Shown here: one piece after another, positions 1 to 64,000 of the stretch
Layout of the letters: each line of letters starts with the position of its first letter
Position numbering within the stretch: position 1 is the stretch's first letter
NCBI RefSeq assembly: GCF_025822765.1
Contig: NZ_JACKUK010000023.1
Location: forward strand, 329,535 to 393,534
Length of the DNA: 64,000 nt
Direction: 5' to 3'
From: Mycobacterium barrassiae
Lineage (GTDB): Bacteria; Actinomycetota; Actinomycetes; Mycobacteriales; Mycobacteriaceae
The notes under the pieces: generated by a model
Told to the model about the DNA's origin: nothing
What the model saw: the letters and a program-made list of their open reading frames with translations, nothing else
The model's database searches: none
Position numbers and translations under genes: made by a program

Positions 1-298
1 CCCGAATGACGTTCCCATCGTTCGTCGGGTTCACACCGAGGTCGGAGTTGCGGATCGCTTCTTCGATGTTGCGCAGTTGGTTGGCCTCGTACGGCTTGAT
101 GACGACCAGCCGCGGCTCGGGAACGTTGATGCTCGACAGCTGCGTGATCGGCGTGGGCGAACCGTAGTAGTCCATGTTCACGCGGGCGAACATGCCCGGG
201 TTGGCGCGGCCGGTACGGATCGACGACAGGTCGTCGCGCGCCACTGCCACCGCCTTCTCCATCTTCTCTTCGGCATCGAAGAGGGTTTCGTCGATCAC
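1..298 (-). CDS. frr: Ribosome recycling factor, N-terminal part (cut by window edge)
   Basis: Releases ribosomes from mRNA after termination together with EF-G in the cytosol. The minus-strand frame opens with GTG at 298 ([17 protein letters not shown]) and runs off the left edge after about 99 residues, roughly half of the usual 185. The stretch [16 protein letters not shown] is the family's conserved RTGRA segment and is followed by the typical [20 protein letters not shown] run. A purine-rich GAGGAGAGCA precedes the start. It lies 41 bp downstream of pyrH on the same strand, the usual pyrH-frr order, so it is probably co-transcribed with it. Confidence 0.96.
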
Positions 299-339
299 GT
301 TGCTCTCCTCATGACGGGCTCCTCGCGGGCGCGTCCGTA

Positions 340-1149
340 TTACGTGGTGACCAGTGTTCCGATCTTCTCACCTGCGACCGCACGCGCGATATTGCCATCG
401 GTGAGCAGGTTGAACACCAAGATCGGCATGCCATTGTCCATGCACAGGCTGAACGCGGTCGCATCGGCGACCTTCAGACCGCGGTCGATCACCTCACGGT
501 GGCTGATCGCGGTCAACAGTTCGGCGTTGGGATCCACCCTCGGATCGGCGGTGAAGACGCCGTCGACGGCCTTGGCCATCAGCACCACCTCGGCGCCGAT
601 CTCGAGCGCCCGCTGCGCGGCCGTGGTGTCGGTCGAGAAGTACGGCAGGCCCATGCCTGCGCCGAAGATGACCACCCGGCCCTTTTCGAGATGTCGACGG
701 GCGCGAAGGGGGATGTACGGTTCGGCGACCTGGCCCATCGTGATCGCGGTCTGAACGCGGGTCTGAATACCTTCCTTCTCCAGGAAGTCTTGCAGCGCAA
801 GGCTGTTCATCACCGTGCCGAGCATGCCCATGTAGTCGCTGCGGGTTCGCTCCATGCCCCGCTGCTGCAGTTGGGCACCGCGGAAGAAGTTGCCGCCACC
901 GATGACGACGGCCACCTGCACACCGCTGCGAACGACTTCGGCGATCTGTTGGGCCACCTGGTGAACGACGTCAGGGTCCAGGCCCACTTCCCCACCGCCG
1001 AACATCTCCCCGCCGAGCTTGAGGAGCACGCGGGAGTACACCGGCCGAAGCGCTGTATCGGCGTGCGGATCGGATGAGGAAGCGGGGGCGGCACCGTTGG
1101 AGCTGGTCGGCTCCGGAACCGCCGGGCCGGCGACATTTGATTCCGCCAT
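340..1149 (-). CDS. pyrH: UMP kinase
   Basis: Phosphorylates UMP to UDP in pyrimidine nucleotide synthesis; bacterial hexameric amino-acid-kinase family, cytosolic. The 269-residue product has the family glycine-rich segments [11 protein letters not shown] (about 42-52) and [11 protein letters not shown] (about 82-92), and the later [14 protein letters not shown] segment near 163-176. About 38 Ala/Ser/Pro-rich residues precede the kinase core, longer than in most bacteria; a shorter N-terminus is possible, but the ATG at 1149 is the only good start I see. It heads the pyrH-frr pair. The 86 bp upstream is the likely promoter region. Confidence 0.96.
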
Positions 1150-1235
1150 CCGACTCCTTCGGGTCCTCGCTGAGACTCCCCTAATCCTGCCTCATGGCGG
1201 CCTCGAGACCGGCATCCGGGGTCGCGCGTGGCGGA

Positions 1236-1949
<714 letters not shown>

Positions 1950-1960
<11 letters not shown>

Positions 1961-2384
1961 GGAAGAGCTGCTCGAGGATCAGCCGCTGGGCTATCTCCTG
2001 ACCCGCGTGGGAAATGCGCTGCGCGCGGAGTTGACGGCGACCGTCCTCGAGCCGCTGGGAATCGCCTTCCCGCAATACATCTGCATGCGATTCCTGGCGA
2101 AGTACCCAGGCCGCTCGAACGCGGACCTCGCCCGCGATACGAACGTCACCCCGCAGGCGATGAACATGGTGCTGCGCCGACTCGAAAGCCGCGGGCTCGT
2201 CACCCGACCGACGAGCGTCGCGTCGGGGCGGTCGCTGCCGGCCACGTTGACCCGCGAAGGCGAAGAGCTGCTGAAGCGCACCGACGCCGGCGTACGCGCC
2301 GCGGAACGGAAGCTCATGGCGGGGTTGACCGCGGAGCAGCGCCGGGAGTTCAAGCGCATTCTGGTGGCACTCGGATCCGACTGA
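1950..2384 (+). CDS. MarR-family transcriptional regulator
   Basis: A 144-residue winged-helix regulator. The recognition region ARDTNVTPQAMNMVLRRLESRGLVTR lies near residues 65-90 in two parts and is followed by the wing and the C-terminal dimer helix (LMAGLTAEQRREFKRILVAL). I chose ATG 1950 (MIDMEELLEDQ); ATG 1959 is an alternative that would shorten it by three residues. The open frame extends far upstream, but that part is antisense to the methyltransferase and not real. A poor -10-like TGATAT ends 9 bp before the start, so the mRNA may be leaderless. Probable autorepressor and repressor of the divergent methyltransferase. Confidence 0.9.
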
Positions 2385-2416
2385 GCCACACTCGCTTCGA
2401 ATTAACTAACGTGGGC

Positions 2417-2434
2417 GATAATTTTTGCTATAAA
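2417..2434 (+). promoter_or_regulatory. Possible promoter of the ureohydrolase gene
   Basis: In the 110-bp gap after the MarR gene an AT-rich island holds GATAAT (2417-2422) and TATAAA (2429-2434), both acceptable -10 elements. No good -35 is visible. A short CGCGG/CCGCG hairpin follows in the leader. I looked for a guanidine or polyamine riboswitch here and did not recognise one. Confidence 0.3.
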
Positions 2435-2494
2435 GGGGTGCGCGGCGACCCTCCGCGGCTTTGCTAACCGACTCGATGAGAGAGCTTAACGCCT

Positions 2495-3472
2495 ATGAGC
2501 TTTACCCCTAGCGCTGATGAGGCCATCGAACTGCTCGAAGGATACTTCTACTGGAGCGGCTTCCCGAGGTTGCTGGGATGTGAGATCGAGACGGATTTCA
2601 CGAAGGCGGACATCGCGCTGGTGGGACTGCCGCTGGCGATCAACCCGGTCGAACGGACGCAGTATCTGGGACCGCGCGCTGTCCGGCACCGATCGCAGGC
2701 GTACCACCGCGGCCACCGCGAGTTCGGGATCAACCCCTTCGAGCTGGCCCGGATCCGTGACTTCGGGGATGTACCGATCCCCACCCCGACGATCGCCGAT
2801 CAAGCGGTTCTAGACATCGAGAAGTTCTACGCACGGATGGACGCCGCCGGGGCGCTGCCGTTCACGATCGGCGGCGACCACGCCTGCACACTGCCGGTGC
2901 TGCGGGCCATCGCAGGGCCGAACTCGCGGCGCAAAGGGCCGATCGGGATCATCCATTTCGACTCGCACACAGACACTTACGGTGATTCAGCGGGCGTGCA
3001 CTGCCATGCCGGTAACGGCTTCCGAGTCGGCAATGAAGAAGGCTTGATCGACGCGTCGCGCTACGTGCACGTCGGCCTCAACGGCCCGATGGTGCACCCG
3101 AACATGGACGACTACTCCAAGGACGCCGGGTATCGACTGCTCACGCTCGACGAGATCGAGGACATCGGCATCCCCGCCGCGATCGAAGAGATTCGCAAAG
3201 TGATCGGCGACGGACCGGTATACGTGACGGTGGACCTGGACGTGCTGACACTCAGCGACGCGCCCGCCGTCGCCGACCCGGAGGCGGGCGGCCTGACCAT
3301 GCGGGAGATGCAGAAGATTCTGCGCAGCTTCCGCGGCATGGACGTGGTCGGCGGTGACATCGTGTGCTTCGTCCCCCATCTCGATCCGTCGCAGATCACC
3401 GCACTGCACATCAGCGCGATCATGCACGAGATCGTCACGGTCATGGCTGAGGGTGTCGCGAAGACGAGGTAA
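2495..3472 (+). CDS. Ureohydrolase (agmatinase/arginase) family enzyme
   Basis: A 325-residue binuclear-manganese ureohydrolase that should cleave a guanidino or related C-N bond in the cytosol. Metal-site motifs are present in order: FTIGGDHACT, IIHFDSHTDTY (DxHxD) and VTVDLDVLTLSDAPAVA, followed by EAGGLTMRE. The third motif departs from the common DxDxxDP by having DVLTLSD, and the N-terminal 40 residues are family-atypical. These changes argue for a substrate other than plain agmatine; guanidine, guanidino acids or a formamidine are alternatives. It is followed after 72 bp by a glycerate kinase on the same strand. Nearby convergent amine oxidase and amine permease genes would fit polyamine or guanidino-compound use (inference). 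Confidence 0.85.
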   Translation: MSFTPSADEAIELLEGYFYWSGFPRLLGCEIETDFTKADIALVGLPLAINPVERTQYLGPRAVRHRSQAYHRGHREFGINPFELARIRDFGDVPIPTPTIADQAVLDIEKFYARMDAAGALPFTIGGDHACTLPVLRAIAGPNSRRKGPIGIIHFDSHTDTYGDSAGVHCHAGNGFRVGNEEGLIDASRYVHVGLNGPMVHPNMDDYSKDAGYRLLTLDEIEDIGIPAAIEEIRKVIGDGPVYVTVDLDVLTLSDAPAVADPEAGGLTMREMQKILRSFRGMDVVGGDIVCFVPHLDPSQITALHISAIMHEIVTVMAEGVAKTR

Positions 3473-3544
3473 CGCCGGTTCCCATTGGCGGCGGCGCCGA
3501 CGGTGTGGTCAACTGTGGCGACATGTCGGCCGAATTCCCTTGCG

Positions 3545-4672
3545 ATGAAAATTGTCCTAGCGCCTGACTCGTTCAAAGAGTCGATGTCCGCGACAGAAGC
3601 GGTCGCCGCGATGCGCGCCGGCGTGGCATCGGTGTTCCCCGATGCCGAATGCGTTGGCGTTCCGATGGCCGACGGTGGCGAGGGCACCGTCGATGCCGTC
3701 GTCGACGCGCTGCACGGCCTGCACGTCGAGGTCGAGGTCTTCGATCCGCTGGGCCGGACGGTCACCGCGCGCTACGGCTACATTCCGCTTCGCCAGCTGG
3801 CGGTGATCGAGATGGCGGCTGCATCCGGCCTGGAGCTGATTCCGCCCGACGAGCGAGACGTACTGCGCGCCAGCACCTTCGGCGTCGGACAGCTGATCCG
3901 GTCCGCGCTGGATCGCGGAGCCGAGGACACGCTGATCGGGCTGGGCGGATCGGCCACCAACGACGGCGGTACCGGAATGCTCACCGCGCTCGGCGCGGCG
4001 TTCCTCGACGCCGATGGCAACCCGCTCGAACCGGGCGGCGCCGCGCTGCGTCATCTCGACCGCATCGACCTCTCCGGCCTGGATCCGCGGGTGCGCGACA
4101 TCCGCATCCGGGTGGCCTCCGACGTCACCGCACCCCTGCTCGGACCCACGGGAGCCACCGCCGTCTTCGGGCCGCAGAAGGGAGCCACACCTGCCGATGT
4201 GGAGCTTCTGGAAGAGGCACTGACCCAGCTGGCCACCGTCACGACGGCGACGCTGGGAAAGGCGAACCCACAACGCCGGGGGGCGGGCGCCGCAGGCGGC
4301 CTCGGCTTCGCGGTCGTCGAATTCCTCGGCGCGGAAAGCAAACCCGGCGTCGACGAGGTCGCCGCGACCGTCGGCCTCGAGAATGCACTCCGCGGCGCCG
4401 ACTGGGTGTTCACCGGCGAAGGCAGCGTCGACGCCCAAACCGTCATGGGTAAAACGCCATTCGGCGTCGCTCAGGCCGCCGTGCGGGCAGGCGCGCGGGT
4501 GGTGATCTTCGCCGGGCGCGTAGCGCCCGACGCCTCGGTGCTGCTGGAGCACGGCGTGGAGCGTCTCGTGGCGATCACCGCCGAAGGCACGCCCATTGAA
4601 CAGGCGTTGCGCGAGGGCGCCGAATCGCTACGGCGCGCCGCGACCGAAATCTGTCGCGATATCGCCGGCTAG
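3545..4672 (+). CDS. Glycerate kinase (GlxK/GarK type)
   Basis: Phosphorylates D-glycerate to a phosphoglycerate, feeding glyoxylate or allantoin/glycolate carbon into glycolysis. The start at ATG 3545 gives the classic N-terminus MKIVLAPDSFKESMSA; the frame is open 60 bp further up but the extension has no family resemblance. Family marks include GEGTVDAVVDAL, TLIGLGGSATNDGGTG and FTGEGSVDAQT; 375 residues is the normal length. The TAG stop lies inside CTAG at 4669-4672 and shares those four bases with the convergent amine oxidase stop. No glyoxylate carboligase or tartronate reductase gene is nearby. Confidence 0.93.
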   Translation: MKIVLAPDSFKESMSATEAVAAMRAGVASVFPDAECVGVPMADGGEGTVDAVVDALHGLHVEVEVFDPLGRTVTARYGYIPLRQLAVIEMAAASGLELIPPDERDVLRASTFGVGQLIRSALDRGAEDTLIGLGGSATNDGGTGMLTALGAAFLDADGNPLEPGGAALRHLDRIDLSGLDPRVRDIRIRVASDVTAPLLGPTGATAVFGPQKGATPADVELLEEALTQLATVTTATLGKANPQRRGAGAAGGLGFAVVEFLGAESKPGVDEVAATVGLENALRGADWVFTGEGSVDAQTVMGKTPFGVAQAAVRAGARVVIFAGRVAPDASVLLEHGVERLVAITAEGTPIEQALREGAESLRRAATEICRDIAG

Positions 4673-6645
4673 TGATGGTGGCATGCCGCCGGTGGCGACG
4701 GCGGTATGTCCAGCGCCGGATTCCCGTCGAAGAAACCGACGGGCTTGAGATGGAAGCCGTTATAGGCACACGGCATCACCGGCCAGTCTTCGGGCCGCAC
4801 CACGTGATGAGCGCCCACGGTGTACCACAGCACGACGTCGGAGTTCTCCAGCGGCGCATCGTCGGCGATGTAGCACGGCAGGCCCTGCATGTCGGCCGAC
4901 TGATACATGTAGTCACCTGCCGCGAACCTCTCCGCGGGATCGTATTTCGTCACCCATAGGTTGTGCTGCACGAATCGCGCGCGGTCGTAGATGTACGAGC
5001 CCTCCTGAACCATCACCGGCACGATCTCCCGTGGCGTGAGCTTGTAGGCCACAGGGCTGCCGAGTTCGTTGAGCTTGTTCGGGTTGGCGATCTTCCAGTA
5101 GCGGCCGGTTTTCCAGTCCCAGTCCCTGGCGCCCATCTCCTCCGACGCCACCAGAGTGTCGCGGGTGATCCACGCATTGCGGTGAGGGTTGAGCGCGGGG
5201 TCGGGCTCGGGTATCGAATCGACCTCGTAGACACTGTTTCCCGCCCCGTCGATGCTCATGTCGAGGCGGAAGCTGAAGAAGTGCTGGTGATTGGGGCCGT
5301 AGATGTTGGGCGCGACGAGCTTTCCCCATCGCGGCGTTTCCCCGTCGGGAACCGCGCCGGTGGTGAGCACGCCGGAAAGCTTGACCTCCACCTCCATCGA
5401 CGCATCGTTGTAGAAGTACCAGAAGAACCCGTACTCGTAGTTCCCCACGGTGCAGATCATCGAGATCACCAGGCGTCGGGCACGCCGGACCTCGACCTCC
5501 TCGGTACGGAAATCGGTGTGCTTCCAGGAGATCCCGTAGTCCTCCTCGTGCATGCAGATGGCGTTGGGGATGGTCACCGCCTTGCCTGACGAGTCGTTGA
5601 CCGTGGCGTCGAAGTAGTAGATCTCGCCGAGGCAGTCGCACCCCAGCGTCAGCGGGTTGGCGGAGAAGCCCATGCCGACTTCGCCCATGTCGAAGACGTT
5701 CTTGTTCCAGTGCGTCGGCGACGAGTCGCCGTACGGGACGACCATTTCCGAAAGCGATGCACGGTAGATGATCGGCCGGACCTCGCCGCGGTCGGTGTAC
5801 GTGATCTCATGCAGCACGATGCCTTCACGTGGGTTGAACCCCACCCGCATCGACCATTTCTGCCACTGCACCTTCCACCCGTCGACGGTGAAGCTGGGGC
5901 CGTCGGGCTGGGTGATCTCGATCGGCTTCACGTCGGAACGAAACTCCGTGAACGCCGGCCGGTTGTCCTCGTCGAACATGAACTTCTCGGTGTAGTTTCC
6001 CGCCTTCGACGGCAACGGCACCACACCGTGGTCCTCGACGTCGATGACCTCCATCTTGCCCAGGTCGAACGTCACGATCAGGCCTTCGATGGGCCGGGCG
6101 TAGCCATGCTCGGACGGCGCAGCCCGCATAAAAGTCAGCGGTCGGCAGACGAGCGGCGAGTTGTCGTAGCTGTCCTGAGGACCGTAATAGCCTGCGGGCC
6201 AAGGGTCGATCATCGCCAGGTCGAAATCGGTGACGCCGCGTTTGCGCATCGCCTCCTGCCAGCGGGGGTCCTCTCTGACCTTCTCCTCGACTCCGGTCAT
6301 CCATTCAACGAGATAGGACGGAAAGCGGCCCGCAATCGGCTTCCAGGACGTGATCAGGCGCGCCTGCAGGTCCACGACTGCTTCGTACAGCGCCTTGGCG
6401 GCGGGGTCGTAGGCCGTGACGAACGCCTGCCGCGGTATGTCGGTCACACCCTCGAATGTCAGCTCGGGTCGCTTGGCCGGCTCGGCGAGTTGAATCATGA
6501 CGAATCGCAAGGTGGGAGTGGCGTATTCGGTATCGGTGATGATCTCGGCCGCGGCCTCGATCTCCTCTCCCGTCAGGGGATCGAGCGGATACGCGACGTC
6601 GCCGCTCGTGGGGTCTGCGCGCAGTGCAGTGCTGTCCATTGTCAT
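4669..6645 (-). CDS. Copper-containing primary-amine oxidase (TPQ enzyme)
   Basis: Oxidises primary amines to aldehydes with release of ammonia and H2O2. All key residues are visible in the 658-residue chain: the topaquinone precursor Tyr403 in GNYEYGFFW, the catalytic-base Asp319 in FDMGEVGMG, and copper ligands His453 and His455 in NHQHFF plus His614 in HVVRPEDWPVMP. No signal peptide is present, so it is cytosolic like other actinobacterial members. The C-terminus ends in CHHH, an odd natural metal-binding tail. Its start overlaps the permease stop by 4 bp (ATGA), and it is the last gene of a five-gene operon, which suggests that the permease brings in its amine substrate. Confidence 0.95.
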   Translation of the reverse strand: MTMDSTALRADPTSGDVAYPLDPLTGEEIEAAAEIITDTEYATPTLRFVMIQLAEPAKRPELTFEGVTDIPRQAFVTAYDPAAKALYEAVVDLQARLITSWKPIAGRFPSYLVEWMTGVEEKVREDPRWQEAMRKRGVTDFDLAMIDPWPAGYYGPQDSYDNSPLVCRPLTFMRAAPSEHGYARPIEGLIVTFDLGKMEVIDVEDHGVVPLPSKAGNYTEKFMFDEDNRPAFTEFRSDVKPIEITQPDGPSFTVDGWKVQWQKWSMRVGFNPREGIVLHEITYTDRGEVRPIIYRASLSEMVVPYGDSSPTHWNKNVFDMGEVGMGFSANPLTLGCDCLGEIYYFDATVNDSSGKAVTIPNAICMHEEDYGISWKHTDFRTEEVEVRRARRLVISMICTVGNYEYGFFWYFYNDASMEVEVKLSGVLTTGAVPDGETPRWGKLVAPNIYGPNHQHFFSFRLDMSIDGAGNSVYEVDSIPEPDPALNPHRNAWITRDTLVASEEMGARDWDWKTGRYWKIANPNKLNELGSPVAYKLTPREIVPVMVQEGSYIYDRARFVQHNLWVTKYDPAERFAAGDYMYQSADMQGLPCYIADDAPLENSDVVLWYTVGAHHVVRPEDWPVMPCAYNGFHLKPVGFFDGNPALDIPPSPPAACHHH

Positions 6646-8168
6646 TTCGACTCACCCTCCGTTGTGGCGGTTTCCGATTTCGTCAGATCGAGGACCGCCA
6701 GGTGCGCGAGCGCATCCTCTTCACTGACCTTGTGCGCCGAGCGGCGCCCGAAGATGTACACGATGACGCCGAGGGCGACCATCATGAGCCCGATGCCGCC
6801 CGTCCACGTCATCCAAGTGGCCGCAGGCACGTCGATCCACGGGGTGACGAACGAGTAATAGATGCCGCCGAGCGTGCCGATCGTGCCGACGATCACGGTC
6901 GCCCACACCCCGGTCATACCGCCGGGGATACGCCAGAACTGTTCGGTGGCATAGCGGTCGGCGTACTTTCTGCGCGCGATGATCACCGGGAACAGGAAGA
7001 AGAACCCGGAGATCAGCCAGACGACGCTGAGACCGCCCTGGATGTAGATCGTGACGTTGGCCATGCTGCTCTGCGAGTACAGGGTCACCAGGATGATCGA
7101 CGACAGCACGCCTTGGATGAGCACCGCGGTGACGGGGTTGCGGGTGCGCGGGTTCAGATGCGTGAAGAGGCGGGGCAGATGACGCTCCAGTCCGGAGACG
7201 AAGATCAGCCGGGAGTAGGCGACCTGGTAGGTCGTCAGCGCGATGAACACGATGACGGCCAGCACCACCGCGGCGACCTCCATCAGGCCGGGGAAGCCTG
7301 ACTTGTCGAGGTTTTCGACGACACCGACGACGGGATCGATTTCGTCGCCAGAGAGCACCATCATCGTGCCGAGCGTGGTGAGCAGGTAGATGGCGATCAG
7401 GGCCGCCGAGCCCCAGACGATCATCTTGGCGCCGCTCTTCCGCACCGAGAGGAACTCCGCACCCATGTTGTACGGGGTCTCGACGCCGAGCAGGTACAGC
7501 ACCACGGTGCCGAACAGGAAGCCCGCGCCTGTGAAGTCGGGGACCAGCGAGTCGTGCAGACTGAACGGCGTGGCGGAGCCGTGCCGCAGCGCGTAGATGA
7601 GACCGCAGATGAAGACCGTCAGGGCCAGCACCCAGTAGACCACGAAAACCGAGCTCATGATCCGTTGGTTGGCAGCCAGTTTCGCCAGCGCAAGCCCGAT
7701 CACCGACCACAGGACCACGAGCTGAAGGATGATCGTCGTCGTCAGCCCCAGCTCTGCGTGGAACGCCAGAAGCAGAAACTGCAGCACGATGGCCGGCGAC
7801 CCAGCGCCGTTGAGGATCACCGGAATCCATGACAGATAGCCGCCGATATACCCCCAGGTCTCTCCCATCGTGCGGGTTGCCCAGATGTAGACACCGCCCT
7901 GGCCGGGCCACAGGTTGCCGAGTTCGACGCAGGCCATACCGGCGGGCACCAGGAACAGCGCAATGCCGAGCGCCCACATCGGGATCGCTGTCCAGCCGCC
8001 GGCAGCCATGACCGACGAGCCGGTGATCCAGCAGATGATGAAGACGTAGATCGCCGTCAGTCCGAAGGTACTGAGTACCTTTGGCAGCACCTGCTCCGGG
8101 ATGAGCTCGGCGTTCAAGAGCTTGCCGGGGTCCGACGGGCGGGCCGCTTCGAGTTCCTGAGTCATCAT
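6642..8168 (-). CDS. APC-family amino acid/amine permease
   Basis: A 508-residue secondary transporter of the amino acid-polyamine-organocation superfamily in the inner membrane, with about twelve hydrophobic segments. The first helix carries the broken-helix substrate-site segment WITGSSVMAAGG, and WPGQGGVYIWATRTMG lies between helices 2 and 3. The start is taken as the first of two tandem ATG codons at 8168; the frame extends upstream without family resemblance. The ATPase gene ends 20 bp upstream and the amine oxidase overlaps downstream by 4 bp. Import of an amine for the oxidase is the simplest role (inference). Confidence 0.9.
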   Translation of the reverse strand: MMTQELEAARPSDPGKLLNAELIPEQVLPKVLSTFGLTAIYVFIICWITGSSVMAAGGWTAIPMWALGIALFLVPAGMACVELGNLWPGQGGVYIWATRTMGETWGYIGGYLSWIPVILNGAGSPAIVLQFLLLAFHAELGLTTTIILQLVVLWSVIGLALAKLAANQRIMSSVFVVYWVLALTVFICGLIYALRHGSATPFSLHDSLVPDFTGAGFLFGTVVLYLLGVETPYNMGAEFLSVRKSGAKMIVWGSAALIAIYLLTTLGTMMVLSGDEIDPVVGVVENLDKSGFPGLMEVAAVVLAVIVFIALTTYQVAYSRLIFVSGLERHLPRLFTHLNPRTRNPVTAVLIQGVLSSIILVTLYSQSSMANVTIYIQGGLSVVWLISGFFFLFPVIIARRKYADRYATEQFWRIPGGMTGVWATVIVGTIGTLGGIYYSFVTPWIDVPAATWMTWTGGIGLMMVALGVIVYIFGRRSAHKVSEEDALAHLAVLDLTKSETATTEGESK

Positions 8169-8188
8169 GGACTCCCAACCTCGTTGGA

Positions 8189-8911
8189 TCAGTTGATGAT
8201 CTGTCCGTCTTTCATGCGGACAACACGGCTCGCTTCGTCGGCCACCGTGGGATCGTGAGTGCTGGCGACGACGGTGACGCCCAGGGTCGAACACAGGTCG
8301 CGCAGCATCCGCACGACCGTCTCGCCGGTGCGATGGTCGAGATTGGCCGTCGGCTCGTCGGCGAGTACGAGCGTCGGGCTGCTGATCAGTGAGCGTGCGA
8401 TGGCGGTGCGTTGCTGTTCACCACCGGACATCTTCGTCGGCTGATGATGCACGCGGTGACTGAGCCCTACGAGGTCGAGCAACTCTAATGCTCTGGCACG
8501 CAATGCTTTTCGATCGTAGGGTTCGAACATCAGGGGTAACTCGACGTTCTCAACCGCGGACAGGAACGGGATCAGGTTGTAGCTCTGGAAGATATAGCCG
8601 ATCGTGTCGTGCCGCAGCGCCGCGAACTGGCTTTCGGTCAGCGTCGCCGTGTCGCGTCCGGCCACCTTCACGGTGCCCTTGGTCGGCCGGTCCAAACCGC
8701 CGATGATGTTCAGCAGCGTCGACTTTCCGCTGCCGCTGGGCCCCATCAGACAGACGAACTCCCCCAGCGTCACCTGTAGCTCGGCCGCCACCAGCGCCTT
8801 GACGATCTCGTCGCCGAGTTTGTGCAGCTTCCACACATCGCTGACCTCGATGACCAGCGGCGGGTCCGCCACGCCGCTGGGAACGTCCGCCCTGTCTTCC
8901 GTCGCGGTCAT
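8189..8911 (-). CDS. ABC transporter ATP-binding protein (MacB/LolD type)
   Basis: A 240-residue ATPase with Walker [11 protein letters not shown]-loop [21 protein letters not shown], signature [15 protein letters not shown], Walker [14 protein letters not shown] and the H-loop STHDP. The Q-loop wording and the TANLD sequence are typical of the LolD/MacB group that works with FtsX-like permeases. The two permease genes stand directly upstream, 4 bp away, so the three form a mechanotransmission-type ABC system at the membrane. In mycobacteria such systems export lipids, peptides or drugs or act on the envelope; the substrate here is unknown. Confidence 0.93.
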
Positions 8912-8915
8912 TCGG

Positions 8916-9482
8916 TCAACCTCCTGACGTCAGTGATCGGATCGGCGGGCGAGACGCTGCGTTCCACGTCGGGACGATGCTCGTGGCAAGCGCGGCGACT
9001 ACGCTGACACCGATCGCGAGCGCCGCGCCCACGGCCAGCCCCGCCCCCGACACTCCCGTTTCGAAGAAGCCGGCTGCACCGCAGACGATTCCGATCGCAA
9101 CGGCCAAGCCCACCCCGAGGAGCGCGCCCGCCACGGCGGCAATGACCGGCTCCACCAGCAACGCCGCCACCACGGGTTTGCGCGGGACACCGCTGGCGCT
9201 GAGCACTCCCAGTTCCCGGGTCCGATGGCCGACCGTACGCGTGGTGGCCACCGCCACTTCGACGACGCCGACCAGCAGCACGGTGACCGCGATGAGTACC
9301 ACCGCCCGCCCGATCTCGTCGGCATGCCCCAGCGACGCGGACTGCGCGCGGATTCCCTCGGCCATGCCGAACACGATCACCACCAGGAAGGCTCCAGTCG
9401 CCGTCGTGATCGCCGGGAGCCACATCTCCCGGACGCGCCGACGCGTCGCCAACCACCCGTAGGACACCCCCATTCGCAGCAT
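8916..9482 (-). CDS. FtsX/MacB-type ABC permease, short second subunit
   Basis: A 188-residue membrane protein with four hydrophobic segments. The start MLRMGVSYGWLATRRR at ATG 9482 overlaps the previous stop by one base (TGATG). The segment RTRELGVLSASGVPRKPVVAAL is the conserved FtsX-domain coupling stretch (E-G-x-x-x-A-x-G). It is much shorter than a full FtsX permease: the first helix and the C-terminal three-helix domain are kept, but the large extracellular domain is almost absent. It probably forms a heterodimer with the upstream 387-residue permease, which keeps the large extracellular part. Confidence 0.85.
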   Translation of the reverse strand: MLRMGVSYGWLATRRRVREMWLPAITTATGAFLVVIVFGMAEGIRAQSASLGHADEIGRAVVLIAVTVLLVGVVEVAVATTRTVGHRTRELGVLSASGVPRKPVVAALLVEPVIAAVAGALLGVGLAVAIGIVCGAAGFFETGVSGAGLAVGAALAIGVSVVAALATSIVPTWNAASRPPIRSLTSGG

Positions 9483-10645
9483 CAGCGGTCCCCCAGCAGC
9501 GAGACCGGTCGTTGCTGCAGCAGGCGGTGCACCGGGATCAGGGCGCAGACGATCGCCATCGCGGGCAGGAAAGCGGCGACCATCCCTGCGGCCTGCAGCC
9601 ACGCCGTCGGCGTCGCGATGGAGGGAATCACCAGGGCGACAGCCACCCCCGCACCGAGCACACCCACCAGATAGGCGACGACGAAGACCACCATCGACTC
9701 GACGAGGAAGAAGTACAGCACCTCGTCGGCGAGGCCGATGCTCGACATGATGCCGAATTCGCGACGCCGCTCCTGCACGGCTGCGAGAAAAGATGATACC
9801 GCGATCACGAACCCGAGACCGAGGCCGATGGTCGAGATGAGGCCGAGCGTGGAACTGGTGATCTGGCCGGAGAACAAGGCCGAGAACTTCTGCTCGAAGC
9901 CGAGTGGACCGGTGCCGCCGACCGTGTCGTAGATCAGGCCGTGGCCGTTCGGATCGGGCGTGACGGAGGGATCTGCGGTCGAGTCGAGATCGACTGCGGC
10001 GCCGAATATCTGTGCCAGGTCGCGACGCTTCTGGTCACCGGGCGGTGCGAAGACGGTCCACCAGCCGTTCTCACCGACAACCGAACGGGCAAGCGGCGTC
10101 GCGACCGTGATCGACTGGCCGGTTCCTTCCACACGCACGACCAAGTGCTGCCCGCCGATGTCGATCCAACCCCCCGACTGGACGGCCAACCTCTCCGCGA
10201 TGGCAGCTCCTAAAATTGCTATACCGCTTGGCATTTCGTCACTTCCGCGCAGCGACACCGAATGGCCACCGATCTGTGTCAGCCCCGACAGCACCCGGGT
10301 CGCAGTCCACCCCGGCGGTACGGTGATGTCCGGGGCGGGGCCGTCGGCGACCAACGCCTGCGCGTCGCTGTCGTAGTGCACGCCGGCGGCAGGTACCACC
10401 CACAGCTGCGCGCCACCGAGCACGTCGCCGACCGAATCAGCACCCGTGATCGCAAAACTGGCCGAGACGGTGCGCACGACCGTGACACATGCGATGGCCA
10501 GCGCGATCCCGAGCACGGACAGTACGAACCGTTCGGGGCGTCGGCGGATGTTGGCCAGCGCGAACCGGACCAGACACCCGAAGGTGTTTCCTTTTGAGGT
10601 GGCGATCGCCGGTGATCGAGAAGATGTGGACGCAATCGTCTCCAC
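9482..10645 (-). CDS. FtsX/MacB-type ABC permease, large subunit
   Basis: A 387-residue permease with one N-terminal helix (about 40-60), an extracellular domain of about 200 residues rich in Gly and Asp, and three C-terminal helices with the FtsX motif REFGIMSSIGLADEVLYFFLVES. The GTG at 10645 gives METIASTSSRSP; a start further in, nearer LVRFALANIRRRPERF, is possible because the first 20 residues look unstructured. It heads the operon of permease, permease, ATPase, APC permease and amine oxidase. A weak inverted repeat, GGTGGG/CCCACC (10656-10681), lies in the 62-bp gap to the preceding methyltransferase. Confidence 0.85.
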   Translation of the reverse strand: METIASTSSRSPAIATSKGNTFGCLVRFALANIRRRPERFVLSVLGIALAIACVTVVRTVSASFAITGADSVGDVLGGAQLWVVPAAGVHYDSDAQALVADGPAPDITVPPGWTATRVLSGLTQIGGHSVSLRGSDEMPSGIAILGAAIAERLAVQSGGWIDIGGQHLVVRVEGTGQSITVATPLARSVVGENGWWTVFAPPGDQKRRDLAQIFGAAVDLDSTADPSVTPDPNGHGLIYDTVGGTGPLGFEQKFSALFSGQITSSTLGLISTIGLGLGFVIAVSSFLAAVQERRREFGIMSSIGLADEVLYFFLVESMVVFVVAYLVGVLGAGVAVALVIPSIATPTAWLQAAGMVAAFLPAMAIVCALIPVHRLLQQRPVSLLGDR

Positions 10646-10707
10646 AAGTAGGAATGGTGGGCCCGGAAAGTTTCACCCACCGCAGCGCGGAGTGTCTCCG
10701 TCGTTAA

Positions 10708-11514
10708 CTAGAAGGGGTTCCGGTTACGGCGCTGTGTCGCGGCGGCACGAGAGCGGCGGCGGCCTATCCCGGCCATCATCAGCGGCGTGCACACCCGAAG
10801 GTCTTGCTTGAACCGGGCTGACACCGCCTCGGCGGCCTCGGGTGTGACCAGTCCAGCATCCACGATGGCACCGCGAATGCTCTCGAAGGTCAACCGGAAG
10901 AAGTCGAAACCCGGTGAGTCGGAGTCGATGATGCGCACCCTGCCCTCGCCACGGACCTCTTCGAAGCCCGCATCGACGAGGTCGCCGACGACGCGCCCAC
11001 CGTAGTTCCGCTCGAAGCCCGCTCGGGCCATGAACTCCAGAATGGAATCGGTGACCCTGCCGAGCTGTTCGTCCTCGTCGCCGAAACGGAAGGCGCTCCA
11101 GTCGTAGTCCTCGATGACGATCCAGCCGCCGGGACGCAGGGCACTCGCCAACCGGTCGAGGATCTGTCGCCGGTCCGCGAGGTGTTCGAGGACGAGACGC
11201 GAATGGACCAGGTCGAACTCGGCCTGCGGCAGGTCAGCGTCGCGAATATCCATGCGGTGCACTGTGATCGAGTCGGAGACCAGGTGTTCGACGAACCGGG
11301 TGTCGATGTCGACGGCAGTGACGTGAGCACCACGGCCCGCCATCCACTCGACGAGCGCTCCACCGCCCGCGCCTACCTCGAGGCACTTCCAACCCGGGCC
11401 GATGCCGAGGTCGTCGAGGAGCACCCGACTTCCCGGATCCCACAACGCCTCCATGCCCGACAACCTTTCGCGCTCCTGCGCGAAACCCTGATCGAAGACG
11501 TAGTCGCGAGTCAT
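10708..11514 (-). CDS. SAM-dependent methyltransferase, class I
   Basis: A 268-residue methyltransferase with motif I CLEVGAGGGALVEWMAGRG, acidic loop HVTAVDIDTRF, motif II/III region FDLVHSRLVLEHLADR and the strand LRPGGWIVIEDYDW. This pattern is that of the UbiE/Coq5-like small-molecule group. I chose ATG 11514 (MTRDYVFDQGFAQERERL) because it overlaps the amidase stop as ATGA; an in-frame start 18 bp further up also exists. It is coupled to the amidase and precedes the ABC/amine oxidase operon. Acceptor unknown. Confidence 0.85.
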   Translation of the reverse strand: MTRDYVFDQGFAQERERLSGMEALWDPGSRVLLDDLGIGPGWKCLEVGAGGGALVEWMAGRGAHVTAVDIDTRFVEHLVSDSITVHRMDIRDADLPQAEFDLVHSRLVLEHLADRRQILDRLASALRPGGWIVIEDYDWSAFRFGDEDEQLGRVTDSILEFMARAGFERNYGGRVVGDLVDAGFEEVRGEGRVRIIDSDSPGFDFFRLTFESIRGAIVDAGLVTPEAAEAVSARFKQDLRVCTPLMMAGIGRRRSRAAATQRRNRNPF

Positions 11515-12917
11515 CCCTGGATTCGCGCCCACGGGCGCGCCTCCTCCAATTCGTAAGCCAGTTCCAGCAGCCGGGCTTCGCGGCCGCGCGTGCTCGACAG
11601 CATCATGCCGACGGGAAGTCCGGTGGCCGATTCGGCCAGCGGCAGCGAGATCGCGGGATCGCCGGTCGCATTCTGCAGCGGGGTGAAGGCCGCCCAGTCG
11701 ACGAGTCGTTCCATCACGGTGTCGAAGTCCTGCGTCGGGTCCAGGTGGCCGATCGGCGGGGTGACCTCGGCAAGCGTGGGCATCAGCAGGGCGTCGAATT
11801 CTGCGCCCTGCCGAGCGGTGATGCGGTGCGACGCGGACAGCCTGCGGATGGCCAGCGGCAGTTTGTGAAGGTTGCGGGCGGCCTTGCGTTCGAGTCCGAG
11901 CGTGATGTTGTCCAGACGCGTGCGGTCGAAGCTCGGCCCGAACATGCGACGTCCGCCGCGAACCACCGCGAACGCGAGGAACGACCAGTAGACCAGGAAG
12001 TCGTCCTTGAACCGTGCGGGCACCGGATTGTCGATCTCGGTGACGCGGTGACCCAGTTCCTCGAGCAGCGCCGCGGTCTTCAGCGTCAACTCACGGACCT
12101 CCGGGCTGGCGTCGCGGGAGATGGAGTGCGTGCACACTCCGATGCGCAGTCGCTGCTTGCTCGGCTGCGTCACATCGCCGATGGGCGCCAGCCTCGGATT
12201 GCGGTACACACGCTCCGCTTCACGCATGAATGCGGCGGTATCGCGAACCGACCGTGACACCACACCGTTGACGACGAGGTGGAGCGGCATCTGCGCCGTC
12301 TCCTTGTCCAGCGGCAGCCGCCCACGTGTCGGCTTCAAACCGACTAATCCGTTGCAGGAGGCGGGGATTCGGATCGAACCGCCGCCGTCGTTGGCATGTG
12401 CCATCGGCACGGCCCCGGCAGCGACGAACGCGGCCGAGCCGGACGACGATGCACCCGCGGTGTAGTCCGTGTTCCACGGGTTTCGCACGGGGCCGATCCG
12501 CGGATGCTCGGCCGAACCGCTGAACCCGAACTCCGACATCTGCGTCTTACCCAGGGGCACGAGACCCGTTCCGAGAAACACCCGCGCGAACGCTCCGTCG
12601 GCGGGCATCGGGTGCGGGTCCCAGGCGTCGGTGCCCTGCATCGTCGGCCAGCCGCGAACGGCGACGTTGTCCTTGATGAAGGTCGGCACGCCATCGAAGT
12701 AGCCGCCGAACTCGCAAGTCGCTCCCGCGCGTGTCCGCGCGCGGTCATAGGCCTCGTGAGCCAGGCCGTTCAGCGCCGGGTTGACGGCCTCGGTGCGGGC
12801 GATCGCCGCTTCGATCAGTTCGGTTGCCGACACCCTGCCGGCACGAAGGGCTTCGACAAGGCCGACGGCGTCAAGGTCGCCGAGGGCGTCGTCGCCGAAG
12901 GCATGAATACGAACCAT
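11511..12917 (-). CDS. Amidase (amidase-signature family)
   Basis: A 468-residue serine amidase of the AS family, hydrolysing a carboxamide in the cytosol. The Ser-cis-Ser-Lys triad is visible: Lys82 in FIKDNVAV, the serine cluster 157-161 in TAGASSSGSAAFVAAG, and the nucleophile Ser181 in DGGGSIRIPASCNG. I chose ATG 12917 (MVRIHAFGDDALGDLDAVGL); the longer frame runs towards the tsf terminator. By position next to tsf it corresponds to the M. tuberculosis amiC locus (Rv2888c), recalled from gene order. The downstream methyltransferase overlaps it by 4 bp. Confidence 0.93.
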   Translation of the reverse strand: MVRIHAFGDDALGDLDAVGLVEALRAGRVSATELIEAAIARTEAVNPALNGLAHEAYDRARTRAGATCEFGGYFDGVPTFIKDNVAVRGWPTMQGTDAWDPHPMPADGAFARVFLGTGLVPLGKTQMSEFGFSGSAEHPRIGPVRNPWNTDYTAGASSSGSAAFVAAGAVPMAHANDGGGSIRIPASCNGLVGLKPTRGRLPLDKETAQMPLHLVVNGVVSRSVRDTAAFMREAERVYRNPRLAPIGDVTQPSKQRLRIGVCTHSISRDASPEVRELTLKTAALLEELGHRVTEIDNPVPARFKDDFLVYWSFLAFAVVRGGRRMFGPSFDRTRLDNITLGLERKAARNLHKLPLAIRRLSASHRITARQGAEFDALLMPTLAEVTPPIGHLDPTQDFDTVMERLVDWAAFTPLQNATGDPAISLPLAESATGLPVGMMLSSTRGREARLLELAYELEEARPWARIQG

Positions 12918-12965
12918 GTAGCGACGGTACCAAGTCGTACCGGCCGTTCGGGTCCACCAATGCAA

Positions 12966-12992
12966 AAGGCCCCCAGGAACCCCGGGGGCCTT
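12966..12992 (-). terminator. Intrinsic terminator of the rpsB-tsf operon
   Basis: A perfect 9-bp stem, AAGGCCCCC (12966-12974) and GGGGGCCTT (12984-12992), with a 9-nt loop. Read on the minus strand the stem is followed by TTTTG, giving a short U-run 15 bp after the tsf stop. It separates tsf from the amidase gene downstream. Confidence 0.85.
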
Positions 12993-13007
12993 CGCAAGAG
13001 CGCGTTG

Positions 13008-13835
13008 TTACGCCTGGCCGACCTCGAAGCGGACGAACCGTGTGACGGTCACCCCCGCCTCGTCGAGCAGCGCCTTCACCGTCTTCTTGTTGTCGGACAC
13101 CGACGGCTGATCCAGCAGCACGACGTCCTTGTAGAAACCGGTGACCCGGCCCTCGACGATCTTGGGCAGGGCCTGCTCGGGCTTACCCTCGTTGCGCGCG
13201 GTCTCCTCGGCGATGCGCCGCTCGTTGGCGACGATGTCCTCGGGAACGTCCTCACGCGTGAGGTACTTGGCCTTCAGCGCCGCGATCTGCAGCGCCACGG
13301 CGTGTGCGGCCTCTTTGTCGGACCCGGTGTACTCGACCAGCACACCCACCGCGGGCGGCAGGTCGGCGGCACGCTTGTGCAGGTACGTCTCGACGGTGCC
13401 GTCGAAGCAGGCGACGCGGCGCAGTTCGAGCTTCTCGCCGATCTTCGCCGACAGGTCGGCGATGGCCTGCTCGACGGTGGTAGTCGCCGATCCTTCGCCA
13501 ATAGGAGAGGCCTTGAGCGCGTCGACGTCGGTTGCCTTCGCCGCCGCGGCAGCGGCGACGATCTGATCGGCAACAGCCTGGAACTCGGCGTTCTTCGCGA
13601 CGAAGTCGGTTTCCGAGTTGAGCTCGATCAGCGCGCCGTCCTTCGCGGCGACCAAGCCTTCTGCGGTCGCACGCTCGGCGCGCTTGCCGACGTCCTTGGC
13701 GCCCTTGATGCGGAGCAGTTCGACGGCCTTGTCGAAATCGCCGTCGGACTCGACCAGTGCGTTCTTGGAGTCGAGCATGCCGGCACCGGTGAGCTCCCGA
13801 AGTCGCTTCACATCGGCAGCGGTGTAGTTCGCCAT
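13008..13835 (-). CDS. tsf: Elongation factor Ts
   Basis: Exchanges GDP for GTP on EF-Tu. The 275-residue protein starts [27 protein letters not shown] in two conserved blocks: the UBA-like N-terminal domain and the TGAGMxDxKxAL motif. The TDFVAKN segment near residue 76-82 is the EF-Tu contact. The C-terminal half keeps the [14 protein letters not shown] stretch. It lies 12 bp after rpsB and ends just before an intrinsic terminator. Confidence 0.97.
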
Positions 13836-13847
13836 TTCAGCCTTTCC

Positions 13848-14696
13848 CTACGAGTCTTGCGGGGTGTCGGTGGTGGGGGCCGCCTCGGCGGCGCCGGCAT
13901 CCGTCGATGCGGTCGCGCCTGCGAGCAGCTCCTGCTCCCACTCGGCGAGCGGCTCGGCAGCCAGCCCATCTTGGCCGGCCTGGGCCTCTCCATCACCCTT
14001 GCCTGCGCCGGCACGGGCCTGCAGACCCTCGGCGACCGCGGAGGCCACCACCTTGGTCAGCAGCGCGGCCGAGCGGATCGCGTCGTCGTTGCCCGGAATC
14101 GGGTAGTCGACGAGATCAGGATCGCAGTTGGTGTCGAGGATCGCGATGATCGGGATGTTCAGCTTGCGAGCCTCCGCAACCGCGAGGTGCTCCTTGTTGG
14201 TGTCGACGACCCAGATCGCCGACGGCACCTTCTGCATGTCGCGGATACCGCCGAGCGACCGCTCGAGCTTGTTCTTCTCGCGGGTCAGCATCAGGATTTC
14301 CTTCTTGGTGCGACCCTCGAAGCCACCGGTCTGCTCCATCGCCTCGAGTTCCTTGAGGCGCTGCAGCCGCTTGTGCACGGTGGAGAAGTTGGTGAGCATG
14401 CCGCCGAGCCAACGCTGGTTCACGTAGGGCATGCCGACGCGGGTCGCCTCTGCGGCGATCGACTCCTGGGCCTGCTTCTTGGTGCCGACGAACATGATGC
14501 TGCCACCGTGGGCGACAGTCTCTTTCACGAACTCGTAGGCCTTATCGATGTACGTCAGCGTCTGCTGCAGATCGATGATGTAGATGCCATTGCGGTCGGT
14601 GAAGATGAACCGCTTCATCTTGGGATTCCAGCGACGGGTCTGGTGCCCGAAGTGGGTGCCGCTGTCGAGCAGCTGCTTCATGGTTACAACAGCCAT
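13848..14696 (-). CDS. rpsB: 30S ribosomal protein S2
   Basis: Small-subunit ribosomal protein S2, 282 residues. The start at ATG 14696 ([19 protein letters not shown]) is preceded by AAAGGAAA; the longer open frame upstream is leader sequence. Conserved S2 blocks include [29 protein letters not shown] and [14 protein letters not shown]. The C-terminal 50 residues form an Ala/Glu/Thr-rich acidic tail, typical for mycobacteria. First gene of the rpsB-tsf operon; the upstream 283-bp region holds its promoter and structured leader. Confidence 0.97.
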
Positions 14697-14775
14697 GATG
14701 GGGCCATTTTCCTTTGTGTCGGTTGTCGTCCGGCGTCGGTTGATGCCGAACCCTGGTGCCTGCTGGGAGTGCCAA

Positions 14776-14791
14776 CCCGTCGCGAGACGGG
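14776..14791 (-). promoter_or_regulatory. Hairpin in the rpsB leader region
   Basis: CCCGTC (14776-14781), loop GCGA, GACGGG (14786-14791) forms a stable 6-bp GNRA-type hairpin about 80 nt before the rpsB start, flanked by TGCCAA and TGGCA that can extend the helix. S2 is known to autoregulate rpsB-tsf in other bacteria, so a leader structure is plausible; no sequence match to a known rpsB motif was made. Confidence 0.35.
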
Positions 14792-14979
14792 ACCGCTGGC
14801 ATCCGGATATGACCTGTGGAACCGGGTCATGGTGAGACACGCGAAGTCAGCCCGCGTGAGCGAGCTGCGGATAGGAGTTTACACGCTGTTCGGGGGTGCT
14901 TTTTCCACAGCGCGCTGACGGTCCACAGATTACGGCTCAGGGCTGGCGGAATCGTCGGCCGTCGCGCTGAGCTGGACTT

Positions 14980-15468
14980 ATGCGGTGGATCGTGGTCTTG
15001 GTGGTTGCGGTTGCCCTCGCTGCCCCCGCCGCGGCCGAGAGTGCGCGACTGGATTGGCCGCTGCGACCTCGACCTGCGGTTATGCGGGAGTTCGACGTGC
15101 CGTCACCCAACTGGCGACCGGGCCATCGCGGCGTCGATCTCGCCGGAGTACCAGGTCAGCCGGTATACGCCGCCGCGGAGGGGACGGTGGTGTTCGCCGG
15201 TGAGCTGGCGGGCCGGCCGGTGGTGTCGATCGCGCATCCCGGCGGGTTGCGGACCAGCTACGAACCCGTCCGGGCATCGGTGCGGGTGGGCCGCCACGTC
15301 GATGCGGGCGCGATGGTGGGGCGACTGGAGCCCGGCCACGCCGGCTGTGCGGTGGCCGCCTGTCTGCACTGGGGCGCGATGTGGGGTCCGGCGTCGCGGG
15401 CCGACTATGTCGATCCGCTTGGCCTCGTCGCGACGACGCCGATCCGCCTCAAGCCCGTCCCGCGCTAG
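14980..15468 (+). CDS. M23-family peptidase-like secreted protein
   Basis: A 162-residue exported protein: signal peptide about 1-19 (MRWIVVLVVAVALAAPAAA), then a compact LytM/M23 fold. GHRGVDLAG supplies the first zinc His and Asp, and GTVVFAGELAGRPVVSIAHPGG and LHWG follow the peptidase pattern. The usual HxH near the end is CLH here, so the first His of that pair, normally the catalytic base, is Cys. It may be an altered or inactive endopeptidase that binds peptidoglycan or regulates a hydrolase. By position next to rpsB it matches Rv2891 of M. tuberculosis (gene order from memory). Confidence 0.85.
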   Translation: MRWIVVLVVAVALAAPAAAESARLDWPLRPRPAVMREFDVPSPNWRPGHRGVDLAGVPGQPVYAAAEGTVVFAGELAGRPVVSIAHPGGLRTSYEPVRASVRVGRHVDAGAMVGRLEPGHAGCAVAACLHWGAMWGPASRADYVDPLGLVATTPIRLKPVPR

Positions 15469-15520
15469 CGTTTTGTGTGCGTTCGCGAGCGCTCACCGCT
15501 CCTAAACGCACACAAAACGC
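15468..15520. terminator. Long inverted repeat, bidirectional terminator between convergent genes
   Basis: Arms 15468-15483 (GCGTTTTGTGTGCGTT) and 15505-15520 are perfectly complementary over 16 bp. Inside, after a 3x3 internal loop, GAGCG (15487-15491) pairs with CGCTC (15497-15501) around a 5-nt loop. It begins at the last base of the M23 stop and lies just before the xerC stop at 15527. T-rich and A-rich parts of the arms suit termination in both directions. Such a regular 53-bp element may also be a dispersed repeat. Confidence 0.65.
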
Positions 15521-15526
15521 CGGGGG

Positions 15527-16429
15527 TCAGGCGCGGGGGTGGGCCTGGTCGTGCACCGCGCGCAGGCGTGCGACGGTCACATGGGTGTAGAGCTGCGTCG
15601 TCGCGAGAGTGGAATGTCCGAGCAGTTCCTGGACGACGCGCAGATCGGCGCCGCCCTCGAGCAGGTGAGTGGCCGCGCTGTGCCGCAGCCCGTGCGGGCC
15701 GATATCGGGTGCCCCGTCGACGGCGGCCATCGTCTGGTGCACGACGGTGCGGGCCTGCCGGGGGTCGAGCCGTCTCCCCCGCGCGCCCAACAGCAGCGCC
15801 GGCCCAGAATCCGCGGTGGCCAACGCCGGACGCCCCTCGGACAGCCACGCGTCGAGTGCCGCGGCCGCGGGCGCCCCGAACGGCACCGTGCGTTGCTTGT
15901 TGCCCTTGCCCAGCACCCGCAGCAACCGCCGAGACGTGTCGACGTCGTCGATGTCGAGGCCGCAGAGCTCGCTGACGCGGATGCCGCTGGCATACAACAG
16001 TTCGACGATCAGCTGGTCCCGCAGGGCAAGCGGATCCCCTTGCTGCGCACCGGATTTTGCCGCCGCCATGGCATCGAGCGCCTGGTCCTGACGGAGCACG
16101 GCGGGCAGTGTTCGACGGGACTTGGGTACCTGCAGGCGTGCGGCCGGGTCGCTGGCGATCAGCCCCCGCCGCGTCGCCCATGCGGTGAACGTCTTGACCG
16201 CGGAGGTGCGCCGGGCCAGCGTCGTCCTCGCGGCGCCCGTCGCGGCCAGGGCCGCGAGCCAAGAACGCAGCACAGGCAGGGTCAACGCACCGATGCCGGC
16301 GTCCGGCGAGCGCTCGGCGACGAAGTCGAACAGCGAGTGCAGGTCGCCGAGATACGCGCGACGGGTGTGGTCGGAGCGCCCGCGCTCCAGCGCGAGGTAC
16401 TCGTCGAACTCCTCGAGGATCGCGTCCAC
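15527..16429 (-). CDS. xerC: Tyrosine recombinase XerC
   Basis: Resolves chromosome dimers at dif with XerD. The 300-residue protein has the SAM-like N-terminal core-binding domain (about 1-90) and the catalytic domain with every active residue: Arg151 (SGIRVSEL), Lys175 (GKGNKQR), His246 and Arg249 ([12 protein letters not shown]), His272 (LLGH) and Tyr281 (TQLYTHV). The GTG at 16429 ([17 protein letters not shown]) is the natural N-terminus. Position between the rpsB region and the viuB/dprA group matches mycobacterial xerC rather than an integrase, and no attachment-site repeat is visible. Confidence 0.95.
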
Positions 16430-16462
16430 GCCGTCAACCGTGGCAGACGACGGGGCTGCGAT

Positions 16463-17623
16463 TCAGGTGACGCGCCGCAACGTGTCGGGAGTCAGTTCCT
16501 TCAGCGACCGGTACCCGTCGACCGCCATGGTCAAGTCGGCCTCGGCGAGCAGTGACCGCAGGACATGGACGATGCCGTCCTCCCCGCCAAGGGCGAGGCC
16601 GTATGCGTAGGGCCTGCCGATCGCCACCGTCGAGGCGCCCAACGCGATCGCCTTGACGATGTCGACGCCGCTGCGGATGCCCGAATCGAACAACACGGGC
16701 ATCCCGTCGGCGGCCTCCACCACATCGGGCAGGCAGTCGATGGGGGGTATCCCTCCGTTGGCCTGCCGGCCGCCGTGATTGGAGCAGTAGATCGCATCGG
16801 CGCCTTCGTCTTTCGCGCGCAGCACGTCATCGGGATGGCAGATGCCCTTGAGGAGGATCGGCAGCGTGGTCAGGGAGCGCAGCCATGGCAGGTCGTCCCA
16901 CGTCAGCGGATTCCCGAAGACCGAAATCCACTTCATGATCGCCGCCTGCAGATTTTCTTCGGGCGGCTGGTCGAGACTGTCGCGAAACACCGGATCGGTG
17001 GTGTAGTTCGCCAGGCAGTGGCCACGCAGGAAGGGAAAGTTTGACGTAGCCAGGTCGCGTGGCCGCCACCCGGGGATCCAGGTGTCCAGGGTGACGACGA
17101 TGCCCTTGAACCCGGCGGCCTCGGCGCGGTGCACGAAGCTGGCAGCGACGTCGCGGTCCTTCGGTGTGTAGAGCTGGAAGAACCCCGGAGTGTCGCCCAG
17201 CGCGGCGGCCACGTCCTCCATCGGATCGGCGGTCATGGTCGACGCGATCATCGGGACGCCGGTTTTCGCGGCGGCACGCGCGGTGGCCAGGTCACCGTGC
17301 CCGTCCTGCGCGCACAGGGCGATGACCCCGACGGGCGCCAGCATCACCGGCGACGCCAGGCTGAGCCCGAGAAACTCGACCGAGAGATCGCGTTCGGCGG
17401 CGCCGACGAACATCCGGGGCATCAAACCCCAGTTCTCGAAGGCGGTGACGTTGACGCGCTGAGTCCGCTCATCACCCGCACCACCCGCGACATAGGACCA
17501 CATCCCGGGCGACATCGCGGCCTGCGCCTTGGCCTCCAACTCCGCGAACGACATCGGAAGCGTCGGCAGGACGCCGGACAGACCCTGGAGGTAGATCTCG
17601 AACTCGTAATCGCTGTACGCCAT
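16463..17623 (-). CDS. FMN alpha-hydroxy-acid oxidase, lactate 2-monooxygenase-like
   Basis: A 386-residue FMN enzyme. Wording such as [29 protein letters not shown] and [10 protein letters not shown] closely recalls the M. smegmatis lactate 2-monooxygenase (from memory), which turns L-lactate to acetate, CO2 and water. The catalytic His is in [12 protein letters not shown], with the FMN phosphate site [13 protein letters not shown] and GRPYAYG. It lacks part of the loop insertion of that enzyme, so substrate range may differ. ATG 17623 ([15 protein letters not shown]) is the start. It sits between xerC and the siderophore reductase, where M. tuberculosis has no such gene. Confidence 0.88.
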
Positions 17624-17646
17624 CCGGCTAGCGTGCCAGTCCGGGG

Positions 17647-18516
17647 TTACGCGGTGGCCTGTTCTGCCTTCGCGAGTTCGGCCTTCCACTGCCGGAAGGT
17701 TTCCTCGGTGCGACCGCGCCGCCAGTACCCGGAGATCGACGACGCCCACTTGGCGTCCACGCCGCGCTCCTTGCGGATGTAGGGCCGCAGATTGTGCATC
17801 ACGGCCTGCGCCTCCCCGTGGACGAACACCTGTACTTGACCGGGCAGCCACGGCGCGCCCTTGACCGCATCGATCAGCGGCGCGTGATCACCGGCCTGCT
17901 GCTCGGGCACCAGGTCGGCACGACCGCCCCGGTAGATCCACTTGATGTCGACTCCCGGCGGCGCGGTCAGTTCGACTTCGTCCTCCGGGCCGGCCACCTC
18001 GATGAACACCTGGCCGATCGCGTTGTCCGGCAACGCTTCCAACGCCTTACCGATCGCCGGGATAGCTGCCTCGTCGCCGGCCAGCAGATGCCAGTCGGCC
18101 GCCGGGTCAGGGGCATACGCTCCGCTCGGCCCCATCAGATAGGCCGGTTGGCCAGGGACGGCGGAGGTGGCCCACGGCCCGGCGACCCCGTGCTCGCCGT
18201 GCACGACGAAGTCGATGGCGATCTCGCGGCGCTCGGCGTCCACCCGCCGAACCGTGTACGTGCGCACGGGAGGTTGTTGTTCAGGGGGCAGCGTCTTGAA
18301 GCTGTCCAACGTCAGCGGTTGTGGCAGCGCGGCAACGTCGACCCCGTCGGGCACGAACACGATCTTGACGTATGCGTCGGTGTAATCGTTGGGGGTGAAC
18401 GTGTCAAAGCCGTCACCACCGAGCACCACCCGCGTGAGATGCGGGGTCAGCTGCTCGGTACGCACCACTTCGAACGTGTGCACCGGCCGTCCTGCCACGG
18501 TTCCTCCCGTCGTCAA
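17647..18516 (-). CDS. Siderophore-interacting FAD-type ferric reductase (ViuB-like)
   Basis: A 289-residue siderophore-interacting protein expected to release iron from ferric siderophores in the cytosol by reduction. The FAD-binding segment is [11 protein letters not shown] (RTYT motif) followed by [16 protein letters not shown], and the C-terminal SIP domain ends [20 protein letters not shown], the family's typical G-Y-W-R-x-G-x-x-E. It corresponds by position to Rv2895c (viuB). Same strand as dprA, 48 bp downstream. No iron box was recognised just upstream. Confidence 0.92.
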
Positions 18517-18564
18517 TTCACCTTGTCGAGGATACGAGGGCCCCCACAGTGGAGGTCGGCTACC

Positions 18565-19704
18565 TCATACCGGCTCAACCGGTCGAGCCAGCTTCCATTT
18601 CCCATCACGGCGGACAACCAAACCGCCGAGCTCGAGTACCGCCAGCGGACCGAGCACCTGCGTCGCGGGCACACCGGCGGCCACCGCGATCTCGTCGACC
18701 GTGCGAGCGGCGCGGGCCGGGAACGCGTCGTAGACACGCTTCTCCGTATCGTCCAGTCCGTCCAGCGCGGATGTCGGGCGCTCCTCGTCGGGGGCGAGTT
18801 CGCCGACGCGCCCGATCAGTTCGACGATGTCTTCGACGCGGGTGACCAGGTGTGCGTTGGCGCGCAGCAGGGCATGGCATCCCACCGACACCGACGACGT
18901 CACCGGGCCGGGCACCGCACACACCGCGCGGCCGAGCGCACGGGCCCAGGCCGCGGTGTTGGCCGCGCCGCTGCGCGCGCCGGCCTCGACGACGACGGTG
19001 GCGCCCGCGAGGCCGGCGACCAACCGGTTGCGGGTCAGAAAGCGGTGCCGCGCCGGCCGCACGCCAGGTGGATACTCGCTGACCACCAGGCCCTGCTCGC
19101 GGATCCGTCGCAACATCGCGGCATGCCCGGATGGATACGGCACGTCGACACCGCCTGCGAGTACCGCGACCGTCACTCCGTCGGCCGCCAGTGCGGCACG
19201 GTGTGCGGCGCCGTCGATTCCGAAGGCTCCGCCCGATACGACCGCGGCATCCCGAGCGGCCAGACCCGCGGCGAAATCGGCCGCGACGTAGTCGCCGTAG
19301 GCGGTCGCGGCGCGGGTACCGACGATCGCGGCGGCGCGGTAGGACACCTCGTCGAGGCGCGCAGGCCCGACAGCCCACAGCACCATCGGTTCGTGCGCCT
19401 GGGCGCGCAGCCGGTCGTCCGCCCCGCGGAATGCGGTGAACGCCAACAACGGCCATTCGGCGTCGTCGGCGGTGATCAGCCGTCCCCCCATACGATTCAA
19501 CACATCTAAATCGTCTGCTGCACAGTCGATCTGGCGCCGCGCGTCGACCCTTCGAGCCAAAGCGTCATCTTCGGCCTTCCCGGTGCGGACACGATCGGCC
19601 GCCTCGACGGGGCCGACCCGCCGCACCAGTGCGAGCAACTCCGGACAAGGCGGCTCGGCGACCCGTGACAGGTACGCCCACGCCCGTGAGATCTCATCAC
19701 TCAT
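18565..19704 (-). CDS. dprA: DNA-processing protein A
   Basis: Loads RecA onto single-stranded DNA during uptake or recombination. The 379-residue protein has an N-terminal SAM-like part and a Rossmann-type core with VGTRAATAYG, VVSGGAFGIDGAAHRAAL and VAVLAGGVDVPYPSGHAAM, then a C-terminal winged-helix domain (DTEKRVYDAFPARAARTVDEIA). ATG 19704 overlaps the comM-like stop by 4 bp, so the genes are coupled in the yraN-comM-dprA order common to actinobacteria. Confidence 0.95.
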   Translation of the reverse strand: MSDEISRAWAYLSRVAEPPCPELLALVRRVGPVEAADRVRTGKAEDDALARRVDARRQIDCAADDLDVLNRMGGRLITADDAEWPLLAFTAFRGADDRLRAQAHEPMVLWAVGPARLDEVSYRAAAIVGTRAATAYGDYVAADFAAGLAARDAAVVSGGAFGIDGAAHRAALAADGVTVAVLAGGVDVPYPSGHAAMLRRIREQGLVVSEYPPGVRPARHRFLTRNRLVAGLAGATVVVEAGARSGAANTAAWARALGRAVCAVPGPVTSSVSVGCHALLRANAHLVTRVEDIVELIGRVGELAPDEERPTSALDGLDDTEKRVYDAFPARAARTVDEIAVAAGVPATQVLGPLAVLELGGLVVRRDGKWKLARPVEPV

Positions 19705-21212
19705 CGCGCACCGCCGTTCTGCCGGAAGCTCAGTGCGGTGTTGACGTCCCCCAGCACCGGCGACGTTCGGCCAGCCAGGTCACTCAGAGTCCACGCGACC
19801 CTCAAACAGCGGTCCGCACCACGCATGCTGATCTGCCGCCGGTCCAGCGCACTGCTGAGCGGTTGCATCACCTTCGCGGGCAGCCGGAACTCCTTGCGTA
19901 ACAATGGTCCGCGCACCTCGGCATTCGTGCGGATACCGTATGGCCGCCAACGCTCCGCCGCAGCCGCGCGGGCCTCGGCCACGCGGGCACACACCACCGC
20001 GGTGGATTCGCCCTCCTGCAGGTTGAACGCACCGGCGCGCTCCGCGTGCATCTCGACGACAAGGTCCACCCGATCCAGCAGCGGACCCGACAACTTGCCC
20101 AGATACCGCCGCTTCACGTGTCCCGGACAGATGCAGTCTCGCGGGTCGGCAGGCGCGCACGGACAGGGGTTGGCGGCCAGCACCAACTGAAACCGTGCCG
20201 GATAGCGCGCGACGCCATCGCGGCGAGCCAGCCGAATCTCACCGTCTTCCAACGGAGTTCGCAACGCCTCCATGACGCTGACGCCGATCTCCGCGCATTC
20301 GTCGAGGAACAGCACCCCGCGATGGGCACGGCTGACCGCTCCTGGCCGGGCCATCCCGCTGCCGCCGCCCACGATCGCCGCAACGCTGGAGGTGTGGTGC
20401 GGCGCCACGAACGGTGGCCGCGTGATCAACGGCGTACTGCTCGACAGCAGGCCCGCCACCGAATGGATGGCCGTAACCTCGAGCGCCTCACTCTCGCTGA
20501 GTGCAGGCAACAATCCCGGAAGCCGCTGCGCCAGCATCGTTTTACCGACACCTGGCGGACCTGTCAGCATCAAATGGTGCGCACCTGCGGCTGCGACCTC
20601 GACCGCGTATCGGGCCTGCGTCTGACCAACCACGTCGGCCAGGTCCGCCGAAGGAGACGGGGCAGGGGACGACGTGGCGACCGACTCCTCGAGTTGCGCC
20701 TTCCCCGTGATCCAGTCCCGAAGTTGGCGCAGCGTCCGCACGCCTCTGACGTCAACGCCGTCCACCAGGGCGGCTTCGGCGAGATTGTCTACGGGGACTA
20801 CGACGGTCGGCCATCCCGCGCGCTTGGCCGCGAGCACGGCAGGCAACACCCCTTTGACCGGCCGCACCCGGCCGTCGAGCGCCAACTCACCGAGCAGAAC
20901 CGTCTTCTCCAGCCGCGGCCATTCCGCCTTGCTCTGCGCGACCATCACGGCGAGCGCCAGGGCAATGTCGAATACCGAACCCATCTTCGGCAACGTGGCC
21001 GGTGACAATGCCAACGTCAGCCGCGCCTGAGGCCAGTCGTTGCAGCAGTTGGTGATCGCTGCGCGCACTCGGTTCCGCGACTCTTGCAGCGCGGCGTCGG
21101 GCAACCCCACCAGATACACGCCGGGCAACCCCGAAGTGATATCGGCCTCGATCTCCACGATGTGCCCGTCGAGGCCGTGAACGGCCACCGAGAACGCTCG
21201 CCCCAGCGCCAT
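19701..21212 (-). CDS. YifB/ComM-family AAA+ ATPase (Mg-chelatase-like)
   Basis: A 503-residue AAA+ helicase-like protein involved in branch migration during transformation in other bacteria. The N-terminal ChlI-associated domain begins MALGRAFSVAVHGLDGHIVE; Walker A is LTGPPGVGKTM, the histidine-rich HHTSS segment follows, Walker B is GVLFLDECAE, and the zinc-like cysteine group NPCPCAPADPRDCICPG precedes the arginine-finger region LDRVDLVVEM. ATG 21212 overlaps the yraN-like stop by one base (TGATG); the upstream frame is spurious. Middle gene of a three-gene operon. Confidence 0.94.
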   Translation of the reverse strand: MALGRAFSVAVHGLDGHIVEIEADITSGLPGVYLVGLPDAALQESRNRVRAAITNCCNDWPQARLTLALSPATLPKMGSVFDIALALAVMVAQSKAEWPRLEKTVLLGELALDGRVRPVKGVLPAVLAAKRAGWPTVVVPVDNLAEAALVDGVDVRGVRTLRQLRDWITGKAQLEESVATSSPAPSPSADLADVVGQTQARYAVEVAAAGAHHLMLTGPPGVGKTMLAQRLPGLLPALSESEALEVTAIHSVAGLLSSSTPLITRPPFVAPHHTSSVAAIVGGGSGMARPGAVSRAHRGVLFLDECAEIGVSVMEALRTPLEDGEIRLARRDGVARYPARFQLVLAANPCPCAPADPRDCICPGHVKRRYLGKLSGPLLDRVDLVVEMHAERAGAFNLQEGESTAVVCARVAEARAAAAERWRPYGIRTNAEVRGPLLRKEFRLPAKVMQPLSSALDRRQISMRGADRCLRVAWTLSDLAGRTSPVLGDVNTALSFRQNGGAR

Positions 21213-21640
21213 CAGCCGACACCTCGCAGATGGGTGATCTCGGGGATGGGCCGCCGTCCGATCCGCACGCCGACGACGTCGATGCGCACCGCGGACCATT
21301 TGGCGTCCTGCCTGGCCAACCACAGCCCGGCCAGCCGTCGCAGCCGGCGCACCTTCTCCGGGGTGACGGCCTGTTCGACTCCTCCGAACCGGTCGCTGGT
21401 GCGGGTCTTCACCTCGACGAACACCGCGATGCGGGCAGCGTCGTCGGCCGCGATGATGTCGAGTTCGCCATAGCGGCAGCGCCAGTTCCGCGTCAGCACC
21501 CGCAGCCCCAACGACTGCAGATGCTCAACAGCCAATCGTTCGCCGAGTGCGCCGATTTCGGCGCGGGTCCATGAGGCGCGGGGTCCCCCGGCCGTGGTCC
21601 CGGAGGTCGTCGCGGATGTCTTCCCAGATGTCATGAGCAC
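21212..21640 (-). CDS. YraN/UPF0102-family putative endonuclease
   Basis: A 142-residue protein with the small nuclease-like fold of UPF0102. Conserved residues are LGERLAVEHLQSLG, RYGELDIIA (E-L-D-I) and VFVEVKTRT (E-V-K), forming a PD-(D/E)XK-like site. The first 25 residues are low complexity, and the start may be ATG 21640 or 21634. Heads the yraN-comM-dprA operon. Its cellular role is not established. Confidence 0.92.
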   Translation of the reverse strand: MLMTSGKTSATTSGTTAGGPRASWTRAEIGALGERLAVEHLQSLGLRVLTRNWRCRYGELDIIAADDAARIAVFVEVKTRTSDRFGGVEQAVTPEKVRRLRRLAGLWLARQDAKWSAVRIDVVGVRIGRRPIPEITHLRGVG

Positions 21641-21765
21641 ACCGTGCGAGGCAGCCCCGACAACCCGCGGCAGTCAGGGCCCGCGCATCCCCGACCTATC
21701 CCCAACCGCCAACTCATCCACAGCCGCAAAGTTTCGCCACCGTCAACCATGGGGTACACGACGGC

Positions 21766-22584
21766 ATGGCCGACAAGACTCTGCACGGCGTAGCGGACCG
21801 TGCGACCGACAGCGATGCGTTCGAATACACCGCTCGCGCAGGCTTCGCCGTCAGCGGAGTGCTGCACCTGCTGGTCGGATACATCGTCCTCCGCATTGCC
21901 TTCGGGTCCGGCGGTAACGCCGACCAGTCCGGCGCCTTGGCGACCTTGGCCGGTCAGACCGGAGGCGCGGTGATCCTGTGGGTGGCCGCGATCGGCCTTG
22001 TCGCGCTTGGCCTCTGGCGAGTCGCCGAGGCGATCGTCGGATCCAAGCCCGGCGAGGGCTCAGGGCCCAACCGGGACGACACACCTGCATGGAAGCGTGC
22101 CAAGTCGCTCGGGCTGGCGATCGTCAACTTCGCCATCGCCTTGTCCGCCGCCCGCTTCGCCATGGGAAGCGGTCAGCAGAGCAGCCAGCAGAACGCCGGT
22201 CTCAGCGCGCAATTGATGCAATCCGGCTGGGGAAAGTCCCTCTTGGTCGCGGTGGGACTCGGCCTGATCGGCGTGGGCGGCTACCACGTCTATAAGGGCG
22301 TGTCCAAGAAGTTCATCAAGGATCTCCGCGTCGACGGCGGCGCCGGCATCACCGCCGTCGGCATCAGTGGCTACGCGGCCAAGGGGCTGGTGCTCGCCGG
22401 CGCGGGCCTACTGGTGATCGTCGCAACCCTGCAGGCCGATCCATCGAAGGCGGCCGGACTCGACGCCGCGGTAAAGACCCTCGGCCAGGCTCCATTCGGC
22501 AAGTTTCTACTGATCCTCGCGGCTCTGGGTATCGCCGCGTTCGGCGCCTACAGCTTTGTTCGCGCCCGCTTCGGACGCATGTGA
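21766..22584 (+). CDS. DUF1206 six-helix membrane protein
   Basis: A 272-residue integral membrane protein made of three tandem repeats of about 85 residues, each with two hydrophobic helices and a small Gly/Ala-rich turn: ARAGFAVSGVLHLLVGYIVL, then AKSLGLAIVNFAIALSAARFA, then GISGYAAKGLVLAGAGLLV. The third repeat ends FGAYSFVRARF. No function is known for the family. The last 78 bp overlap the 3' end of the convergent DUF899 gene on the other strand. Divergent from the yraN operon with a 125-bp gap between. Confidence 0.85.
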   Translation: MADKTLHGVADRATDSDAFEYTARAGFAVSGVLHLLVGYIVLRIAFGSGGNADQSGALATLAGQTGGAVILWVAAIGLVALGLWRVAEAIVGSKPGEGSGPNRDDTPAWKRAKSLGLAIVNFAIALSAARFAMGSGQQSSQQNAGLSAQLMQSGWGKSLLVAVGLGLIGVGGYHVYKGVSKKFIKDLRVDGGAGITAVGISGYAAKGLVLAGAGLLVIVATLQADPSKAAGLDAAVKTLGQAPFGKFLLILAALGIAAFGAYSFVRARFGRM

Positions 22585-23286
22585 GCCATAGGCACGCGCG
22601 ATATCTGGGCTGTCGAGCCAGCCCGCGTACGTCGGCCCGGCCGGCCAGCCCTCGGGTGAGTCCTGCCACTCCTCCTGACGCCCCCACGGCAGGATGTCGA
22701 TCAACCCGAACGTGTACCCGAGTTGTTCGCTCCCCCGGCCGTTCGTATGCCATGTCCGGTAGACCGCGTCCCCGTCGCGCAGGAAGACGTTGATCCCGAA
22801 GCCCTCGTTGGGCCCGGCGTCGACGTCGGCGCCGAACGAACTGTCGGCAGAGGAATACCACTCCATCTGATTGCCCACCTTCGAGCGATAGGCCAGCGCC
22901 TCATCGATGGGACCGTTTGTGACGATCACGAACCGGGCGTCGTAGCTGGCGAGGAACTCGAGCCGGGTGAACTGCGAGGTGAAACCAGTGCAGCCACCGC
23001 ACTGCCACTCCGCACCGTTCTCCCACATGTGGTGGTAGACGATGAGCTGGGATCGACCGTCGAAGATGTCGACGAGCCGGATCGGACCGTTCGCACCGGT
23101 CAGCGTGTAGTCGTCCATCTTCACCATCGGCAGCCGCCTGCGCGCCGCCGCGATCGCGTCGAGTTCCCGGGTCGCCGCCTTCTCCCTCTTCCTCAGCTCG
23201 GCGAGCTCAGCGCGCCACGTATGAATGTCGACCACCGGCGGTTTACCCGCTGTCGTCGCCTGAGTAGTCGCCGCCTGAGTAGTCAT
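22507..23286 (-). CDS. DUF899 thioredoxin-like protein
   Basis: A 259-residue DUF899 protein, a cytosolic thioredoxin-fold family of unknown reaction. Typical segments are WRAELAELRKREKAATRELD, RRRLPMVKMDDYTLTG, LIVYHHMWENG, the cysteine pair CGGCTGFTSQ, and NVFLRDGDAVYRTWHTNGRG. I chose ATG 23286 (MTTQAATTQATTAGKPPVVD). The last 25 residues (from about ASEAGANKAVGAERG) are not part of the conserved domain and are encoded opposite the DUF1206 C-terminus, so a stop lost by mutation may have extended the gene. Confidence 0.88.
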   Translation of the reverse strand: MTTQAATTQATTAGKPPVVDIHTWRAELAELRKREKAATRELDAIAAARRRLPMVKMDDYTLTGANGPIRLVDIFDGRSQLIVYHHMWENGAEWQCGGCTGFTSQFTRLEFLASYDARFVIVTNGPIDEALAYRSKVGNQMEWYSSADSSFGADVDAGPNEGFGINVFLRDGDAVYRTWHTNGRGSEQLGYTFGLIDILPWGRQEEWQDSPEGWPAGPTYAGWLDSPDIARAYGSHASEAGANKAVGAERGDTQSREDQ

Positions 23287-23373
23287 GCCTGTCCCTTCGA
23301 TGTACCGGATGTTCTCAATGGATCGACTCGCGCCGCCACCGAAACTCATCGGCCACCGAACGACGGCGCGGCG

Positions 23374-23757
23374 TCAGACCTGCATCGCCTCGAAAAGCGT
23401 CGCGAATTGGCCCGGTGTGATCGCGATGCCGCACTGGTTACGCAGGTCCTGAAGCGGTCCCGCGATCCTCCTGAGGTCCAGGAACTCGCCGGGGTTGGCC
23501 GTGAAGTAGCCTCGCACGTTGTTGCGCGCCACGTCCGGCGGCTGCGTGGCCGCCGCGGTCAACACGTCGTTGGCGCCGGGGTGCCCGCTGAGGTAGCCAC
23601 CGGCCTCCGCGAGCACGCCGCCGGCCACGCTGGCGAGCCCGCTGGCGGTGCAGTCGGCTGCGCTGGCATTAGGCGCGGCGATGACCGCGGACGCCCCGAG
23701 CGCCGCGACGGCGATCGTGGTCATGACTCGACGTCTGGGGTGGGCTGACTTCATCAT
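23374..23757 (-). CDS. Hemophore-related secreted protein
   Basis: A 127-residue exported protein: signal peptide to about residue 33 (ending PNASA), then a small helical domain with two cysteines (DCTASGL and RNQCGI). This layout (DCT at the mature N-terminus, YLSGHPGANDVL, YFTANPGEFLDLRRIAGPLQDL) is that of the mycobacterial heme-binding Rv0203-like hemophore family. I chose the first of two tandem ATG codons, 23757. It diverges from an iron ABC transporter, and an IdeR-like box lies between, so iron-repressed expression is likely (inference). A second family member is at 36780-37124. Confidence 0.85.
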   Translation of the reverse strand: MMKSAHPRRRVMTTIAVAALGASAVIAAPNASAADCTASGLASVAGGVLAEAGGYLSGHPGANDVLTAAATQPPDVARNNVRGYFTANPGEFLDLRRIAGPLQDLRNQCGIAITPGQFATLFEAMQV

Positions 23758-23885
23758 TGGGTGTCCTCTGGTCGACGGATGAGGGCTAACGTACCCGCCC
23801 CATCGCGGGCGGACACGCCGCAGCGTTTCAGCACAGCAATCACGTCGGGACCCGACCGGAACCGCGTGGTCACAGGGTATGTTCA

Positions 23886-23904
23886 TTAGGTAACCCTCAG
23901 CTAA
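23886..23904. promoter_or_regulatory. IdeR/DtxR-type iron box
   Basis: The 19 bp TTAGGTAACCCTCAGCTAA match the DtxR/IdeR consensus TTAGGTTAGCCTAACCTAA at 15 of 19 positions, with complete TTAGGT and CTAA ends. It lies in the 180-bp gap between the divergent hemophore-like and iron-transporter genes, 34 bp from the transporter ATG. Repression by Fe(II)-IdeR is the expected effect. Confidence 0.75.
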
Positions 23905-23937
23905 TAGCGCCGGGCCGGCGCGGGAAGGACCACCTGG

Positions 23938-24954
23938 ATGCGCCCTCGTTGGAGCCGGTTCGCTGCACTCTTGTCAACTGCTGCCGTGGTCCTCGCCGCG
24001 ACGTCTTGCTCGAGTTCCAACGAGAGCGATGAGCTACTGATCTACAACGCCCAGCACGAGTCGCTGACCAAAGAGTGGATCGAGGCGTTCACCGAAGAGA
24101 CGGGCATCAAGGTCACGTACCGCCAAGGTGGCGACACCGAACTGGGCAACCAGCTGGTCGCCGAGGGCGCCGAGTCTCCCGCCGATGTCTTCTTGACCGA
24201 GAACTCCCCTGCCATGGCCGCCGTCGAGAAGGCGGGGCTGTTCGCCGATCTCGATTCCGCCACCCTCGATCAGGTTCCTGCGCAGTACCGCCCGGCCACC
24301 GGCAAGTGGACCGGCGTCGCGGCGCGTAGCACCGTCTTCGTTTACAACACCTCCAAGCTGCAGCCTGACCAACTGCCGAAGTCGCTGCTGGACCTGCAGC
24401 TGCCGGAGTGGAAGGGCCGCTGGGGCGCCCCACCGACGAAGGCCGACTTCCAGGCCATCGTCGCGGCGCTGCTGCAGCTCAAGGGTGAAGCCGAAACCTC
24501 GAAATGGCTCGCGGCGATGAAGTCCGGCGCGACGCTCTACAGCGACAACATCGCCACGCTGAAGGCCGTCAACGCGGGCGAGGTCGACGGCGGGGTGATC
24601 TACCACTACTACTGGTTCCGCGATCAGTCGAAAACCAAAGAGATGAGCGCGAATACGGCGCTGCACTACTTCAAGAACGAGGATCCGGGCGCATTCGTCA
24701 GCCTGTCCGGCGGCGGCGTGCTCGAGTCGAGCAAGAAGAAGGATCAGGCCCAGCAGTTCATCCGGTTCATCACCGGCAAGAAGGGCCAGGAGGTGCTGGA
24801 GAAGGGCACGTCGTTCGAATACCCCGTCGCCAGCGGGGTGCCCGCCAATCCCGCGCTGCCGCCGTTGGACTCGCTGCAGGCACCCGCGGTCGACCCGTCG
24901 ATGCTGAACTCTCAGCTGGTGACGGATCTGATGACGAAGGCGGGCTTGCTGTAG
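23938..24954 (+). CDS. Ferric-iron ABC transporter substrate-binding lipoprotein
   Basis: A 338-residue class II (FbpA/AfuA-type) solute-binding protein. The signal peptide ends in a lipobox, LAATSC, with Cys24 as the lipid anchor. Mature segments LLIYNAQHESLTKEWIEAF and DVFLTENSPAMAAVEKAGLF are those of ferric-binding proteins, and the adjacent tyrosines in IYHYYWFRD match the iron-ligand pair. A GGAAGGA ribosome site precedes ATG 23938. First gene of an operon with permease, ATPase and an adenylating enzyme, downstream of an IdeR-like box. Confidence 0.93.
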   Translation: MRPRWSRFAALLSTAAVVLAATSCSSSNESDELLIYNAQHESLTKEWIEAFTEETGIKVTYRQGGDTELGNQLVAEGAESPADVFLTENSPAMAAVEKAGLFADLDSATLDQVPAQYRPATGKWTGVAARSTVFVYNTSKLQPDQLPKSLLDLQLPEWKGRWGAPPTKADFQAIVAALLQLKGEAETSKWLAAMKSGATLYSDNIATLKAVNAGEVDGGVIYHYYWFRDQSKTKEMSANTALHYFKNEDPGAFVSLSGGGVLESSKKKDQAQQFIRFITGKKGQEVLEKGTSFEYPVASGVPANPALPPLDSLQAPAVDPSMLNSQLVTDLMTKAGLL

Positions 24955-26532
24955 GTGACTGCTGCTCCCCCCGTCCCGGCGCCCGCGGTTGAAACCTCGC
25001 GGTCGGAAGCGACCGCGAGGCCGGGTCCACTGGTTTCGGCGACGGTTGCGATTCTCGTTGCCGCCACCTGCATTCCACTCGGTTACGTGGTGTGGGGCAC
25101 GGTGTCTGTCGGGTGGACGCGCGCCTACGAGTTGGTCGTCCGGCCGCGAGTCGGCGAACTGCTGATCAACACCGTCGCGCTCGTCTTCGTCACGGTGCCG
25201 CTGTGCGTACTGATCGGTGTCGGTGTCGCCTGGCTGACCGAACGAACCGACCTCCCGGGTCGAGGGTTCTGGCGTCCGTTGTTCGTTGCGCCACTGGCGG
25301 TCCCAGCGTTCGTCAACAGCTACGCGTGGGTCGGTGTGATCCCGTCGATCCACGGACTGTGGGCGGGAGTCCTGATCACCACCTTGTCGTACTTCCCGTT
25401 CATGTATCTACCCGTGGCGGCCACCCTGCGCCGGCTCGATCCCGCCGTCGAGGAATCCGCGCGTGCGCTCGGTTCGGATTCGGTGGGTGTGTTCTTCCGC
25501 GTGGTCCTGCCACAGCTGCGGCTGGCAATCCTGGGCGGCGCACTGCTGGTCTCGCTGCATCTGCTCGCGGAATTCGGGGCGTTCGCGATGATCCGCTTCG
25601 ACACCTTCACCGTCGCCATCTTCCAGCAGTTCCAGGTCACGTTCGACGGTGCGGCGGGGAGCATGCTCGCCGGCGTGCTGGTTCTGCTGTGTCTGGTGCT
25701 GCTCACCGTCGAAGCGACCGCCCGCGGCAAGATCCGGTTCGCCAGAATCGGCTCGGGCGCGCCACGCACTGCGACGCCGAACCACCTGGGCCGCAGCACA
25801 ATCCCCGCGCTGACCGCGCTGACCTCCCTCGCGGTCCTGGCGCTCGGCGTTCCGGTGTGGACGCTGCTGCGCTGGCTGTGGATCGGCGGGGTCGACGTGT
25901 GGGACTTCTCCGCACTCGGCAACTCGCTCGCCCAGACGATCGGGTTGGCGAGCGCGGCCGCAGTCATCACGACTGTGCTGGCCTTCCCTGTCGCATGGGT
26001 CGCGGTGCGATCCAGCGGCGTGCTGGCCCGCGCCGTCGAGGGCGCCAACTACGTCACCAGCTCTCTGCCGGGCATCGTCACCGCGCTCGCGCTGGTGACG
26101 GTCGCCATCCACTACGCGCGACCGCTCTACCAAAGTGTTCCGCTGATCGTGTTCGCCTACGTCCTGTTGTTCATGCCGCGTGCGTTGGTCAACGTGCGAG
26201 CCGGTTTGGCCCAGGTGCCGCCGAGCCTGGAGGAAGCCTCCCGGTCGCTGGGCGCGTCGCCGACAGAGACGTTCCTCCGTGTGACGCTGCGCCTCACCGC
26301 ACCCGCCGCCGCGGCGGGGGCCTCCCTGGTATTCGTCGCCGTGGCAACCGAATTGACCGCAACCCTGCTGCTCGCACCGACCGGTACCCGAACGTTGTCG
26401 ATGATGTTCTGGTCGTGGAGCAGCGAACTCGACTACGCCGCAGCCGCGCCGTACGCACTGGTGCTGGTGCTGTTGGCCATACCCGTGACCGTTCTGCTGT
26501 TCCGCCAGTCGATGAAGGTGGCCGCTCTGTGA
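24955..26532 (+). CDS. Ferric-iron ABC transporter permease (two-domain, FbpB type)
   Basis: A 525-residue inner-membrane permease with about twelve helices in two homologous halves. Each half has the EAA coupling loop: PAVEESARALGSDSVGVFFR near 165 and PSLEEASRSLGASPTETFLR near 425. The GTG at 24955 directly follows the stop of the binding protein, so translation is coupled. It forms the channel for iron uptake with the neighbouring lipoprotein and ATPase. Confidence 0.94.
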   Translation: MTAAPPVPAPAVETSRSEATARPGPLVSATVAILVAATCIPLGYVVWGTVSVGWTRAYELVVRPRVGELLINTVALVFVTVPLCVLIGVGVAWLTERTDLPGRGFWRPLFVAPLAVPAFVNSYAWVGVIPSIHGLWAGVLITTLSYFPFMYLPVAATLRRLDPAVEESARALGSDSVGVFFRVVLPQLRLAILGGALLVSLHLLAEFGAFAMIRFDTFTVAIFQQFQVTFDGAAGSMLAGVLVLLCLVLLTVEATARGKIRFARIGSGAPRTATPNHLGRSTIPALTALTSLAVLALGVPVWTLLRWLWIGGVDVWDFSALGNSLAQTIGLASAAAVITTVLAFPVAWVAVRSSGVLARAVEGANYVTSSLPGIVTALALVTVAIHYARPLYQSVPLIVFAYVLLFMPRALVNVRAGLAQVPPSLEEASRSLGASPTETFLRVTLRLTAPAAAAGASLVFVAVATELTATLLLAPTGTRTLSMMFWSWSSELDYAAAAPYALVLVLLAIPVTVLLFRQSMKVAAL

Positions 26533-27572
26533 CCGAACCAATGGTCGACGTCCGAGGACTCGCGAAGTCGTTCAACGGCCATGTCGTGCTGGATCACATC
26601 GACCTGCGACTGGAACGGGGCACCACGACCGCGGTCGTCGGTGCGTCGGGTTGCGGAAAGACCACGCTGCTGCGTCTGATCGCGGGCTTCGAGACCCCCG
26701 ACGAAGGAACCGTCACCATCGACGGCAGGCAGGTCGCCGGTGCGGGACGCGCCGTGGCACCGCACCTGCGCAGCGTCGGCTACGTCGCACAGGACGGCGC
26801 GTTGTTCCCGCATCTGACCGTCGGGCAGAACATCGCCTACGGCATTCGCGGCGAAAGTCGCGACAAGGTGCGCCGCCGCGTCGACGAACTGCTCGAAACC
26901 GTCTCTCTCGATCGATCATTCGCCGCACGCCGGCCGCACCAGCTCTCGGGCGGCCAGCAACAGCGCGTCGCCCTCGCCCGTGCGCTGGCCCGACAGCCGG
27001 TGCTGATGCTGCTCGACGAGCCGTTCAGTGCGCTGGACACCGGTCTACGCGCGTCCACCAGAAAGGTGGTCGCCGGGTTGCTCGCCGAAGCCGGCGTCAC
27101 CTCACTGCTGGTGACCCACGACCAGGAGGAGGCGCTGTCGATCGCCGACCAGGTGGCGGTGATGCGTGACGGCCGGTTCACTCAGGTCGGCTCACCGCAG
27201 CTGGTGTACCGGCAGCCGAACGACCGCTTCACCGCCGAGTTCCTCGGCGACAGCATCACGCTGCCGTGCGTCGTCGAGTCCGGAATGGCCGAGTGCGCGA
27301 TCGGACGGGTGGCGGTGCGTGCCGAAGACGGTCCGGGCACGCTGCTGTTGCGACCCGAACAACTTGTGGCGAAGGCTGTTTCGGACAGCGAGCAGCTCGA
27401 CGGCGTCGGCAGGGTCATGGCCGTCGAATTCCTCGGCCACGACGTCCTGTTGACCATCGATCCCGCGGGCGACGTCGAACCGATTGTCGTGCGCCAGGCC
27501 AGCCTTGATCCCCCGCGTATCGACGCGAAGGTGCGTATCGAGGTGGTGGGCACCGGAGTCGTCTTCACATGA
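26529..27572 (+). CDS. Ferric-iron ABC transporter ATP-binding protein (FbpC type)
   Basis: A 347-residue ATPase: Walker A GASGCGKTT, Q-loop YVAQDGALFPHLTV, signature LSGGQQQRVALARAL, Walker B LMLLDEPFSALD, H-loop VTHDQEEAL, and a C-terminal TOBE-like domain (about 260-347). GTG 26529 overlaps the permease stop as GTGA; the longer frame upstream only shadows the permease. The C-terminal ATGA overlaps the next gene's start by 4 bp, tying the adenylation-carrier-acyltransferase protein to the importer. Confidence 0.95.
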   Translation: MTEPMVDVRGLAKSFNGHVVLDHIDLRLERGTTTAVVGASGCGKTTLLRLIAGFETPDEGTVTIDGRQVAGAGRAVAPHLRSVGYVAQDGALFPHLTVGQNIAYGIRGESRDKVRRRVDELLETVSLDRSFAARRPHQLSGGQQQRVALARALARQPVLMLLDEPFSALDTGLRASTRKVVAGLLAEAGVTSLLVTHDQEEALSIADQVAVMRDGRFTQVGSPQLVYRQPNDRFTAEFLGDSITLPCVVESGMAECAIGRVAVRAEDGPGTLLLRPEQLVAKAVSDSEQLDGVGRVMAVEFLGHDVLLTIDPAGDVEPIVVRQASLDPPRIDAKVRIEVVGTGVVFT

Positions 27573-30064
27573 GCACGCTCGTCGACCACCTGCGCGGCCA
27601 CGGTGAACGCATCGCGGTGCTCACCGACACCGCGCAACTGACGTACCTTCAGCTCGCAGAGCGCGTTGCGGAGGCGGCCGGTGTGCTCCGCGGTGCGCGT
27701 CGCCTCGTACTTCTCGAAACCCGCAATGACATACCGACGTTGGTGCATTATCTGGGCGCGCTGGCGGCCGGCCATGTCGTGTTACCGGTCGATGCGCGTC
27801 GTGATCACGCCGCCATCGACGCGACGTACTCTCCCGACATCGTCATCGACGACCACGGTATCCATCACCGCAATCATGACCAGCGTCCACTGCACGACGA
27901 TCTCGCGCTGCTGCTGTCCACCTCGGGCACTACGGGCTCACCGAAGTTGGTGCGGCTGTCGAAGCAGAATCTCGTCGCCAACGCCACCGTCATCGCCGAA
28001 TACCTCGGTATCCGCGAAACCGACAGGGCGGCAACGACGCTGCCGATGTCGTACTGCTACGGCCTGTCGGTGATTCACAGCCACCTGCTCGTCGGCGCGA
28101 GTCTGATCCTCACCGACCGATCTGTGGTCGACGAGGAGTTCTGGGAGCTTTTCCGCCGACACCGCGGGACCTCGTTCGCGGGCGTGCCCTACACCTTCGA
28201 GCTGCTGGAGAGCGTCGGTTTCGACGCTGCTGACCTGCCCCACCTTCGGTACGTGACACAGGCCGGAGGCAGAATGCCGCCCGAGCGGGTGCGCAGATTC
28301 GCCGAACTCGCGCGCGACGCGGATTTCGAGCTGTTCGTGATGTATGGCGCTACCGAGGCGACCGCCCGAATGTCCTATCTGCCACCTGAACTCGCGCTGT
28401 CCCGACCGAATTCGATCGGCCGCCCGATCCGGGACGGATCATTCACGATCGAACCAGTGGACGATTGGGCCGACGACGACACCGGCGAGCTCGTCTACCG
28501 CGGCCCCAACGTGATGATGGGCTACGCACACGGACCAGACGACCTGAAACTCGGAAAGACGGTGGAGACGCTGCGCACCGGCGACATCGCACGACGCGGC
28601 CCCGACGGACTGTACGAGATCGTGGGCCGCAACAACCGGTTCGTCAAAATGTACGGCCTGCGTATCGATCTGGGACAGGTCGAGGCCGCGTTGCGCGCCG
28701 ACGGCATGCCCGCCTTCTGCACCAACGATGACGACCTGATCCTGGTCGCCGCCGCAGGACGGCATGACGACCGCGAAATCCAGCGGACTGCGGCCGAGGC
28801 CGCGGGGGTGCCGGCGGGCGCCGTGCGCGCCGTCGCCGTCGACGAACTGCCACTGTTGCCCTCAGGCAAACCGGACTACGAGACCGTGCGCCGGCTCACG
28901 CGGAGGACCGAGCAGCTCCAGGCCACGGATCTGCGCGGGTTGTTCGCAGACGTGCTGCAGATCGAGCCCGTCGCAATCGATCCCGATGCGAGCTTCATCG
29001 ACCTCGGCGGTAACTCTCTGTCGTACGTCATGATGACGGTGCGGCTGGAGCGAGCGATCGGTCAGCTGCCGCCCGAGTGGCAGCGCATGCCCATCCGGGA
29101 ACTCGAGACCATCTCCAAGCCGCCGCGCCGCGGCTGGCTAGCGACCCTGGAGACCAGTGTCGCGCTTCGCGCGGCGGCGATCGTGCTCATCGTCGGGACC
29201 CACGCCGAGCTGTTCGAACTGTGGGGTGGCGCGCATCTGCTGCTGGGAATCGCCGGATACAACTTCGGCCGCTTCTGCCTCACGCCCGCGCCGCGCAACG
29301 ACCGCGTGCGCCATCTGGGCAACACCATCGCGTGGATCGCGGCGCCGTCGGTGTTGTGGGTCATGATCGCGCTGCTGCTGACCGACCACTACACGTGGAC
29401 AAATCTGTTGCTGGCCAACAAGTTCCTCGGTCCACACGACAGTATGACCGCGGGCCGACTGTGGTTCGTCGAGGTACTGGTGTGGACGCTGATCCTGCTG
29501 ACCCTGGTGTTCTGGCTGCCGATGATGGATCGGCTCGAACGCCGCCTCCCCTTCACCGTCGCTGTCGTGTTCCTCGTCATCGGTCTGGCGCTGCGGTACG
29601 ACATCCTCGGCCTGGACCTGGGGCGCGATGCGTGGTTCACCATGCTGGCGTTCTGGTTCTTCGCAATCGGGTGGGCAGCGTCGAAGGCGACGACGACACT
29701 GCAGCGGGTCGCGGTGTCGGTCGTGCTGATCGTCAGCCTGCACGGCTATTTCGGCAACACCCTGCGCGAGCTGATGGTGATGGGCGGTCTGCTGCTGGTC
29801 ATCTGGTTGCCGACGATCCGGTGCCCATCGGTGTTGACGGTCGCGACCGGCGTGCTGGCGGAGGCGTCGCTGTACACGTATCTGGTCCACTATCAGGTCT
29901 ATGCGTTGTTCGACGGCCATCCCGCGCTCGGCGTACTCGCATCCCTGGCCGTGGGTGTGCTGCTGACGTATTTGGTGACGGTGCTGCGCCGACGGCTTCG
30001 CGGACGGTTCGGTTCGCTCAGCTCCGATGCGTCGCGCCGCGGCACGGCAGTCAGCCAGACCTGA
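27569..30064 (+). CDS. Adenylation-carrier-acyltransferase-3 fusion protein
   Basis: An 831-residue three-part protein. Residues 10-445 are an NRPS-type adenylation domain with STSGTTGSPK (A3), YGATEATARMSY (A5), TGDIARRGPDGLYE (A7) and the catalytic Lys434 in LPSGKPDYE (A10). Residues 452-510 are a carrier domain with the phosphopantetheine Ser483 in DLGGNSLSY. From about 525 on there are ten or so hydrophobic segments of an acyltransferase-3 domain that starts with the R-x10-H pair (Arg534, His545). It should activate an acid, load it on the carrier and transfer it at the membrane to a lipid, glycan or small molecule. ATG overlaps the iron-transporter ATPase stop (ATGA), so it shares the iron operon. 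Substrate unknown. Confidence 0.88.
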   Translation: MSTLVDHLRGHGERIAVLTDTAQLTYLQLAERVAEAAGVLRGARRLVLLETRNDIPTLVHYLGALAAGHVVLPVDARRDHAAIDATYSPDIVIDDHGIHHRNHDQRPLHDDLALLLSTSGTTGSPKLVRLSKQNLVANATVIAEYLGIRETDRAATTLPMSYCYGLSVIHSHLLVGASLILTDRSVVDEEFWELFRRHRGTSFAGVPYTFELLESVGFDAADLPHLRYVTQAGGRMPPERVRRFAELARDADFELFVMYGATEATARMSYLPPELALSRPNSIGRPIRDGSFTIEPVDDWADDDTGELVYRGPNVMMGYAHGPDDLKLGKTVETLRTGDIARRGPDGLYEIVGRNNRFVKMYGLRIDLGQVEAALRADGMPAFCTNDDDLILVAAAGRHDDREIQRTAAEAAGVPAGAVRAVAVDELPLLPSGKPDYETVRRLTRRTEQLQATDLRGLFADVLQIEPVAIDPDASFIDLGGNSLSYVMMTVRLERAIGQLPPEWQRMPIRELETISKPPRRGWLATLETSVALRAAAIVLIVGTHAELFELWGGAHLLLGIAGYNFGRFCLTPAPRNDRVRHLGNTIAWIAAPSVLWVMIALLLTDHYTWTNLLLANKFLGPHDSMTAGRLWFVEVLVWTLILLTLVFWLPMMDRLERRLPFTVAVVFLVIGLALRYDILGLDLGRDAWFTMLAFWFFAIGWAASKATTTLQRVAVSVVLIVSLHGYFGNTLRELMVMGGLLLVIWLPTIRCPSVLTVATGVLAEASLYTYLVHYQVYALFDGHPALGVLASLAVGVLLTYLVTVLRRRLRGRFGSLSSDASRRGTAVSQT

Positions 30065-30080
30065 CACCTCCTGGTGCCGC

Positions 30081-30884
30081 TCAGTCGCGTTCGGCGATGA
30101 GACCTTCCTGCGCCAGTGTCGCAGCGATGACTCCGTCGGCACGGATCAGGCTGCCTGTGACGACGCCACGTCCTCGCGCGGCGGCCGGTGAGGTTGTCTC
30201 CAGCAGGTTCCACTCGTCGGCGCGCACAGGACGGTGAAACCAGATCGACGAGTCCGTGGTGCCACTGCGGTGCGTACGCGCTCTCATCGAGTGGCCGTGC
30301 ACCTGCAGCGCAGGATCGATCATGTACACGTCGGTGACGTACGTCGCGACCAGGGTGTGCATCAGCGGGTCGTCAGGAAGCGCAGCCGTTGTCCGCCACC
30401 AGAATCGGCGGACGAAGTCCTGCCCTGTCTCTTCATCGGCGATCCTGATGTCCAGTTCGTCCAGCGGCATCGACGGCGCCGGACCCGCCGGGCCGGTCCG
30501 CGCAAGGCCGTCAGGGTCATGCGGCATCACCGAGCGTGAGCCGTGCTCAGGGCCCGGCAGCTCGACGGCGAACGACACCGTCGCCGTGGTCAACAGCCGA
30601 TCGCCCTGCCTGGCGTCGACCCGGCGTGCTGCTGCGGTCCGGCCGTCGAAAACCTTTGTCACCGTGTACTCGACGGGATCGCCGGCTTCGCCGCCGCGCA
30701 GGAACTGCAGGTGCATGTTGGTGGGCATGCGGTCGGCGTCGACGGTCCGGCACGCCGCGGCCAGGCTCTGCGCGGTGAACTGACCACCGTACGAACGCTT
30801 TCCCTCCGGGCCACTCGCCGCGCCGATCCAGGTGTCCTCGGCGTCGCCGGGCTGCAGGTCGAGCAGCGCCAGCAGCGTGCTCAT
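30081..30884 (-). CDS. Acyl-CoA thioesterase II (TesB-like)
   Basis: A 267-residue double-hotdog thioesterase hydrolysing acyl-CoA to free acid and CoA. Family segments: RSYGGQFTAQSLAAACRTV (substrate-helix start), HLQFLRGGEAGDPVEY, and in the second half HSMRARTHRSGTTDSSIWFHRPVRADEWNLLE. ATG 30884 (MSTLLALLDLQPG) overlaps the CoA-transferase stop by 4 bp (ATGA), so the two form a coupled pair. It ends 16 bp from the convergent acyltransferase fusion. Confidence 0.93.
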   Translation of the reverse strand: MSTLLALLDLQPGDAEDTWIGAASGPEGKRSYGGQFTAQSLAAACRTVDADRMPTNMHLQFLRGGEAGDPVEYTVTKVFDGRTAAARRVDARQGDRLLTTATVSFAVELPGPEHGSRSVMPHDPDGLARTGPAGPAPSMPLDELDIRIADEETGQDFVRRFWWRTTAALPDDPLMHTLVATYVTDVYMIDPALQVHGHSMRARTHRSGTTDSSIWFHRPVRADEWNLLETTSPAAARGRGVVTGSLIRADGVIAATLAQEGLIAERD

Positions 30885-32080
30885 TTCACGGTGCCCGCGT
30901 CGGTCAGGTGTGCAATGTCGGCCTGGCTCAACCCGAGCCACTCCTCGAGCACCGCCACGGTGTCGTCACCCAGTGCCGGTGCGGCCACGGCAGGCGGATA
31001 GACGCCGCCGATCGCCATGGGCAGTCCCGGTGCCAGGTACTCACCGATGCGCGGCTGGTCGAGCGGGGTGAACAAAGCATTGGCTGTCACCCGCTCGCCG
31101 CGCGCCGCCTCGGCGAATGTACGGTACCGCTCCCACAGGACGGAGCTCGCCGATAAGGCGTCGGTGATCTCCTCCGCGGTGTGCTGCGAGAACCACTCGT
31201 TGAAGAGCCCGAACAACGCATCGCGATGCTCGTATCGATGTCCCTCGTCGGTGAAGTCTGCACCGAGCGTCTCTGCAAGCGCGGCAACGGCTTTGGCCGT
31301 CCCAGTGATCTCGGTCAGATCGCGGAAATGCCTGCCCGTGAGTGCGACGATCATAAAGGCGGCGCCGTCGCTGCTGGTGAAGTCCTGCCCGTACTGGCCG
31401 TACACCGAGTTGCCGATGCGTTGACGTTCGGTGCCGTTGATCATCGCCTCGGTGAAGAAGCTGAGATTGCCTGCCGTCGCGAGCGCGACGTTCTCGAGCG
31501 GAATGCTGATCCGCTGCCCCTGCCCCGTCGCATCGCGGTGCCGCAGCGCGGTTGTGACGGCCAGCGCCGTGTAGATCCCACAGGTGACATCCCATGCGGG
31601 CAGTACGTGATTGACCGGGGTGGCGAGTTCCGGCGGACCGGTCACCAACGGAAAGCCGATCGACGCGTTGACCGTGTAGTCGACGCCCGTGCCGCCGTCC
31701 GCTCGGCCGGACACCTCGACGTGGATCAGGTCCGGGCGCCGCTGCGTGAGGGTCTCGTAGGAGTGCCATTGCCGCCCTGCGACATTGGTGATCAGCACGC
31801 CGCTGTCCGCGATCAGTCGCTGCACCAGCTCCTGACCCTCGGGCGAGCGCATATCGGCGGCGACCGAGCGTTTGCCCTTGTTGAGCCCCGCCCAGTAGAT
31901 GCTCTCGCCGTCGGCGGTCAGCGGCCAGCGGTGGTAGTCCGCCGCTCCGCCGATCGGATCGACACGAATCACCTCAGCGCCGAGCTGGGCCAGCGTCATC
32001 CCGGCCAGCGGCACCGCGACGAAACTGGAGATCTCGACGATGCGCACTCCGGCCAGCGGCCGGGTCGGGTCCGAATTCAC
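30881..32080 (-). CDS. Class III CoA-transferase family protein
   Basis: A 399-residue CaiB/BaiF/Frc-type enzyme that moves CoA between carboxylic acids or isomerises a CoA ester within the molecule. The catalytic aspartate is Asp163 in PAWDVTCG, and the N-terminal stretch LAGVRIVEISSFVAVPLAGM and LNKGKRSVAADM are characteristic. The sequence recalls 2-methylfumaryl-CoA isomerase-like actinobacterial proteins, a weak resemblance from memory. Coupled to TesB and downstream of a fused alpha-ketoacid dehydrogenase E1, which makes a short-chain acid or branched-keto-acid route plausible. Confidence 0.9.
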   Translation of the reverse strand: MNSDPTRPLAGVRIVEISSFVAVPLAGMTLAQLGAEVIRVDPIGGAADYHRWPLTADGESIYWAGLNKGKRSVAADMRSPEGQELVQRLIADSGVLITNVAGRQWHSYETLTQRRPDLIHVEVSGRADGGTGVDYTVNASIGFPLVTGPPELATPVNHVLPAWDVTCGIYTALAVTTALRHRDATGQGQRISIPLENVALATAGNLSFFTEAMINGTERQRIGNSVYGQYGQDFTSSDGAAFMIVALTGRHFRDLTEITGTAKAVAALAETLGADFTDEGHRYEHRDALFGLFNEWFSQHTAEEITDALSASSVLWERYRTFAEAARGERVTANALFTPLDQPRIGEYLAPGLPMAIGGVYPPAVAAPALGDDTVAVLEEWLGLSQADIAHLTDAGTVK

Positions 32081-32114
32081 CCGGTCAAGTTATCAAGGGC
32101 CGACGCACACCCCG

Positions 32115-32170
32115 CGAGACTGTTCCCAGATCGCGATTTGACGTCGAATCGCGATCTGGCTGCAGTCTCG
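32115..32170. repeat. 56-bp near-perfect palindrome (hairpin/terminator or dispersed repeat)
   Basis: Outer arms CGAGACTG (32115-32122) and CAGTCTCG (32163-32170), a 3x3 internal loop, inner arms CCAGATCGCGATT (32126-32138) and AATCGCGATCTGG (32147-32159), and a centre TGACGTCG that contains GACGTC. Only the internal loop and one central pair are imperfect. It lies between the E1 gene and the CoA-transferase gene on the minus strand and probably ends or attenuates E1 transcription. Its two-part arms resemble the 53-bp element at 15468. Confidence 0.7.
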
Positions 32171-32193
32171 GCGCAGCTGGGGGGAGAGACCCA

Positions 32194-34362
32194 TCAGGAG
32201 CGCACCAGTTTTATCGCGGCCGCCTCGACCGTCTCCTCCGACAGCAGGACCTGCAGTGCTGCGTCGCCGAGCGGGATGAAGCTGTCCTTGCTCGCGACGC
32301 GATCGAGCCGCCCCGCAAAACCGTGCTTCACCAGCGTGGCCAGCACACCCTCGCCCACGCCGCCGGTCTCGCGCGTCTCGTCGACGATGAGCACCCGCCC
32401 GCTGACCTCGGCCTCCCGCAGCATGTCCTCGACCGGCAGCGGCGCCAACCACCTCAGGTCGACGACGCGCACATCGATGTGAAGCGACGCCAGCCTGCGC
32501 GCGACCCGCAGGCTCATTCGAAGGCCGTTGCCGAACGTCAGGATCGTCAGATCGGTGCCCTCGCCGTACGTCCGCGCCCGCCCCACCGCGATGCCCGACT
32601 CTGGGTACGGTGCGAGCCAACCGCCGTCGTTGTCGTCGTGCAGATCCCGCGTGTGGTAGAGCGCGATCGGCTCCAGGAAGATGCACACCGCGCCCGCGTC
32701 TCGCGCCGCGGCAACGCACGTGTGCAGCATTCCAGCGGCGTCATCCGGACGCGCGGGCGATGCGATGACGACGCCGGGGATGTCGCGCATCGCCGCGATG
32801 GAGTTGTCGTTGTGAAAGTGGCCGCCGAAGCCCTTCTGGTACCCGTAGGCGGCCACCCGGACGACCATCGGGTTGCGGTACTGCCGGTTGGAGAAGAACT
32901 GCAGTGTCGCCGCCTCGCCGCGGATCTGGTCGGCCGCGTTGTGGAAGTAAGCGAGATACTGGATTTCAGGAATCGGCAGCAGTCCCGACACGCCGGCCCC
33001 GAGTGCCAACCCCAGGATCGACTGTTCATCGAGCAACGTGTCGAACACCCGCGCCGAACTGGTCGCCGCCTGCAGTCCACGCGTCACGCCGTACACGCCA
33101 CCCTTGCGGGCGACGTCCTCTCCGAAGATCATCGCCTCTGGATACCGGTCCAGAATGTCGTGCAGCGCACGGTTGATCGCGGCCGCGAGGGTGATCGGCG
33201 CATCCGCGTCGCCGGCCCTGACAGAGGCGACCAGTGATACGGGAGCGGCCGCCACCACTTCATCGTGCGCGGTTCGCAGCGGCTCCATCACCGCTTGGGC
33301 GCTGTCCAATTGAGGCAGTCCGCTGACCTCATCGGCCATCTCGATGACCTTGGCGCGCATCGCTTCATAGCGCTCCAGAGCTGCCCCAGGTGTCAACACA
33401 CCGCGCTCGATCAACAGTTGCGCGGTGCACACCACCGGATCGCGGCCGTAGGACGCGGCGATCTCCTCGGCACTGCGATACGCCGGCTCGTAGTCCGATC
33501 CGGCGTGGCCCATCAGCCGTACCGTCCGCAGATGTAGGAACGCAGGACGCCGACGGGTCCTTACCCACTCGGCAGCCGCGGTCGCCGCATCGAAGCTCGC
33601 AGCGACGTCCGATCCGTCGGCCGAGAAATACGCCAAACCGTCACGGCTGCCGAACATCTGCTCGATCCAGCCACGGGGTGTGGGCACACTGATGCCTATC
33701 CCGTTGTCCTCACAGACGAACAGCAGCGGCATCGGCACGCCCTGATACGCGGCGTGCAGTGCGGCGTTGACCGCGCCGACAGCGGTGGAATGGTTCGCCG
33801 ACGCGTCGCCGAAGCTGCACACCGTGATCGCGTCCTCCGGCCATGCGCATGTCACCCCGAGCTTCTTGGCGCGGGCTATGGAGAACGCGACACCGAGCGC
33901 CCTCGGAAGGTGCGACGCGATGGTCGACGTCTGCGGAATGACGTGCAGGTCATGGCGTCCGAACACTTTGTGGCGTCCACCCGCGATCGGTTCATCGGTC
34001 GCCGCGACCAATCCGAGCAGCACATCCCTCAGCCCGTCGAGACCGGCGCGCGCCAGAAAGAATGCTCCGGACCGATAGTGCAGCAGCGCGGGATCGGTTG
34101 GCCGTAACGCCGCCGCCACCGCGGAATTGCCTTCGTGGCCGGACGATCCGATGGTGTAGTAGCCCTTGCCCTGCGCTCGCAGGTATCGTGCGGCGAGATC
34201 GAGATGACGACTGCCCAGCGCGGCGTCGAACAGCGCCAGGCTTGCGCGCACCGTCAGCGACGACCCGTCCCGGACGGGTAGCTCATCTCCCGGCCGCTCG
34301 TGCGCCGACTCGCTCATCCCCGAGATCGTCGCGGTGAAATATTCGTCGATGGGTTCGGCCAC
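32194..34362 (-). CDS. Thiamin-diphosphate alpha-ketoacid dehydrogenase E1, alpha and beta fused
   Basis: A 722-residue fusion of both subunits of a branched-chain/pyruvate-type E1. The alpha half (about 40-370) holds the ThDP site CSFGDASANHSTAVGAVNAA and VCEDNGIGISVPTP; the beta half (about 400-722) holds FGEDVARKGGVYGVT, TLLDEQSILGLALGAG and VRVAAYGYQKGFGGHFHND. Decarboxylates a 2-oxo acid and passes the acyl group to a lipoyl E2. No E2 or E3 gene is next to it, so it may use partners from elsewhere or work as a stand-alone decarboxylase. A long palindrome lies just after its stop. ATG 34362 is used; MSESAHERPG 15 codons in is an alternative. Confidence 0.9.
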   Translation of the reverse strand: MAEPIDEYFTATISGMSESAHERPGDELPVRDGSSLTVRASLALFDAALGSRHLDLAARYLRAQGKGYYTIGSSGHEGNSAVAAALRPTDPALLHYRSGAFFLARAGLDGLRDVLLGLVAATDEPIAGGRHKVFGRHDLHVIPQTSTIASHLPRALGVAFSIARAKKLGVTCAWPEDAITVCSFGDASANHSTAVGAVNAALHAAYQGVPMPLLFVCEDNGIGISVPTPRGWIEQMFGSRDGLAYFSADGSDVAASFDAATAAAEWVRTRRRPAFLHLRTVRLMGHAGSDYEPAYRSAEEIAASYGRDPVVCTAQLLIERGVLTPGAALERYEAMRAKVIEMADEVSGLPQLDSAQAVMEPLRTAHDEVVAAAPVSLVASVRAGDADAPITLAAAINRALHDILDRYPEAMIFGEDVARKGGVYGVTRGLQAATSSARVFDTLLDEQSILGLALGAGVSGLLPIPEIQYLAYFHNAADQIRGEAATLQFFSNRQYRNPMVVRVAAYGYQKGFGGHFHNDNSIAAMRDIPGVVIASPARPDDAAGMLHTCVAAARDAGAVCIFLEPIALYHTRDLHDDNDGGWLAPYPESGIAVGRARTYGEGTDLTILTFGNGLRMSLRVARRLASLHIDVRVVDLRWLAPLPVEDMLREAEVSGRVLIVDETRETGGVGEGVLATLVKHGFAGRLDRVASKDSFIPLGDAALQVLLSEETVEAAAIKLVRS

Positions 34363-34374
34363 GTGTCTCCTGCG

Positions 34375-35301
34375 CTAAGGGCTTATTGTCTTGCGGGCCA
34401 ATGCATTACGGACGAAATTGACGATCTTCGCCGCATCGGCGTAGTCGTCGTCTTGATCCGGGTCGTAGATGGCCAAGCTTGCTCCCACGCAATGCGCAGG
34501 CGAACCGAACAGCGATACGACGAGATCGGTCAGCTGGTCCCACGTCAGTCCACCGGGCTCGTCGTCGACGTCGGGCAGCCCCTGGGACGGAAACTCGACC
34601 GGATCGAGCACATCGAGATCGATGTGCAACCACCATCGGTCGACAACACCGGCGAGTTCGGTGATCGCTTCGCGGCCTGCGGCCACAGGATCGTCGGCCA
34701 CCTCCGCGAGCGGTGCCACCCACACGCCACTGTCGGCGAGGGTGCCGACGTTGAACCGCCGTCTCCAGGCGTCGTCCCGGGGACCGAGCACGAACAGATG
34801 GTCGGGCTGCAGCGCGGGCAGCCGATCGCCCAGGCCCCCGGTCAGCAGCCGCCCGGTCAAGCCGAGCAGCAGGCCGATCTCGGTGTTGGCCGCCTCACCG
34901 TCCTCGGACACGTCGAGCGGCATGGTGTCCTCGTGTCCGTCGATGAAGACCAACCCGACGTCGCCGACGTGATCACGAAGGCCGGTCACGATCCCGAACA
35001 GCGACGAACAGTCGCCCCCGTAGACGAACGGGAACCGCCCCGCCGCGACCGCCTCTCCGACCCGGACGTTCAGCGCATCGGTCATCGCGAGCAGCGCGGG
35101 TTCGTTGATCAGGGTGGTCGATGCACCGCGCCGGGGATCCGGCTCGGGCAGTTCGAGGTGGTGGTCGACGACGTGGTGATGGTCGAACGCGTCGGCGAGC
35201 CCGGCATCATGCAGCACGAGTGCGGCCCTGGCCTGGTTGCCGGCACGGCCGTAGCCGTCGAATGGCACCCCGACCAGTTCGATATCGGGCATTCCCCTCA
35301 C
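34375..35301 (-). CDS. Arginase-family protein with GGDC variant
   Basis: A 308-residue ureohydrolase-fold protein. Metal motifs are FVYGGDCSSLFG, VFIDGHEDT (DxHxD kept) and LHIDLDVLDP (DxDxxDP kept). The usual GGDH is GGDC, so one His ligand is replaced by Cys, a variant also seen in other arginase-like proteins of actinobacteria. The GTG at 35301 overlaps the upstream stop as GTGA; an ATG at 35292 is an alternative. It lies between an unknown gene and the E1 gene, 12 bp apart, in one operon. Substrate uncertain: arginine, agmatine or another guanidino/amidino compound. Confidence 0.83.
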   Translation of the reverse strand: MRGMPDIELVGVPFDGYGRAGNQARAALVLHDAGLADAFDHHHVVDHHLELPEPDPRRGASTTLINEPALLAMTDALNVRVGEAVAAGRFPFVYGGDCSSLFGIVTGLRDHVGDVGLVFIDGHEDTMPLDVSEDGEAANTEIGLLLGLTGRLLTGGLGDRLPALQPDHLFVLGPRDDAWRRRFNVGTLADSGVWVAPLAEVADDPVAAGREAITELAGVVDRWWLHIDLDVLDPVEFPSQGLPDVDDEPGGLTWDQLTDLVVSLFGSPAHCVGASLAIYDPDQDDDYADAAKIVNFVRNALARKTISP

Positions 35302-35963
35302 CCCTCGATGATCAACGCACTGCCGTCGCGGCCGGTCAACAGGACTCCGCGGTCGCCGTCGATGACCACACCCCGAAGATACGTGGAATACGGTGTGGCG
35401 CCGTCGAAGATCTCATTCTTGATCTCTTCCGCGACGACCGAGCGACCGACGTCGTCGGTCCACCGATAGCCGTGCCGATACTCCGTTTCGCCCTGCCCCA
35501 GGTCCTCAGACGAATACTCGAGCTCGATGCCGTCGGGCTTGGCGATACCCAGCGCCGCCAGTACCGCGTCCGGTCCCGAGCCGTGCAGTGAGACACTGCG
35601 CGTCGTTTCCGGCCGCAGGCTGGCATCGTCGCCGTCGGTGAACCGCACCAGCCGCCAAGCGTCATCGACTCCGCGCAACACGATCCGCTCACCGCCGGGA
35701 GCGAGTTCGGCGAGCAACACGTCCGCGTCGACGCGCACCGCCGTCGCCGCGGAGACGTCGCCCAGGCCTGCGGCCCGGCGCTGCAATTCCAGGAGATCCC
35801 ACGGGCGTACGCCGTCGCTCAGCCCACCCTCGACCAGTCGGCGCACTGCTCCGGCGATCGCGCTGCGGATGACGCCGTCGTGGCAGCGCGCCGGTTGCTC
35901 GCCACGGTCCCGCATCTGCCGCAGCGATGCGACGACCTGCGAGGACAGTTCGACGGGGATCAC
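35298..35963 (-). CDS. Protein of unknown function
   Basis: A 221-residue soluble protein that I do not recognise. It is acidic, has no signal peptide or membrane segment, and has an N-terminal helical half (VVASLRQMRDRGEQPARCHD) and a beta-rich second half (SVSLHGSGPDAVLAALGI, GRSVVAEEIKNEIFDGA, GVVIDGDRGVLLTGRDG). GTG 35963 overlaps the HAD stop and its own TGA overlaps the arginase-like start, both as GTGA, so translation of all three is linked. Its conserved place between a phosphatase and a ureohydrolase is the only clue to a role. Confidence 0.7.
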   Translation of the reverse strand: MIPVELSSQVVASLRQMRDRGEQPARCHDGVIRSAIAGAVRRLVEGGLSDGVRPWDLLELQRRAAGLGDVSAATAVRVDADVLLAELAPGGERIVLRGVDDAWRLVRFTDGDDASLRPETTRSVSLHGSGPDAVLAALGIAKPDGIELEYSSEDLGQGETEYRHGYRWTDDVGRSVVAEEIKNEIFDGATPYSTYLRGVVIDGDRGVLLTGRDGSALIIEG

Positions 35964-36733
35964 ACGAGGTCGATCGCCTCGGCGATGGACGGCAGTACGC
36001 GACTCGGCCGGAACGGATACCGTTCGATGTCCTCGACCGTGGTCGAACCCGTCAGCACCAGGATGGTCTCCAGCCCGGCCTCGATACCGGCGACGACGTC
36101 GGTGTCCATCCGGTCGCCGACCATGACGGTGTTCTCCGAGTGCGCCTCGATCCGATTCAGCGCGCTGCGGAACATCATCGGGTTCGGTTTGCCGACGAAG
36201 TACGGCTCCCGCCCGGTGGCCTTGGTGATCATCGCCGCCACTGAACCAGTCGCGGGCAGTGGCCCCTCGGCCGACGGTCCGGTGACGTCGGGGTTGGTGG
36301 CGATGAACCGCGCGCCGCCGAGGATGAGCCGGATCGCTGTGGTGATGGCCGTGAACGAATACGTCCGGGTCTCACCGAGGACGACGAAGTCGGGCTCGAT
36401 GTCGGTCAGCGTGTATCCGACGGCGTGCAGCGCCGTGGTGAGGCCGGCCTCGCCGATGACGTACGCCGACCCGCCCGGCAGCTGATCGGACAGAAATGTC
36501 GCAGTGGCCAGCGCGGACGTCCAGATAGAGGACTCGGGCACGGTCAGACCGGAGCGCAGCAGCCGCGCCGACAGATCCCGCGGCGTATAGATCGAGTTGT
36601 TCGTCAGGACCAGGAATGGACGCTTCTTGTCGACCAGCCGCTGAAGGAACTCGGCGGCGCCGGGTAGGGCGTGTTCCTCACGGACGAGTACGCCGTCCAT
36701 GTCGGTGAGCCAGCACTGCGGGGAGGCGCGCAC
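35960..36733 (-). CDS. HAD-IIA phosphatase (NagD-like)
   Basis: A 257-residue haloacid dehalogenase-type phosphatase: motif I WLTDMDGVLV (Asp11 and Asp13), motif II FLVLTNNSIY, a C2-type cap (about 80-180), and motif III/IV PYFVGKPNPMMF and VMVGDRMDTDVVAGIEAGL. These features define the NagD/4-nitrophenylphosphatase group acting on sugar or nucleotide phosphates. GTG 36733 is the start. First gene of a coupled run with the unknown and arginase-like genes. Confidence 0.92.
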   Translation of the reverse strand: MRASPQCWLTDMDGVLVREEHALPGAAEFLQRLVDKKRPFLVLTNNSIYTPRDLSARLLRSGLTVPESSIWTSALATATFLSDQLPGGSAYVIGEAGLTTALHAVGYTLTDIEPDFVVLGETRTYSFTAITTAIRLILGGARFIATNPDVTGPSAEGPLPATGSVAAMITKATGREPYFVGKPNPMMFRSALNRIEAHSENTVMVGDRMDTDVVAGIEAGLETILVLTGSTTVEDIERYPFRPSRVLPSIAEAIDLV

Positions 36734-36779
36734 CCGTCCAGTCTGTCAGGCCGAGGTCCGTCCGTCGTGATTCCGGCCG

Positions 36780-37124
36780 CTACCCCATCGGCATGTCGGG
36801 CAGCGGCGCGTTGCAGCGATCGCGGAAGTCAGCAGCCGCCTGCCGCACGGCGCGCAGCTCGTCGCGGACCTGTGGATGCGCGTCCAAATATGTCTGGATC
36901 TCGGTGCTCATCTCGTCCCGGCTCTTGCCCTTCAGACCCGTGAAGAACGCGTTCACATCCGGGTGGGTGAACAGGTATGACGACGTACCGGCGGAGACGC
37001 CGGCCATGACGCCGGCCAGATCGGCGGCCGTGCAGTTCGGTGGATCGGCGGCCGCCGTACCGGCGGTGCCGAAGATCATCGCACCGGCGATCATGCCGGC
37101 GCCTATCACACTGCGAGACAACAT
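36780..37124 (-). CDS. Hemophore-related secreted protein, second copy
   Basis: A 114-residue exported protein: signal peptide ending near residue 26 (GTAAA), then NCTAADLAGVMAGVSAGTSSYLF and DFRDRCNAP with two cysteines. The layout matches the 23374-23757 protein and the Rv0203-type hemophore family (C-T at the mature start, FTHPDVNAFFTGL, YLDAHPQVRDELRAVRQ). ATG 37124 (MLSRSVIGAGMIAG) is chosen over the longer frame. No iron box was found in the short upstream gap. May bind heme or another small hydrophobic ligand. Confidence 0.82.
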   Translation of the reverse strand: MLSRSVIGAGMIAGAMIFGTAGTAAADPPNCTAADLAGVMAGVSAGTSSYLFTHPDVNAFFTGLKGKSRDEMSTEIQTYLDAHPQVRDELRAVRQAAADFRDRCNAPLPDMPMG

Positions 37125-37186
37125 CTGACGCTCCTTGCTTGAATGGACAATCGGACTGTAACGACGGTGCAAATCAACGACAATGC

Positions 37187-37504
37187 TCAGCGGGGGCCGA
37201 TGCCTCCTCCACCTCCAGGACCACCTGGGCCCCCGGGTCCGCCCGGGCGCCCGGGCCGACCAAGGCTGATGTCGATACCCCAGTCGTCACTGCAGTACCA
37301 GGGGTCGGCGCAATACCCGGGATAGACCGGACCGGCCTGCGGAGCAGTCGGGCCGCCGCCGCGCACTGTGCCCTGTGCGCAGACGGTGGCGGCGCCGGCG
37401 TTCGTGCAGTCAGCCAAGGCCGGCGGGGCGTCGGACACGACCACCCCCACCGACGCCAGTGTTAAGGCGATTCCCCATAAAGCGGTTTGGCGGAGCAATT
37501 TCAC
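37187..37504 (-). CDS. Small secreted Gly/Pro-rich protein
   Basis: About 105 residues if GTG 37504 is the start (MKLLRQTALWGIALTLASVG): a signal peptide ending near ALA, then a cysteine-containing mature part DCTNAGAATVCAQGTVRGG and YCADPWYCSDDWG, and a collagen-like tail, GRPGRPGGPGGPGGPGGGG. Four cysteines suggest two disulfides. The longer frame upstream to 37633 has no signal-like start. Small proteins of this kind (DCxNAGxATVCAQG) recur in mycobacteria without known function. Confidence 0.75.
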   Translation of the reverse strand: MKLLRQTALWGIALTLASVGVVVSDAPPALADCTNAGAATVCAQGTVRGGGPTAPQAGPVYPGYCADPWYCSDDWGIDISLGRPGRPGGPGGPGGPGGGGGIGPR

Positions 37505-37865
37505 GGCTGCCTCCCTCCATCGGCCGGGTGGCTCGCCGCCGGAATGTGCGAGTAGCGCGCCGGGTACCTCGGAGCCTATTTCGCCTGATCGCGCAATAGC
37601 AGCGAAATTGCCATTCTGTCCTGCGATGTGCATTTCGCTCGTCGGCTGGTTCCGGCATCTAATTCTTCAAGTGCTTGCCAAGACAACGAGGCAGGGAGAG
37701 ATGAGGATTTCCTCGCCTTTTCACGGTTGCTCTGCGCATCGCGAATTCGTCGCATTCTCTCGTATATCCGCCTCGTAGAGGGCGCTTCCCAAACGCCATC
37801 CTCGTGCACCGTGCCGGTGCTACTGTCCGCTCACTCGGCACAGATTTCAGAGGGGGCGATCGGTT
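37505..37865. other. 361-bp intergenic region
   Basis: Non-coding by my reading and visibly richer in A and T than the flanks. It must hold the divergent promoters of the Gly/Pro-rich secreted protein and the DyP cassette. AGAGGGGGCG just before ATG 37866 is a strong ribosome site. No convincing palindrome, RNA or repeat was seen. Confidence 0.6.
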
Positions 37866-38420
37866 ATGAGCGAGCCGAAATGGGCCAAACCGGCGGCGAT
37901 GGCCATCCCGAAGGAGGGTTACTTCGAGCTGGAGCGGGGCCGCTACGGACCGACTTTTCCACGCACACCGGCGTGCTATGGCTTCTCGATCATCGCGAAG
38001 GTGAAGGAGGGCCGAGAGGAGGCGGTGCGGGCGTACGGCAAGACCATCGAAGACACGATCGCCGCGAGTCCCGACGCGTTGGCACCACTGCGCCTCCATT
38101 ACCTACGCTGGCAGCTGTTCGATATCGGTTCGGGTCTGCACTTCCAGTACCAGGGCATCTTCGACACCGACTTCGACAAGTACACCGAGGACGCGGTCGC
38201 GCTCTTCAGCGCGACCGGTATCACCACCGTGTTCACCAACCTCGAAGGCTTCCCGGAGGATTGGAAGGAGAACCCGGAGGCGTTCGTGAAGTTCGTGCGA
38301 GCACATCAGGTTCCAAGCTTCCTGGAGTACGGCGAGTACCCCTACGTCACCGCTGACGAGGTCAAGAAGGCTCTGCGCCTGAAGGCCGCCTTTTCGACCA
38401 TGCTCGACCAGATGCAGTAG
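37866..38420 (+). CDS. DyP-cassette protein of unknown function (ferredoxin-like fold suspected)
   Basis: A 184-residue soluble protein without signal peptide. The alternating pattern CYGFSIIAKVKEGREEAVRA, then LRLHYLRWQLFD, GLHFQYQGIFDTDFDKYTED and TVFTNLEGFPEDW looks like a dimeric alpha-beta barrel as in DyP peroxidases and heme monooxygenases, but no heme ligand is evident. It ends 4 bp before the DyP gene, so the two are coupled and probably act together. Function unknown. Confidence 0.75.
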   Translation: MSEPKWAKPAAMAIPKEGYFELERGRYGPTFPRTPACYGFSIIAKVKEGREEAVRAYGKTIEDTIAASPDALAPLRLHYLRWQLFDIGSGLHFQYQGIFDTDFDKYTEDAVALFSATGITTVFTNLEGFPEDWKENPEAFVKFVRAHQVPSFLEYGEYPYVTADEVKKALRLKAAFSTMLDQMQ

Positions 38421-38424
38421 TGGC

Positions 38425-39744
38425 GTGCTCGAACTCGACGACATCCAGCACATCCTGCTGACCCGCACCCCGGCGATCACCGGGCGCTACGAGTTCTTGT
38501 CATTCGACACCCCGGCCGGCGGGCGGACCTGGCTGTCGGAGCTACTACCGAAGACGCAGTCGGCCAGTGAGGCCGCCGCCACGATGGACGAGTCAGATCG
38601 TTGGGTCACATTGGCTTTCACCTGGAACGGTCTTCGTGCGCTCGGAGTTCCGGACGACGCGCTATCGACGTTTCCCGATGAGTTCCGTGAAGGGATGGCC
38701 GCTCGAGCCGACATCCTCGGTGATACCGGCACCGCAGCACCTGAACACTGGCTCGGCGGCCTCGCGGGCGATGACCTGCATGCGATCGCCATTCTGTTCT
38801 CGCGCACCGACGAACAGTGCCGACGGTCCATCGAAGAGCACGACAAGCTGCTGGCTCGCGTCGACGGTGTCAGGTCCCTTTCCCATCTCGACCTCAATGC
38901 GACGCCTCCGTTCAACTACGCCCACGATCATTTCGGTTTCCGCGACCGACTGTCACAGCCGGTGATGAAGGGCTCCGGCGAAGAACCGACACCCGGCTCC
39001 GGCGCCGCGCTGGAACCGGGAGAATTCATACTCGGTTACCCGGACGAGAACGGACCGGTGACGAATCTCCCCGAGCCGCAGGTACTCTCACGCAACGGCA
39101 GCTACATGGCCTACCGCCGGCTCGAGGAACACGTCGCGCTGTTCCGTGACTATCTGCGCGAACACGCCGAGACACCCGAGGACCGGGAACTGCTGGCGGC
39201 GAAATTCATGGGCCGATGGCGCAGCGGTGCGCCGCTGGTGTTGGCACCGGACAACGACGACCCCGAACTCGGGGCCGATCCGATGCGCAACAACGACTTC
39301 AACTACAAGGAGATGGATCCCTTCGGATACGCGTGTCCGCTCGGCTCTCATGCCCGACGGCTGAATCCACGCGACACCGCTCACAATATGAACCGCCGAC
39401 GCATGATCCGCCGCGGAGCCACCTACGGCCCGGCCCTGCCGGAAAGCGCACCCGACGACGGCGTCGACCGCGGCATCGCCGCGTTCATCATCTGCGCCGA
39501 CCTGATCCGGCAGTTCGAATTCGCCCAGAACGTCTGGATCAATGACAAGACGTTCCACGAGCTCGGAAACGAGCACGATCCGATCTGCGGCACCCAGGAC
39601 GGGTCGATGGACTTTACCGTGCCCAAGCGTCCGATCCGCAAGGTACACAAGGGCATTCCTGCCTTCACCACACTCCGAGGTGGCGCGTACTTCTTTCTTC
39701 CCGGAATGAACGCCATGCGGTACCTGACCTCGCTCGGCGACTAG
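38425..39744 (+). CDS. DyP-type heme peroxidase
   Basis: A 439-residue dye-decolorizing peroxidase, cytosolic, no Tat signal. The proximal heme ligand is His309 in CPLGSHARRLNPRD, which is the long-form (class C/D-like) wording. The distal motif GxxDG reads GFRDR here (171-175): the catalytic Asp174 is kept but the last Gly is Arg, followed by LSQPV. GTG 38425 is the start. The product could use H2O2 to oxidise aromatic or phenolic compounds; partner genes on both sides are of unknown function. Confidence 0.93.
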   Translation: MLELDDIQHILLTRTPAITGRYEFLSFDTPAGGRTWLSELLPKTQSASEAAATMDESDRWVTLAFTWNGLRALGVPDDALSTFPDEFREGMAARADILGDTGTAAPEHWLGGLAGDDLHAIAILFSRTDEQCRRSIEEHDKLLARVDGVRSLSHLDLNATPPFNYAHDHFGFRDRLSQPVMKGSGEEPTPGSGAALEPGEFILGYPDENGPVTNLPEPQVLSRNGSYMAYRRLEEHVALFRDYLREHAETPEDRELLAAKFMGRWRSGAPLVLAPDNDDPELGADPMRNNDFNYKEMDPFGYACPLGSHARRLNPRDTAHNMNRRRMIRRGATYGPALPESAPDDGVDRGIAAFIICADLIRQFEFAQNVWINDKTFHELGNEHDPICGTQDGSMDFTVPKRPIRKVHKGIPAFTTLRGGAYFFLPGMNAMRYLTSLGD

Positions 39745-39754
39745 GAGGACGATC

Positions 39755-40756
39755 ATGCGTGCCCGCACGTACAACCAGAACCACGTTCCTCGGCCGCACT
39801 CGGGCGGACGCCGCATAAGCATCTACTGGACGTGGAGTTATCCGTGGGAGTCCCAACGCGATCCGGCGATCATCGAGAACCGCTTCTCCACCATCACCGA
39901 GGTGCGCAACGTCGCGTGGCCCGCCTACGAAACGCCGGAGTACGACGCAGCGAACTTCCTTCAGGGCATCGCCGGGACACTCGAACTGTTCCATCGCTCC
40001 ACCCTCGACTTCCAGGCGCTCGCCGAAGAGGTGACCGGCCATCCCGTCGCGGTCTTCCAGCGCATCGACCAGGCCGGCTACAAGTTGCCGATCGATGATC
40101 GGATCCTGGCCGACACCGACACGTTGATGGTGTTCGGTCTCGATCACCTGCTGTCGGAACAGGAGGCTGCACCCGAGGAGATCGCAGCGATTTCCGAGTG
40201 GCTGGAGAGGGAGGGCACCTGCCTACTGCTTGCGCCCCATCACGACGTCGGCTTCACCGACGACTACGCGCAGCGACAGATCGAGTATGAGCATCACGGC
40301 GACCGTCTTGTCCCGCGCCAGCAGCGCTTCGGTCAGTACACGCGCTCGCTGATGAGGGCGCTTTCGGTGCCGGTGCACAACACGTGGGGGCTGAGGCCCG
40401 CGGTGGTCGAGGGCACGAAGGAGATCGCACCATTGACGGGATTCCGCGATCTCGACGCCCCGCACCTGCTCGACAACGTCACCACCTTCAACTTCCACCC
40501 CCATCTGCCGCACTACGAACTGACCGCCCCCGAGAGCGACGACCTGCGGGTGCTCGGGCGCCAGCGCGTTGACCCCGTCCGTCCGCACCCCTACACCGCC
40601 GCGGGCCACACCGAGTTCAACGCGTTGATCTGGATGCCGCCGACGGGTCAGCGGGCCGGCGATATCGTGCTGATCGACTCGACGCATTTCACCACGCTGT
40701 TCGGTGGCACGGACAGCCTGCGCAACCTGTGGCACAACCTGGCCACCATGAAATAG
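39755..40756 (+). CDS. DyP-cassette protein of unknown function
   Basis: A 333-residue soluble protein I cannot assign. The middle part DTLMVFGLDHLLSEQEAAPE and ISEWLEREGTCLLLAPHHDVG resembles the Rossmann-like GATase/ThuA-type fold (a membrane-less ThuA or DUF4350-like layout), with several His-rich loops (HHDVG, FNFHPHLPHYE, STHFTTLF) that could bind metal. It starts 10 bp after the DyP gene with a GGAGG ribosome site overlap, so it belongs to the same transcript. Confidence 0.75.
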   Translation: MRARTYNQNHVPRPHSGGRRISIYWTWSYPWESQRDPAIIENRFSTITEVRNVAWPAYETPEYDAANFLQGIAGTLELFHRSTLDFQALAEEVTGHPVAVFQRIDQAGYKLPIDDRILADTDTLMVFGLDHLLSEQEAAPEEIAAISEWLEREGTCLLLAPHHDVGFTDDYAQRQIEYEHHGDRLVPRQQRFGQYTRSLMRALSVPVHNTWGLRPAVVEGTKEIAPLTGFRDLDAPHLLDNVTTFNFHPHLPHYELTAPESDDLRVLGRQRVDPVRPHPYTAAGHTEFNALIWMPPTGQRAGDIVLIDSTHFTTLFGGTDSLRNLWHNLATMK

Positions 40757-40782
40757 CACCCATTCGTGCCGGTCGCGGCCTA

Positions 40783-40801
40783 GTGTCGGGCTATCCGACA
40801 C
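40783..40801. promoter_or_regulatory. Perfect 7-5-7 palindrome before the ATP-grasp gene
   Basis: GTGTCGG (40783-40789), spacer GCTAT, CCGACAC (40795-40801). It stands between the DyP cassette and the ATP-grasp gene, ending 4 bp before the GAGGTGA ribosome site. It could be an operator, or a hairpin that ends the upstream transcript or hides the ribosome site. Confidence 0.45.
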
Positions 40802-40816
40802 AGCGAGGTGAACGCG

Positions 40817-42472
40817 ATGAGTGATCGCCCGGTTCGAGCGAGACGGCCTTCGAGCGCGGCCAAGAAAGCGGCCAAGAAAAGCGCAGCGACGACATCCACT
40901 GTCAAGAAGGCACCCGCGAAGCGGGCGACCACACGCAGCGCCGCGCCGGCGCACCCCCGCGAGATCAGTGTGGGCACCGACGCGGCCTTCGCCCCTGGCG
41001 GCGGGCAGCCGCGCCGCCGGCTACGCAATATCTCCGAGGTGCGGCATTTCTTCCGCACCAACGACGTGCCGATCCTGTTCTTCGGCGCGACCCCGTTCAA
41101 CTTGTTGGGGCTCGACCGCTGGGTGCGCAACTTCAGTTACATCACGTATTACGACGCATGGGACGGCGCGCATCCGCGCGTGTTCACCCCGAGCCACAAG
41201 CCGTACCAGGAGTTCGAAAGCGGCGAAGAGATCAACAACTGGCTGCTGACCAACCACGAGGTGAGGGCCCACATCAAGGCGGCCACCCCGCGCGGTGTGC
41301 GCCCCAAGGTCGCCATGGTGTTCTTCGACACCGAGACCGAGAGCATCTGTGAGGAATTGGGCTACGACCTGATCCTGCCTGCGGCGAGCCTGCGTGAGCG
41401 GCTGGATTCCAAGATCGTCACCACCCAACTCGGCAACGAAGCGGGTGCACCCAGCGTGCCGAACGTGCTGACCCGGGTCGACGGCTGGGACGGACTGCGG
41501 GCTGAGGCCGAAAAGGCCGGTCTCGGCGACGAACTCGTCGTTCAAACACCGTACGGCGACTCGGGCAAGACCACCTTCTTCATCTCGTCGGAAGCCGACT
41601 GGCGCAAGCACAGCGCCGACATCGTCGGCCAGGAGATCAAGGTGATGCGCCGCATCAACAACCGGCCGGTGGCCGTCGAAGCGGTCCTGACACGGTGCGG
41701 CACCATCGTCGGGCCGTTCATGTCGGAACTGATCGGTTACCCGGAACTCACTCCTGCCCGTGGTGGGTGGTGCGGCAACGAGATGTTCCCCGAGGTGCTG
41801 ACCGGCGAAAGTAGGCGCATCGCAACACAATTGGTGCGTCGGCTGGGCGATCGTCTGGCCGACGAGGGCTATCGCGGGTTCTTCGAGGTGGACGTCCTCG
41901 TGGACACCGACACCAACGACATCTACCTCGGCGAGCTCAACCCCCGGATCAGTGGGGCGTCGTCGATCACCAATGTGACGGCCGGTGCGTATGCCGATGT
42001 GCCGCTGTTCCTGTTCCACATCCTCGAGTTCATGAACGTCGACTTCGATCTGGACGTCGACGAGATCAACGAGCGGTGGGAGGAGCTGGCGTCGGCCGAC
42101 GTGTGGAGCCAGATGGTGATGAAGGAGACCGACGACGTCGTGCAGCGGTTGACCGCGACACCGCGCACCGGGCAGTACGCGCTGGACGCCAGCGGCGCAC
42201 TGGTGTTCCGTCGCGCAGCCCTGGACTGGCACCAGTTGCAGAACGAATCAGAGGCTTTCTTCCTGCGCATCTACGGGCCCGGCGACTATCGCTGGAAAGG
42301 CGCCGACCTCGGCGTGTTGGTGACGAAGGGACGGCTGCAGGTCGACTCGGGTACCGGCACATCGTCGCTGGCCATCCGCGCACGTCATCTCATCGATTCC
42401 CTCCGGGCCGAATACGCAGGTACGCCGCTCTCCGAGCCGGCGGCCCCGAAGAGCAACGTCGGAGTCAAGTAG
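40817..42472 (+). CDS. ATP-grasp ligase-like protein with Lys/Ala-rich tail
   Basis: About 551 residues from ATG 40817 (MSDRPVRARRPSS), chosen for its GAGGTGA ribosome site. Residues 12-45 are a histone-H1-like basic tail (AAKKAAKKSAATTSTVKKAP). The core is an ATP-grasp fold: VVQTPYGDSGKTTFFI (ATP-binding loop), KVMRRINNRPVAVEAV, and the metal site FFEVDVLVDTDTNDIYLGELNPRISG (E-x-N-P-R). Such enzymes join an acyl phosphate to an amine, as in biotin-carboxylase-like and peptide ligases. No biotin domain or carboxyltransferase is nearby. A beta-lactamase-fold hydrolase follows by 21 bp. Substrate unknown. Confidence 0.8.
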   Translation: MSDRPVRARRPSSAAKKAAKKSAATTSTVKKAPAKRATTRSAAPAHPREISVGTDAAFAPGGGQPRRRLRNISEVRHFFRTNDVPILFFGATPFNLLGLDRWVRNFSYITYYDAWDGAHPRVFTPSHKPYQEFESGEEINNWLLTNHEVRAHIKAATPRGVRPKVAMVFFDTETESICEELGYDLILPAASLRERLDSKIVTTQLGNEAGAPSVPNVLTRVDGWDGLRAEAEKAGLGDELVVQTPYGDSGKTTFFISSEADWRKHSADIVGQEIKVMRRINNRPVAVEAVLTRCGTIVGPFMSELIGYPELTPARGGWCGNEMFPEVLTGESRRIATQLVRRLGDRLADEGYRGFFEVDVLVDTDTNDIYLGELNPRISGASSITNVTAGAYADVPLFLFHILEFMNVDFDLDVDEINERWEELASADVWSQMVMKETDDVVQRLTATPRTGQYALDASGALVFRRAALDWHQLQNESEAFFLRIYGPGDYRWKGADLGVLVTKGRLQVDSGTGTSSLAIRARHLIDSLRAEYAGTPLSEPAAPKSNVGVK

Positions 42473-42493
42473 GGCTGAGCTAGTCTCGTCGCC

Positions 42494-43693
42494 ATGGTGC
42501 TGGGAGGCGACACCGGGCGCGTGCCCTCGGATGTCACGCTGGACAACTGGCAGTCCGCGTCGCATCTGCACTGGACGTTTCAGCATGTCGCGGACTTCCT
42601 GCCGACGGCCGTGATCTCGCGGGGCGCCGGTCCAGTCGCCGAGTTGCCGCCCGCTCCCGACGAATTGCCGAGGATCTCCGAGATCCCCCTGTACGACAAC
42701 ACAAATGGCCGACAGACCACGGTCGGTGATGTCATGGCCGCGACCGCGACCGACGGTTGGATCGTCACCCATCACGGCCGACTGCTCACCGAGCAGTACT
42801 ACGGCGGGATGACCGCCGACACCCAGCACCTGTTGATGTCGGTGAGCAAGTCGTTGGTCGGCATGGTGGCGGGCGCGCTGGTGGCCAGCGGCGCGCTGGA
42901 CGTCGAGGCGGAGCTAACGCACTACGTGCCCGCCCTGGCGGCGTCCGGCTACGCGGGGGCGACGGTCCGGCACCTCCTGGACATGCGATCGGGCATCGCG
43001 TTCTCGGAGGACTACCTGAACCCGATGGCCGAAGTGCGACTGCTCGAACAGGCCATCGGCTGGGCACCCCGCACGGTGCCGGGTCTGCCGACGACGATGT
43101 ACGACTACCTGCTCACCCTGCGACAGGGCTCGCCACACGGCGGACCGTTCGCCTACCGCTCGTGCGAGACCGACGTCCTCGGCTGGGTCTGTGAAGTGGC
43201 GGGCGGACTGCGAATGCCCGAGCTCATGTCTGTTCTGCTGTGGAGCAAGCTCGGTGCCGACAACGACGCGACGATCGCGGTTGACGGCGTCGGCACGGGC
43301 ATGTTCGACGGCGGCATCAACGCCTGTCTTCGCGACCTCGCCCGGTTCGGCGCGCTGTACCTCAATGAGGGAACGTCATTGACCGGCGAGCAGGTCGTGC
43401 CACCGGCGTGGATCGCCGACACGCTGGAGGGCGGCATCGATTCGCGGGACGCCTTCGCCGCCAGCCCCGACGACAACCGCATGCCGGGCGGCATGTACCG
43501 CAACCAGTGCTGGTTCCCGTATCCGGGCAACAATGTGTTGTTGTGCTTGGGGATTCACGGCCAGATGATCTACGTCAACCGTGCGGCGGGTCTCGTCGCG
43601 GCCAAGCTCTCGAGTTGGCCGCTGCCCCAGGACGCCACCAAGGTGTTCCCGACCATCGCCGCGTTCGACGAGATCGCCGCTCAGCTGTCCTGA
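42494..43693 (+). CDS. Serine hydrolase of the class C beta-lactamase/NylB family
   Basis: A 399-residue cytosolic hydrolase, no signal peptide. The nucleophile motif is SVSK in LLMSVSKSLVGM (SxxK), the second motif is YRSCETD (Y-x-S in place of Y-x-N), and the third is LGIHGQM (HxG). This pattern and the sequence HLLDMRSGIAFSEDY are close to 6-aminohexanoate-dimer hydrolases and EstB-type esterases. Paired with the ATP-grasp gene it might cleave an amide or ester made by that enzyme (inference). Confidence 0.88.
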   Translation: MVLGGDTGRVPSDVTLDNWQSASHLHWTFQHVADFLPTAVISRGAGPVAELPPAPDELPRISEIPLYDNTNGRQTTVGDVMAATATDGWIVTHHGRLLTEQYYGGMTADTQHLLMSVSKSLVGMVAGALVASGALDVEAELTHYVPALAASGYAGATVRHLLDMRSGIAFSEDYLNPMAEVRLLEQAIGWAPRTVPGLPTTMYDYLLTLRQGSPHGGPFAYRSCETDVLGWVCEVAGGLRMPELMSVLLWSKLGADNDATIAVDGVGTGMFDGGINACLRDLARFGALYLNEGTSLTGEQVVPPAWIADTLEGGIDSRDAFAASPDDNRMPGGMYRNQCWFPYPGNNVLLCLGIHGQMIYVNRAAGLVAAKLSSWPLPQDATKVFPTIAAFDEIAAQLS

Positions 43694-43697
43694 TGCG

Positions 43698-44063
43698 TCA
43701 CCCGTGGCGGGATGCTCTGCGTAACACGTTCTCCGCGTGACGCATCAGCGCCGCGTCGACGAGTTTCCGGTCGCGGCCTATCGCCCCGGTTCCGCCGGCC
43801 TCCGCGCTGCGATACTCGGCGATGATGGCGCGGGCTTCGGCGATCTCGTCGTCCGTCGGCGCGAACACCTCGTTGGCGACAGGCACCTGACAGGGATGGA
43901 TCGCCCACTTGCCGTCGTAACCCAGCAGGCTGGCCCGCTCGGCTTCGCGGCGGTAGCCCTCCTCGTCGCGATAACCGGGATAGGGCGCGTCGATGGCGTA
44001 CACCCCCGCCGCACCCGCAGACCCGACAGCGCTCCGGATGCCGTCATAGGGCCGGTTCGGCAA
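43698..44063 (-). pseudogene. Truncated CitE/HpcH-aldolase-like gene (C-terminal part only)
   Basis: The 121-residue frame (possible TTG start 44063) contains only the C-terminal part of a CitE-type acyl-CoA lyase: GVYAIDAPYPGYRDEEGYRREA, GYDGKWAIHPCQVPVANEVFAP and DEIAEARAIIAEY in separate blocks. A full protein is about 270-300 residues; the first half, with the acyl-CoA site and metal ligands, is missing. The frame begins inside the 3' end of the 111-residue gene, which points to a deletion junction at about 44060. Probably non-functional unless it still acts as a subunit. Confidence 0.75.
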
Positions 44064-44379
44064 CCATCTCGAAGAAGGCCGCGCCCGAATCCGGAATGCG
44101 GTTCTGCTTGAAGATATTCACCGCATACGACACCAGGATCATCGAGAACAGCAGGTTCATCAGCCGTTTGGCCTCTGCACTCAGCTTGTTGATGTCGAGC
44201 CCGTCGAGGTAGACGACGGCCCGCTCGGCGTGCGGGGCGATTCCGTCGTAGAACGCGACAAGCTCGTCGTAGGGCCGCTCCAGGCGCGCGGCGTAGCGCT
44301 CGGCGCGCGTCGACAGTGCCCAGTCGTCGACCCATTGTTCGAGTTCGGAGAAGCCTTCGGGCAGTTGGGGTTCTGTCAT
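44044..44379 (-). CDS. Small helical protein of unknown function, coupled to Rieske oxygenase
   Basis: A 111-residue, predominantly alpha-helical acidic protein (WVDDWALSTRAERYAARLER, DELVAFYDGIAPHAERAVVY, LMNLLFSMILVSYAVNIFKQ). One hydrophobic stretch near 78-95 could be a membrane or core helix. ATG overlaps the Rieske stop by 4 bp (ATGA), which argues for a partner role such as a small subunit or assembly factor. Its last codons run into the citE remnant, so the C-terminus EMVAEPAL may be altered by that deletion. Confidence 0.7.
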   Translation of the reverse strand: MTEPQLPEGFSELEQWVDDWALSTRAERYAARLERPYDELVAFYDGIAPHAERAVVYLDGLDINKLSAEAKRLMNLLFSMILVSYAVNIFKQNRIPDSGAAFFEMVAEPAL

Positions 44380-45662
44380 GACTGTTGCTCCTCGGCGACC
44401 GTGTCGCGGATCACCGTGTGGAACTGCCGGATGAGCAGTTCCTGGTCGGACAGGTGGAAGGTGTTCTGCCGCCGGGTTTTCAGCGCCGAGTAAGTGGCCT
44501 CGATGGTGTTGACGTCCTGCATCGCGAACTCGATCGTGCTGTCGACCGCCACTTCCTGGGCCAATCGTTCGTGCGCGTTGGCGGGCGGGACGAAGTACAT
44601 GTCGATCTCGTAGATGTGGGTGTCGACAGTTTCAGGCCAGTACGTATAGGTGATGTAGTAGTTGCGCGCCCATATCTGGATCGAGATGTTCGGAAATATC
44701 CAGAACTGGTCGTTACCCCACGAGGCGATCTCGCCTCGGTTGAGGAACTCGGGCAGCGGACCGATATCGGGGACGTCGTCGGGCCCGAAAAGCCCTGCGC
44801 GGAACAGCTTGTACACCCATCGCTGGTCCTGACGCGCCTCCCCTGCCGTGCCCGGCTCGCGGGGCGGCAGGATCGGCGGGCCCGGCACCGAGGTCAGCAT
44901 GTGCGGCCGGAACAGCTCGTAGTGATATGCGTCGACCGGCGGGACCATCTTCTCGGCCTTGGAGACATCCGGATCGATGAACCTACCGTGCACATAGGGC
45001 GGGTGGTACCACTCGCACACGGAGTCGACGGCAAGCTTCCAGTTGCCCTTGATCTGTGTGGAGAACCCGTAGTGCTGCGTCATGAGGTGAAACGGATAGT
45101 TCTCCATGCCGAGCAAGCCCTCACCGAGGAAGGTCCGCAGCGGCACCGGATCCTCGGAGAGATTGACAAAGATGAACCCCGCCCACACCTCGCAGTGCAC
45201 GGGTGGCATGCGCAGCTTGCTCTTGTCGAGGTCGAAGAACTCGTCCTCGTTGGTGATGTGGTTGACCACCCCGTTCAATCCGTATCGCCAGCCGTGGTAC
45301 TTGCAGGCGAAGGCGCGGCAGACCCCCGACGACTCCTGAGCCGGGTGCTCCTGCCACACGACCTTGTTGCCGCGATGGGCACAGATGTTGTGGAAGGCAT
45401 GCACGTTGTCGTCGAGATCGCGGGTGATCACGATCGACGCCAACCCGCCGGGCAGCTCCCTGGTGAAGTAGGAACCCTTGCGCGGCAGCCGTTCCATCCG
45501 GCCGACGCACAGCCAACTACGCTCGAAAACGGCCTTGCGCTCGGCGGCGAAGAACTCCTCGGAGATGCAGTCCTCGTACGACACCGGGCCCGTACCCAAC
45601 TCGGGGTACTCGGGGGTGAACTTGCCACGTCCGGTGGCGAGCTTCTGCTGGATTCCGGTCAT
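44376..45662 (-). CDS. Rieske-type ring-hydroxylating oxygenase, alpha subunit
   Basis: A 428-residue alpha subunit. The [2Fe-2S] cluster ligands are Cys94 and His96 (NICAHRGNK) and Cys120 and His123 (FACKYHGW). The mononuclear iron site is in DSVCEWYHPPYVHG (Asp, two His). No reductase or ferredoxin gene is close, so it must borrow electrons. The LLM oxidoreductase gene lies 24 bp upstream on the same strand and the 111-residue gene overlaps downstream. Substrate unknown; aromatic or steroid-like compounds are usual for the family. Confidence 0.94.
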   Translation of the reverse strand: MTGIQQKLATGRGKFTPEYPELGTGPVSYEDCISEEFFAAERKAVFERSWLCVGRMERLPRKGSYFTRELPGGLASIVITRDLDDNVHAFHNICAHRGNKVVWQEHPAQESSGVCRAFACKYHGWRYGLNGVVNHITNEDEFFDLDKSKLRMPPVHCEVWAGFIFVNLSEDPVPLRTFLGEGLLGMENYPFHLMTQHYGFSTQIKGNWKLAVDSVCEWYHPPYVHGRFIDPDVSKAEKMVPPVDAYHYELFRPHMLTSVPGPPILPPREPGTAGEARQDQRWVYKLFRAGLFGPDDVPDIGPLPEFLNRGEIASWGNDQFWIFPNISIQIWARNYYITYTYWPETVDTHIYEIDMYFVPPANAHERLAQEVAVDSTIEFAMQDVNTIEATYSALKTRRQNTFHLSDQELLIRQFHTVIRDTVAEEQQS

Positions 45663-45686
45663 ATGGTCACTCCTTGGCTGTGTCTC

Positions 45687-46652
45687 TCACGTTCCCGTAA
45701 GACGCGCCACGACGGGCGCGAATCGCTCGGCCTGCGACTGCTGCACGGTGACGTAGTTGATGCCGTGCGTTTCTCTGCGCCGCTGGAGAGTCTCGACAAT
45801 GGCGTCCTGCGGTCCCGCCAGGACGTTCGGATGGTCGTGCAGGAGGTCGGTGGCCATCCCCGTCTTGGCGGCGATGCGGTCGTACGCGCGGGTGGCGTCG
45901 TCGTCGATCACGACGAAATACGGCGAGCCCTCGACGTCCAGATCGCCGATGCGGCTGCCTGCGGCGGCCCGGACGTACTCGTACCGGCGCGCGGCCTCCT
46001 CCTGCGGGGTGAGGCCGTCGTCGTTGCGCGCGACAAACGGGACTGTGTTGATGCTGACGATGTCGGCTTCGCGCGCGGCGTAGGACAGCACCCGCTTCCC
46101 GCCACCGCCGATCATGATCGGCGGATGCGGGCGTTGCACCGATGCCGGGGTGCCTTGATAGCCATGGACGTTGACGTATTCGCCGCTGCGGGTGACGTCC
46201 TCGCCTGCACAATGCGACTTGATCAGAGCGACCACTTCGGTCAGCTTGTCGATGCGTCGGCCGGGTGCGTCGAAGGTGACGCCCATCGCCTCGTATTCGA
46301 CACCGCTCCAGCCAGCACCGATGCCGATTTCGAGGCGGCCGTCGGAGAGCAGGTCCAGCGTCGCAACTTCTTTCGCGAGCACAGCGGGCACGTGGTAGTC
46401 GATACAGAAGACCCGGCAGCCGACCTTCAGCGACGAGGTGTGTGCCGCCGCTGCGGCGATCGCGGCGATCGGCGCGAGGTCCTGTCGCGGTGTGCGCGCC
46501 TCGCGCTGCGCGGGACCCGGGCCGAGGTAATGGTCGGCCAGGTGAAGGGTGGAGTAGCCGAGTTGTTCGACTCTGCGGACGAATTCGCGCCACTCCCGCG
46601 CGCTCGCAGCATTCGTCGCCTGGACCGCGAAGCGGAAAGGCTGCCTGTCCAC
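45687..46652 (-). CDS. LLM-class F420-dependent oxidoreductase
   Basis: A 321-residue TIM-barrel oxidoreductase. FRFAVQATNAASAREWREF at the N-terminus, LHLADHYLGPGPAQ, EVATLDLLSDGRLEIGIGAG and HPPIMIGGGGKRVL follow the luciferase-like monooxygenase/F420 pattern of the mycobacterial MSMEG_2516-like group. I take GTG 46652 (MDRQPFRFAVQ) as the start; the frame upstream overlaps the divergent promoter. Forms an operon with the Rieske gene and is divergent from an SDR with a shared operator-like palindrome. Confidence 0.87.
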   Translation of the reverse strand: MDRQPFRFAVQATNAASAREWREFVRRVEQLGYSTLHLADHYLGPGPAQREARTPRQDLAPIAAIAAAAAHTSSLKVGCRVFCIDYHVPAVLAKEVATLDLLSDGRLEIGIGAGWSGVEYEAMGVTFDAPGRRIDKLTEVVALIKSHCAGEDVTRSGEYVNVHGYQGTPASVQRPHPPIMIGGGGKRVLSYAAREADIVSINTVPFVARNDDGLTPQEEAARRYEYVRAAAGSRIGDLDVEGSPYFVVIDDDATRAYDRIAAKTGMATDLLHDHPNVLAGPQDAIVETLQRRRETHGINYVTVQQSQAERFAPVVARLTGT

Positions 46653-46682
46653 GCTCGATGAGATTACTCGCTTTTGACATCT

Positions 46683-46704
46683 AAGTATACGGGTTTGTAT
46701 ATTT
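46683..46704. promoter_or_regulatory. Divergent promoter with palindromic operator (LLM / SDR)
   Basis: AAGTATAC (46683-46690), spacer GGGTTT, GTATATTT (46697-46704): arms complementary in 7 of 8 positions. The right arm contains TATATT (46698-46703), a -10 element whose start point would fall on the SDR GTG at 46711 (leaderless). The left arm read on the minus strand gives TATACT, a -10 for the LLM gene. A TetR gene 0.7 kb away (47422-48045) is a candidate ligand. Confidence 0.65.
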
Positions 46705-46710
46705 TGGTTC

Positions 46711-47415
46711 GTGAAGACAGCCCTGGTCACCGGCGGGGCATCAGGGATCGGTCGAGCCATCGCCGATCGTCTGCGCGCCGACGGCAACCACGTCGCCAGC
46801 ATCGACCTCGCCGAGTCGGATACCGACTTCAGCTACGTCGCCGACGTCACCGACCGCGGCCAGATCGACACCGCGCTCAACGCCATTCGCGCGACGCTCG
46901 GCCCTATCACGATCCTCGTGAATGCCGCCGGCATGACGTCGTTCCGGCGATTCGCCAATCTGACCTTTGAAGAGTGGGCGAAGGTCGTCGACGTCAACCT
47001 CAACGGCGTCTTCCACGTGACCCAGGCCGTGTTGCCCGACATGCTGGAGGCCGGCTGGGGCCGCATCGTCAACATCTCATCGTCGAGCACCCACTCGGGG
47101 TCGCCCTACCAGTCGGCGTACGTCGCGGCGAAGTCCGCCGTCAACGGGCTGACGAAAACCCTTGCGCTGGAATATGGCCCACGCGGTATCACCGCCAATG
47201 TGATTCCCCCGGGATCGATTGACACGCCCATGCTGCGCGATGCCGAGAAGAAGGGTCTACTCGGCGGAACGGTCGAGGACATCGCCGCGCGTATCCCCGT
47301 CCGCCGTATCGGCACGCCCGCGGACATCGCCGCGACATGCGCCTTCTTGGTCACCGAGGAGGCCGGCTACATCACCGGTCAGATCGTCGGCGTGAACGGC
47401 GGCCGCTGCACCTAG
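46711..47415 (+). CDS. Short-chain dehydrogenase/reductase (FabG-like)
   Basis: A 234-residue classical SDR: TGGASGIGRAIA cofactor loop, VNAAGMTSF (NAG-like), Ser in NISSSSTHSG, active site YVAAK, and the C-terminal GYITGQIVGVNGGR. The Asp after strand 2 (VASIDLAES) suggests NAD(H). GTG 46711 is probably leaderless, as the -10 element is only a few bases upstream. Convergent with a TetR gene at 6 bp distance. Confidence 0.92.
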   Translation: MKTALVTGGASGIGRAIADRLRADGNHVASIDLAESDTDFSYVADVTDRGQIDTALNAIRATLGPITILVNAAGMTSFRRFANLTFEEWAKVVDVNLNGVFHVTQAVLPDMLEAGWGRIVNISSSSTHSGSPYQSAYVAAKSAVNGLTKTLALEYGPRGITANVIPPGSIDTPMLRDAEKKGLLGGTVEDIAARIPVRRIGTPADIAATCAFLVTEEAGYITGQIVGVNGGRCT

Positions 47416-47421
47416 CTCGTG

Positions 47422-48045
47422 TCAGCGGGGTAGCACGCCGCGCAGGAACAGCCGTACCGCGTACCGAAGGTGCCTCTCCTGCTGTTCTGTCGACCGGAAC
47501 ACGCCGAAGTCCGCCATCCGCGCCGGGACGGCCTCGACCATCGCCAGGAAGGTCTCGGCCGCGAGCTCCAGATCGCCGACCTTGATGGTGCCGAGTTCCT
47601 CGTGGCGGCGCAGTAATTCGGTGACCGCACGCAGACGGCCCGCCCACATCATCGATTCCGCCGAGATGTTGAATTCGGGAAACTGCGGCGCCTCGTTGAA
47701 CGCGATGCGCTTCAGGCGCACGTTCTCCGGATGCGTCGCGCGCGCCAGCGCGATCCGTCCGACCGCGAGAAGCGCCGTCTCCACATCCTCGTCATCGATA
47801 TCGTCGATGGAACCGTCGTCGACGTAGCGCGCCAGCGCCCAGGGAATCACGTCCGCGAACACCGCCCGCTTGTCGGCGTAGCGGGCGTAGAGGGAGCGTT
47901 TGGTGATTCCGGCGGCCTTCGCGATGGCCTCCATACTGGCTCCGGCATAACCCATTTCGAGGAAGGTCGCGACGGCCGCCTCACGTACCGCGAGGTCGAG
48001 TTTTTTCGCCTCCGCTTGAGTGGGCCGTCCGCGCCGAGTCGCCAC
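47422..48045 (-). CDS. TetR-family transcriptional regulator
   Basis: A 207-residue TetR repressor. The helix-turn-helix is MEAIAKAAGITKRSLYARYADKRAVF in two parts (about 37-62), followed by a ligand domain. GTG 48045 (MATRRGRPTQAEAKKLDLAV) gives the standard basic N-terminus. It lies downstream of the AveC-like gene at 48074 on the same strand and is convergent with the SDR. It could control the operator at 46683, or that at 49032. Confidence 0.9.
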   Translation of the reverse strand: MATRRGRPTQAEAKKLDLAVREAAVATFLEMGYAGASMEAIAKAAGITKRSLYARYADKRAVFADVIPWALARYVDDGSIDDIDDEDVETALLAVGRIALARATHPENVRLKRIAFNEAPQFPEFNISAESMMWAGRLRAVTELLRRHEELGTIKVGDLELAAETFLAMVEAVPARMADFGVFRSTEQQERHLRYAVRLFLRGVLPR

Positions 48046-48073
48046 CAGCCGAATTGTACTGCCTGCCCCCGCG

Positions 48074-48859
48074 CTACCTCGGCTGGTTCGGAACGCCGGG
48101 GAACAGCTGCACATCCGGGCCGGAGGTCACGTACCCCATCTGTTTGGTCACCAGATGCGGCGCGAAAACGGATGCGTAGAGCACGTTTCCGACAACGATC
48201 ACGGTGACGATGGACACGATCGCCGATTGCACCTTGGTCTTCGACAGCTTGTCCGACCACATTTCGATGACATTGCGGCCCTGTGAATCCGTCCGCCCCA
48301 GCAGGTAGGTGAAGACCATCATCTGAATGCCCATCGCGATGGCGTCGTAGATCGGGTACTGGTGCAGGGTCCCCTCGAACAGTCCCAGCCCGGGAATCAC
48401 GTAGGCGTAGTAAAAGACTCCAAGGCGGGCGCCCAGACCCGCGTTGAACATCAAGGCCCAGCAGAAGCCCACGAGGAGGCCGACGATCAACAATGTCTGC
48501 GGTCTGCGCCAGTTGAACCGCGCGGACAGCCGACGCCCGATCGCGGCGCCCGTGACGGCCGGAATACAGAAGTAGCCGATGTATCCCAGCGGGACCGAGG
48601 AGGGCAGGCCGCCCCACGTCATGTTCAACGGCCACCACGACGGCATGCGTGGCAGCGCCGGCGGGAACTGGGCGTACATCGCCCAGTCATACGGCGCCTC
48701 GATCCAGGAGAACGAGATCGCGGAGATGCACAGCAGGAGCAGTGGATGCAGGCGGCCACGTCGGACACTCAGGTAGATCCCGGCGATGACGAACAGAATG
48801 CCACTGAGCCAGCCGAACGCGTTGGACGCAATCAACAGCGGCGTCATCTCGGTGCTCAT
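48074..48859 (-). CDS. AveC-like spirocyclase-family membrane protein
   Basis: A 261-residue protein with about seven hydrophobic helices. The segment SFSWIEAPYDWAMYAQFPP and the later PIYDAIAMGIQMMVFTYLLG correspond to the AveC-like family, known from avermectin spiroketal formation in Streptomyces but widespread in mycobacteria without assigned role. A 377-residue relative lies at 55826-56959. Its ATG overlaps the stop of a 47-codon gene by 4 bp (ATGA). Confidence 0.75.
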   Translation of the reverse strand: MSTEMTPLLIASNAFGWLSGILFVIAGIYLSVRRGRLHPLLLLCISAISFSWIEAPYDWAMYAQFPPALPRMPSWWPLNMTWGGLPSSVPLGYIGYFCIPAVTGAAIGRRLSARFNWRRPQTLLIVGLLVGFCWALMFNAGLGARLGVFYYAYVIPGLGLFEGTLHQYPIYDAIAMGIQMMVFTYLLGRTDSQGRNVIEMWSDKLSKTKVQSAIVSIVTVIVVGNVLYASVFAPHLVTKQMGYVTSGPDVQLFPGVPNQPR

Positions 48860-48999
48860 CGGCCGGCCTCGTCGCTCGCCGTCTGTGTCTCAGGCTCGCT
48901 CGGGGCCTTACCGCGCGCCTCGGGGTCGAAGTAGATCACCAGCCCGAATATCAGGATGATCAGCCCGAACAGAGTTCCGAGGATGATGAGTTGGCCCAC
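48856..48999 (-). CDS. 47-residue single-helix membrane protein
   Basis: A short frame, GTG 48999 to TGA 48856. It reads MGQLIILGTLFGLIILIFGL then VIYFDPEARGKAPSEPETQ and ends ASDEAGR: one transmembrane helix (about 4-23) and a short acidic soluble tail. AAGGGA sits 8 bp before the GTG, and ATGA overlaps with the AveC-like gene. Codon use is coding-like. It probably partners the AveC-like protein in the membrane. Confidence 0.7.
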   Translation of the reverse strand: MGQLIILGTLFGLIILIFGLVIYFDPEARGKAPSEPETQTASDEAGR

Positions 49000-49031
49000 G
49001 AACGCGTCCCTTCAAGCGGTCGATCGATCGG

Positions 49032-49049
49032 TAATAGTGCACACTATTA
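49032..49049. promoter_or_regulatory. Perfect 18-bp TetR-type operator palindrome
   Basis: TAATAGTG (49032-49039), CA, CACTATTA (49042-49049), an exact inverted repeat, followed by a related half AATAGT. It lies between the divergent 47-codon/AveC-like operon and the tetR gene at 49122. Binding by that TetR would repress both directions. Confidence 0.7.
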
Positions 49050-49121
49050 AAATAGTCAGGTCAAGGACCGCTATCGTTGACGGCCATCGGCCGCGCAGCG
49101 CGGTCTAAGGAGTGGAAAGCC

Positions 49122-49769
49122 GTGCCGCAGCGACGTTCACCGGGGAAGCAGACCTCGGCGCCAACGCGTCGGCCGCGCGGGGAGGCGCGCAGGCTGCTCC
49201 TCGACGCCGCACGCGAACTCTTCGCGCGCCAGGACTACCGTGCCACGACCACCCGTGAGATCGCCGAGGCCGCCGGGGTCACCGAATATCTGCTCTTCCG
49301 CCACTTCGGCTCGAAGGCCGGCTTGTTCCGCGAAGCCCTCGTCCTACCGTTCACGAACTTCATCGACGACTTCGGCAAGACCTGGCAGTCCGTCGATCAC
49401 GAAGCGACCGACGAAGAGGAACTCGCGCGGCAGTTCGTCGGCCGCCTCTACGACGTCCTTGTCGAGCACCGCGGCCTGGTCTTGACCCTCGTCGCATCGG
49501 ATGGCCTCAGCGACGAGGAGATCGAAAGCGCCGGCATCGCCGATATCCGGCGTGCACTCACGCTGCTCGGGCAGATCAGCACCGAGGGCATGCAACTGCG
49601 CGGATTGCATTCGGGCCAACCGGATCTGCCCGCACACTCCACGGTGGCGATGATCGTCGGCATGGTCGCACTGCGTTCGACGTTCTTCGGGAACCGGCCG
49701 CCGTCGCGGGAGGCGATCGTCGACGAACTCGTCCAGGCAACCCTCCACAGGTTCCTGCGCCGGCCGTAG
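49122..49769 (+). CDS. TetR-family transcriptional regulator
   Basis: A 215-residue TetR repressor. The DNA-binding domain is LLLDAARELFARQDY then TTTREIAEAAGVTEYLLFRHFG (about 25-65). GTG 49122 (MPQRRSPGKQTSAPTRRPRG) has AAGGAG 9 bp upstream. The N-terminal 20 residues are basic and unstructured. It is convergent with the mycofactocin-coupled SDR gene, 9 bp apart, and divergent from the AveC-like operon. Confidence 0.9.
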   Translation: MPQRRSPGKQTSAPTRRPRGEARRLLLDAARELFARQDYRATTTREIAEAAGVTEYLLFRHFGSKAGLFREALVLPFTNFIDDFGKTWQSVDHEATDEEELARQFVGRLYDVLVEHRGLVLTLVASDGLSDEEIESAGIADIRRALTLLGQISTEGMQLRGLHSGQPDLPAHSTVAMIVGMVALRSTFFGNRPPSREAIVDELVQATLHRFLRRP

Positions 49770-49778
49770 CGGCAGTGG

Positions 49779-50660
49779 CTATCCCCCGGGTCCGTTGGGC
49801 CACTTGAGCAACGAGCCCGCGTCGACACGGATCTGCTGGCCGGTGATGTAGCGGCTGTCTTCGCTGGCCAGGAACACACCCAGCTTCGCCATGTCCACGG
49901 GTTCGATGTACGGGATCGGCATGGCCTGGAAGATCGTGAACAACGGCTCTGCGTCCTCACGGGTGGCCTGTTTCCCCTCCATGGTCAAGTCGGGCCGGAA
50001 CATGCTGTACATGCCGTCGTTCTGCAACAGATGGGTGTTGCAATTGGTCGGATGGATGGCGTTGACGCGAATCATCCGCTGCGCCAGCGCCATCGACATC
50101 TCTTCGACGTACTCGATCAATACCCGCTTACTCCAGCCATAGCCTCGGCCGCCAGGTCCCATGTTCGGGTTGTCGGTCGTGCCGCGGATCATCCCCGCGG
50201 TGGATCCTGTGATGATCACCGAGGCGCCGTCGGGCAGATGCGGAATGGTGACCGCGACGGTGTTCATCACACCGAGCAGGTCTACGTCGCTGGCGTCGAC
50301 GAACGACATGGCGTCATGCGGTCTGCCCATGGCCATCGGCAGGATGCCCGCGTTCGCGACCACGATGTCGATCTTGCCGAGGTCGGCGACGCCTGTCTCG
50401 ACGGCATCGCGCAACTCGTGGCGTTCCCGAACGTCGGCGACACGGGCGACGACGCGACGCCCGATCTCCTTGATCGACCGCTCCGTCTCGGCGAGGTCGT
50501 CGGGCGTGGCCAACGGATAAGGGTTGGACGGGATGTCGCGGCAGATGTCGACCGCGATGATGTCGGCGCCCTCCTTGGCCATCTCGATCGCGTGGGCGCG
50601 ACCCTGGCCGCGAGCCGCTCCGGTGATGAAAGCGACCTTGCCGTCGAGCTTTCCGGTCAT
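49779..50660 (-). CDS. Mycofactocin-coupled SDR-family oxidoreductase
   Basis: A 293-residue SDR. ITGAARGQGRAHAIEMA is the cofactor loop, and the insert VDICRDIPSNPYPLATPDDL is the hallmark of the mycofactocin-dependent group, in which NAD is held permanently and electrons go to mycofactocin. The active site is YGWSKR (Y-x-x-x-K) and the C-terminus YITGQQIRVDAGSLLKWP. It probably oxidises a secondary or primary alcohol. Last gene of the long minus-strand P450 operon (50745-58073). Confidence 0.9.
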   Translation of the reverse strand: MTGKLDGKVAFITGAARGQGRAHAIEMAKEGADIIAVDICRDIPSNPYPLATPDDLAETERSIKEIGRRVVARVADVRERHELRDAVETGVADLGKIDIVVANAGILPMAMGRPHDAMSFVDASDVDLLGVMNTVAVTIPHLPDGASVIITGSTAGMIRGTTDNPNMGPGGRGYGWSKRVLIEYVEEMSMALAQRMIRVNAIHPTNCNTHLLQNDGMYSMFRPDLTMEGKQATREDAEPLFTIFQAMPIPYIEPVDMAKLGVFLASEDSRYITGQQIRVDAGSLLKWPNGPGG

Positions 50661-50692
50661 GTAGTGCTCCTTGGGTTCTGGCGAACAGACAT

Positions 50693-50706
50693 AGAATGCC
50701 CGTTCT
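50693..50706. promoter_or_regulatory. Short palindrome upstream of mycofactocin SDR
   Basis: AGAATG-CC-CGTTCT, six-base arms with one mismatch, in the 84-bp gap between the P450 gene and the SDR gene, 33 bp before the SDR start. Its spacing does not fit the KstR site, so it may serve another TetR-type regulator or be chance. Confidence 0.35.
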
Positions 50707-50744
50707 TTCCGGCGTGTCGGGGTCTTTTGCGTCTGCTCAGCGAC

Positions 50745-52016
50745 TCATTTGATCGGAACGTACTCCACGTGCAGTGCGGTCAGGCCCCGCATGATGAATG
50801 TCGGTTCGTACTCGTACTTTCGGTCATCGGTTGGACCGTGCATCTCTTCTGAGATGCGAATGTCGGACATGCGATCCAAGATGCGATTCACGGCGATACG
50901 CGCCTGTGACCGCGCCAGCGGCGAGCCGGGGCACGAATGGGGGCCGCGCCCGAAGGCGACATGTTCGCGCACATTGGGCCGGTCGTGCTTGAACACGTCC
51001 GGGTCTTCGAACTTGCGTGGATCGCGGTTGCTGGCGCCGGGCAGCATCATCAGGATCGTGCCCGCAGGGATCTCGATGTCGCCGATGGTTGTCGACGTGC
51101 GTGCCAGCCGGAAATGGCTCTTGACTGGGCTTTCCATCCGCAGACACTCTTCGAGGAACGCGGAAATCTGTGTGCGATCGTCGCGAAGGGACGCCTGGAT
51201 GTCGGGTCGCTCCCCCATCACCCGCATCGCGGTGCTGACGAGTTTGGTTGTCGTGTCGGTACCCGCGGCGAACAGGAACGTCGCCAGTTTGACGACCTCG
51301 TCGACCTCGGGCACCGATCCGTCGGGGTATGTGGCGGTGGCGAGTCCGGTGAGCACATCCTGGCGCGGTTCGCGCCGCCGGTCGGTGATGTAAGAGGTGA
51401 ACTTGTCATCCAGCCAGGCGAGCGGGTTGTGCGCGACGGTCTCACCCTCGTTGCCGTCGACCTCGCCCAGAGGTTCGGCGCCCAGCGCCTGCTTGAACTG
51501 TTGGTGATCCTCGGCAGGCACCCCGAGGAGATCCGCGATCACCAACAGCGCCAGCGGTTTCGCGAAGTCCTCCATGAACTCGCACGAGCCGCGGTCGACG
51601 ATCTTGTCGAGCTGCTGGTCTACGAGACGCCACATGAAGTCTTCGTTCTCGCTGAGCCGCTTCGGAGTGATCAGCCTGCTCAGCAGTCCACGTGTTTTCT
51701 GGTGTTCGTCGGCGTCCATGGTCACCACATGCTCGGCCATGGGAATCGCCGCGCGGTGTTCCTCGATCTGGGCGCTGATGTCGTCACCCTCCGGCGTGAA
51801 CGGCAACGGCGGAAACGGTCCCGCCACGGCCACACACGACGACATCGCGGGGTCTTTGTAGGCGGCGAGCGCTTCTTGGTGCCCCGTCACCGCGACGACG
51901 CCGTACGGAGTTGCCAGCTGTACAGGGCACTTCGAGCGCAGCTGTTCGTAGTAGGGATACGGGTTGGGCACCAGCGACATATCGGTGAAGTAGTCGATCG
52001 ACTCGATATCGCTCAC
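50745..52016 (-). CDS. Cytochrome P450 (first of two)
   Basis: A 423-residue soluble bacterial P450: I-helix FAAGTDTTTKLV, ExxR in ECLRMESPVKSHFRLAR, and heme cysteine in AFGRGPHSCPGSPLARSQ. GTG 52016 (MSDIESIDYFTDMSLVPNPY) is chosen. It lies between another P450 and the mycofactocin SDR on one strand. No ferredoxin gene is in the window. It probably hydroxylates a hydrophobic substrate of the local pathway. Confidence 0.94.
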   Translation of the reverse strand: MSDIESIDYFTDMSLVPNPYPYYEQLRSKCPVQLATPYGVVAVTGHQEALAAYKDPAMSSCVAVAGPFPPLPFTPEGDDISAQIEEHRAAIPMAEHVVTMDADEHQKTRGLLSRLITPKRLSENEDFMWRLVDQQLDKIVDRGSCEFMEDFAKPLALLVIADLLGVPAEDHQQFKQALGAEPLGEVDGNEGETVAHNPLAWLDDKFTSYITDRRREPRQDVLTGLATATYPDGSVPEVDEVVKLATFLFAAGTDTTTKLVSTAMRVMGERPDIQASLRDDRTQISAFLEECLRMESPVKSHFRLARTSTTIGDIEIPAGTILMMLPGASNRDPRKFEDPDVFKHDRPNVREHVAFGRGPHSCPGSPLARSQARIAVNRILDRMSDIRISEEMHGPTDDRKYEYEPTFIMRGLTALHVEYVPIK

Positions 52017-52104
52017 TGCGCCCCCTCGCTGCCCGCCGAATCCGGCGCGCTCCGAATACACATCAGTTATCCCCTCTCGATGACCATCACGTCGCGAACG
52101 GTTC

Positions 52105-53322
52105 TCACTGCGGGTCGAACAGGACGGGCACCGAGGTAGGCGATCGGAACACCTGACCTCTGACGTGCGGATCGTCGCCGTCGGGGTCCAGACGCAGATT
52201 CGGCAGCCGGTCGAGCAGAAGGTTGATGGCAGTTCGCATTTCGAGTCGGGCGAGGTGCATGCCGAGGCATACGTGGACGCCGTGGCCCCACGCCATGTGG
52301 CTCTTCTGCGGACGGAAGATGTCGAACTTGTCGGGGTCCGGGAATCGGTCCTCCTGGTGCGTGGCGGATCCCAGCATCGGCATCACCGTCGCCCCTGCGG
52401 GGATCTCCACTCCACCGAGGACCGTGTCCTTGGTCGCCACCCGGGTGATGGTCAGCAGCGGCGGCTCCCACCGAACCCCCTCCTCGATGGCCTGTGGGAT
52501 CAGCGAGCGGTCGGCGCGGATCGCATCGAGCTGGTCCGGGTTCGAGAGCAGCGCGAACAACAGGCTGCCCAATGACCGGTAGGTGGTTTCCACGCCCGCT
52601 GGCAGCAACAGTCGCAGGAAGGAGAAGATCTCCTCATCGTCGAGCTTCTCCCCGTCGAGTTCGGCCGCCGCGAGCGCACTGATCAGATCCTCGCGCGGCT
52701 GGGCCCTGCGGGCTTCGAGGATCGGTGCGAAGTAGTCGCACAGGGCTGCCGAGGCGGCAAGTCCCCGTTCGGGATTCATGAGCCAGCTCAGCAGCGAGAT
52801 GGACCAGCGCTGGAACTGCGGGTAGTCCTTTACCGGCAGCCCGAGCAGACCGGCGATGATCTGGCTCGGATAGTCGAAGGTGAACTCCTTGACCAGATCT
52901 GCCCTGCCGTTGGGCGCGAACTTGTCGATGAGGCCGTTGGCCACCCGGCCGACGAGTTCGTCCTCCCACCGAGCCAACGACTTCTGCGTGAATGCCTTCG
53001 AGACCAGACCACGCAGCCGACCGTGGATCGGCTCGTCCATGCCCAGCATCACACCCTGACCCAGCACGGGACCGAACGCCGCGATGACCGCCGACGACGA
53101 GAAGGTCTCGTTGTCACGCAGCATCTGCTGAACGTCTTCGTGGCGGTAGACGATGAACATCGGCAGCGACTCTTCGTGTGGCAGCGCGCCCGACGTTTCG
53201 AGGCGCTGCACGGGCTCTTCGCGGCGGATCCGCGCCAGTTCCGTATACGGGTCACGAACGTCGCCGGAAATGGCGTCGTCGAAGGACCCGAAGTCCTCGA
53301 GGTCGTCGAAGAGTTGTGACAT
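52105..53322 (-). CDS. Cytochrome P450 (second of two)
   Basis: A 405-residue P450: I-helix LLPAGVETTYRSLGS (Glu in place of the usual Asp in the AGxDTT motif), ExxR in EEGVRWEPPLLTITRVA, and heme cysteine in WGHGVHVCLGMHLARLE. ATG 53322 (MSQLFDDLEDFGSFDDA) is the start; the open frame continues 220 codons further upstream but that part only shadows the aldehyde dehydrogenase. It lies 20 bp after the aldehyde dehydrogenase and 88 bp before the other P450. Confidence 0.94.
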   Translation of the reverse strand: MSQLFDDLEDFGSFDDAISGDVRDPYTELARIRREEPVQRLETSGALPHEESLPMFIVYRHEDVQQMLRDNETFSSSAVIAAFGPVLGQGVMLGMDEPIHGRLRGLVSKAFTQKSLARWEDELVGRVANGLIDKFAPNGRADLVKEFTFDYPSQIIAGLLGLPVKDYPQFQRWSISLLSWLMNPERGLAASAALCDYFAPILEARRAQPREDLISALAAAELDGEKLDDEEIFSFLRLLLPAGVETTYRSLGSLLFALLSNPDQLDAIRADRSLIPQAIEEGVRWEPPLLTITRVATKDTVLGGVEIPAGATVMPMLGSATHQEDRFPDPDKFDIFRPQKSHMAWGHGVHVCLGMHLARLEMRTAINLLLDRLPNLRLDPDGDDPHVRGQVFRSPTSVPVLFDPQ

Positions 53323-53342
53323 ACATGCGCTCCTTTGGGCTG

Positions 53343-54833
53343 CTACTCCTGGTCGGCCGGATAGGCGACAGACTTGACTTCCGTGTACTGGGTGAACCCG
53401 ACGATGCCGTTCTGCCGGCCGACGCCGCTGGCCTTGTAACCGCCGAAGGGCGTGTCCGCTCCGTAGCCTGCGGTTCCGTTGAGACCGATGAAGCCGGCCC
53501 GCAGTCGCCGCGCCACCGCCAGGGAATGGTCCAGTGAACTCGACATCACGTTGCCCGCGAGGCCGTACACACTGTCGTTGGCGATTCGCACCGCGTCGTC
53601 CTCGTCCTCGTAGGGGATGACGGCCAGGACGGGGCCGAAGATCTCCTCCTGCGCGATGGTCATCTTGTTGTCGACATCGGTGAAAAGTGTTGGGCTGACC
53701 CAGAATCCCTTGTCGAACTCCTTCGGCGGCTCCGTGCTGCCCACCAGCATCGTCGCGCCCTCGTCGACACCTTTGCGGATGTAGGACAGGATGCGTGACT
53801 GCTGTTTGGCCGAAATGACCGGACCGCAGATCGTGCCGGGGTCCTGCGGATCGCCTGCCTTGATGTTCTCGTAGATACCGCGCAGGATCGCCACGCCTTC
53901 GTCGTAGCGCGACCGCGGCAGCAGCATCCTCGTCGGGGCCGCGCAGCCCTGACCCGCGTGCATCAGCGGTCCGATGCCGATCAGGCACGCAGTGTTGAAG
54001 TCCGCATCCTCGAGCACGATGGTCGCCGACTTGCCGCCGAGTTCGAGGAACAGGCGCTTCATCGTCGCCGCGCCCTTTTCCATGATCCGCTGGCCCACCA
54101 CGGTCGAACCGGTGAACGAGATCATGTCGACCTTCGGCGACAGGGTCAGTTCCTCACCTACGAAGTGATCCGACGCGGTCACGATGCTGACCACACCCGC
54201 TGGGATATCGGTCTTCTCGGCGATGAGCCGACCCAATCGGGTGGCATTGAACGGTGTGTTGGGGGCGGGTTTGAGGACGACGGTGTTGCCTGTCGCCAGG
54301 GCCTGTCCGAGCTTGTTGATCGTGACCTCGAAGGGGAAGTTCCACGGCACGATCGCGCCGACCACGCCGACCGGCTCGTGCCACACCTTCCGCCTGGTGT
54401 TCACGCCCGTCACCGAGACGACCTTGTCACCGAGGTCGGCCTCCCATTCGAAGCTGTCGATCAGCCGGGCGGGATACTTGAGGCCGTCCTCCAGCGGTGC
54501 ATCGAGGTGCGGGCCGTGCGTCACCGCTCGCGGAGCGCCGACCTCGAGGATCAGCTCCTCGCGCAACTCCTCGAGCTCGCTCTCGATCGCTTCGTGCAGC
54601 TGGAGCAGGCAACGCTTCCGAAGCTCCCGGTTGGTCGACCAGTCGGTCTCGTCGAAAGCCCTTCTGGCGGCGTCGATTGCGCGATTCATGTCGGCCTTCG
54701 ACGCATCGGCGACCTCGCCGATGACCTCCTCGGTCGCAGGATTGATGTTGGTGAAGGTCCCCGCCTCCCCATCGACGAGCTTGCCGTCGATGAGCATCCT
54801 GGATTCGAATTTCACTGCGGTGGCTTCAGTCAC
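53343..54833 (-). CDS. Aldehyde dehydrogenase
   Basis: A 496-residue NAD(P)-dependent aldehyde dehydrogenase: cofactor loop FTGSTVVGQRIM, catalytic base Glu in LELGGKSATIV, catalytic Cys in HAGQGCAAPTRML, and the C-terminal GGYKASGVGRQNG. The start GTG 54833 (MTEATAVKFESRML) overlaps the SDR stop by 8 bp. It oxidises an aldehyde to the acid, probably formed by P450 or SDR action in the same operon. Confidence 0.95.
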   Translation of the reverse strand: MTEATAVKFESRMLIDGKLVDGEAGTFTNINPATEEVIGEVADASKADMNRAIDAARRAFDETDWSTNRELRKRCLLQLHEAIESELEELREELILEVGAPRAVTHGPHLDAPLEDGLKYPARLIDSFEWEADLGDKVVSVTGVNTRRKVWHEPVGVVGAIVPWNFPFEVTINKLGQALATGNTVVLKPAPNTPFNATRLGRLIAEKTDIPAGVVSIVTASDHFVGEELTLSPKVDMISFTGSTVVGQRIMEKGAATMKRLFLELGGKSATIVLEDADFNTACLIGIGPLMHAGQGCAAPTRMLLPRSRYDEGVAILRGIYENIKAGDPQDPGTICGPVISAKQQSRILSYIRKGVDEGATMLVGSTEPPKEFDKGFWVSPTLFTDVDNKMTIAQEEIFGPVLAVIPYEDEDDAVRIANDSVYGLAGNVMSSSLDHSLAVARRLRAGFIGLNGTAGYGADTPFGGYKASGVGRQNGIVGFTQYTEVKSVAYPADQE

Positions 54834-55833
54834 TGCTCTCACTCCTGTCGGGTGCCTGTTGCGTGTTTCGCGCCGCCAACGACGCCATGCGCTGCAACGC
54901 CGCCGGCGGAAGAATCTTGGCGGCAAGAACCATCGCCCGCTGGGTCGCCGTCAAGGGGTATGCACCGCCGCGCATCGCACCTTGCCGCGGTATCCCCATG
55001 ACGAGCCGTGACATGTGATGCATCCCCGCTGCCGGCAGCATCCTGTTGGACACCAACAACATCGAGGCATCCGGGCCTACGCCGTGGCGGCGGAACGGTG
55101 CCCGGTCACTCAGCGCCTTCAGTAATCCGTCGACGAACTTCTCCGGAGGCCGGGCGAGCTTCATTGCCAACCGCCCGCGGGTGTTCATGGTGTTGTGGAT
55201 GCGCACATAGGGGCCGTCGAAGTTGCGATCGTCGGTCGTGCCGGCGTCGGTGATGATGTCGGTGTCGTAGGTGCCGGTGACCAGGATCGTGACCCCGAGG
55301 CCGAACGGCGCGATCTCACCGGCCAGCGACTCGCCCCACCGCTCGAGTGCGCCCTTGGCCGCCGAATACGGGGCGATGCCGGGCTGACCCCTGACGCCGC
55401 CCGCACTGGACACCAATACAATTCGTCCTCGTCCGGCGTCGCGCATCCCAGGCAGGAGCGCCTTCGTCAGCTCGACCGGACCCAGCACATGTGTGGCCAA
55501 CATTCTCTGCCACAGCTCCATGTCGGCCTCTTCGACCATGCCCGCAGCCGAAATCCCGGCGTTGTGCACCACGGCAAAGGGAGGGCCCACTGCCTCCTCA
55601 ATCGACTTGGCCGCCGCCGCGATCGACGCGCTGTCGGTGACGTCGAGTTGCACGCCGATCAGCCGATCGTCGTCGGCCTGCGCACCGGTCTCCTCGCGGA
55701 GTAACGGCATCCCGCGATCCGGATTGCGCATGGCTGCTACGACGCGCCACCCCTCGTCATAGAGGCGCGCCGCCGATGCGAAGCCCAAACCCCTGGAAGC
55801 ACCGGTGATGACGATGCTGCGTGTATCAGTCAT
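54826..55833 (-). CDS. Short-chain dehydrogenase/reductase
   Basis: A 335-residue extended-length SDR: ITGASRGLGFASA cofactor loop, HNAGISAAG (NAG), Ser in LVSSAGGVRG, and Y-S-A-A-K in PYSAAKGAL. The 90-residue C-terminal part after the Rossmann core, with several hydrophobic stretches (LLVSNRMLPAAGMHHM), may contact the membrane. It overlaps the AveC-like stop and the aldehyde dehydrogenase start by 8 bp each, so three genes are translationally coupled. Confidence 0.92.
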   Translation of the reverse strand: MTDTRSIVITGASRGLGFASAARLYDEGWRVVAAMRNPDRGMPLLREETGAQADDDRLIGVQLDVTDSASIAAAAKSIEEAVGPPFAVVHNAGISAAGMVEEADMELWQRMLATHVLGPVELTKALLPGMRDAGRGRIVLVSSAGGVRGQPGIAPYSAAKGALERWGESLAGEIAPFGLGVTILVTGTYDTDIITDAGTTDDRNFDGPYVRIHNTMNTRGRLAMKLARPPEKFVDGLLKALSDRAPFRRHGVGPDASMLLVSNRMLPAAGMHHMSRLVMGIPRQGAMRGGAYPLTATQRAMVLAAKILPPAALQRMASLAARNTQQAPDRSESSD

Positions 55834-56959
55834 TCGTACTTTCAGTCGCGCAGCGGTTGCTGATCGAACCCAGCTCGACGTCGACGTTGCGGTACGGCCC
55901 CTGCTGCCAGGTGGCCCACTTGCCTACCGAGTACGGACCCTCGGCGCCGTTGGCGCGGTAATACCCCTGCGGGTCATACACCTTCGCCTCGGGGTACGGC
56001 CACGGGCAGGCAACCGAGGTGGCCAGACCGCTGGCCTTGATCGCCCAGAACCACCCGCCGTAGGCGAAGTACGCCACGTTGATGATCACGAACATGACCA
56101 GGAACGTGCCGAGTACCGGCTTCTTCGGAAACAGCCTGGCCTTTGCAGCGAGCTTCTCCGCCACCGACTTTCCGGTGTCGTCGCGGTAGACGAGGATGGC
56201 CGCCGGAATCATCACGAACGTCACCGACAGCGACTCCCAGATCAGCGGGAACTGGAATGTGCTGCCTGGGAACAACGTTCCGAACGGGATGGCCTGCGAG
56301 TAGATGTACAACCCTGTGCGCACCAAGCTGACTTCCAGGATCGCGTCGAAGATGAAGCCGATCACCAGCACCAGCCCGCCGAGGCTGATCAGCGGGTGCC
56401 GGCTGACGAAAGCCTCGGGACCATGCTTGGCCTGCAGCTTGCGCAGGATCCAGATCGCTGGGAAGTACGGGCCGAAGTAGAACAGGACGTACCCGAACAC
56501 GATGAACGGTTCGACCGTCGGCGACATCATGATCAGGTACCAGTTCTCCGGCCAGTGCAGCAGCGCGGGGTTGTACACCGCGTACGGCGACCAGTTCATG
56601 ATCGGGTCCTGCCACACGATCAGCGTGGTGACGAGGACCATCAGCAGAACGGGGCTACCCGGGTTCTTGCGCCAGCCACGGATGAAGCCGACGGTGAACG
56701 CCACGACGATGATCACCGCCCCGACCTGCGGGATGATCTGCCAGTGGTCGAACCCCGTCAGGAATTCGACCGGGCGAGGCCTTCCCTCGACGTTGGGGTT
56801 GGCCACGCGCGGGTCGACAGCCGTCCGGCCGACCGCGGCAAACAGGCCGAAGAAGCCCAGCCACGCCAGGAGAGAGATGACGCGGCCCCAGTTCGGCCCC
56901 TTGCGCGGCGCCTGCGCCTTTTCCTGCTCGGTGGGAAGCGGTCTCGAATCCGTGGTCAT
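55826..56959 (-). CDS. AveC-like spirocyclase-family membrane protein (long)
   Basis: A 377-residue multi-pass membrane protein (about eight helices). WQDPIMNWSPYAVYNPALLH is the family's recurrent D-P-x-x-N-W motif, and the loop FGTLFPGSTFQFPLIWES and the C-terminal CPWPYPEAKVYDPQGYYR in part are conserved among mycobacterial homologues. The start MTTDSRPLPTEQEK is ATG 56959, one base after the binding-protein stop. In Streptomyces AveC acts on spiroketal/dehydration of a polyketide; here a membrane-bound cyclase, hydratase or accessory of the P450 pathway is possible. Confidence 0.8.
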   Translation of the reverse strand: MTTDSRPLPTEQEKAQAPRKGPNWGRVISLLAWLGFFGLFAAVGRTAVDPRVANPNVEGRPRPVEFLTGFDHWQIIPQVGAVIIVVAFTVGFIRGWRKNPGSPVLLMVLVTTLIVWQDPIMNWSPYAVYNPALLHWPENWYLIMMSPTVEPFIVFGYVLFYFGPYFPAIWILRKLQAKHGPEAFVSRHPLISLGGLVLVIGFIFDAILEVSLVRTGLYIYSQAIPFGTLFPGSTFQFPLIWESLSVTFVMIPAAILVYRDDTGKSVAEKLAAKARLFPKKPVLGTFLVMFVIINVAYFAYGGWFWAIKASGLATSVACPWPYPEAKVYDPQGYYRANGAEGPYSVGKWATWQQGPYRNVDVELGSISNRCATESTND

Positions 56960-56960
56960 G

Positions 56961-58073
56961 TCATTCCTCCCCGAACCGGTCGACCAGATGTGAGTTGACG
57001 CCATCGGCATCGAGCGTGCGAGCCACCAGGTATCCCGAGCCCATCCAGGCTCGACGAGTCCATTTGCCCAGTGACACACGGGTTCCCGGTGCTCCCGAGG
57101 CGGCGGGCATCATCTTCACGCGCTCGAGCGCCTCCTTCACCCCGCGCGGGCTCAGCGGGTGAGCGTCGGTGAAGGCACGGACAAGTGTCGCGGCGACGTC
57201 GCGGTTCACCACCGTCACGCAGAACTCCGGACGACTGCCGTACTTCGCCGCATACCGGTCCAGGAATTCCTGTCCGATGGGGTTCTCCTCGTCGTACTGA
57301 TCGACCCCGATCCAGCCCATGAACGCGTTCCACATGATGGGGTTCACCCACGCGTTCTGAAATGCGGTGGTGGTGAACCGCGGCGGGTCCCAGTCGACGG
57401 CCTCGAGCGCCGGGTTGACGAACACGATGCCGAACCCGAAGCCCAGGTGCACGATCGCCTCGGCCTTCGCGTCGTGCAACGTGCGTACCGCTTCGTTGAT
57501 GTCCTGCGCGGTCTGAGCGATCGACGCTTCGGCGACGATCCGAATTCCCTTGCGGCGACACGCGCTCCGCAGGTTCTTCAGATAGCTCTCGCCGATCAGA
57601 CTCTGCTCGACCAGGACGCCGATCTCATTGAGGCCGCGTTTGGCGACGAGGTCGGCGATGAAGATTGGTTCGTCGGTCATCGACCCCTGGGGAAACGCGA
57701 ATGTCCACTCACCCAGCCAATCGTCGGTGCCGGTGACGCTGATAGCAGGCACCTTGAAGCGTTCTTCGATCGCCTCACGCATCGGCACACAGTTGTCGGT
57801 GATGTTGGGGCCGAAAACCACGAGGCAGCCCTCGTCGACCAATTCACCGTAGGCATCGATCACCGCCTTCACCGAACCCTTCGGCAGGCCTTCGACCTCG
57901 CGGTAGATCATCTGCACCGGACGATCCATCAGGCCCTGCTCGACGGCTTCTTCGAAGATCAGGTCGAAACACTGGGTGAAAGAGGCCAGTAGTTCCTCTG
58001 GAAAACCAGGGGGCAGCGTGAAGTCCATCAGATAGCCGACCTTGATGGGCTCCGCGGTGCTTTCGTAGGACAT
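56961..58073 (-). CDS. Periplasmic-binding-type protein without signal peptide
   Basis: A 370-residue type I solute-binding fold (branched-chain amino acid/AmiC-like): IKVGYLMDFTLPPGFPEELL, VVFGPNITDNCVPMREAIEE, GVLVEQSLIGESYLKNLRSA and TTAFQNAWVNPIMWNAFMG. The N-terminus MSYESTAEPIKVG has neither signal peptide nor lipobox, so it stays in the cytosol. No permease or ATPase of this type is nearby. It might act as a ligand sensor, carrier or cofactor for the operon enzymes (inference). A 16-bp palindrome lies 18 bp before its ATG. Confidence 0.85.
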   Translation of the reverse strand: MSYESTAEPIKVGYLMDFTLPPGFPEELLASFTQCFDLIFEEAVEQGLMDRPVQMIYREVEGLPKGSVKAVIDAYGELVDEGCLVVFGPNITDNCVPMREAIEERFKVPAISVTGTDDWLGEWTFAFPQGSMTDEPIFIADLVAKRGLNEIGVLVEQSLIGESYLKNLRSACRRKGIRIVAEASIAQTAQDINEAVRTLHDAKAEAIVHLGFGFGIVFVNPALEAVDWDPPRFTTTAFQNAWVNPIMWNAFMGWIGVDQYDEENPIGQEFLDRYAAKYGSRPEFCVTVVNRDVAATLVRAFTDAHPLSPRGVKEALERVKMMPAASGAPGTRVSLGKWTRRAWMGSGYLVARTLDADGVNSHLVDRFGEE

Positions 58074-58091
58074 CTGACCTCCCTGGGGGTC

Positions 58092-58107
58092 GACCTAATA
58101 TTTGTTC
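58092..58107. promoter_or_regulatory. Regulon palindrome, copy 1
   Basis: GACCTAATATTTGTTC, a 16-bp imperfect palindrome. It lies upstream of the binding-protein/AveC-like/SDR/ALDH/P450 operon and matches copies at 59032 and 60849. Confidence 0.55.
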
Positions 58108-58135
58108 AGACCCTAGCGGGCGGCGGTTCGCAGCG

Positions 58136-58981
58136 TCAACGGACGTCGGGGGTACCGAGGTAGACGTCGATCATCTCGTTGAGACCACGCCCGACCGACG
58201 CGTCATCAGTGAGCGGCCCCGCGATCGCGGCTCTGGCGGCATCGGGCATGGTCAGGCCCTCGGCGATGAGCCGTCCCGCCGCGATGAGCACCCGTGTCGA
58301 GGCGACCTCGCGCAATCCGCCGGTCTCGAGCCGGCGCATGGCCTGCCCGAATTTCACCAGTTCGGCAGCGGTCGCCCGGTCCACGCCCGATTCGTGGGCA
58401 ACGATCCCCTCTTCGACCTCGGGCTCGGGGAAATCGAACTCGATGGCGACCATCCGTTGCCTGGTGGAGTCCTTGAGGTCCTTCAGGACGCTCTGGTAGC
58501 CGGGGTTGTAGGACACGACCAGGCCGAACCCCGGCGCCGCGTCAAGCGTGATCCCGAGCCGCTCGATGGGCAGTTGCCGGCGGTAATCGGCGAGCGGATG
58601 CAGCACGACCGTGGTGTCCTGACGGGCTTCGACGACCTCGTCGAGGTAGCAGATCGCGCCCTCTCGCACCGCGCGGGTCAGCGGCCCGTCCACCCATACC
58701 GTTTCATCGCCCCGCAGCAGATATCGACCGACCAGATCGGCGGTGGTGAGGTCGTCGTGGCAGGCCACGGTGATCAGTGGGCGGCCGAGGTCGTACGCCA
58801 TCGCCTCCACGAAGCGCGTCTTGCCGCAACCGGTCGGACCCTTCAGGACCAGCGACAGGCCTTGGTGATACGCCGCCTTGAAGACGGCCTCCTCGTTGCC
58901 CACCGCCCGGTAGTACGGGCGCGAAGGGTCGACCTGCGGCATGGCGCCATTCTGATACGCGAGCCCGGACTCGGTGCCCAT
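58136..58981 (-). CDS. MoxR/CbbQ/NorQ-family AAA+ ATPase
   Basis: A 281-residue AAA+ chaperone: Walker [19 protein letters not shown] (about 46-63), Walker [13 protein letters not shown], sensor [20 protein letters not shown], then a C-terminal lid. The core sequence [11 protein letters not shown] is that of CbbQ/NirQ proteins, which remodel Rubisco or NO reductase together with a VWA partner. Here the partner is the upstream 59135-60844 gene. The client is unknown; the P450s or the Rieske oxygenase are candidates. The gap to the VWA gene (153 bp) holds palindrome copy 2. Confidence 0.92.
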
Positions 58982-59134
58982 AGCGCCCCTTTCGTCGCCC
59001 CGCGTCGTTGCGTTGAGTCAAAGCCTAGACGGAACAGATGTTTGTTTCAAGGATGTCGGGTGTTCCGATCCGCAGTGCCGATAACGCCTTCGGTGGCCGC
59101 ACTTGGGGCTTCCAGCGTTGGCGCACAAGCAAAG
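58982..59134. other. 153-bp gap with promoter
   Basis: Contains the promoter region of the AAA+ gene and palindrome copy 2 (59032-59047). CTAGAC before the palindrome and CAAGG after it extend the similarity with copy 3. No coding frame or hairpin was found. Confidence 0.5.
59032..59047. promoter_or_regulatory. Regulon palindrome, copy 2
   Basis: GAACAGATGTTTGTTT, matching copy 3 (minus strand GAACAGATATTTGGTC) at 13 of 16 positions. It lies 51 bp before the AAA+ start. Confidence 0.5.
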
Positions 59135-60844
59135 TCACGATGCACGGCGCCGTACTTCCGCCGAACGAACGGCCGATCGGAAGAGCGGTCCGACGATGCT
59201 CGCCAGTTGTTCGGGTCGGGCGATGGTCGCGTGCGCCGTACTTCCGAAAACCTTCTTCAAGGCCGCGATATCGGTGCCTGCTCCCACCGTCAGGCATACA
59301 CAGCCGGTCCCCCGACGACGCGCTTCGGTCAGCGCGCGCCTCGCGTCGGCGGCTCCGTAGGCACGCTCATAACCGTGGTCGTATGCCAGTCCGTCAGACA
59401 CGACGACCAGCAGGCGCCGCGACGTGCCGCCACGCGTCTCCAGGACAGCGGAACCGTGGCGGATAGCGGCCCCGAGACGCGAATACGCACCCGGCTCCAG
59501 GCTGTTCAGGCGTCGGATCACCCGCGCGTCGAGGTGGTCGTCGAATCTCTTGACGGGCACCATGTTCACCGCTGCACGGCCCTGTGAGTAATACGCGTAG
59601 AGCGCCACGCGGTCACCCAGGTCATGCAGCGCGACGGTGAGATCGGTGATCACCGCGAGTTGCTGCTGATGAACGGTCCGTCCCACCGTTCCCGGTTCCG
59701 CCGCCGAGCCCGAAACATCGAGCAGCAGAAGCACTGACAGGTCACGGCGACGCCGCAGACTGTCGAGATACACGGCCTCGTCGGGCACGGATCCGGCCCG
59801 CACCTCCACACGCGCCTCAACCGACGCGTCGATGTCGATGTCGTCGCCCTGGGCCTGTCGATGCCGGCGATGCAAGCCCATACCGAGACGCGCCAGGGGG
59901 CGGCGCACCCCGATGGCGGCCTCAATGGCCTGCGGCGCGGACGGCTTGATCCGCGGTTCGATCTCGCGCACGGTACACCAGTCGGGCCGGTAGCTCTTCC
60001 GATCGGCGTCCCACTCCGGATACTTCAGACCGTGCGCCTCGATGTCGGCGACGTCCTCGGCCGACGTTCTGGCCGTGGACGACACCGCGAACGCGCCTCG
60101 GTTCGCCGAATTGGTGCGATGGGTCGGCGAATCGGCGCCCGGCGGTCCGCCGCCGCTGCTTCCCGACTTCCGCGCCGACGACAACATCTTCTTCAACCAC
60201 TTGCCGATGAATCCGCCCCCGCCAACCGGATTGGTGAACAGATCGGGGTCGCCGCTGTCGTCGACCTCACCGTCATCGAGTTCTTCGAGGGCTTCCTTGC
60301 TTTCGCGCCGGGGAACGTGCGCCACGGAGTCGTGGTCCACCTGCTCGGCCGCTCGGACGCCGACCGCAAGCACCTTCTTGGGCCGAATGACACCGAATGT
60401 GGTCGGCGGATCGTCGAGCGGATCCTTACCCGACGCGATGGCGAGCGAGGACTCTGGGGAGTCGCTACGGCCCCCTGTTTCGGCGTCGGCGAACGAACAC
60501 AGCACACCCGGCAACACATCGGCGTTGGCGGCGAGAGCCCGATGTCCTTCGACGGTCAGATAGCGTTCGGCCACCCGGGGATGCCGAAGCAATGCGCCCA
60601 CGATGTCGGGGGCGAGGCTGCCCGCCGCGATCAGTGAGGCATGAGCCGCGACCGATTCCAGATTCTCGCGCGCGGGTGCGGCGGGATCGACGAATATGGA
60701 CTGTCCGTCGGTCCACGACGGCTCGCCGGGGTCGAGGGGTGCCACCGCGACGGGTCGACCGGCGAGCGCGGACGCCAACATGCCCAGCGCCTGCAGGTGG
60801 TCGCCACCGGCGTTGTTCGCCACAGCCACCTCCGACCAGTCCAC
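59135..60844 (-). CDS. VWA-domain protein (CbbO/NorD type)
   Basis: About 569 residues if GTG 60844 (MDWSEVAVANNAGGDHLQA) is the start; a TTG at 60898 would add 18. The C-terminal von Willebrand A domain has the metal-ion site LLLLDVSGSAAEPG (DxSxS) and VVVSDGLAYDHGYERAYG. The middle (about 200-290) is low complexity. This is the partner architecture of CbbQ/NorQ ATPases, delivering them to a metalloenzyme client. It is divergent from the SDR at 60963 with copy 3 of the palindrome between, just inside the start region if the TTG is used. Confidence 0.88.
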   Translation of the reverse strand: MDWSEVAVANNAGGDHLQALGMLASALAGRPVAVAPLDPGEPSWTDGQSIFVDPAAPARENLESVAAHASLIAAGSLAPDIVGALLRHPRVAERYLTVEGHRALAANADVLPGVLCSFADAETGGRSDSPESSLAIASGKDPLDDPPTTFGVIRPKKVLAVGVRAAEQVDHDSVAHVPRRESKEALEELDDGEVDDSGDPDLFTNPVGGGGFIGKWLKKMLSSARKSGSSGGGPPGADSPTHRTNSANRGAFAVSSTARTSAEDVADIEAHGLKYPEWDADRKSYRPDWCTVREIEPRIKPSAPQAIEAAIGVRRPLARLGMGLHRRHRQAQGDDIDIDASVEARVEVRAGSVPDEAVYLDSLRRRRDLSVLLLLDVSGSAAEPGTVGRTVHQQQLAVITDLTVALHDLGDRVALYAYYSQGRAAVNMVPVKRFDDHLDARVIRRLNSLEPGAYSRLGAAIRHGSAVLETRGGTSRRLLVVVSDGLAYDHGYERAYGAADARRALTEARRRGTGCVCLTVGAGTDIAALKKVFGSTAHATIARPEQLASIVGPLFRSAVRSAEVRRRAS

Positions 60845-60848
60845 CGTT

Positions 60849-60864
60849 GACCAAATATCTGTTC
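60849..60864. promoter_or_regulatory. Regulon palindrome, copy 3
   Basis: GACCAAATATCTGTTC, the most symmetric copy (12 of 16 positions self-complementary). It lies between the divergent VWA and SDR genes, 5 bp from the proposed VWA GTG and 99 bp from the SDR ATG. It might control both directions. Confidence 0.55.
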
Positions 60865-60962
60865 CACCGTAGAGTCCGGTCGTACTGGAGTCAATCAAAT
60901 GCAGGCTTGACGCAGACGTGCCGATCGGTGAGCAGAACGAGCGCCGAATCAGCAAGGAGTAC

Positions 60963-61940
60963 ATGGTGATCGACTTCGAAGGCCAGGTCGCGATCGTGAC
61001 CGGGGCAGGCCGTGGACTGGGCAGGCTGTACGCACTGGACCTGGCCCGACGGGGTGCGGCGGTGGTCGTGAACGACCTCGGAGGCACCATGGGTGGCGAG
61101 GGCGCGGATACCGCCGTTGCCGATCAGGTGGTCGACGAGATCAGGGCAGCGGGCGGACAGGCGGTCGCATCGCATCATTCGGTGGACAGTCCCGAGGGCG
61201 GCCAGGCGATCGTCGACACCGCGGTAGACACCTTCGGGCGGCTGGATGCCGTGGTCAGCAACGCCGGAATCTTCAACAGCATCCCGTTCGAGTCGCTCTC
61301 CCCCGACGACTGGCGGCGCATGTTGCGGGTGCACCTCGACGGCGGCTTCTACCTGAGCCAGCCCGCGTTCAAGGTGATGATGAGACAGAACTACGGCCGG
61401 TTCGTGTTCATCTCGTCGTCGGCGGGCAACTTCGGCCAGCCGATGGAGGCCCACTACGCAGCCGCAAAGACCGGCCTCGTGGGCCTGTCCAATGTCATCG
61501 CGATCGAGGGTGCGGCACACGGAATTCTCTCCAACACCGTTCTGCCGACCGGCTTCTCGAGGATGGTCACCGAGACGGTCGGTGACGAGAAGTTCCTCGA
61601 AGAGTCGGGTTTCATGCGCGCCATTCGTGCCGAGCTGGTCGTACCGCTCGTGGTCTTCCTGGCCAGCCGCACCTGCGACTGCACCCACCACAACTACTCG
61701 GCGTGCGCGGGACGCTACGCCCGGGTATTCGTCGGGCTCGGCGAGGGCTGGCTGGCCGACGCAGGGACCGAACCGACCGCCGAGGACATCGCCACGCACC
61801 TCGATGAGGTGTCGGCGACCGACAAGTTCACCGTGCCCGACTCGATCGTCGACGAGGTACTCGAAGTCTGCGACCGCCTCGGCATCAGCGCGATGCCCGA
61901 CAACGCCGAGGTCGCCTTTCCCGAGCCGACGAAGAGATAG
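60963..61940 (+). CDS. SDR, multifunctional-enzyme-type hydroxyacyl-CoA dehydrogenase-like
   Basis: A 325-residue SDR with the wording of the peroxisomal MFE-2 dehydrogenase domain: VTGAGRGLGRLYALDLARRG, VVVNDLGGTMGGEG, VSNAGIF, Ser in FISSSAGNFG, and HYAAAKTGLVGL (Y-x-x-x-K). It likely oxidises a beta-hydroxyacyl-CoA or alcohol with NAD. ATG 60963 with AAGGAG upstream is chosen over the longer frame. The C-terminal 60 residues after TEPTAEDIATHLDEV are extra to the core. Heads a plus-strand operon with the nitroreductase, SnoaL-like and tetR genes. Confidence 0.92.
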   Translation: MVIDFEGQVAIVTGAGRGLGRLYALDLARRGAAVVVNDLGGTMGGEGADTAVADQVVDEIRAAGGQAVASHHSVDSPEGGQAIVDTAVDTFGRLDAVVSNAGIFNSIPFESLSPDDWRRMLRVHLDGGFYLSQPAFKVMMRQNYGRFVFISSSAGNFGQPMEAHYAAAKTGLVGLSNVIAIEGAAHGILSNTVLPTGFSRMVTETVGDEKFLEESGFMRAIRAELVVPLVVFLASRTCDCTHHNYSACAGRYARVFVGLGEGWLADAGTEPTAEDIATHLDEVSATDKFTVPDSIVDEVLEVCDRLGISAMPDNAEVAFPEPTKR

Positions 61941-61948
61941 AAACCGCC

Positions 61949-62605
61949 GTGGATATCGACGAACTTCTCACGACGACCAGATCCGCTCGCAAGGCACTCG
62001 ATCTGGACGCACCCATCGAAATCGACGTCATCCGCGACTGCCTGCGCATCGGACTGCAGGCCGCGAACGGCTCCAATCAGCAGTCGTGGCGCTGGGTGGT
62101 CGTCACCGACAAAGTGTTGCGCGACAAGATCGCCGATCTCTATCGCACCGCCTATCTGGCGAAGGTGGGCGGCCAGATGATCTCCGGTTTGATGCCCGCG
62201 GGCACCTCCGAAGCCAAACTGATGTCGTCTACCGAGTGGCTCGTGGAGCACCTGGCGGACATCCCCGCGCTGGTGATTCCCTGTTACGAAGCCACGATGC
62301 CGAGAACAGCGGGTGACGAATCCTTCTATTTGGCAACTCTTTACGGTTCGATCTTTCCCGCGGTGTGGAACTTCGCCCTGGCGCTGCACAGCCGCGGGTA
62401 CGGGACCTGCATCACGACCCTGCACTTGCACCACAAGGCGGAAGTGCGGGACTTGCTCGGCATTCCCGAGTCGTTCACCCAGGGCTGTCTGCTCCCCGTG
62501 GGACGCCTGCGCGACGGCTTCCGGTTCAGGGCGGCACCCCGCCGTGCGATCGACGAGGTCATCGGCATCAACGGTTGGGAGGGACGACATGGGGAAGACG
62601 ACTGA
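61949..62605 (+). CDS. Nitroreductase-family flavoprotein
   Basis: A 218-residue nitroreductase-fold protein: FMN-contacting RSARKALDLDAPIEIDVI, AANGSNQQSWRWVVVTD, LALHSRGYGTCITTLHLHH and PVGRLRDGFRFRAAPR. GTG 61949 lies 8 bp after the SDR stop. In mycobacteria such proteins reduce quinones or act as F420/FMN enzymes; in this operon reduction of an enone or quinone-like intermediate is plausible. Confidence 0.9.
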   Translation: MDIDELLTTTRSARKALDLDAPIEIDVIRDCLRIGLQAANGSNQQSWRWVVVTDKVLRDKIADLYRTAYLAKVGGQMISGLMPAGTSEAKLMSSTEWLVEHLADIPALVIPCYEATMPRTAGDESFYLATLYGSIFPAVWNFALALHSRGYGTCITTLHLHHKAEVRDLLGIPESFTQGCLLPVGRLRDGFRFRAAPRRAIDEVIGINGWEGRHGEDD

Positions 62606-62619
62606 TGGAAAGGACGAAG

Positions 62620-63168
62620 ATGAGCGACGACCTGGCTGAAAGAGTTGCCCGGCTGGAGGATCGCGAGCAGATCCGCGAGTGCATGATGCGCTACGCGCGT
62701 GGCATGGACCGACGTGACCGGGCCCTACTCCGGTCGGCCTATCACGACGGCGCCGTCGACGATCACGTCGGATTCATCGGCGAGGTCGACGACTTCATCG
62801 ACTGGGCGTTCGCATACCACTCGACCCAGACCCGTTACCAGCATTATCTGCTGAACCACACCGTCGATCTCAACGGCGACGAAGCGCACGCGGAAACCTA
62901 TTACCTCTTCGTCGGGACCGACCGTGAGCCCGCCAACCACATGACGCTCTCGGGCGGCCGGTATGTGGATCGGCTGGAACGTCGCGACGGCCGGTGGGCG
63001 ATCGTCGACCGGGTGTGCGTCGTCGAGTGGAACGCGGAGTCGACGTCGTTCATCACCGACGAGGTGATCGCGATGATGGCCGGCTCCATGAAGGTCGCCA
63101 CGCATGACACGACGGATCCGTCGTATGACCGCCCGTTGGTCGCCTCACGCACGGACGCGTTGTCATGA
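62620..63168 (+). CDS. SnoaL-like (NTF2-fold) protein
   Basis: About 182 residues from ATG 62620 (MSDDLAERVARLEDREQIR), preceded by GGAAAGGA; ATG 62605, overlapping the nitroreductase stop, is an alternative. The cone-shaped NTF2 fold is indicated by REQIRECMMRYARGMDRRD, YHDGAVDDHVGFIG and HLLNHTVDLNGDEAH-like strand order (YLLNHTVDLNGDEAHAETYY). Such proteins are dehydratases, isomerases or cyclases in steroid, polyketide and aromatic pathways. Followed by a hairpin and tetR. Confidence 0.87.
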   Translation: MSDDLAERVARLEDREQIRECMMRYARGMDRRDRALLRSAYHDGAVDDHVGFIGEVDDFIDWAFAYHSTQTRYQHYLLNHTVDLNGDEAHAETYYLFVGTDREPANHMTLSGGRYVDRLERRDGRWAIVDRVCVVEWNAESTSFITDEVIAMMAGSMKVATHDTTDPSYDRPLVASRTDALS

Positions 63169-63184
63169 GCGGCCCCTGCGGCGT

Positions 63185-63203
63185 CCCCGCAGTTTCGGCG
63201 GGG
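63185..63203 (+). terminator. Weak hairpin after the SnoaL-like gene
   Basis: CCCCGC (63185-63190), loop AGTTTCG, GCGGGG (63198-63203). A GC-rich 6-bp stem without a U-run, 17 bp after the stop. It may reduce read-through into tetR. Confidence 0.35.
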
Positions 63204-63265
63204 GTCGGTAGGATCTGCTTGCAGTTGTCAGGGCCGACCACCCCAGGAAAGGTACGCAGGTAGCG

Positions 63266-64000
63266 ATGGCCAATGCCGACGCCGTGGGGCGGACTCCGAG
63301 GAGCGGACGACCCGCGGTCAAGAGGGGCAAGCGTGCCCCGAAACTCACGGCCATCAGCAATGAACCAGCTGGCGACGCCACACGGCGCACGGAGATCCTC
63401 AAGACCGCGAACTCGGTCATCGCCACCACCGGACTTCGCACGTCGTTGCAGCAGATCGCAGATGCTGCGGGCATCCTTGCGGGCAGCCTCTATCACCACT
63501 TCGACTCCAAGGAAGCGATCCTGGTCGAGCTGATCAGGCGCTACCACGCCGACCTGGACCGCGTCGGCGAGGAGGCGTTGATGCGCCTCGATGAGGCGGA
63601 CCCCCGTCCGGTCGCCGAGCAGATCACCGAGCTTGGCTGCGCGATCGCACGCTGCGCGGCCGAACACGGGGCCGCCCTGCAGATGTCGTTCTACGAGGGG
63701 CCGAGCTCAGATCCCGAGTTGATGGAACTGACCCAACGCCCGCCGACGGCCATCCAGACCGCGATGTTGCAGGCGCTTCGGGCCGGACGCTGGAGCGGTT
63801 ACATCCGAGGCGATCTCGACCTTCCCACCCTGGCCGACCGGGTATGCCAGAGCATGTTGCACAGCGGCCTGGACGTCGTTCGGCACAAGGCCTCACCGGA
63901 TGAGGTGGCGACGCTCAAGAGCCACATCGCCCTCGAAGGCCTCGCGGTCGATATGCCCTCCGATGCGGACCTCGACAAGTCGAACGCGTTCGCGGCCGCC
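63266..64000 (+). CDS. TetR-family transcriptional regulator, open at window edge
   Basis: The frame from ATG 63266 (MANADAVGRTPRSGRPAVK) stays open for 245 codons to the window edge, with AGGAAAGG 12 bp upstream. A basic, unstructured 38-residue N-terminus precedes the TetR DNA-binding domain: ILKTANSVIATTGL then TSLQQIADAAGILAGSLYHHF and the K-E-A-I-L-V-E-L. The ligand domain contains two AEH/RCAAEHG and GPSSDPELMELTQRPP stretches. As the only TetR next to the operon carrying the three palindromes it is the best candidate to bind them. Confidence 0.88.
   Translation, partial: MANADAVGRTPRSGRPAVKRGKRAPKLTAISNEPAGDATRRTEILKTANSVIATTGLRTSLQQIADAAGILAGSLYHHFDSKEAILVELIRRYHADLDRVGEEALMRLDEADPRPVAEQITELGCAIARCAAEHGAALQMSFYEGPSSDPELMELTQRPPTAIQTAMLQALRAGRWSGYIRGDLDLPTLADRVCQSMLHSGLDVVRHKASPDEVATLKSHIALEGLAVDMPSDADLDKSNAFAAA

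Follow-up and report, generated by a model that had tools for sequence, protein, structure and literature searches.

Importers of the FbpABC type are usually described as needing just a binding protein and the medium's iron source, and we know of no described FbpABC or SfuABC system with an acid-activating membrane enzyme. Of the systems in which such enzymes are familiar, Dlt has in DltB an MBOAT protein, and the epsilon-poly-lysine synthetase Pls, which activates an amino acid, carries adenylation, carrier and membrane domains in one chain, with six helices and, between them, tandem condensation-like domains. For the AT3 proteins, one account gives R-x10-H in helix 1 and SxxxY in helix 9 as motifs, with RxxR at helix 3 conserved highly though not absolutely (PMC9833829). 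Among the fusions of AT3 domains, two others name those with SGNH and a racemase (PMC9558356) and with NRF (PMC12423673), and the words 'AMP-binding' and 'adenylation' are absent from the main text of the former. What then is to be made of a single chain of adenylation, carrier and AT3-like parts encoded directly behind a ferric-iron importer? A literature search of titles and abstract openings, in which subscription journals were thinly covered, found no description of the fusion or of the operon among the papers listed.

The operon and its predicted iron box

The stretch of DNA analysed, here called the window, is 64,000 nucleotides long, and the features that matter are as follows.

23374..23757, minus strand: haemophore-like (MHB) gene, divergent; PF16525 MHB at 2.9e-27, start placed by eye
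23886..23904, no strand: predicted DtxR/IdeR-type box TTAGGTAACCCTCAGCTAA, 33 bases 5' of the operon's first codon
23938..24954, plus strand: ferric-iron binding protein of SfuA/FbpA type, with solved relatives; SBP_bac_6
24955..26532, plus strand: ABC permease; BPD_transp_1 in two stretches
26529..27572, plus strand: ABC ATPase with TOBE domain; ABC_tran at 2.5e-37, TOBE_2; start at 26529 chosen inside a longer open frame
27569..30064, plus strand: fused adenylation, carrier and AT3-like protein, 831 residues; from the open reading frame, Pfam and an alignment of homologues
27596..28903, plus strand: adenylation domain, about residues 10-445, with Lys434 and Cys163; AMP-binding
28931..29113, plus strand: carrier domain, phosphopantetheine Ser483 (codon 29015-29017); PP-binding at residues 455-502
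29150..29983, plus strand: AT3-like domain, ten helices, R534-x10-H545, S767-x3-Y771, no RxxR

The importer is taken to be one for iron because the three best solved matches of its binding protein are a ferric iron ABC binding protein, SfuA and YfuA (E from 7.8e-130 to 3.9e-127); the ATPase alone is no proof of iron, since the best 25 family matches listed for it are all under their cut-offs. The fused gene is the last of the operon and its start is overlapped, as ATGA, by the ATPase stop; the iron-uptake operon proposed in the initial annotation is supported. The intergenic region with the box is common to the operon and the divergent MHB gene, the latter being a near neighbour in 20 of the 32 loci having the window's gene order. 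Scans for promoters and terminators were uninformative.

Scored against the 19-base DtxR/IdeR consensus, the box reaches 15/19, the top score of the whole window, where the next best place has 12. A palindromic pattern modelled on the box itself matches exactly nowhere else in the 5.9 Mb genome; with two mismatches it has 5 places, fewer than the 12 of a reversed control. Two proteins with a DtxR-type repressor domain are encoded in the genome. Importer and fused gene are apparently under one iron switch, the predicted box.

The fused protein and its membrane domain

Pfam finds AMP-binding (5.2e-50) and PP-binding (8.5e-10) in the 831-residue protein, and Lys434, Ser483 and Arg534 are each kept in 51/51 homologues, with His545 kept in 50 (the exception being L049). 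The order adenylation, carrier, acyltransferase-3-like had been read from the translation at the outset; it is borne out by Pfam, family and profile matches, and the Lys and Ser then singled out are the invariant ones just mentioned. Of the three domain assignments expected, the adenylation and carrier ones stood as they were. For the C-terminal part Pfam finds no family other than Acyl_transf_3, to which the window protein's own match is weak (15.6-18.7 bits, below the 31-bit cut-off, with E 0.001 at 18.7 bits for the C-terminal part alone); of the 51 family members, 43 reach E<=0.01 with that model, the best 6.4e-13. That the C-terminal part is nevertheless AT3-like is supported also by a profile-to-profile alignment of 20 family members with ten AT3s encoded in this genome, where R-x10-H falls on R-x10-H (E 1.4e-5 for a single comparison, probability 80). 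Averaged hydropathy has ten peaks beyond residue 520, and the basic loops of the membrane domain favour both termini being inside.

In one respect the domain departs from its relatives. RxxR is in register in none of the 51 fused proteins versus 11 of 12 AT3s encoded in this genome (10 judged by script, L152 and L156 by eye), and in the remaining one, L156, it is shifted by one residue. Its absence is as expected if the acyl donor is the carrier instead of free CoA, which is what we infer. As to the acid, residue 163, assigned by hand against the GrsA motif as the position of the amino-group-binding Asp of amino-acid domains, is Cys in 43 and Ser in 8 of the 51, and because the pocket is without that Asp an alpha-amino acid is an improbable substrate. 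The fused protein is found in Actinomycetota and Alphaproteobacteria, and in none of the phage records.

Recurrence beside ferric-iron importers

Is the pairing with an importer peculiar to the window? The survey of relatives answers as the initial annotation had anticipated, as an FbpA-like gene lies at most 6 kb from the fused gene at 43 of 78 actinobacterial loci, a count that leaves out L106, which has just the adenylation domain, and loci L001, L040-L057 and L064-L101, whose short flanks give too little context and for many of which longer stretches were counted in their place, and that is lowered by the window's own genus, where three of six re-fetched genomes (L141-L143) were picked for having no importer alongside. 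The importer precedes the fused gene in 32 of the linked loci and follows it in 7, with 3 divergent and 1 otherwise arranged, and the partners include diverged FbpA proteins. At the other 35 actinobacterial loci the importer is not adjacent.

The box goes with the fused gene more widely. At 13/19 or better it stands upstream at 64 of the 78 actinobacterial loci (39/43 importer-linked, 25/35 unlinked) versus 6 of 3144 random windows, and at 14 or better at 51 versus none; shuffled upstream regions average about 10. The low-iron control supposed at the start is thus carried, as a prediction, by a recurrent DtxR/IdeR-type box. No good box is present at 14 of the 78, one of which, L134, is without upstream sequence, and four loci (L024, L026, L036, L143) have neither an adjacent importer nor a good box.

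This box is absent from all six alphaproteobacterial loci, and an FbpA-like gene is within 6 kb in one of them (L103), its product belonging to a different FbpA lineage and sharing 27% identity with the binding protein of the window; the other five copies opened are not beside ferric importer genes. A neighbour in Phyllobacterium, whose binding protein is sugar-type, and one in Rhodobacter, closest to pyrimidine-precursor binding proteins, were considered and rejected as iron importers. On a quick tree of 79 of the 84 loci, with L134 and four later loci left out and long branches meeting, the linkage state changes at least 11 times, 9 of them forced by well supported branches, gain and loss not being distinguishable. 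Within one order, 37 of the 40 genomes that encode the fused protein also have an FbpA-like protein, versus 59 of the 258 that lack the fused one (Fisher 1e-17, ignoring kinship). No recurring chelator, export or receptor gene was noticed beside the fused gene.

Possible roles and comparison with described systems

How might architecture, conserved residues, box, linkage and co-occurrence go together? On balance we lean towards an iron-repressed, one-chain enzyme of acid activation and transmembrane transfer that serves the ferric-iron importer. In low iron a DtxR/IdeR-type repressor would come off the box and the operon would be made. If the conserved motifs are a guide, the adenylation domain would activate a carboxylic acid, probably not alpha-amino, in the cytoplasm and load it on Ser483 of the same chain's carrier; the AT3-like domain would then receive the thioester from the carrier and, given the proposed AT3 mechanism and the loss of RxxR, move the acyl group across the membrane to an outside acceptor. 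More tentatively, and short of what we would call probable, the product could be an extracytoplasmic or wall-bound iron ligand helping to deliver Fe3+ to the FbpA-type protein. Doubtful, but worth stating, is a self-contained four-gene uptake system in which the membrane protein makes and exports an acyl chelator, soluble or wall-tethered, for its partner FbpABC; it would do with one enzyme what siderophore pathways do with several, and would be carrier-fed instead of CoA-fed. If a conserved, iron-controlled enzyme is indeed paired with FbpABC, numerous actinobacteria would be supplying this route with a ligand or surface of their own, and an AT3-type enzyme that draws on a carrier in the same chain, not on CoA, would widen what is known of acyl membrane crossing.

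The acceptor could instead be the envelope, with an acyl group added in low iron to a membrane lipid or wall glycan so that charge or permeability is altered, the product having no contact with iron and the operon being shared because both are starvation responses. Characterised AT3s do mostly acylate extracytoplasmic sugars, according to PMC9558356 and PMC9833829, and the adenylation relatives L106 and L164 stand alone beside genes for a carrier, an SDR and a sugar/polysaccharide-type acyltransferase, with sugar or LuxC/LuxE-like genes also among their neighbours, which suggests sugar acylation for those relatives. However, the linkage to ferric importers recurs in varied gene orders and alongside diverged FbpA, which is more specific than one would expect of a general response to starvation, and a family present in mycolate-bearing and in Gram-negative bacteria would sit poorly with a lineage-specific glycan; we regard envelope remodelling as possible but unlikely. 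Less likely again is that the enzyme tailors, by acylation during or after export, mycobactin or some other NRPS siderophore produced by a separate pathway. NRPS-like genes (types read from translations) do occur on contigs 11 and 35, and two box-like sites on contig 35 precede genes of this kind, but the family spans lineages that would hardly have one siderophore in common, and the neighbours that were found to recur are ferric-ion binding proteins.

The initial annotation had spoken of a fused Dlt-like machine, and the three activities, activation, carrier and membrane transfer, are indeed the same. A strict Dlt-like system, D-alanylating or otherwise aminoacylating the envelope, is nonetheless very improbable, and strict membership was rejected on three grounds: the DltA model (TIGR01734) gives 71.3 bits against a cut-off of 559.85, the amino-binding Asp is replaced throughout and the transferase is AT3-like, not MBOAT.

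Set beside Dlt (DltA, DltC, DltB) and Alm, which likewise activate an acid, load a carrier and transfer at the membrane, the fused protein differs in being a single chain, in an AT3-like rather than MBOAT or LpxL-type transferase, in its non-amino-acid pocket and in its iron box. From Pls it is set apart by the ten-helix AT3-like domain. With the AT3/TmAT superfamily (OafB, OatA) it shares ten helices, R-x10-H and SxxxY, but it is without RxxR in register and begins with adenylation and carrier domains, besides having an iron box and importer linkage. AimS of Acinetobacter baumannii is by contrast a stand-alone AT3, acting, according to a preprint, via repression of pilin production and independently of cellular metal content (PMC13345540). 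The likeness to FbpABC/SfuABC lies in the three genes preceding the fused gene, with a binding protein close to SfuA and YfuA, and the comparison as a whole suggests known parts in a new combination, a fused protein beside a ferric importer.

Domains of the fused protein and its likely acid

The adenylation, carrier and membrane parts are joined in one chain, encoded directly after three FbpABC-like importer genes:

23374-23757, - strand: haemophore-like MHB gene (PF16525), divergent from the operon, the common intergenic region holding the iron box
23886-23904: DtxR/IdeR-type box, 19 bases, 15/19 to the consensus
start 23938: ferric-iron binding protein gene, first of the three
start 24955: ABC permease gene, second
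26529-27572: ABC ATPase gene, third, overlapping the fused gene's start as ATGA, as initially annotated
27569-30064, + strand: fused gene, an open reading frame of 831 aa
36780-37172, - strand: second haemophore-like MHB gene (PF16525)

In Pfam the N-terminal part of the protein matches AMP-binding (5.2e-50) and the carrier part PP-binding (8.5e-10), and both residues singled out in the initial annotation, catalytic Lys434 and carrier Ser483, are conserved in 51/51 homologues of a set chosen so that no pair is 72% or more identical. The membrane region of the window protein, searched alone, scores 18.7 bits against Acyl_transf_3, under the cut-off of 31. That model is matched at E<=0.01 by 43 of the 51 family members (best 6.4e-13), a profile of 20 of them aligns with one of ten same-genome acyltransferase-3 (AT3) proteins (E 1.4e-5, probability 80), and the AT3 motifs described in PMC9833829 are kept, R-x10-H (R534 51/51, H545 50/51) as well as SxxxY (S767 47/51, Y771 49/51). 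On these grounds we accept the C-terminal region as AT3-like, in keeping with the initial annotation. Averaged hydropathy gives it ten peaks, and the basic-loop pattern favours both ends being inside.

What kind of acid might be activated? The adenylation core motif is LP-x-x-Y-C/S-YGLSV in the alignment of 51, with Cys (43) or Ser (8) at the position of the Asp with which amino-acid-activating domains hold the amino group, a position assigned by hand against the GrsA motif; the best family model for the domain, an acyl-CoA-ligase of exosortase systems, gives 177 bits, far under its cut-off of 592. A non-amino carboxylic acid is therefore likely, and since the core motif is conserved from mycobacteria to rhizobia, one shared type of acid across the family is suggested. 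As for the donor, ordinary AT3 proteins carry an RxxR motif that, together with the Arg of helix 1, has been proposed to bind the CoA phosphate (PMC9833829). It is in register in 11/12 same-genome AT3 proteins (in L156, one such protein, it is shifted by one residue) and in 0/51 fused proteins, 23 of which keep the second Arg only. An acyl donor bound to a carrier lacks the CoA nucleotide, and the loss would thus fit acyl transfer from the chain's own Ser483. A stand-alone adenylation relative (locus L164, 5724-12243) is clustered with LuxC, LuxE, SDR, carrier and hexapeptide transferase genes, which may form a pathway for sugar acylation.

The iron box

Scored against the DtxR/IdeR consensus, the window's box is the best site in 64 kb on both strands, the next place having 12/19. 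A palindromic pattern shaped on it matches exactly nowhere else in the 5.9 Mb genome, and with two mismatches it has five more places versus 12 for a reversed control pattern, so that, taken together, the five do not exceed chance. Three of them were inspected, with gene types read from translations: one lies before an NRPS-like gene, one before a thioesterase-like gene adjoining a ketosynthase-like gene, and one between a prephenate-dehydratase-like gene and another gene, and these genes resemble mycobacterial IdeR targets. The genome encodes two proteins with a DtxR-type domain.

Across the 78 actinobacterial loci with context, the best site in 281 bases around the operon start reaches at least 13/19 in 64 and at least 14/19 in 51, versus 6 and 0 of 3144 random windows, mostly coding, drawn from all 84 loci; shuffled upstream regions average about 10. 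The window's genus supplies 37 of the 78, and outside it the box is found in 34/41. It is below 13/19 at L017, L033, L145, L139, L024, L026, L036, L120, L126, L132, L133, L143 and L170, and L134, lacking upstream sequence, is counted as missing. The box stands before the fused gene in 25 of 35 loci without an adjacent importer (34 scorable), so the gene seems to be an independent target. Four copies (L024, L026, L036, L143) have neither adjacent importer nor box, and since Mycobacterium sp. PSTR-4-N, one of the genomes concerned, carries an importer-linked copy (L023) as well, paralogues may have left iron control. None of the six alphaproteobacterial loci has a box of the DtxR/IdeR type, the only consensus scored.

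As the MHB gene at 23374-23757 shares its intergenic region with the box, control may run in both directions. An MHB gene is a near neighbour in 20/32 loci of the window's gene order (24 had a match; four far away on the other side were left out) and is also near the fused gene in L141, an actinobacterial locus without importer. Elsewhere in the window are a DyP-type peroxidase-like protein (38425-39744, DyP_N 1.3e-08), after which comes a 333-aa frame that matches no Pfam family, and a single 722-aa chain with E1 dehydrogenase and transketolase-type domains (32194-34362, - strand).

Linkage to ferric importers

Family-model matches of the ATPase and permease are unspecific. The binding protein has a ferric iron ABC binding protein, SfuA and YfuA as its three best solved relatives, and of its 32 solved matches most bear iron-binding protein names; unlike those two families it is, judged by sequence, the specific (iron) member of the operon. 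The initially claimed link to iron genes extends to relatives: the fused gene has an FbpA-like gene within 6 kb in 43/78 actinobacterial loci, a sample leaning on the window's genus (30/37 within it, 13/41 outside), with the importer first in 32, the fused gene first in 7, divergent in 3 and another order in 1. Partner binding proteins share 31-100% identity with that of the window, which means that the linkage includes diverged FbpA proteins. The fused gene of Pararhizobium sp. A13 (L103) is transcribed divergently from a ferric importer; the binding protein of that importer shares 27% identity with that of the window, and its best solved relatives are other iron-binding proteins, 1y9u and 1q35. 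The five other alphaproteobacterial loci opened, from 104 plasmid records with a match (78 covering 80% or more), had no linked importer. In a quick tree of 79 copies the linkage state changes at least 11 times, 9 of them forced by well supported branches.

Within one order the fused protein was read from the genome search in 40/298 genomes (four partial matches were inspected; a contig-end match in G193 was outside those). Taking both searches as covering the same 298, an FbpA-like protein (E<=1e-40) is encoded by 37/40 genomes with the fused protein, the exceptions being G057, G181 and G298, versus 59/258 without it (Fisher 1e-17, kinship not removed). Plasmid copies of the iron operon (L058, L061) adjoin cadmium, arsenic or cation-efflux genes; metal-resistance islands may therefore carry the unit along.

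Proposed role and known systems

The fused protein would activate an acid, load it onto its own carrier and transfer the acyl group across the membrane, its gene being under iron control and the enzyme serving the ferric importer; for all of this jointly we put the chances a little above even. A more tentative proposal, whose chances we put somewhat below even, is that the product acts as an iron ligand itself. The main rival to service of the importer is envelope remodelling in low iron. The initial annotation had likened the protein to the Dlt envelope acylation system, with which we do not class it.

The component parts are already known. The one-chain protein occurs widely; its usual annotation in the records examined is ‘AMP-binding protein’, with AMP-dependent synthetase in some cases and, in a single split record, acyltransferase family protein as well. 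Searches of an open-access library listed no description of it, and an AT3 review (PMC9558356) mentions AMP-binding, adenylation, iron and siderophore nowhere in its main text. An Acinetobacter baumannii AT3 protein reported to have a low-iron role (PMC13345540) is stand-alone and acts by another route.
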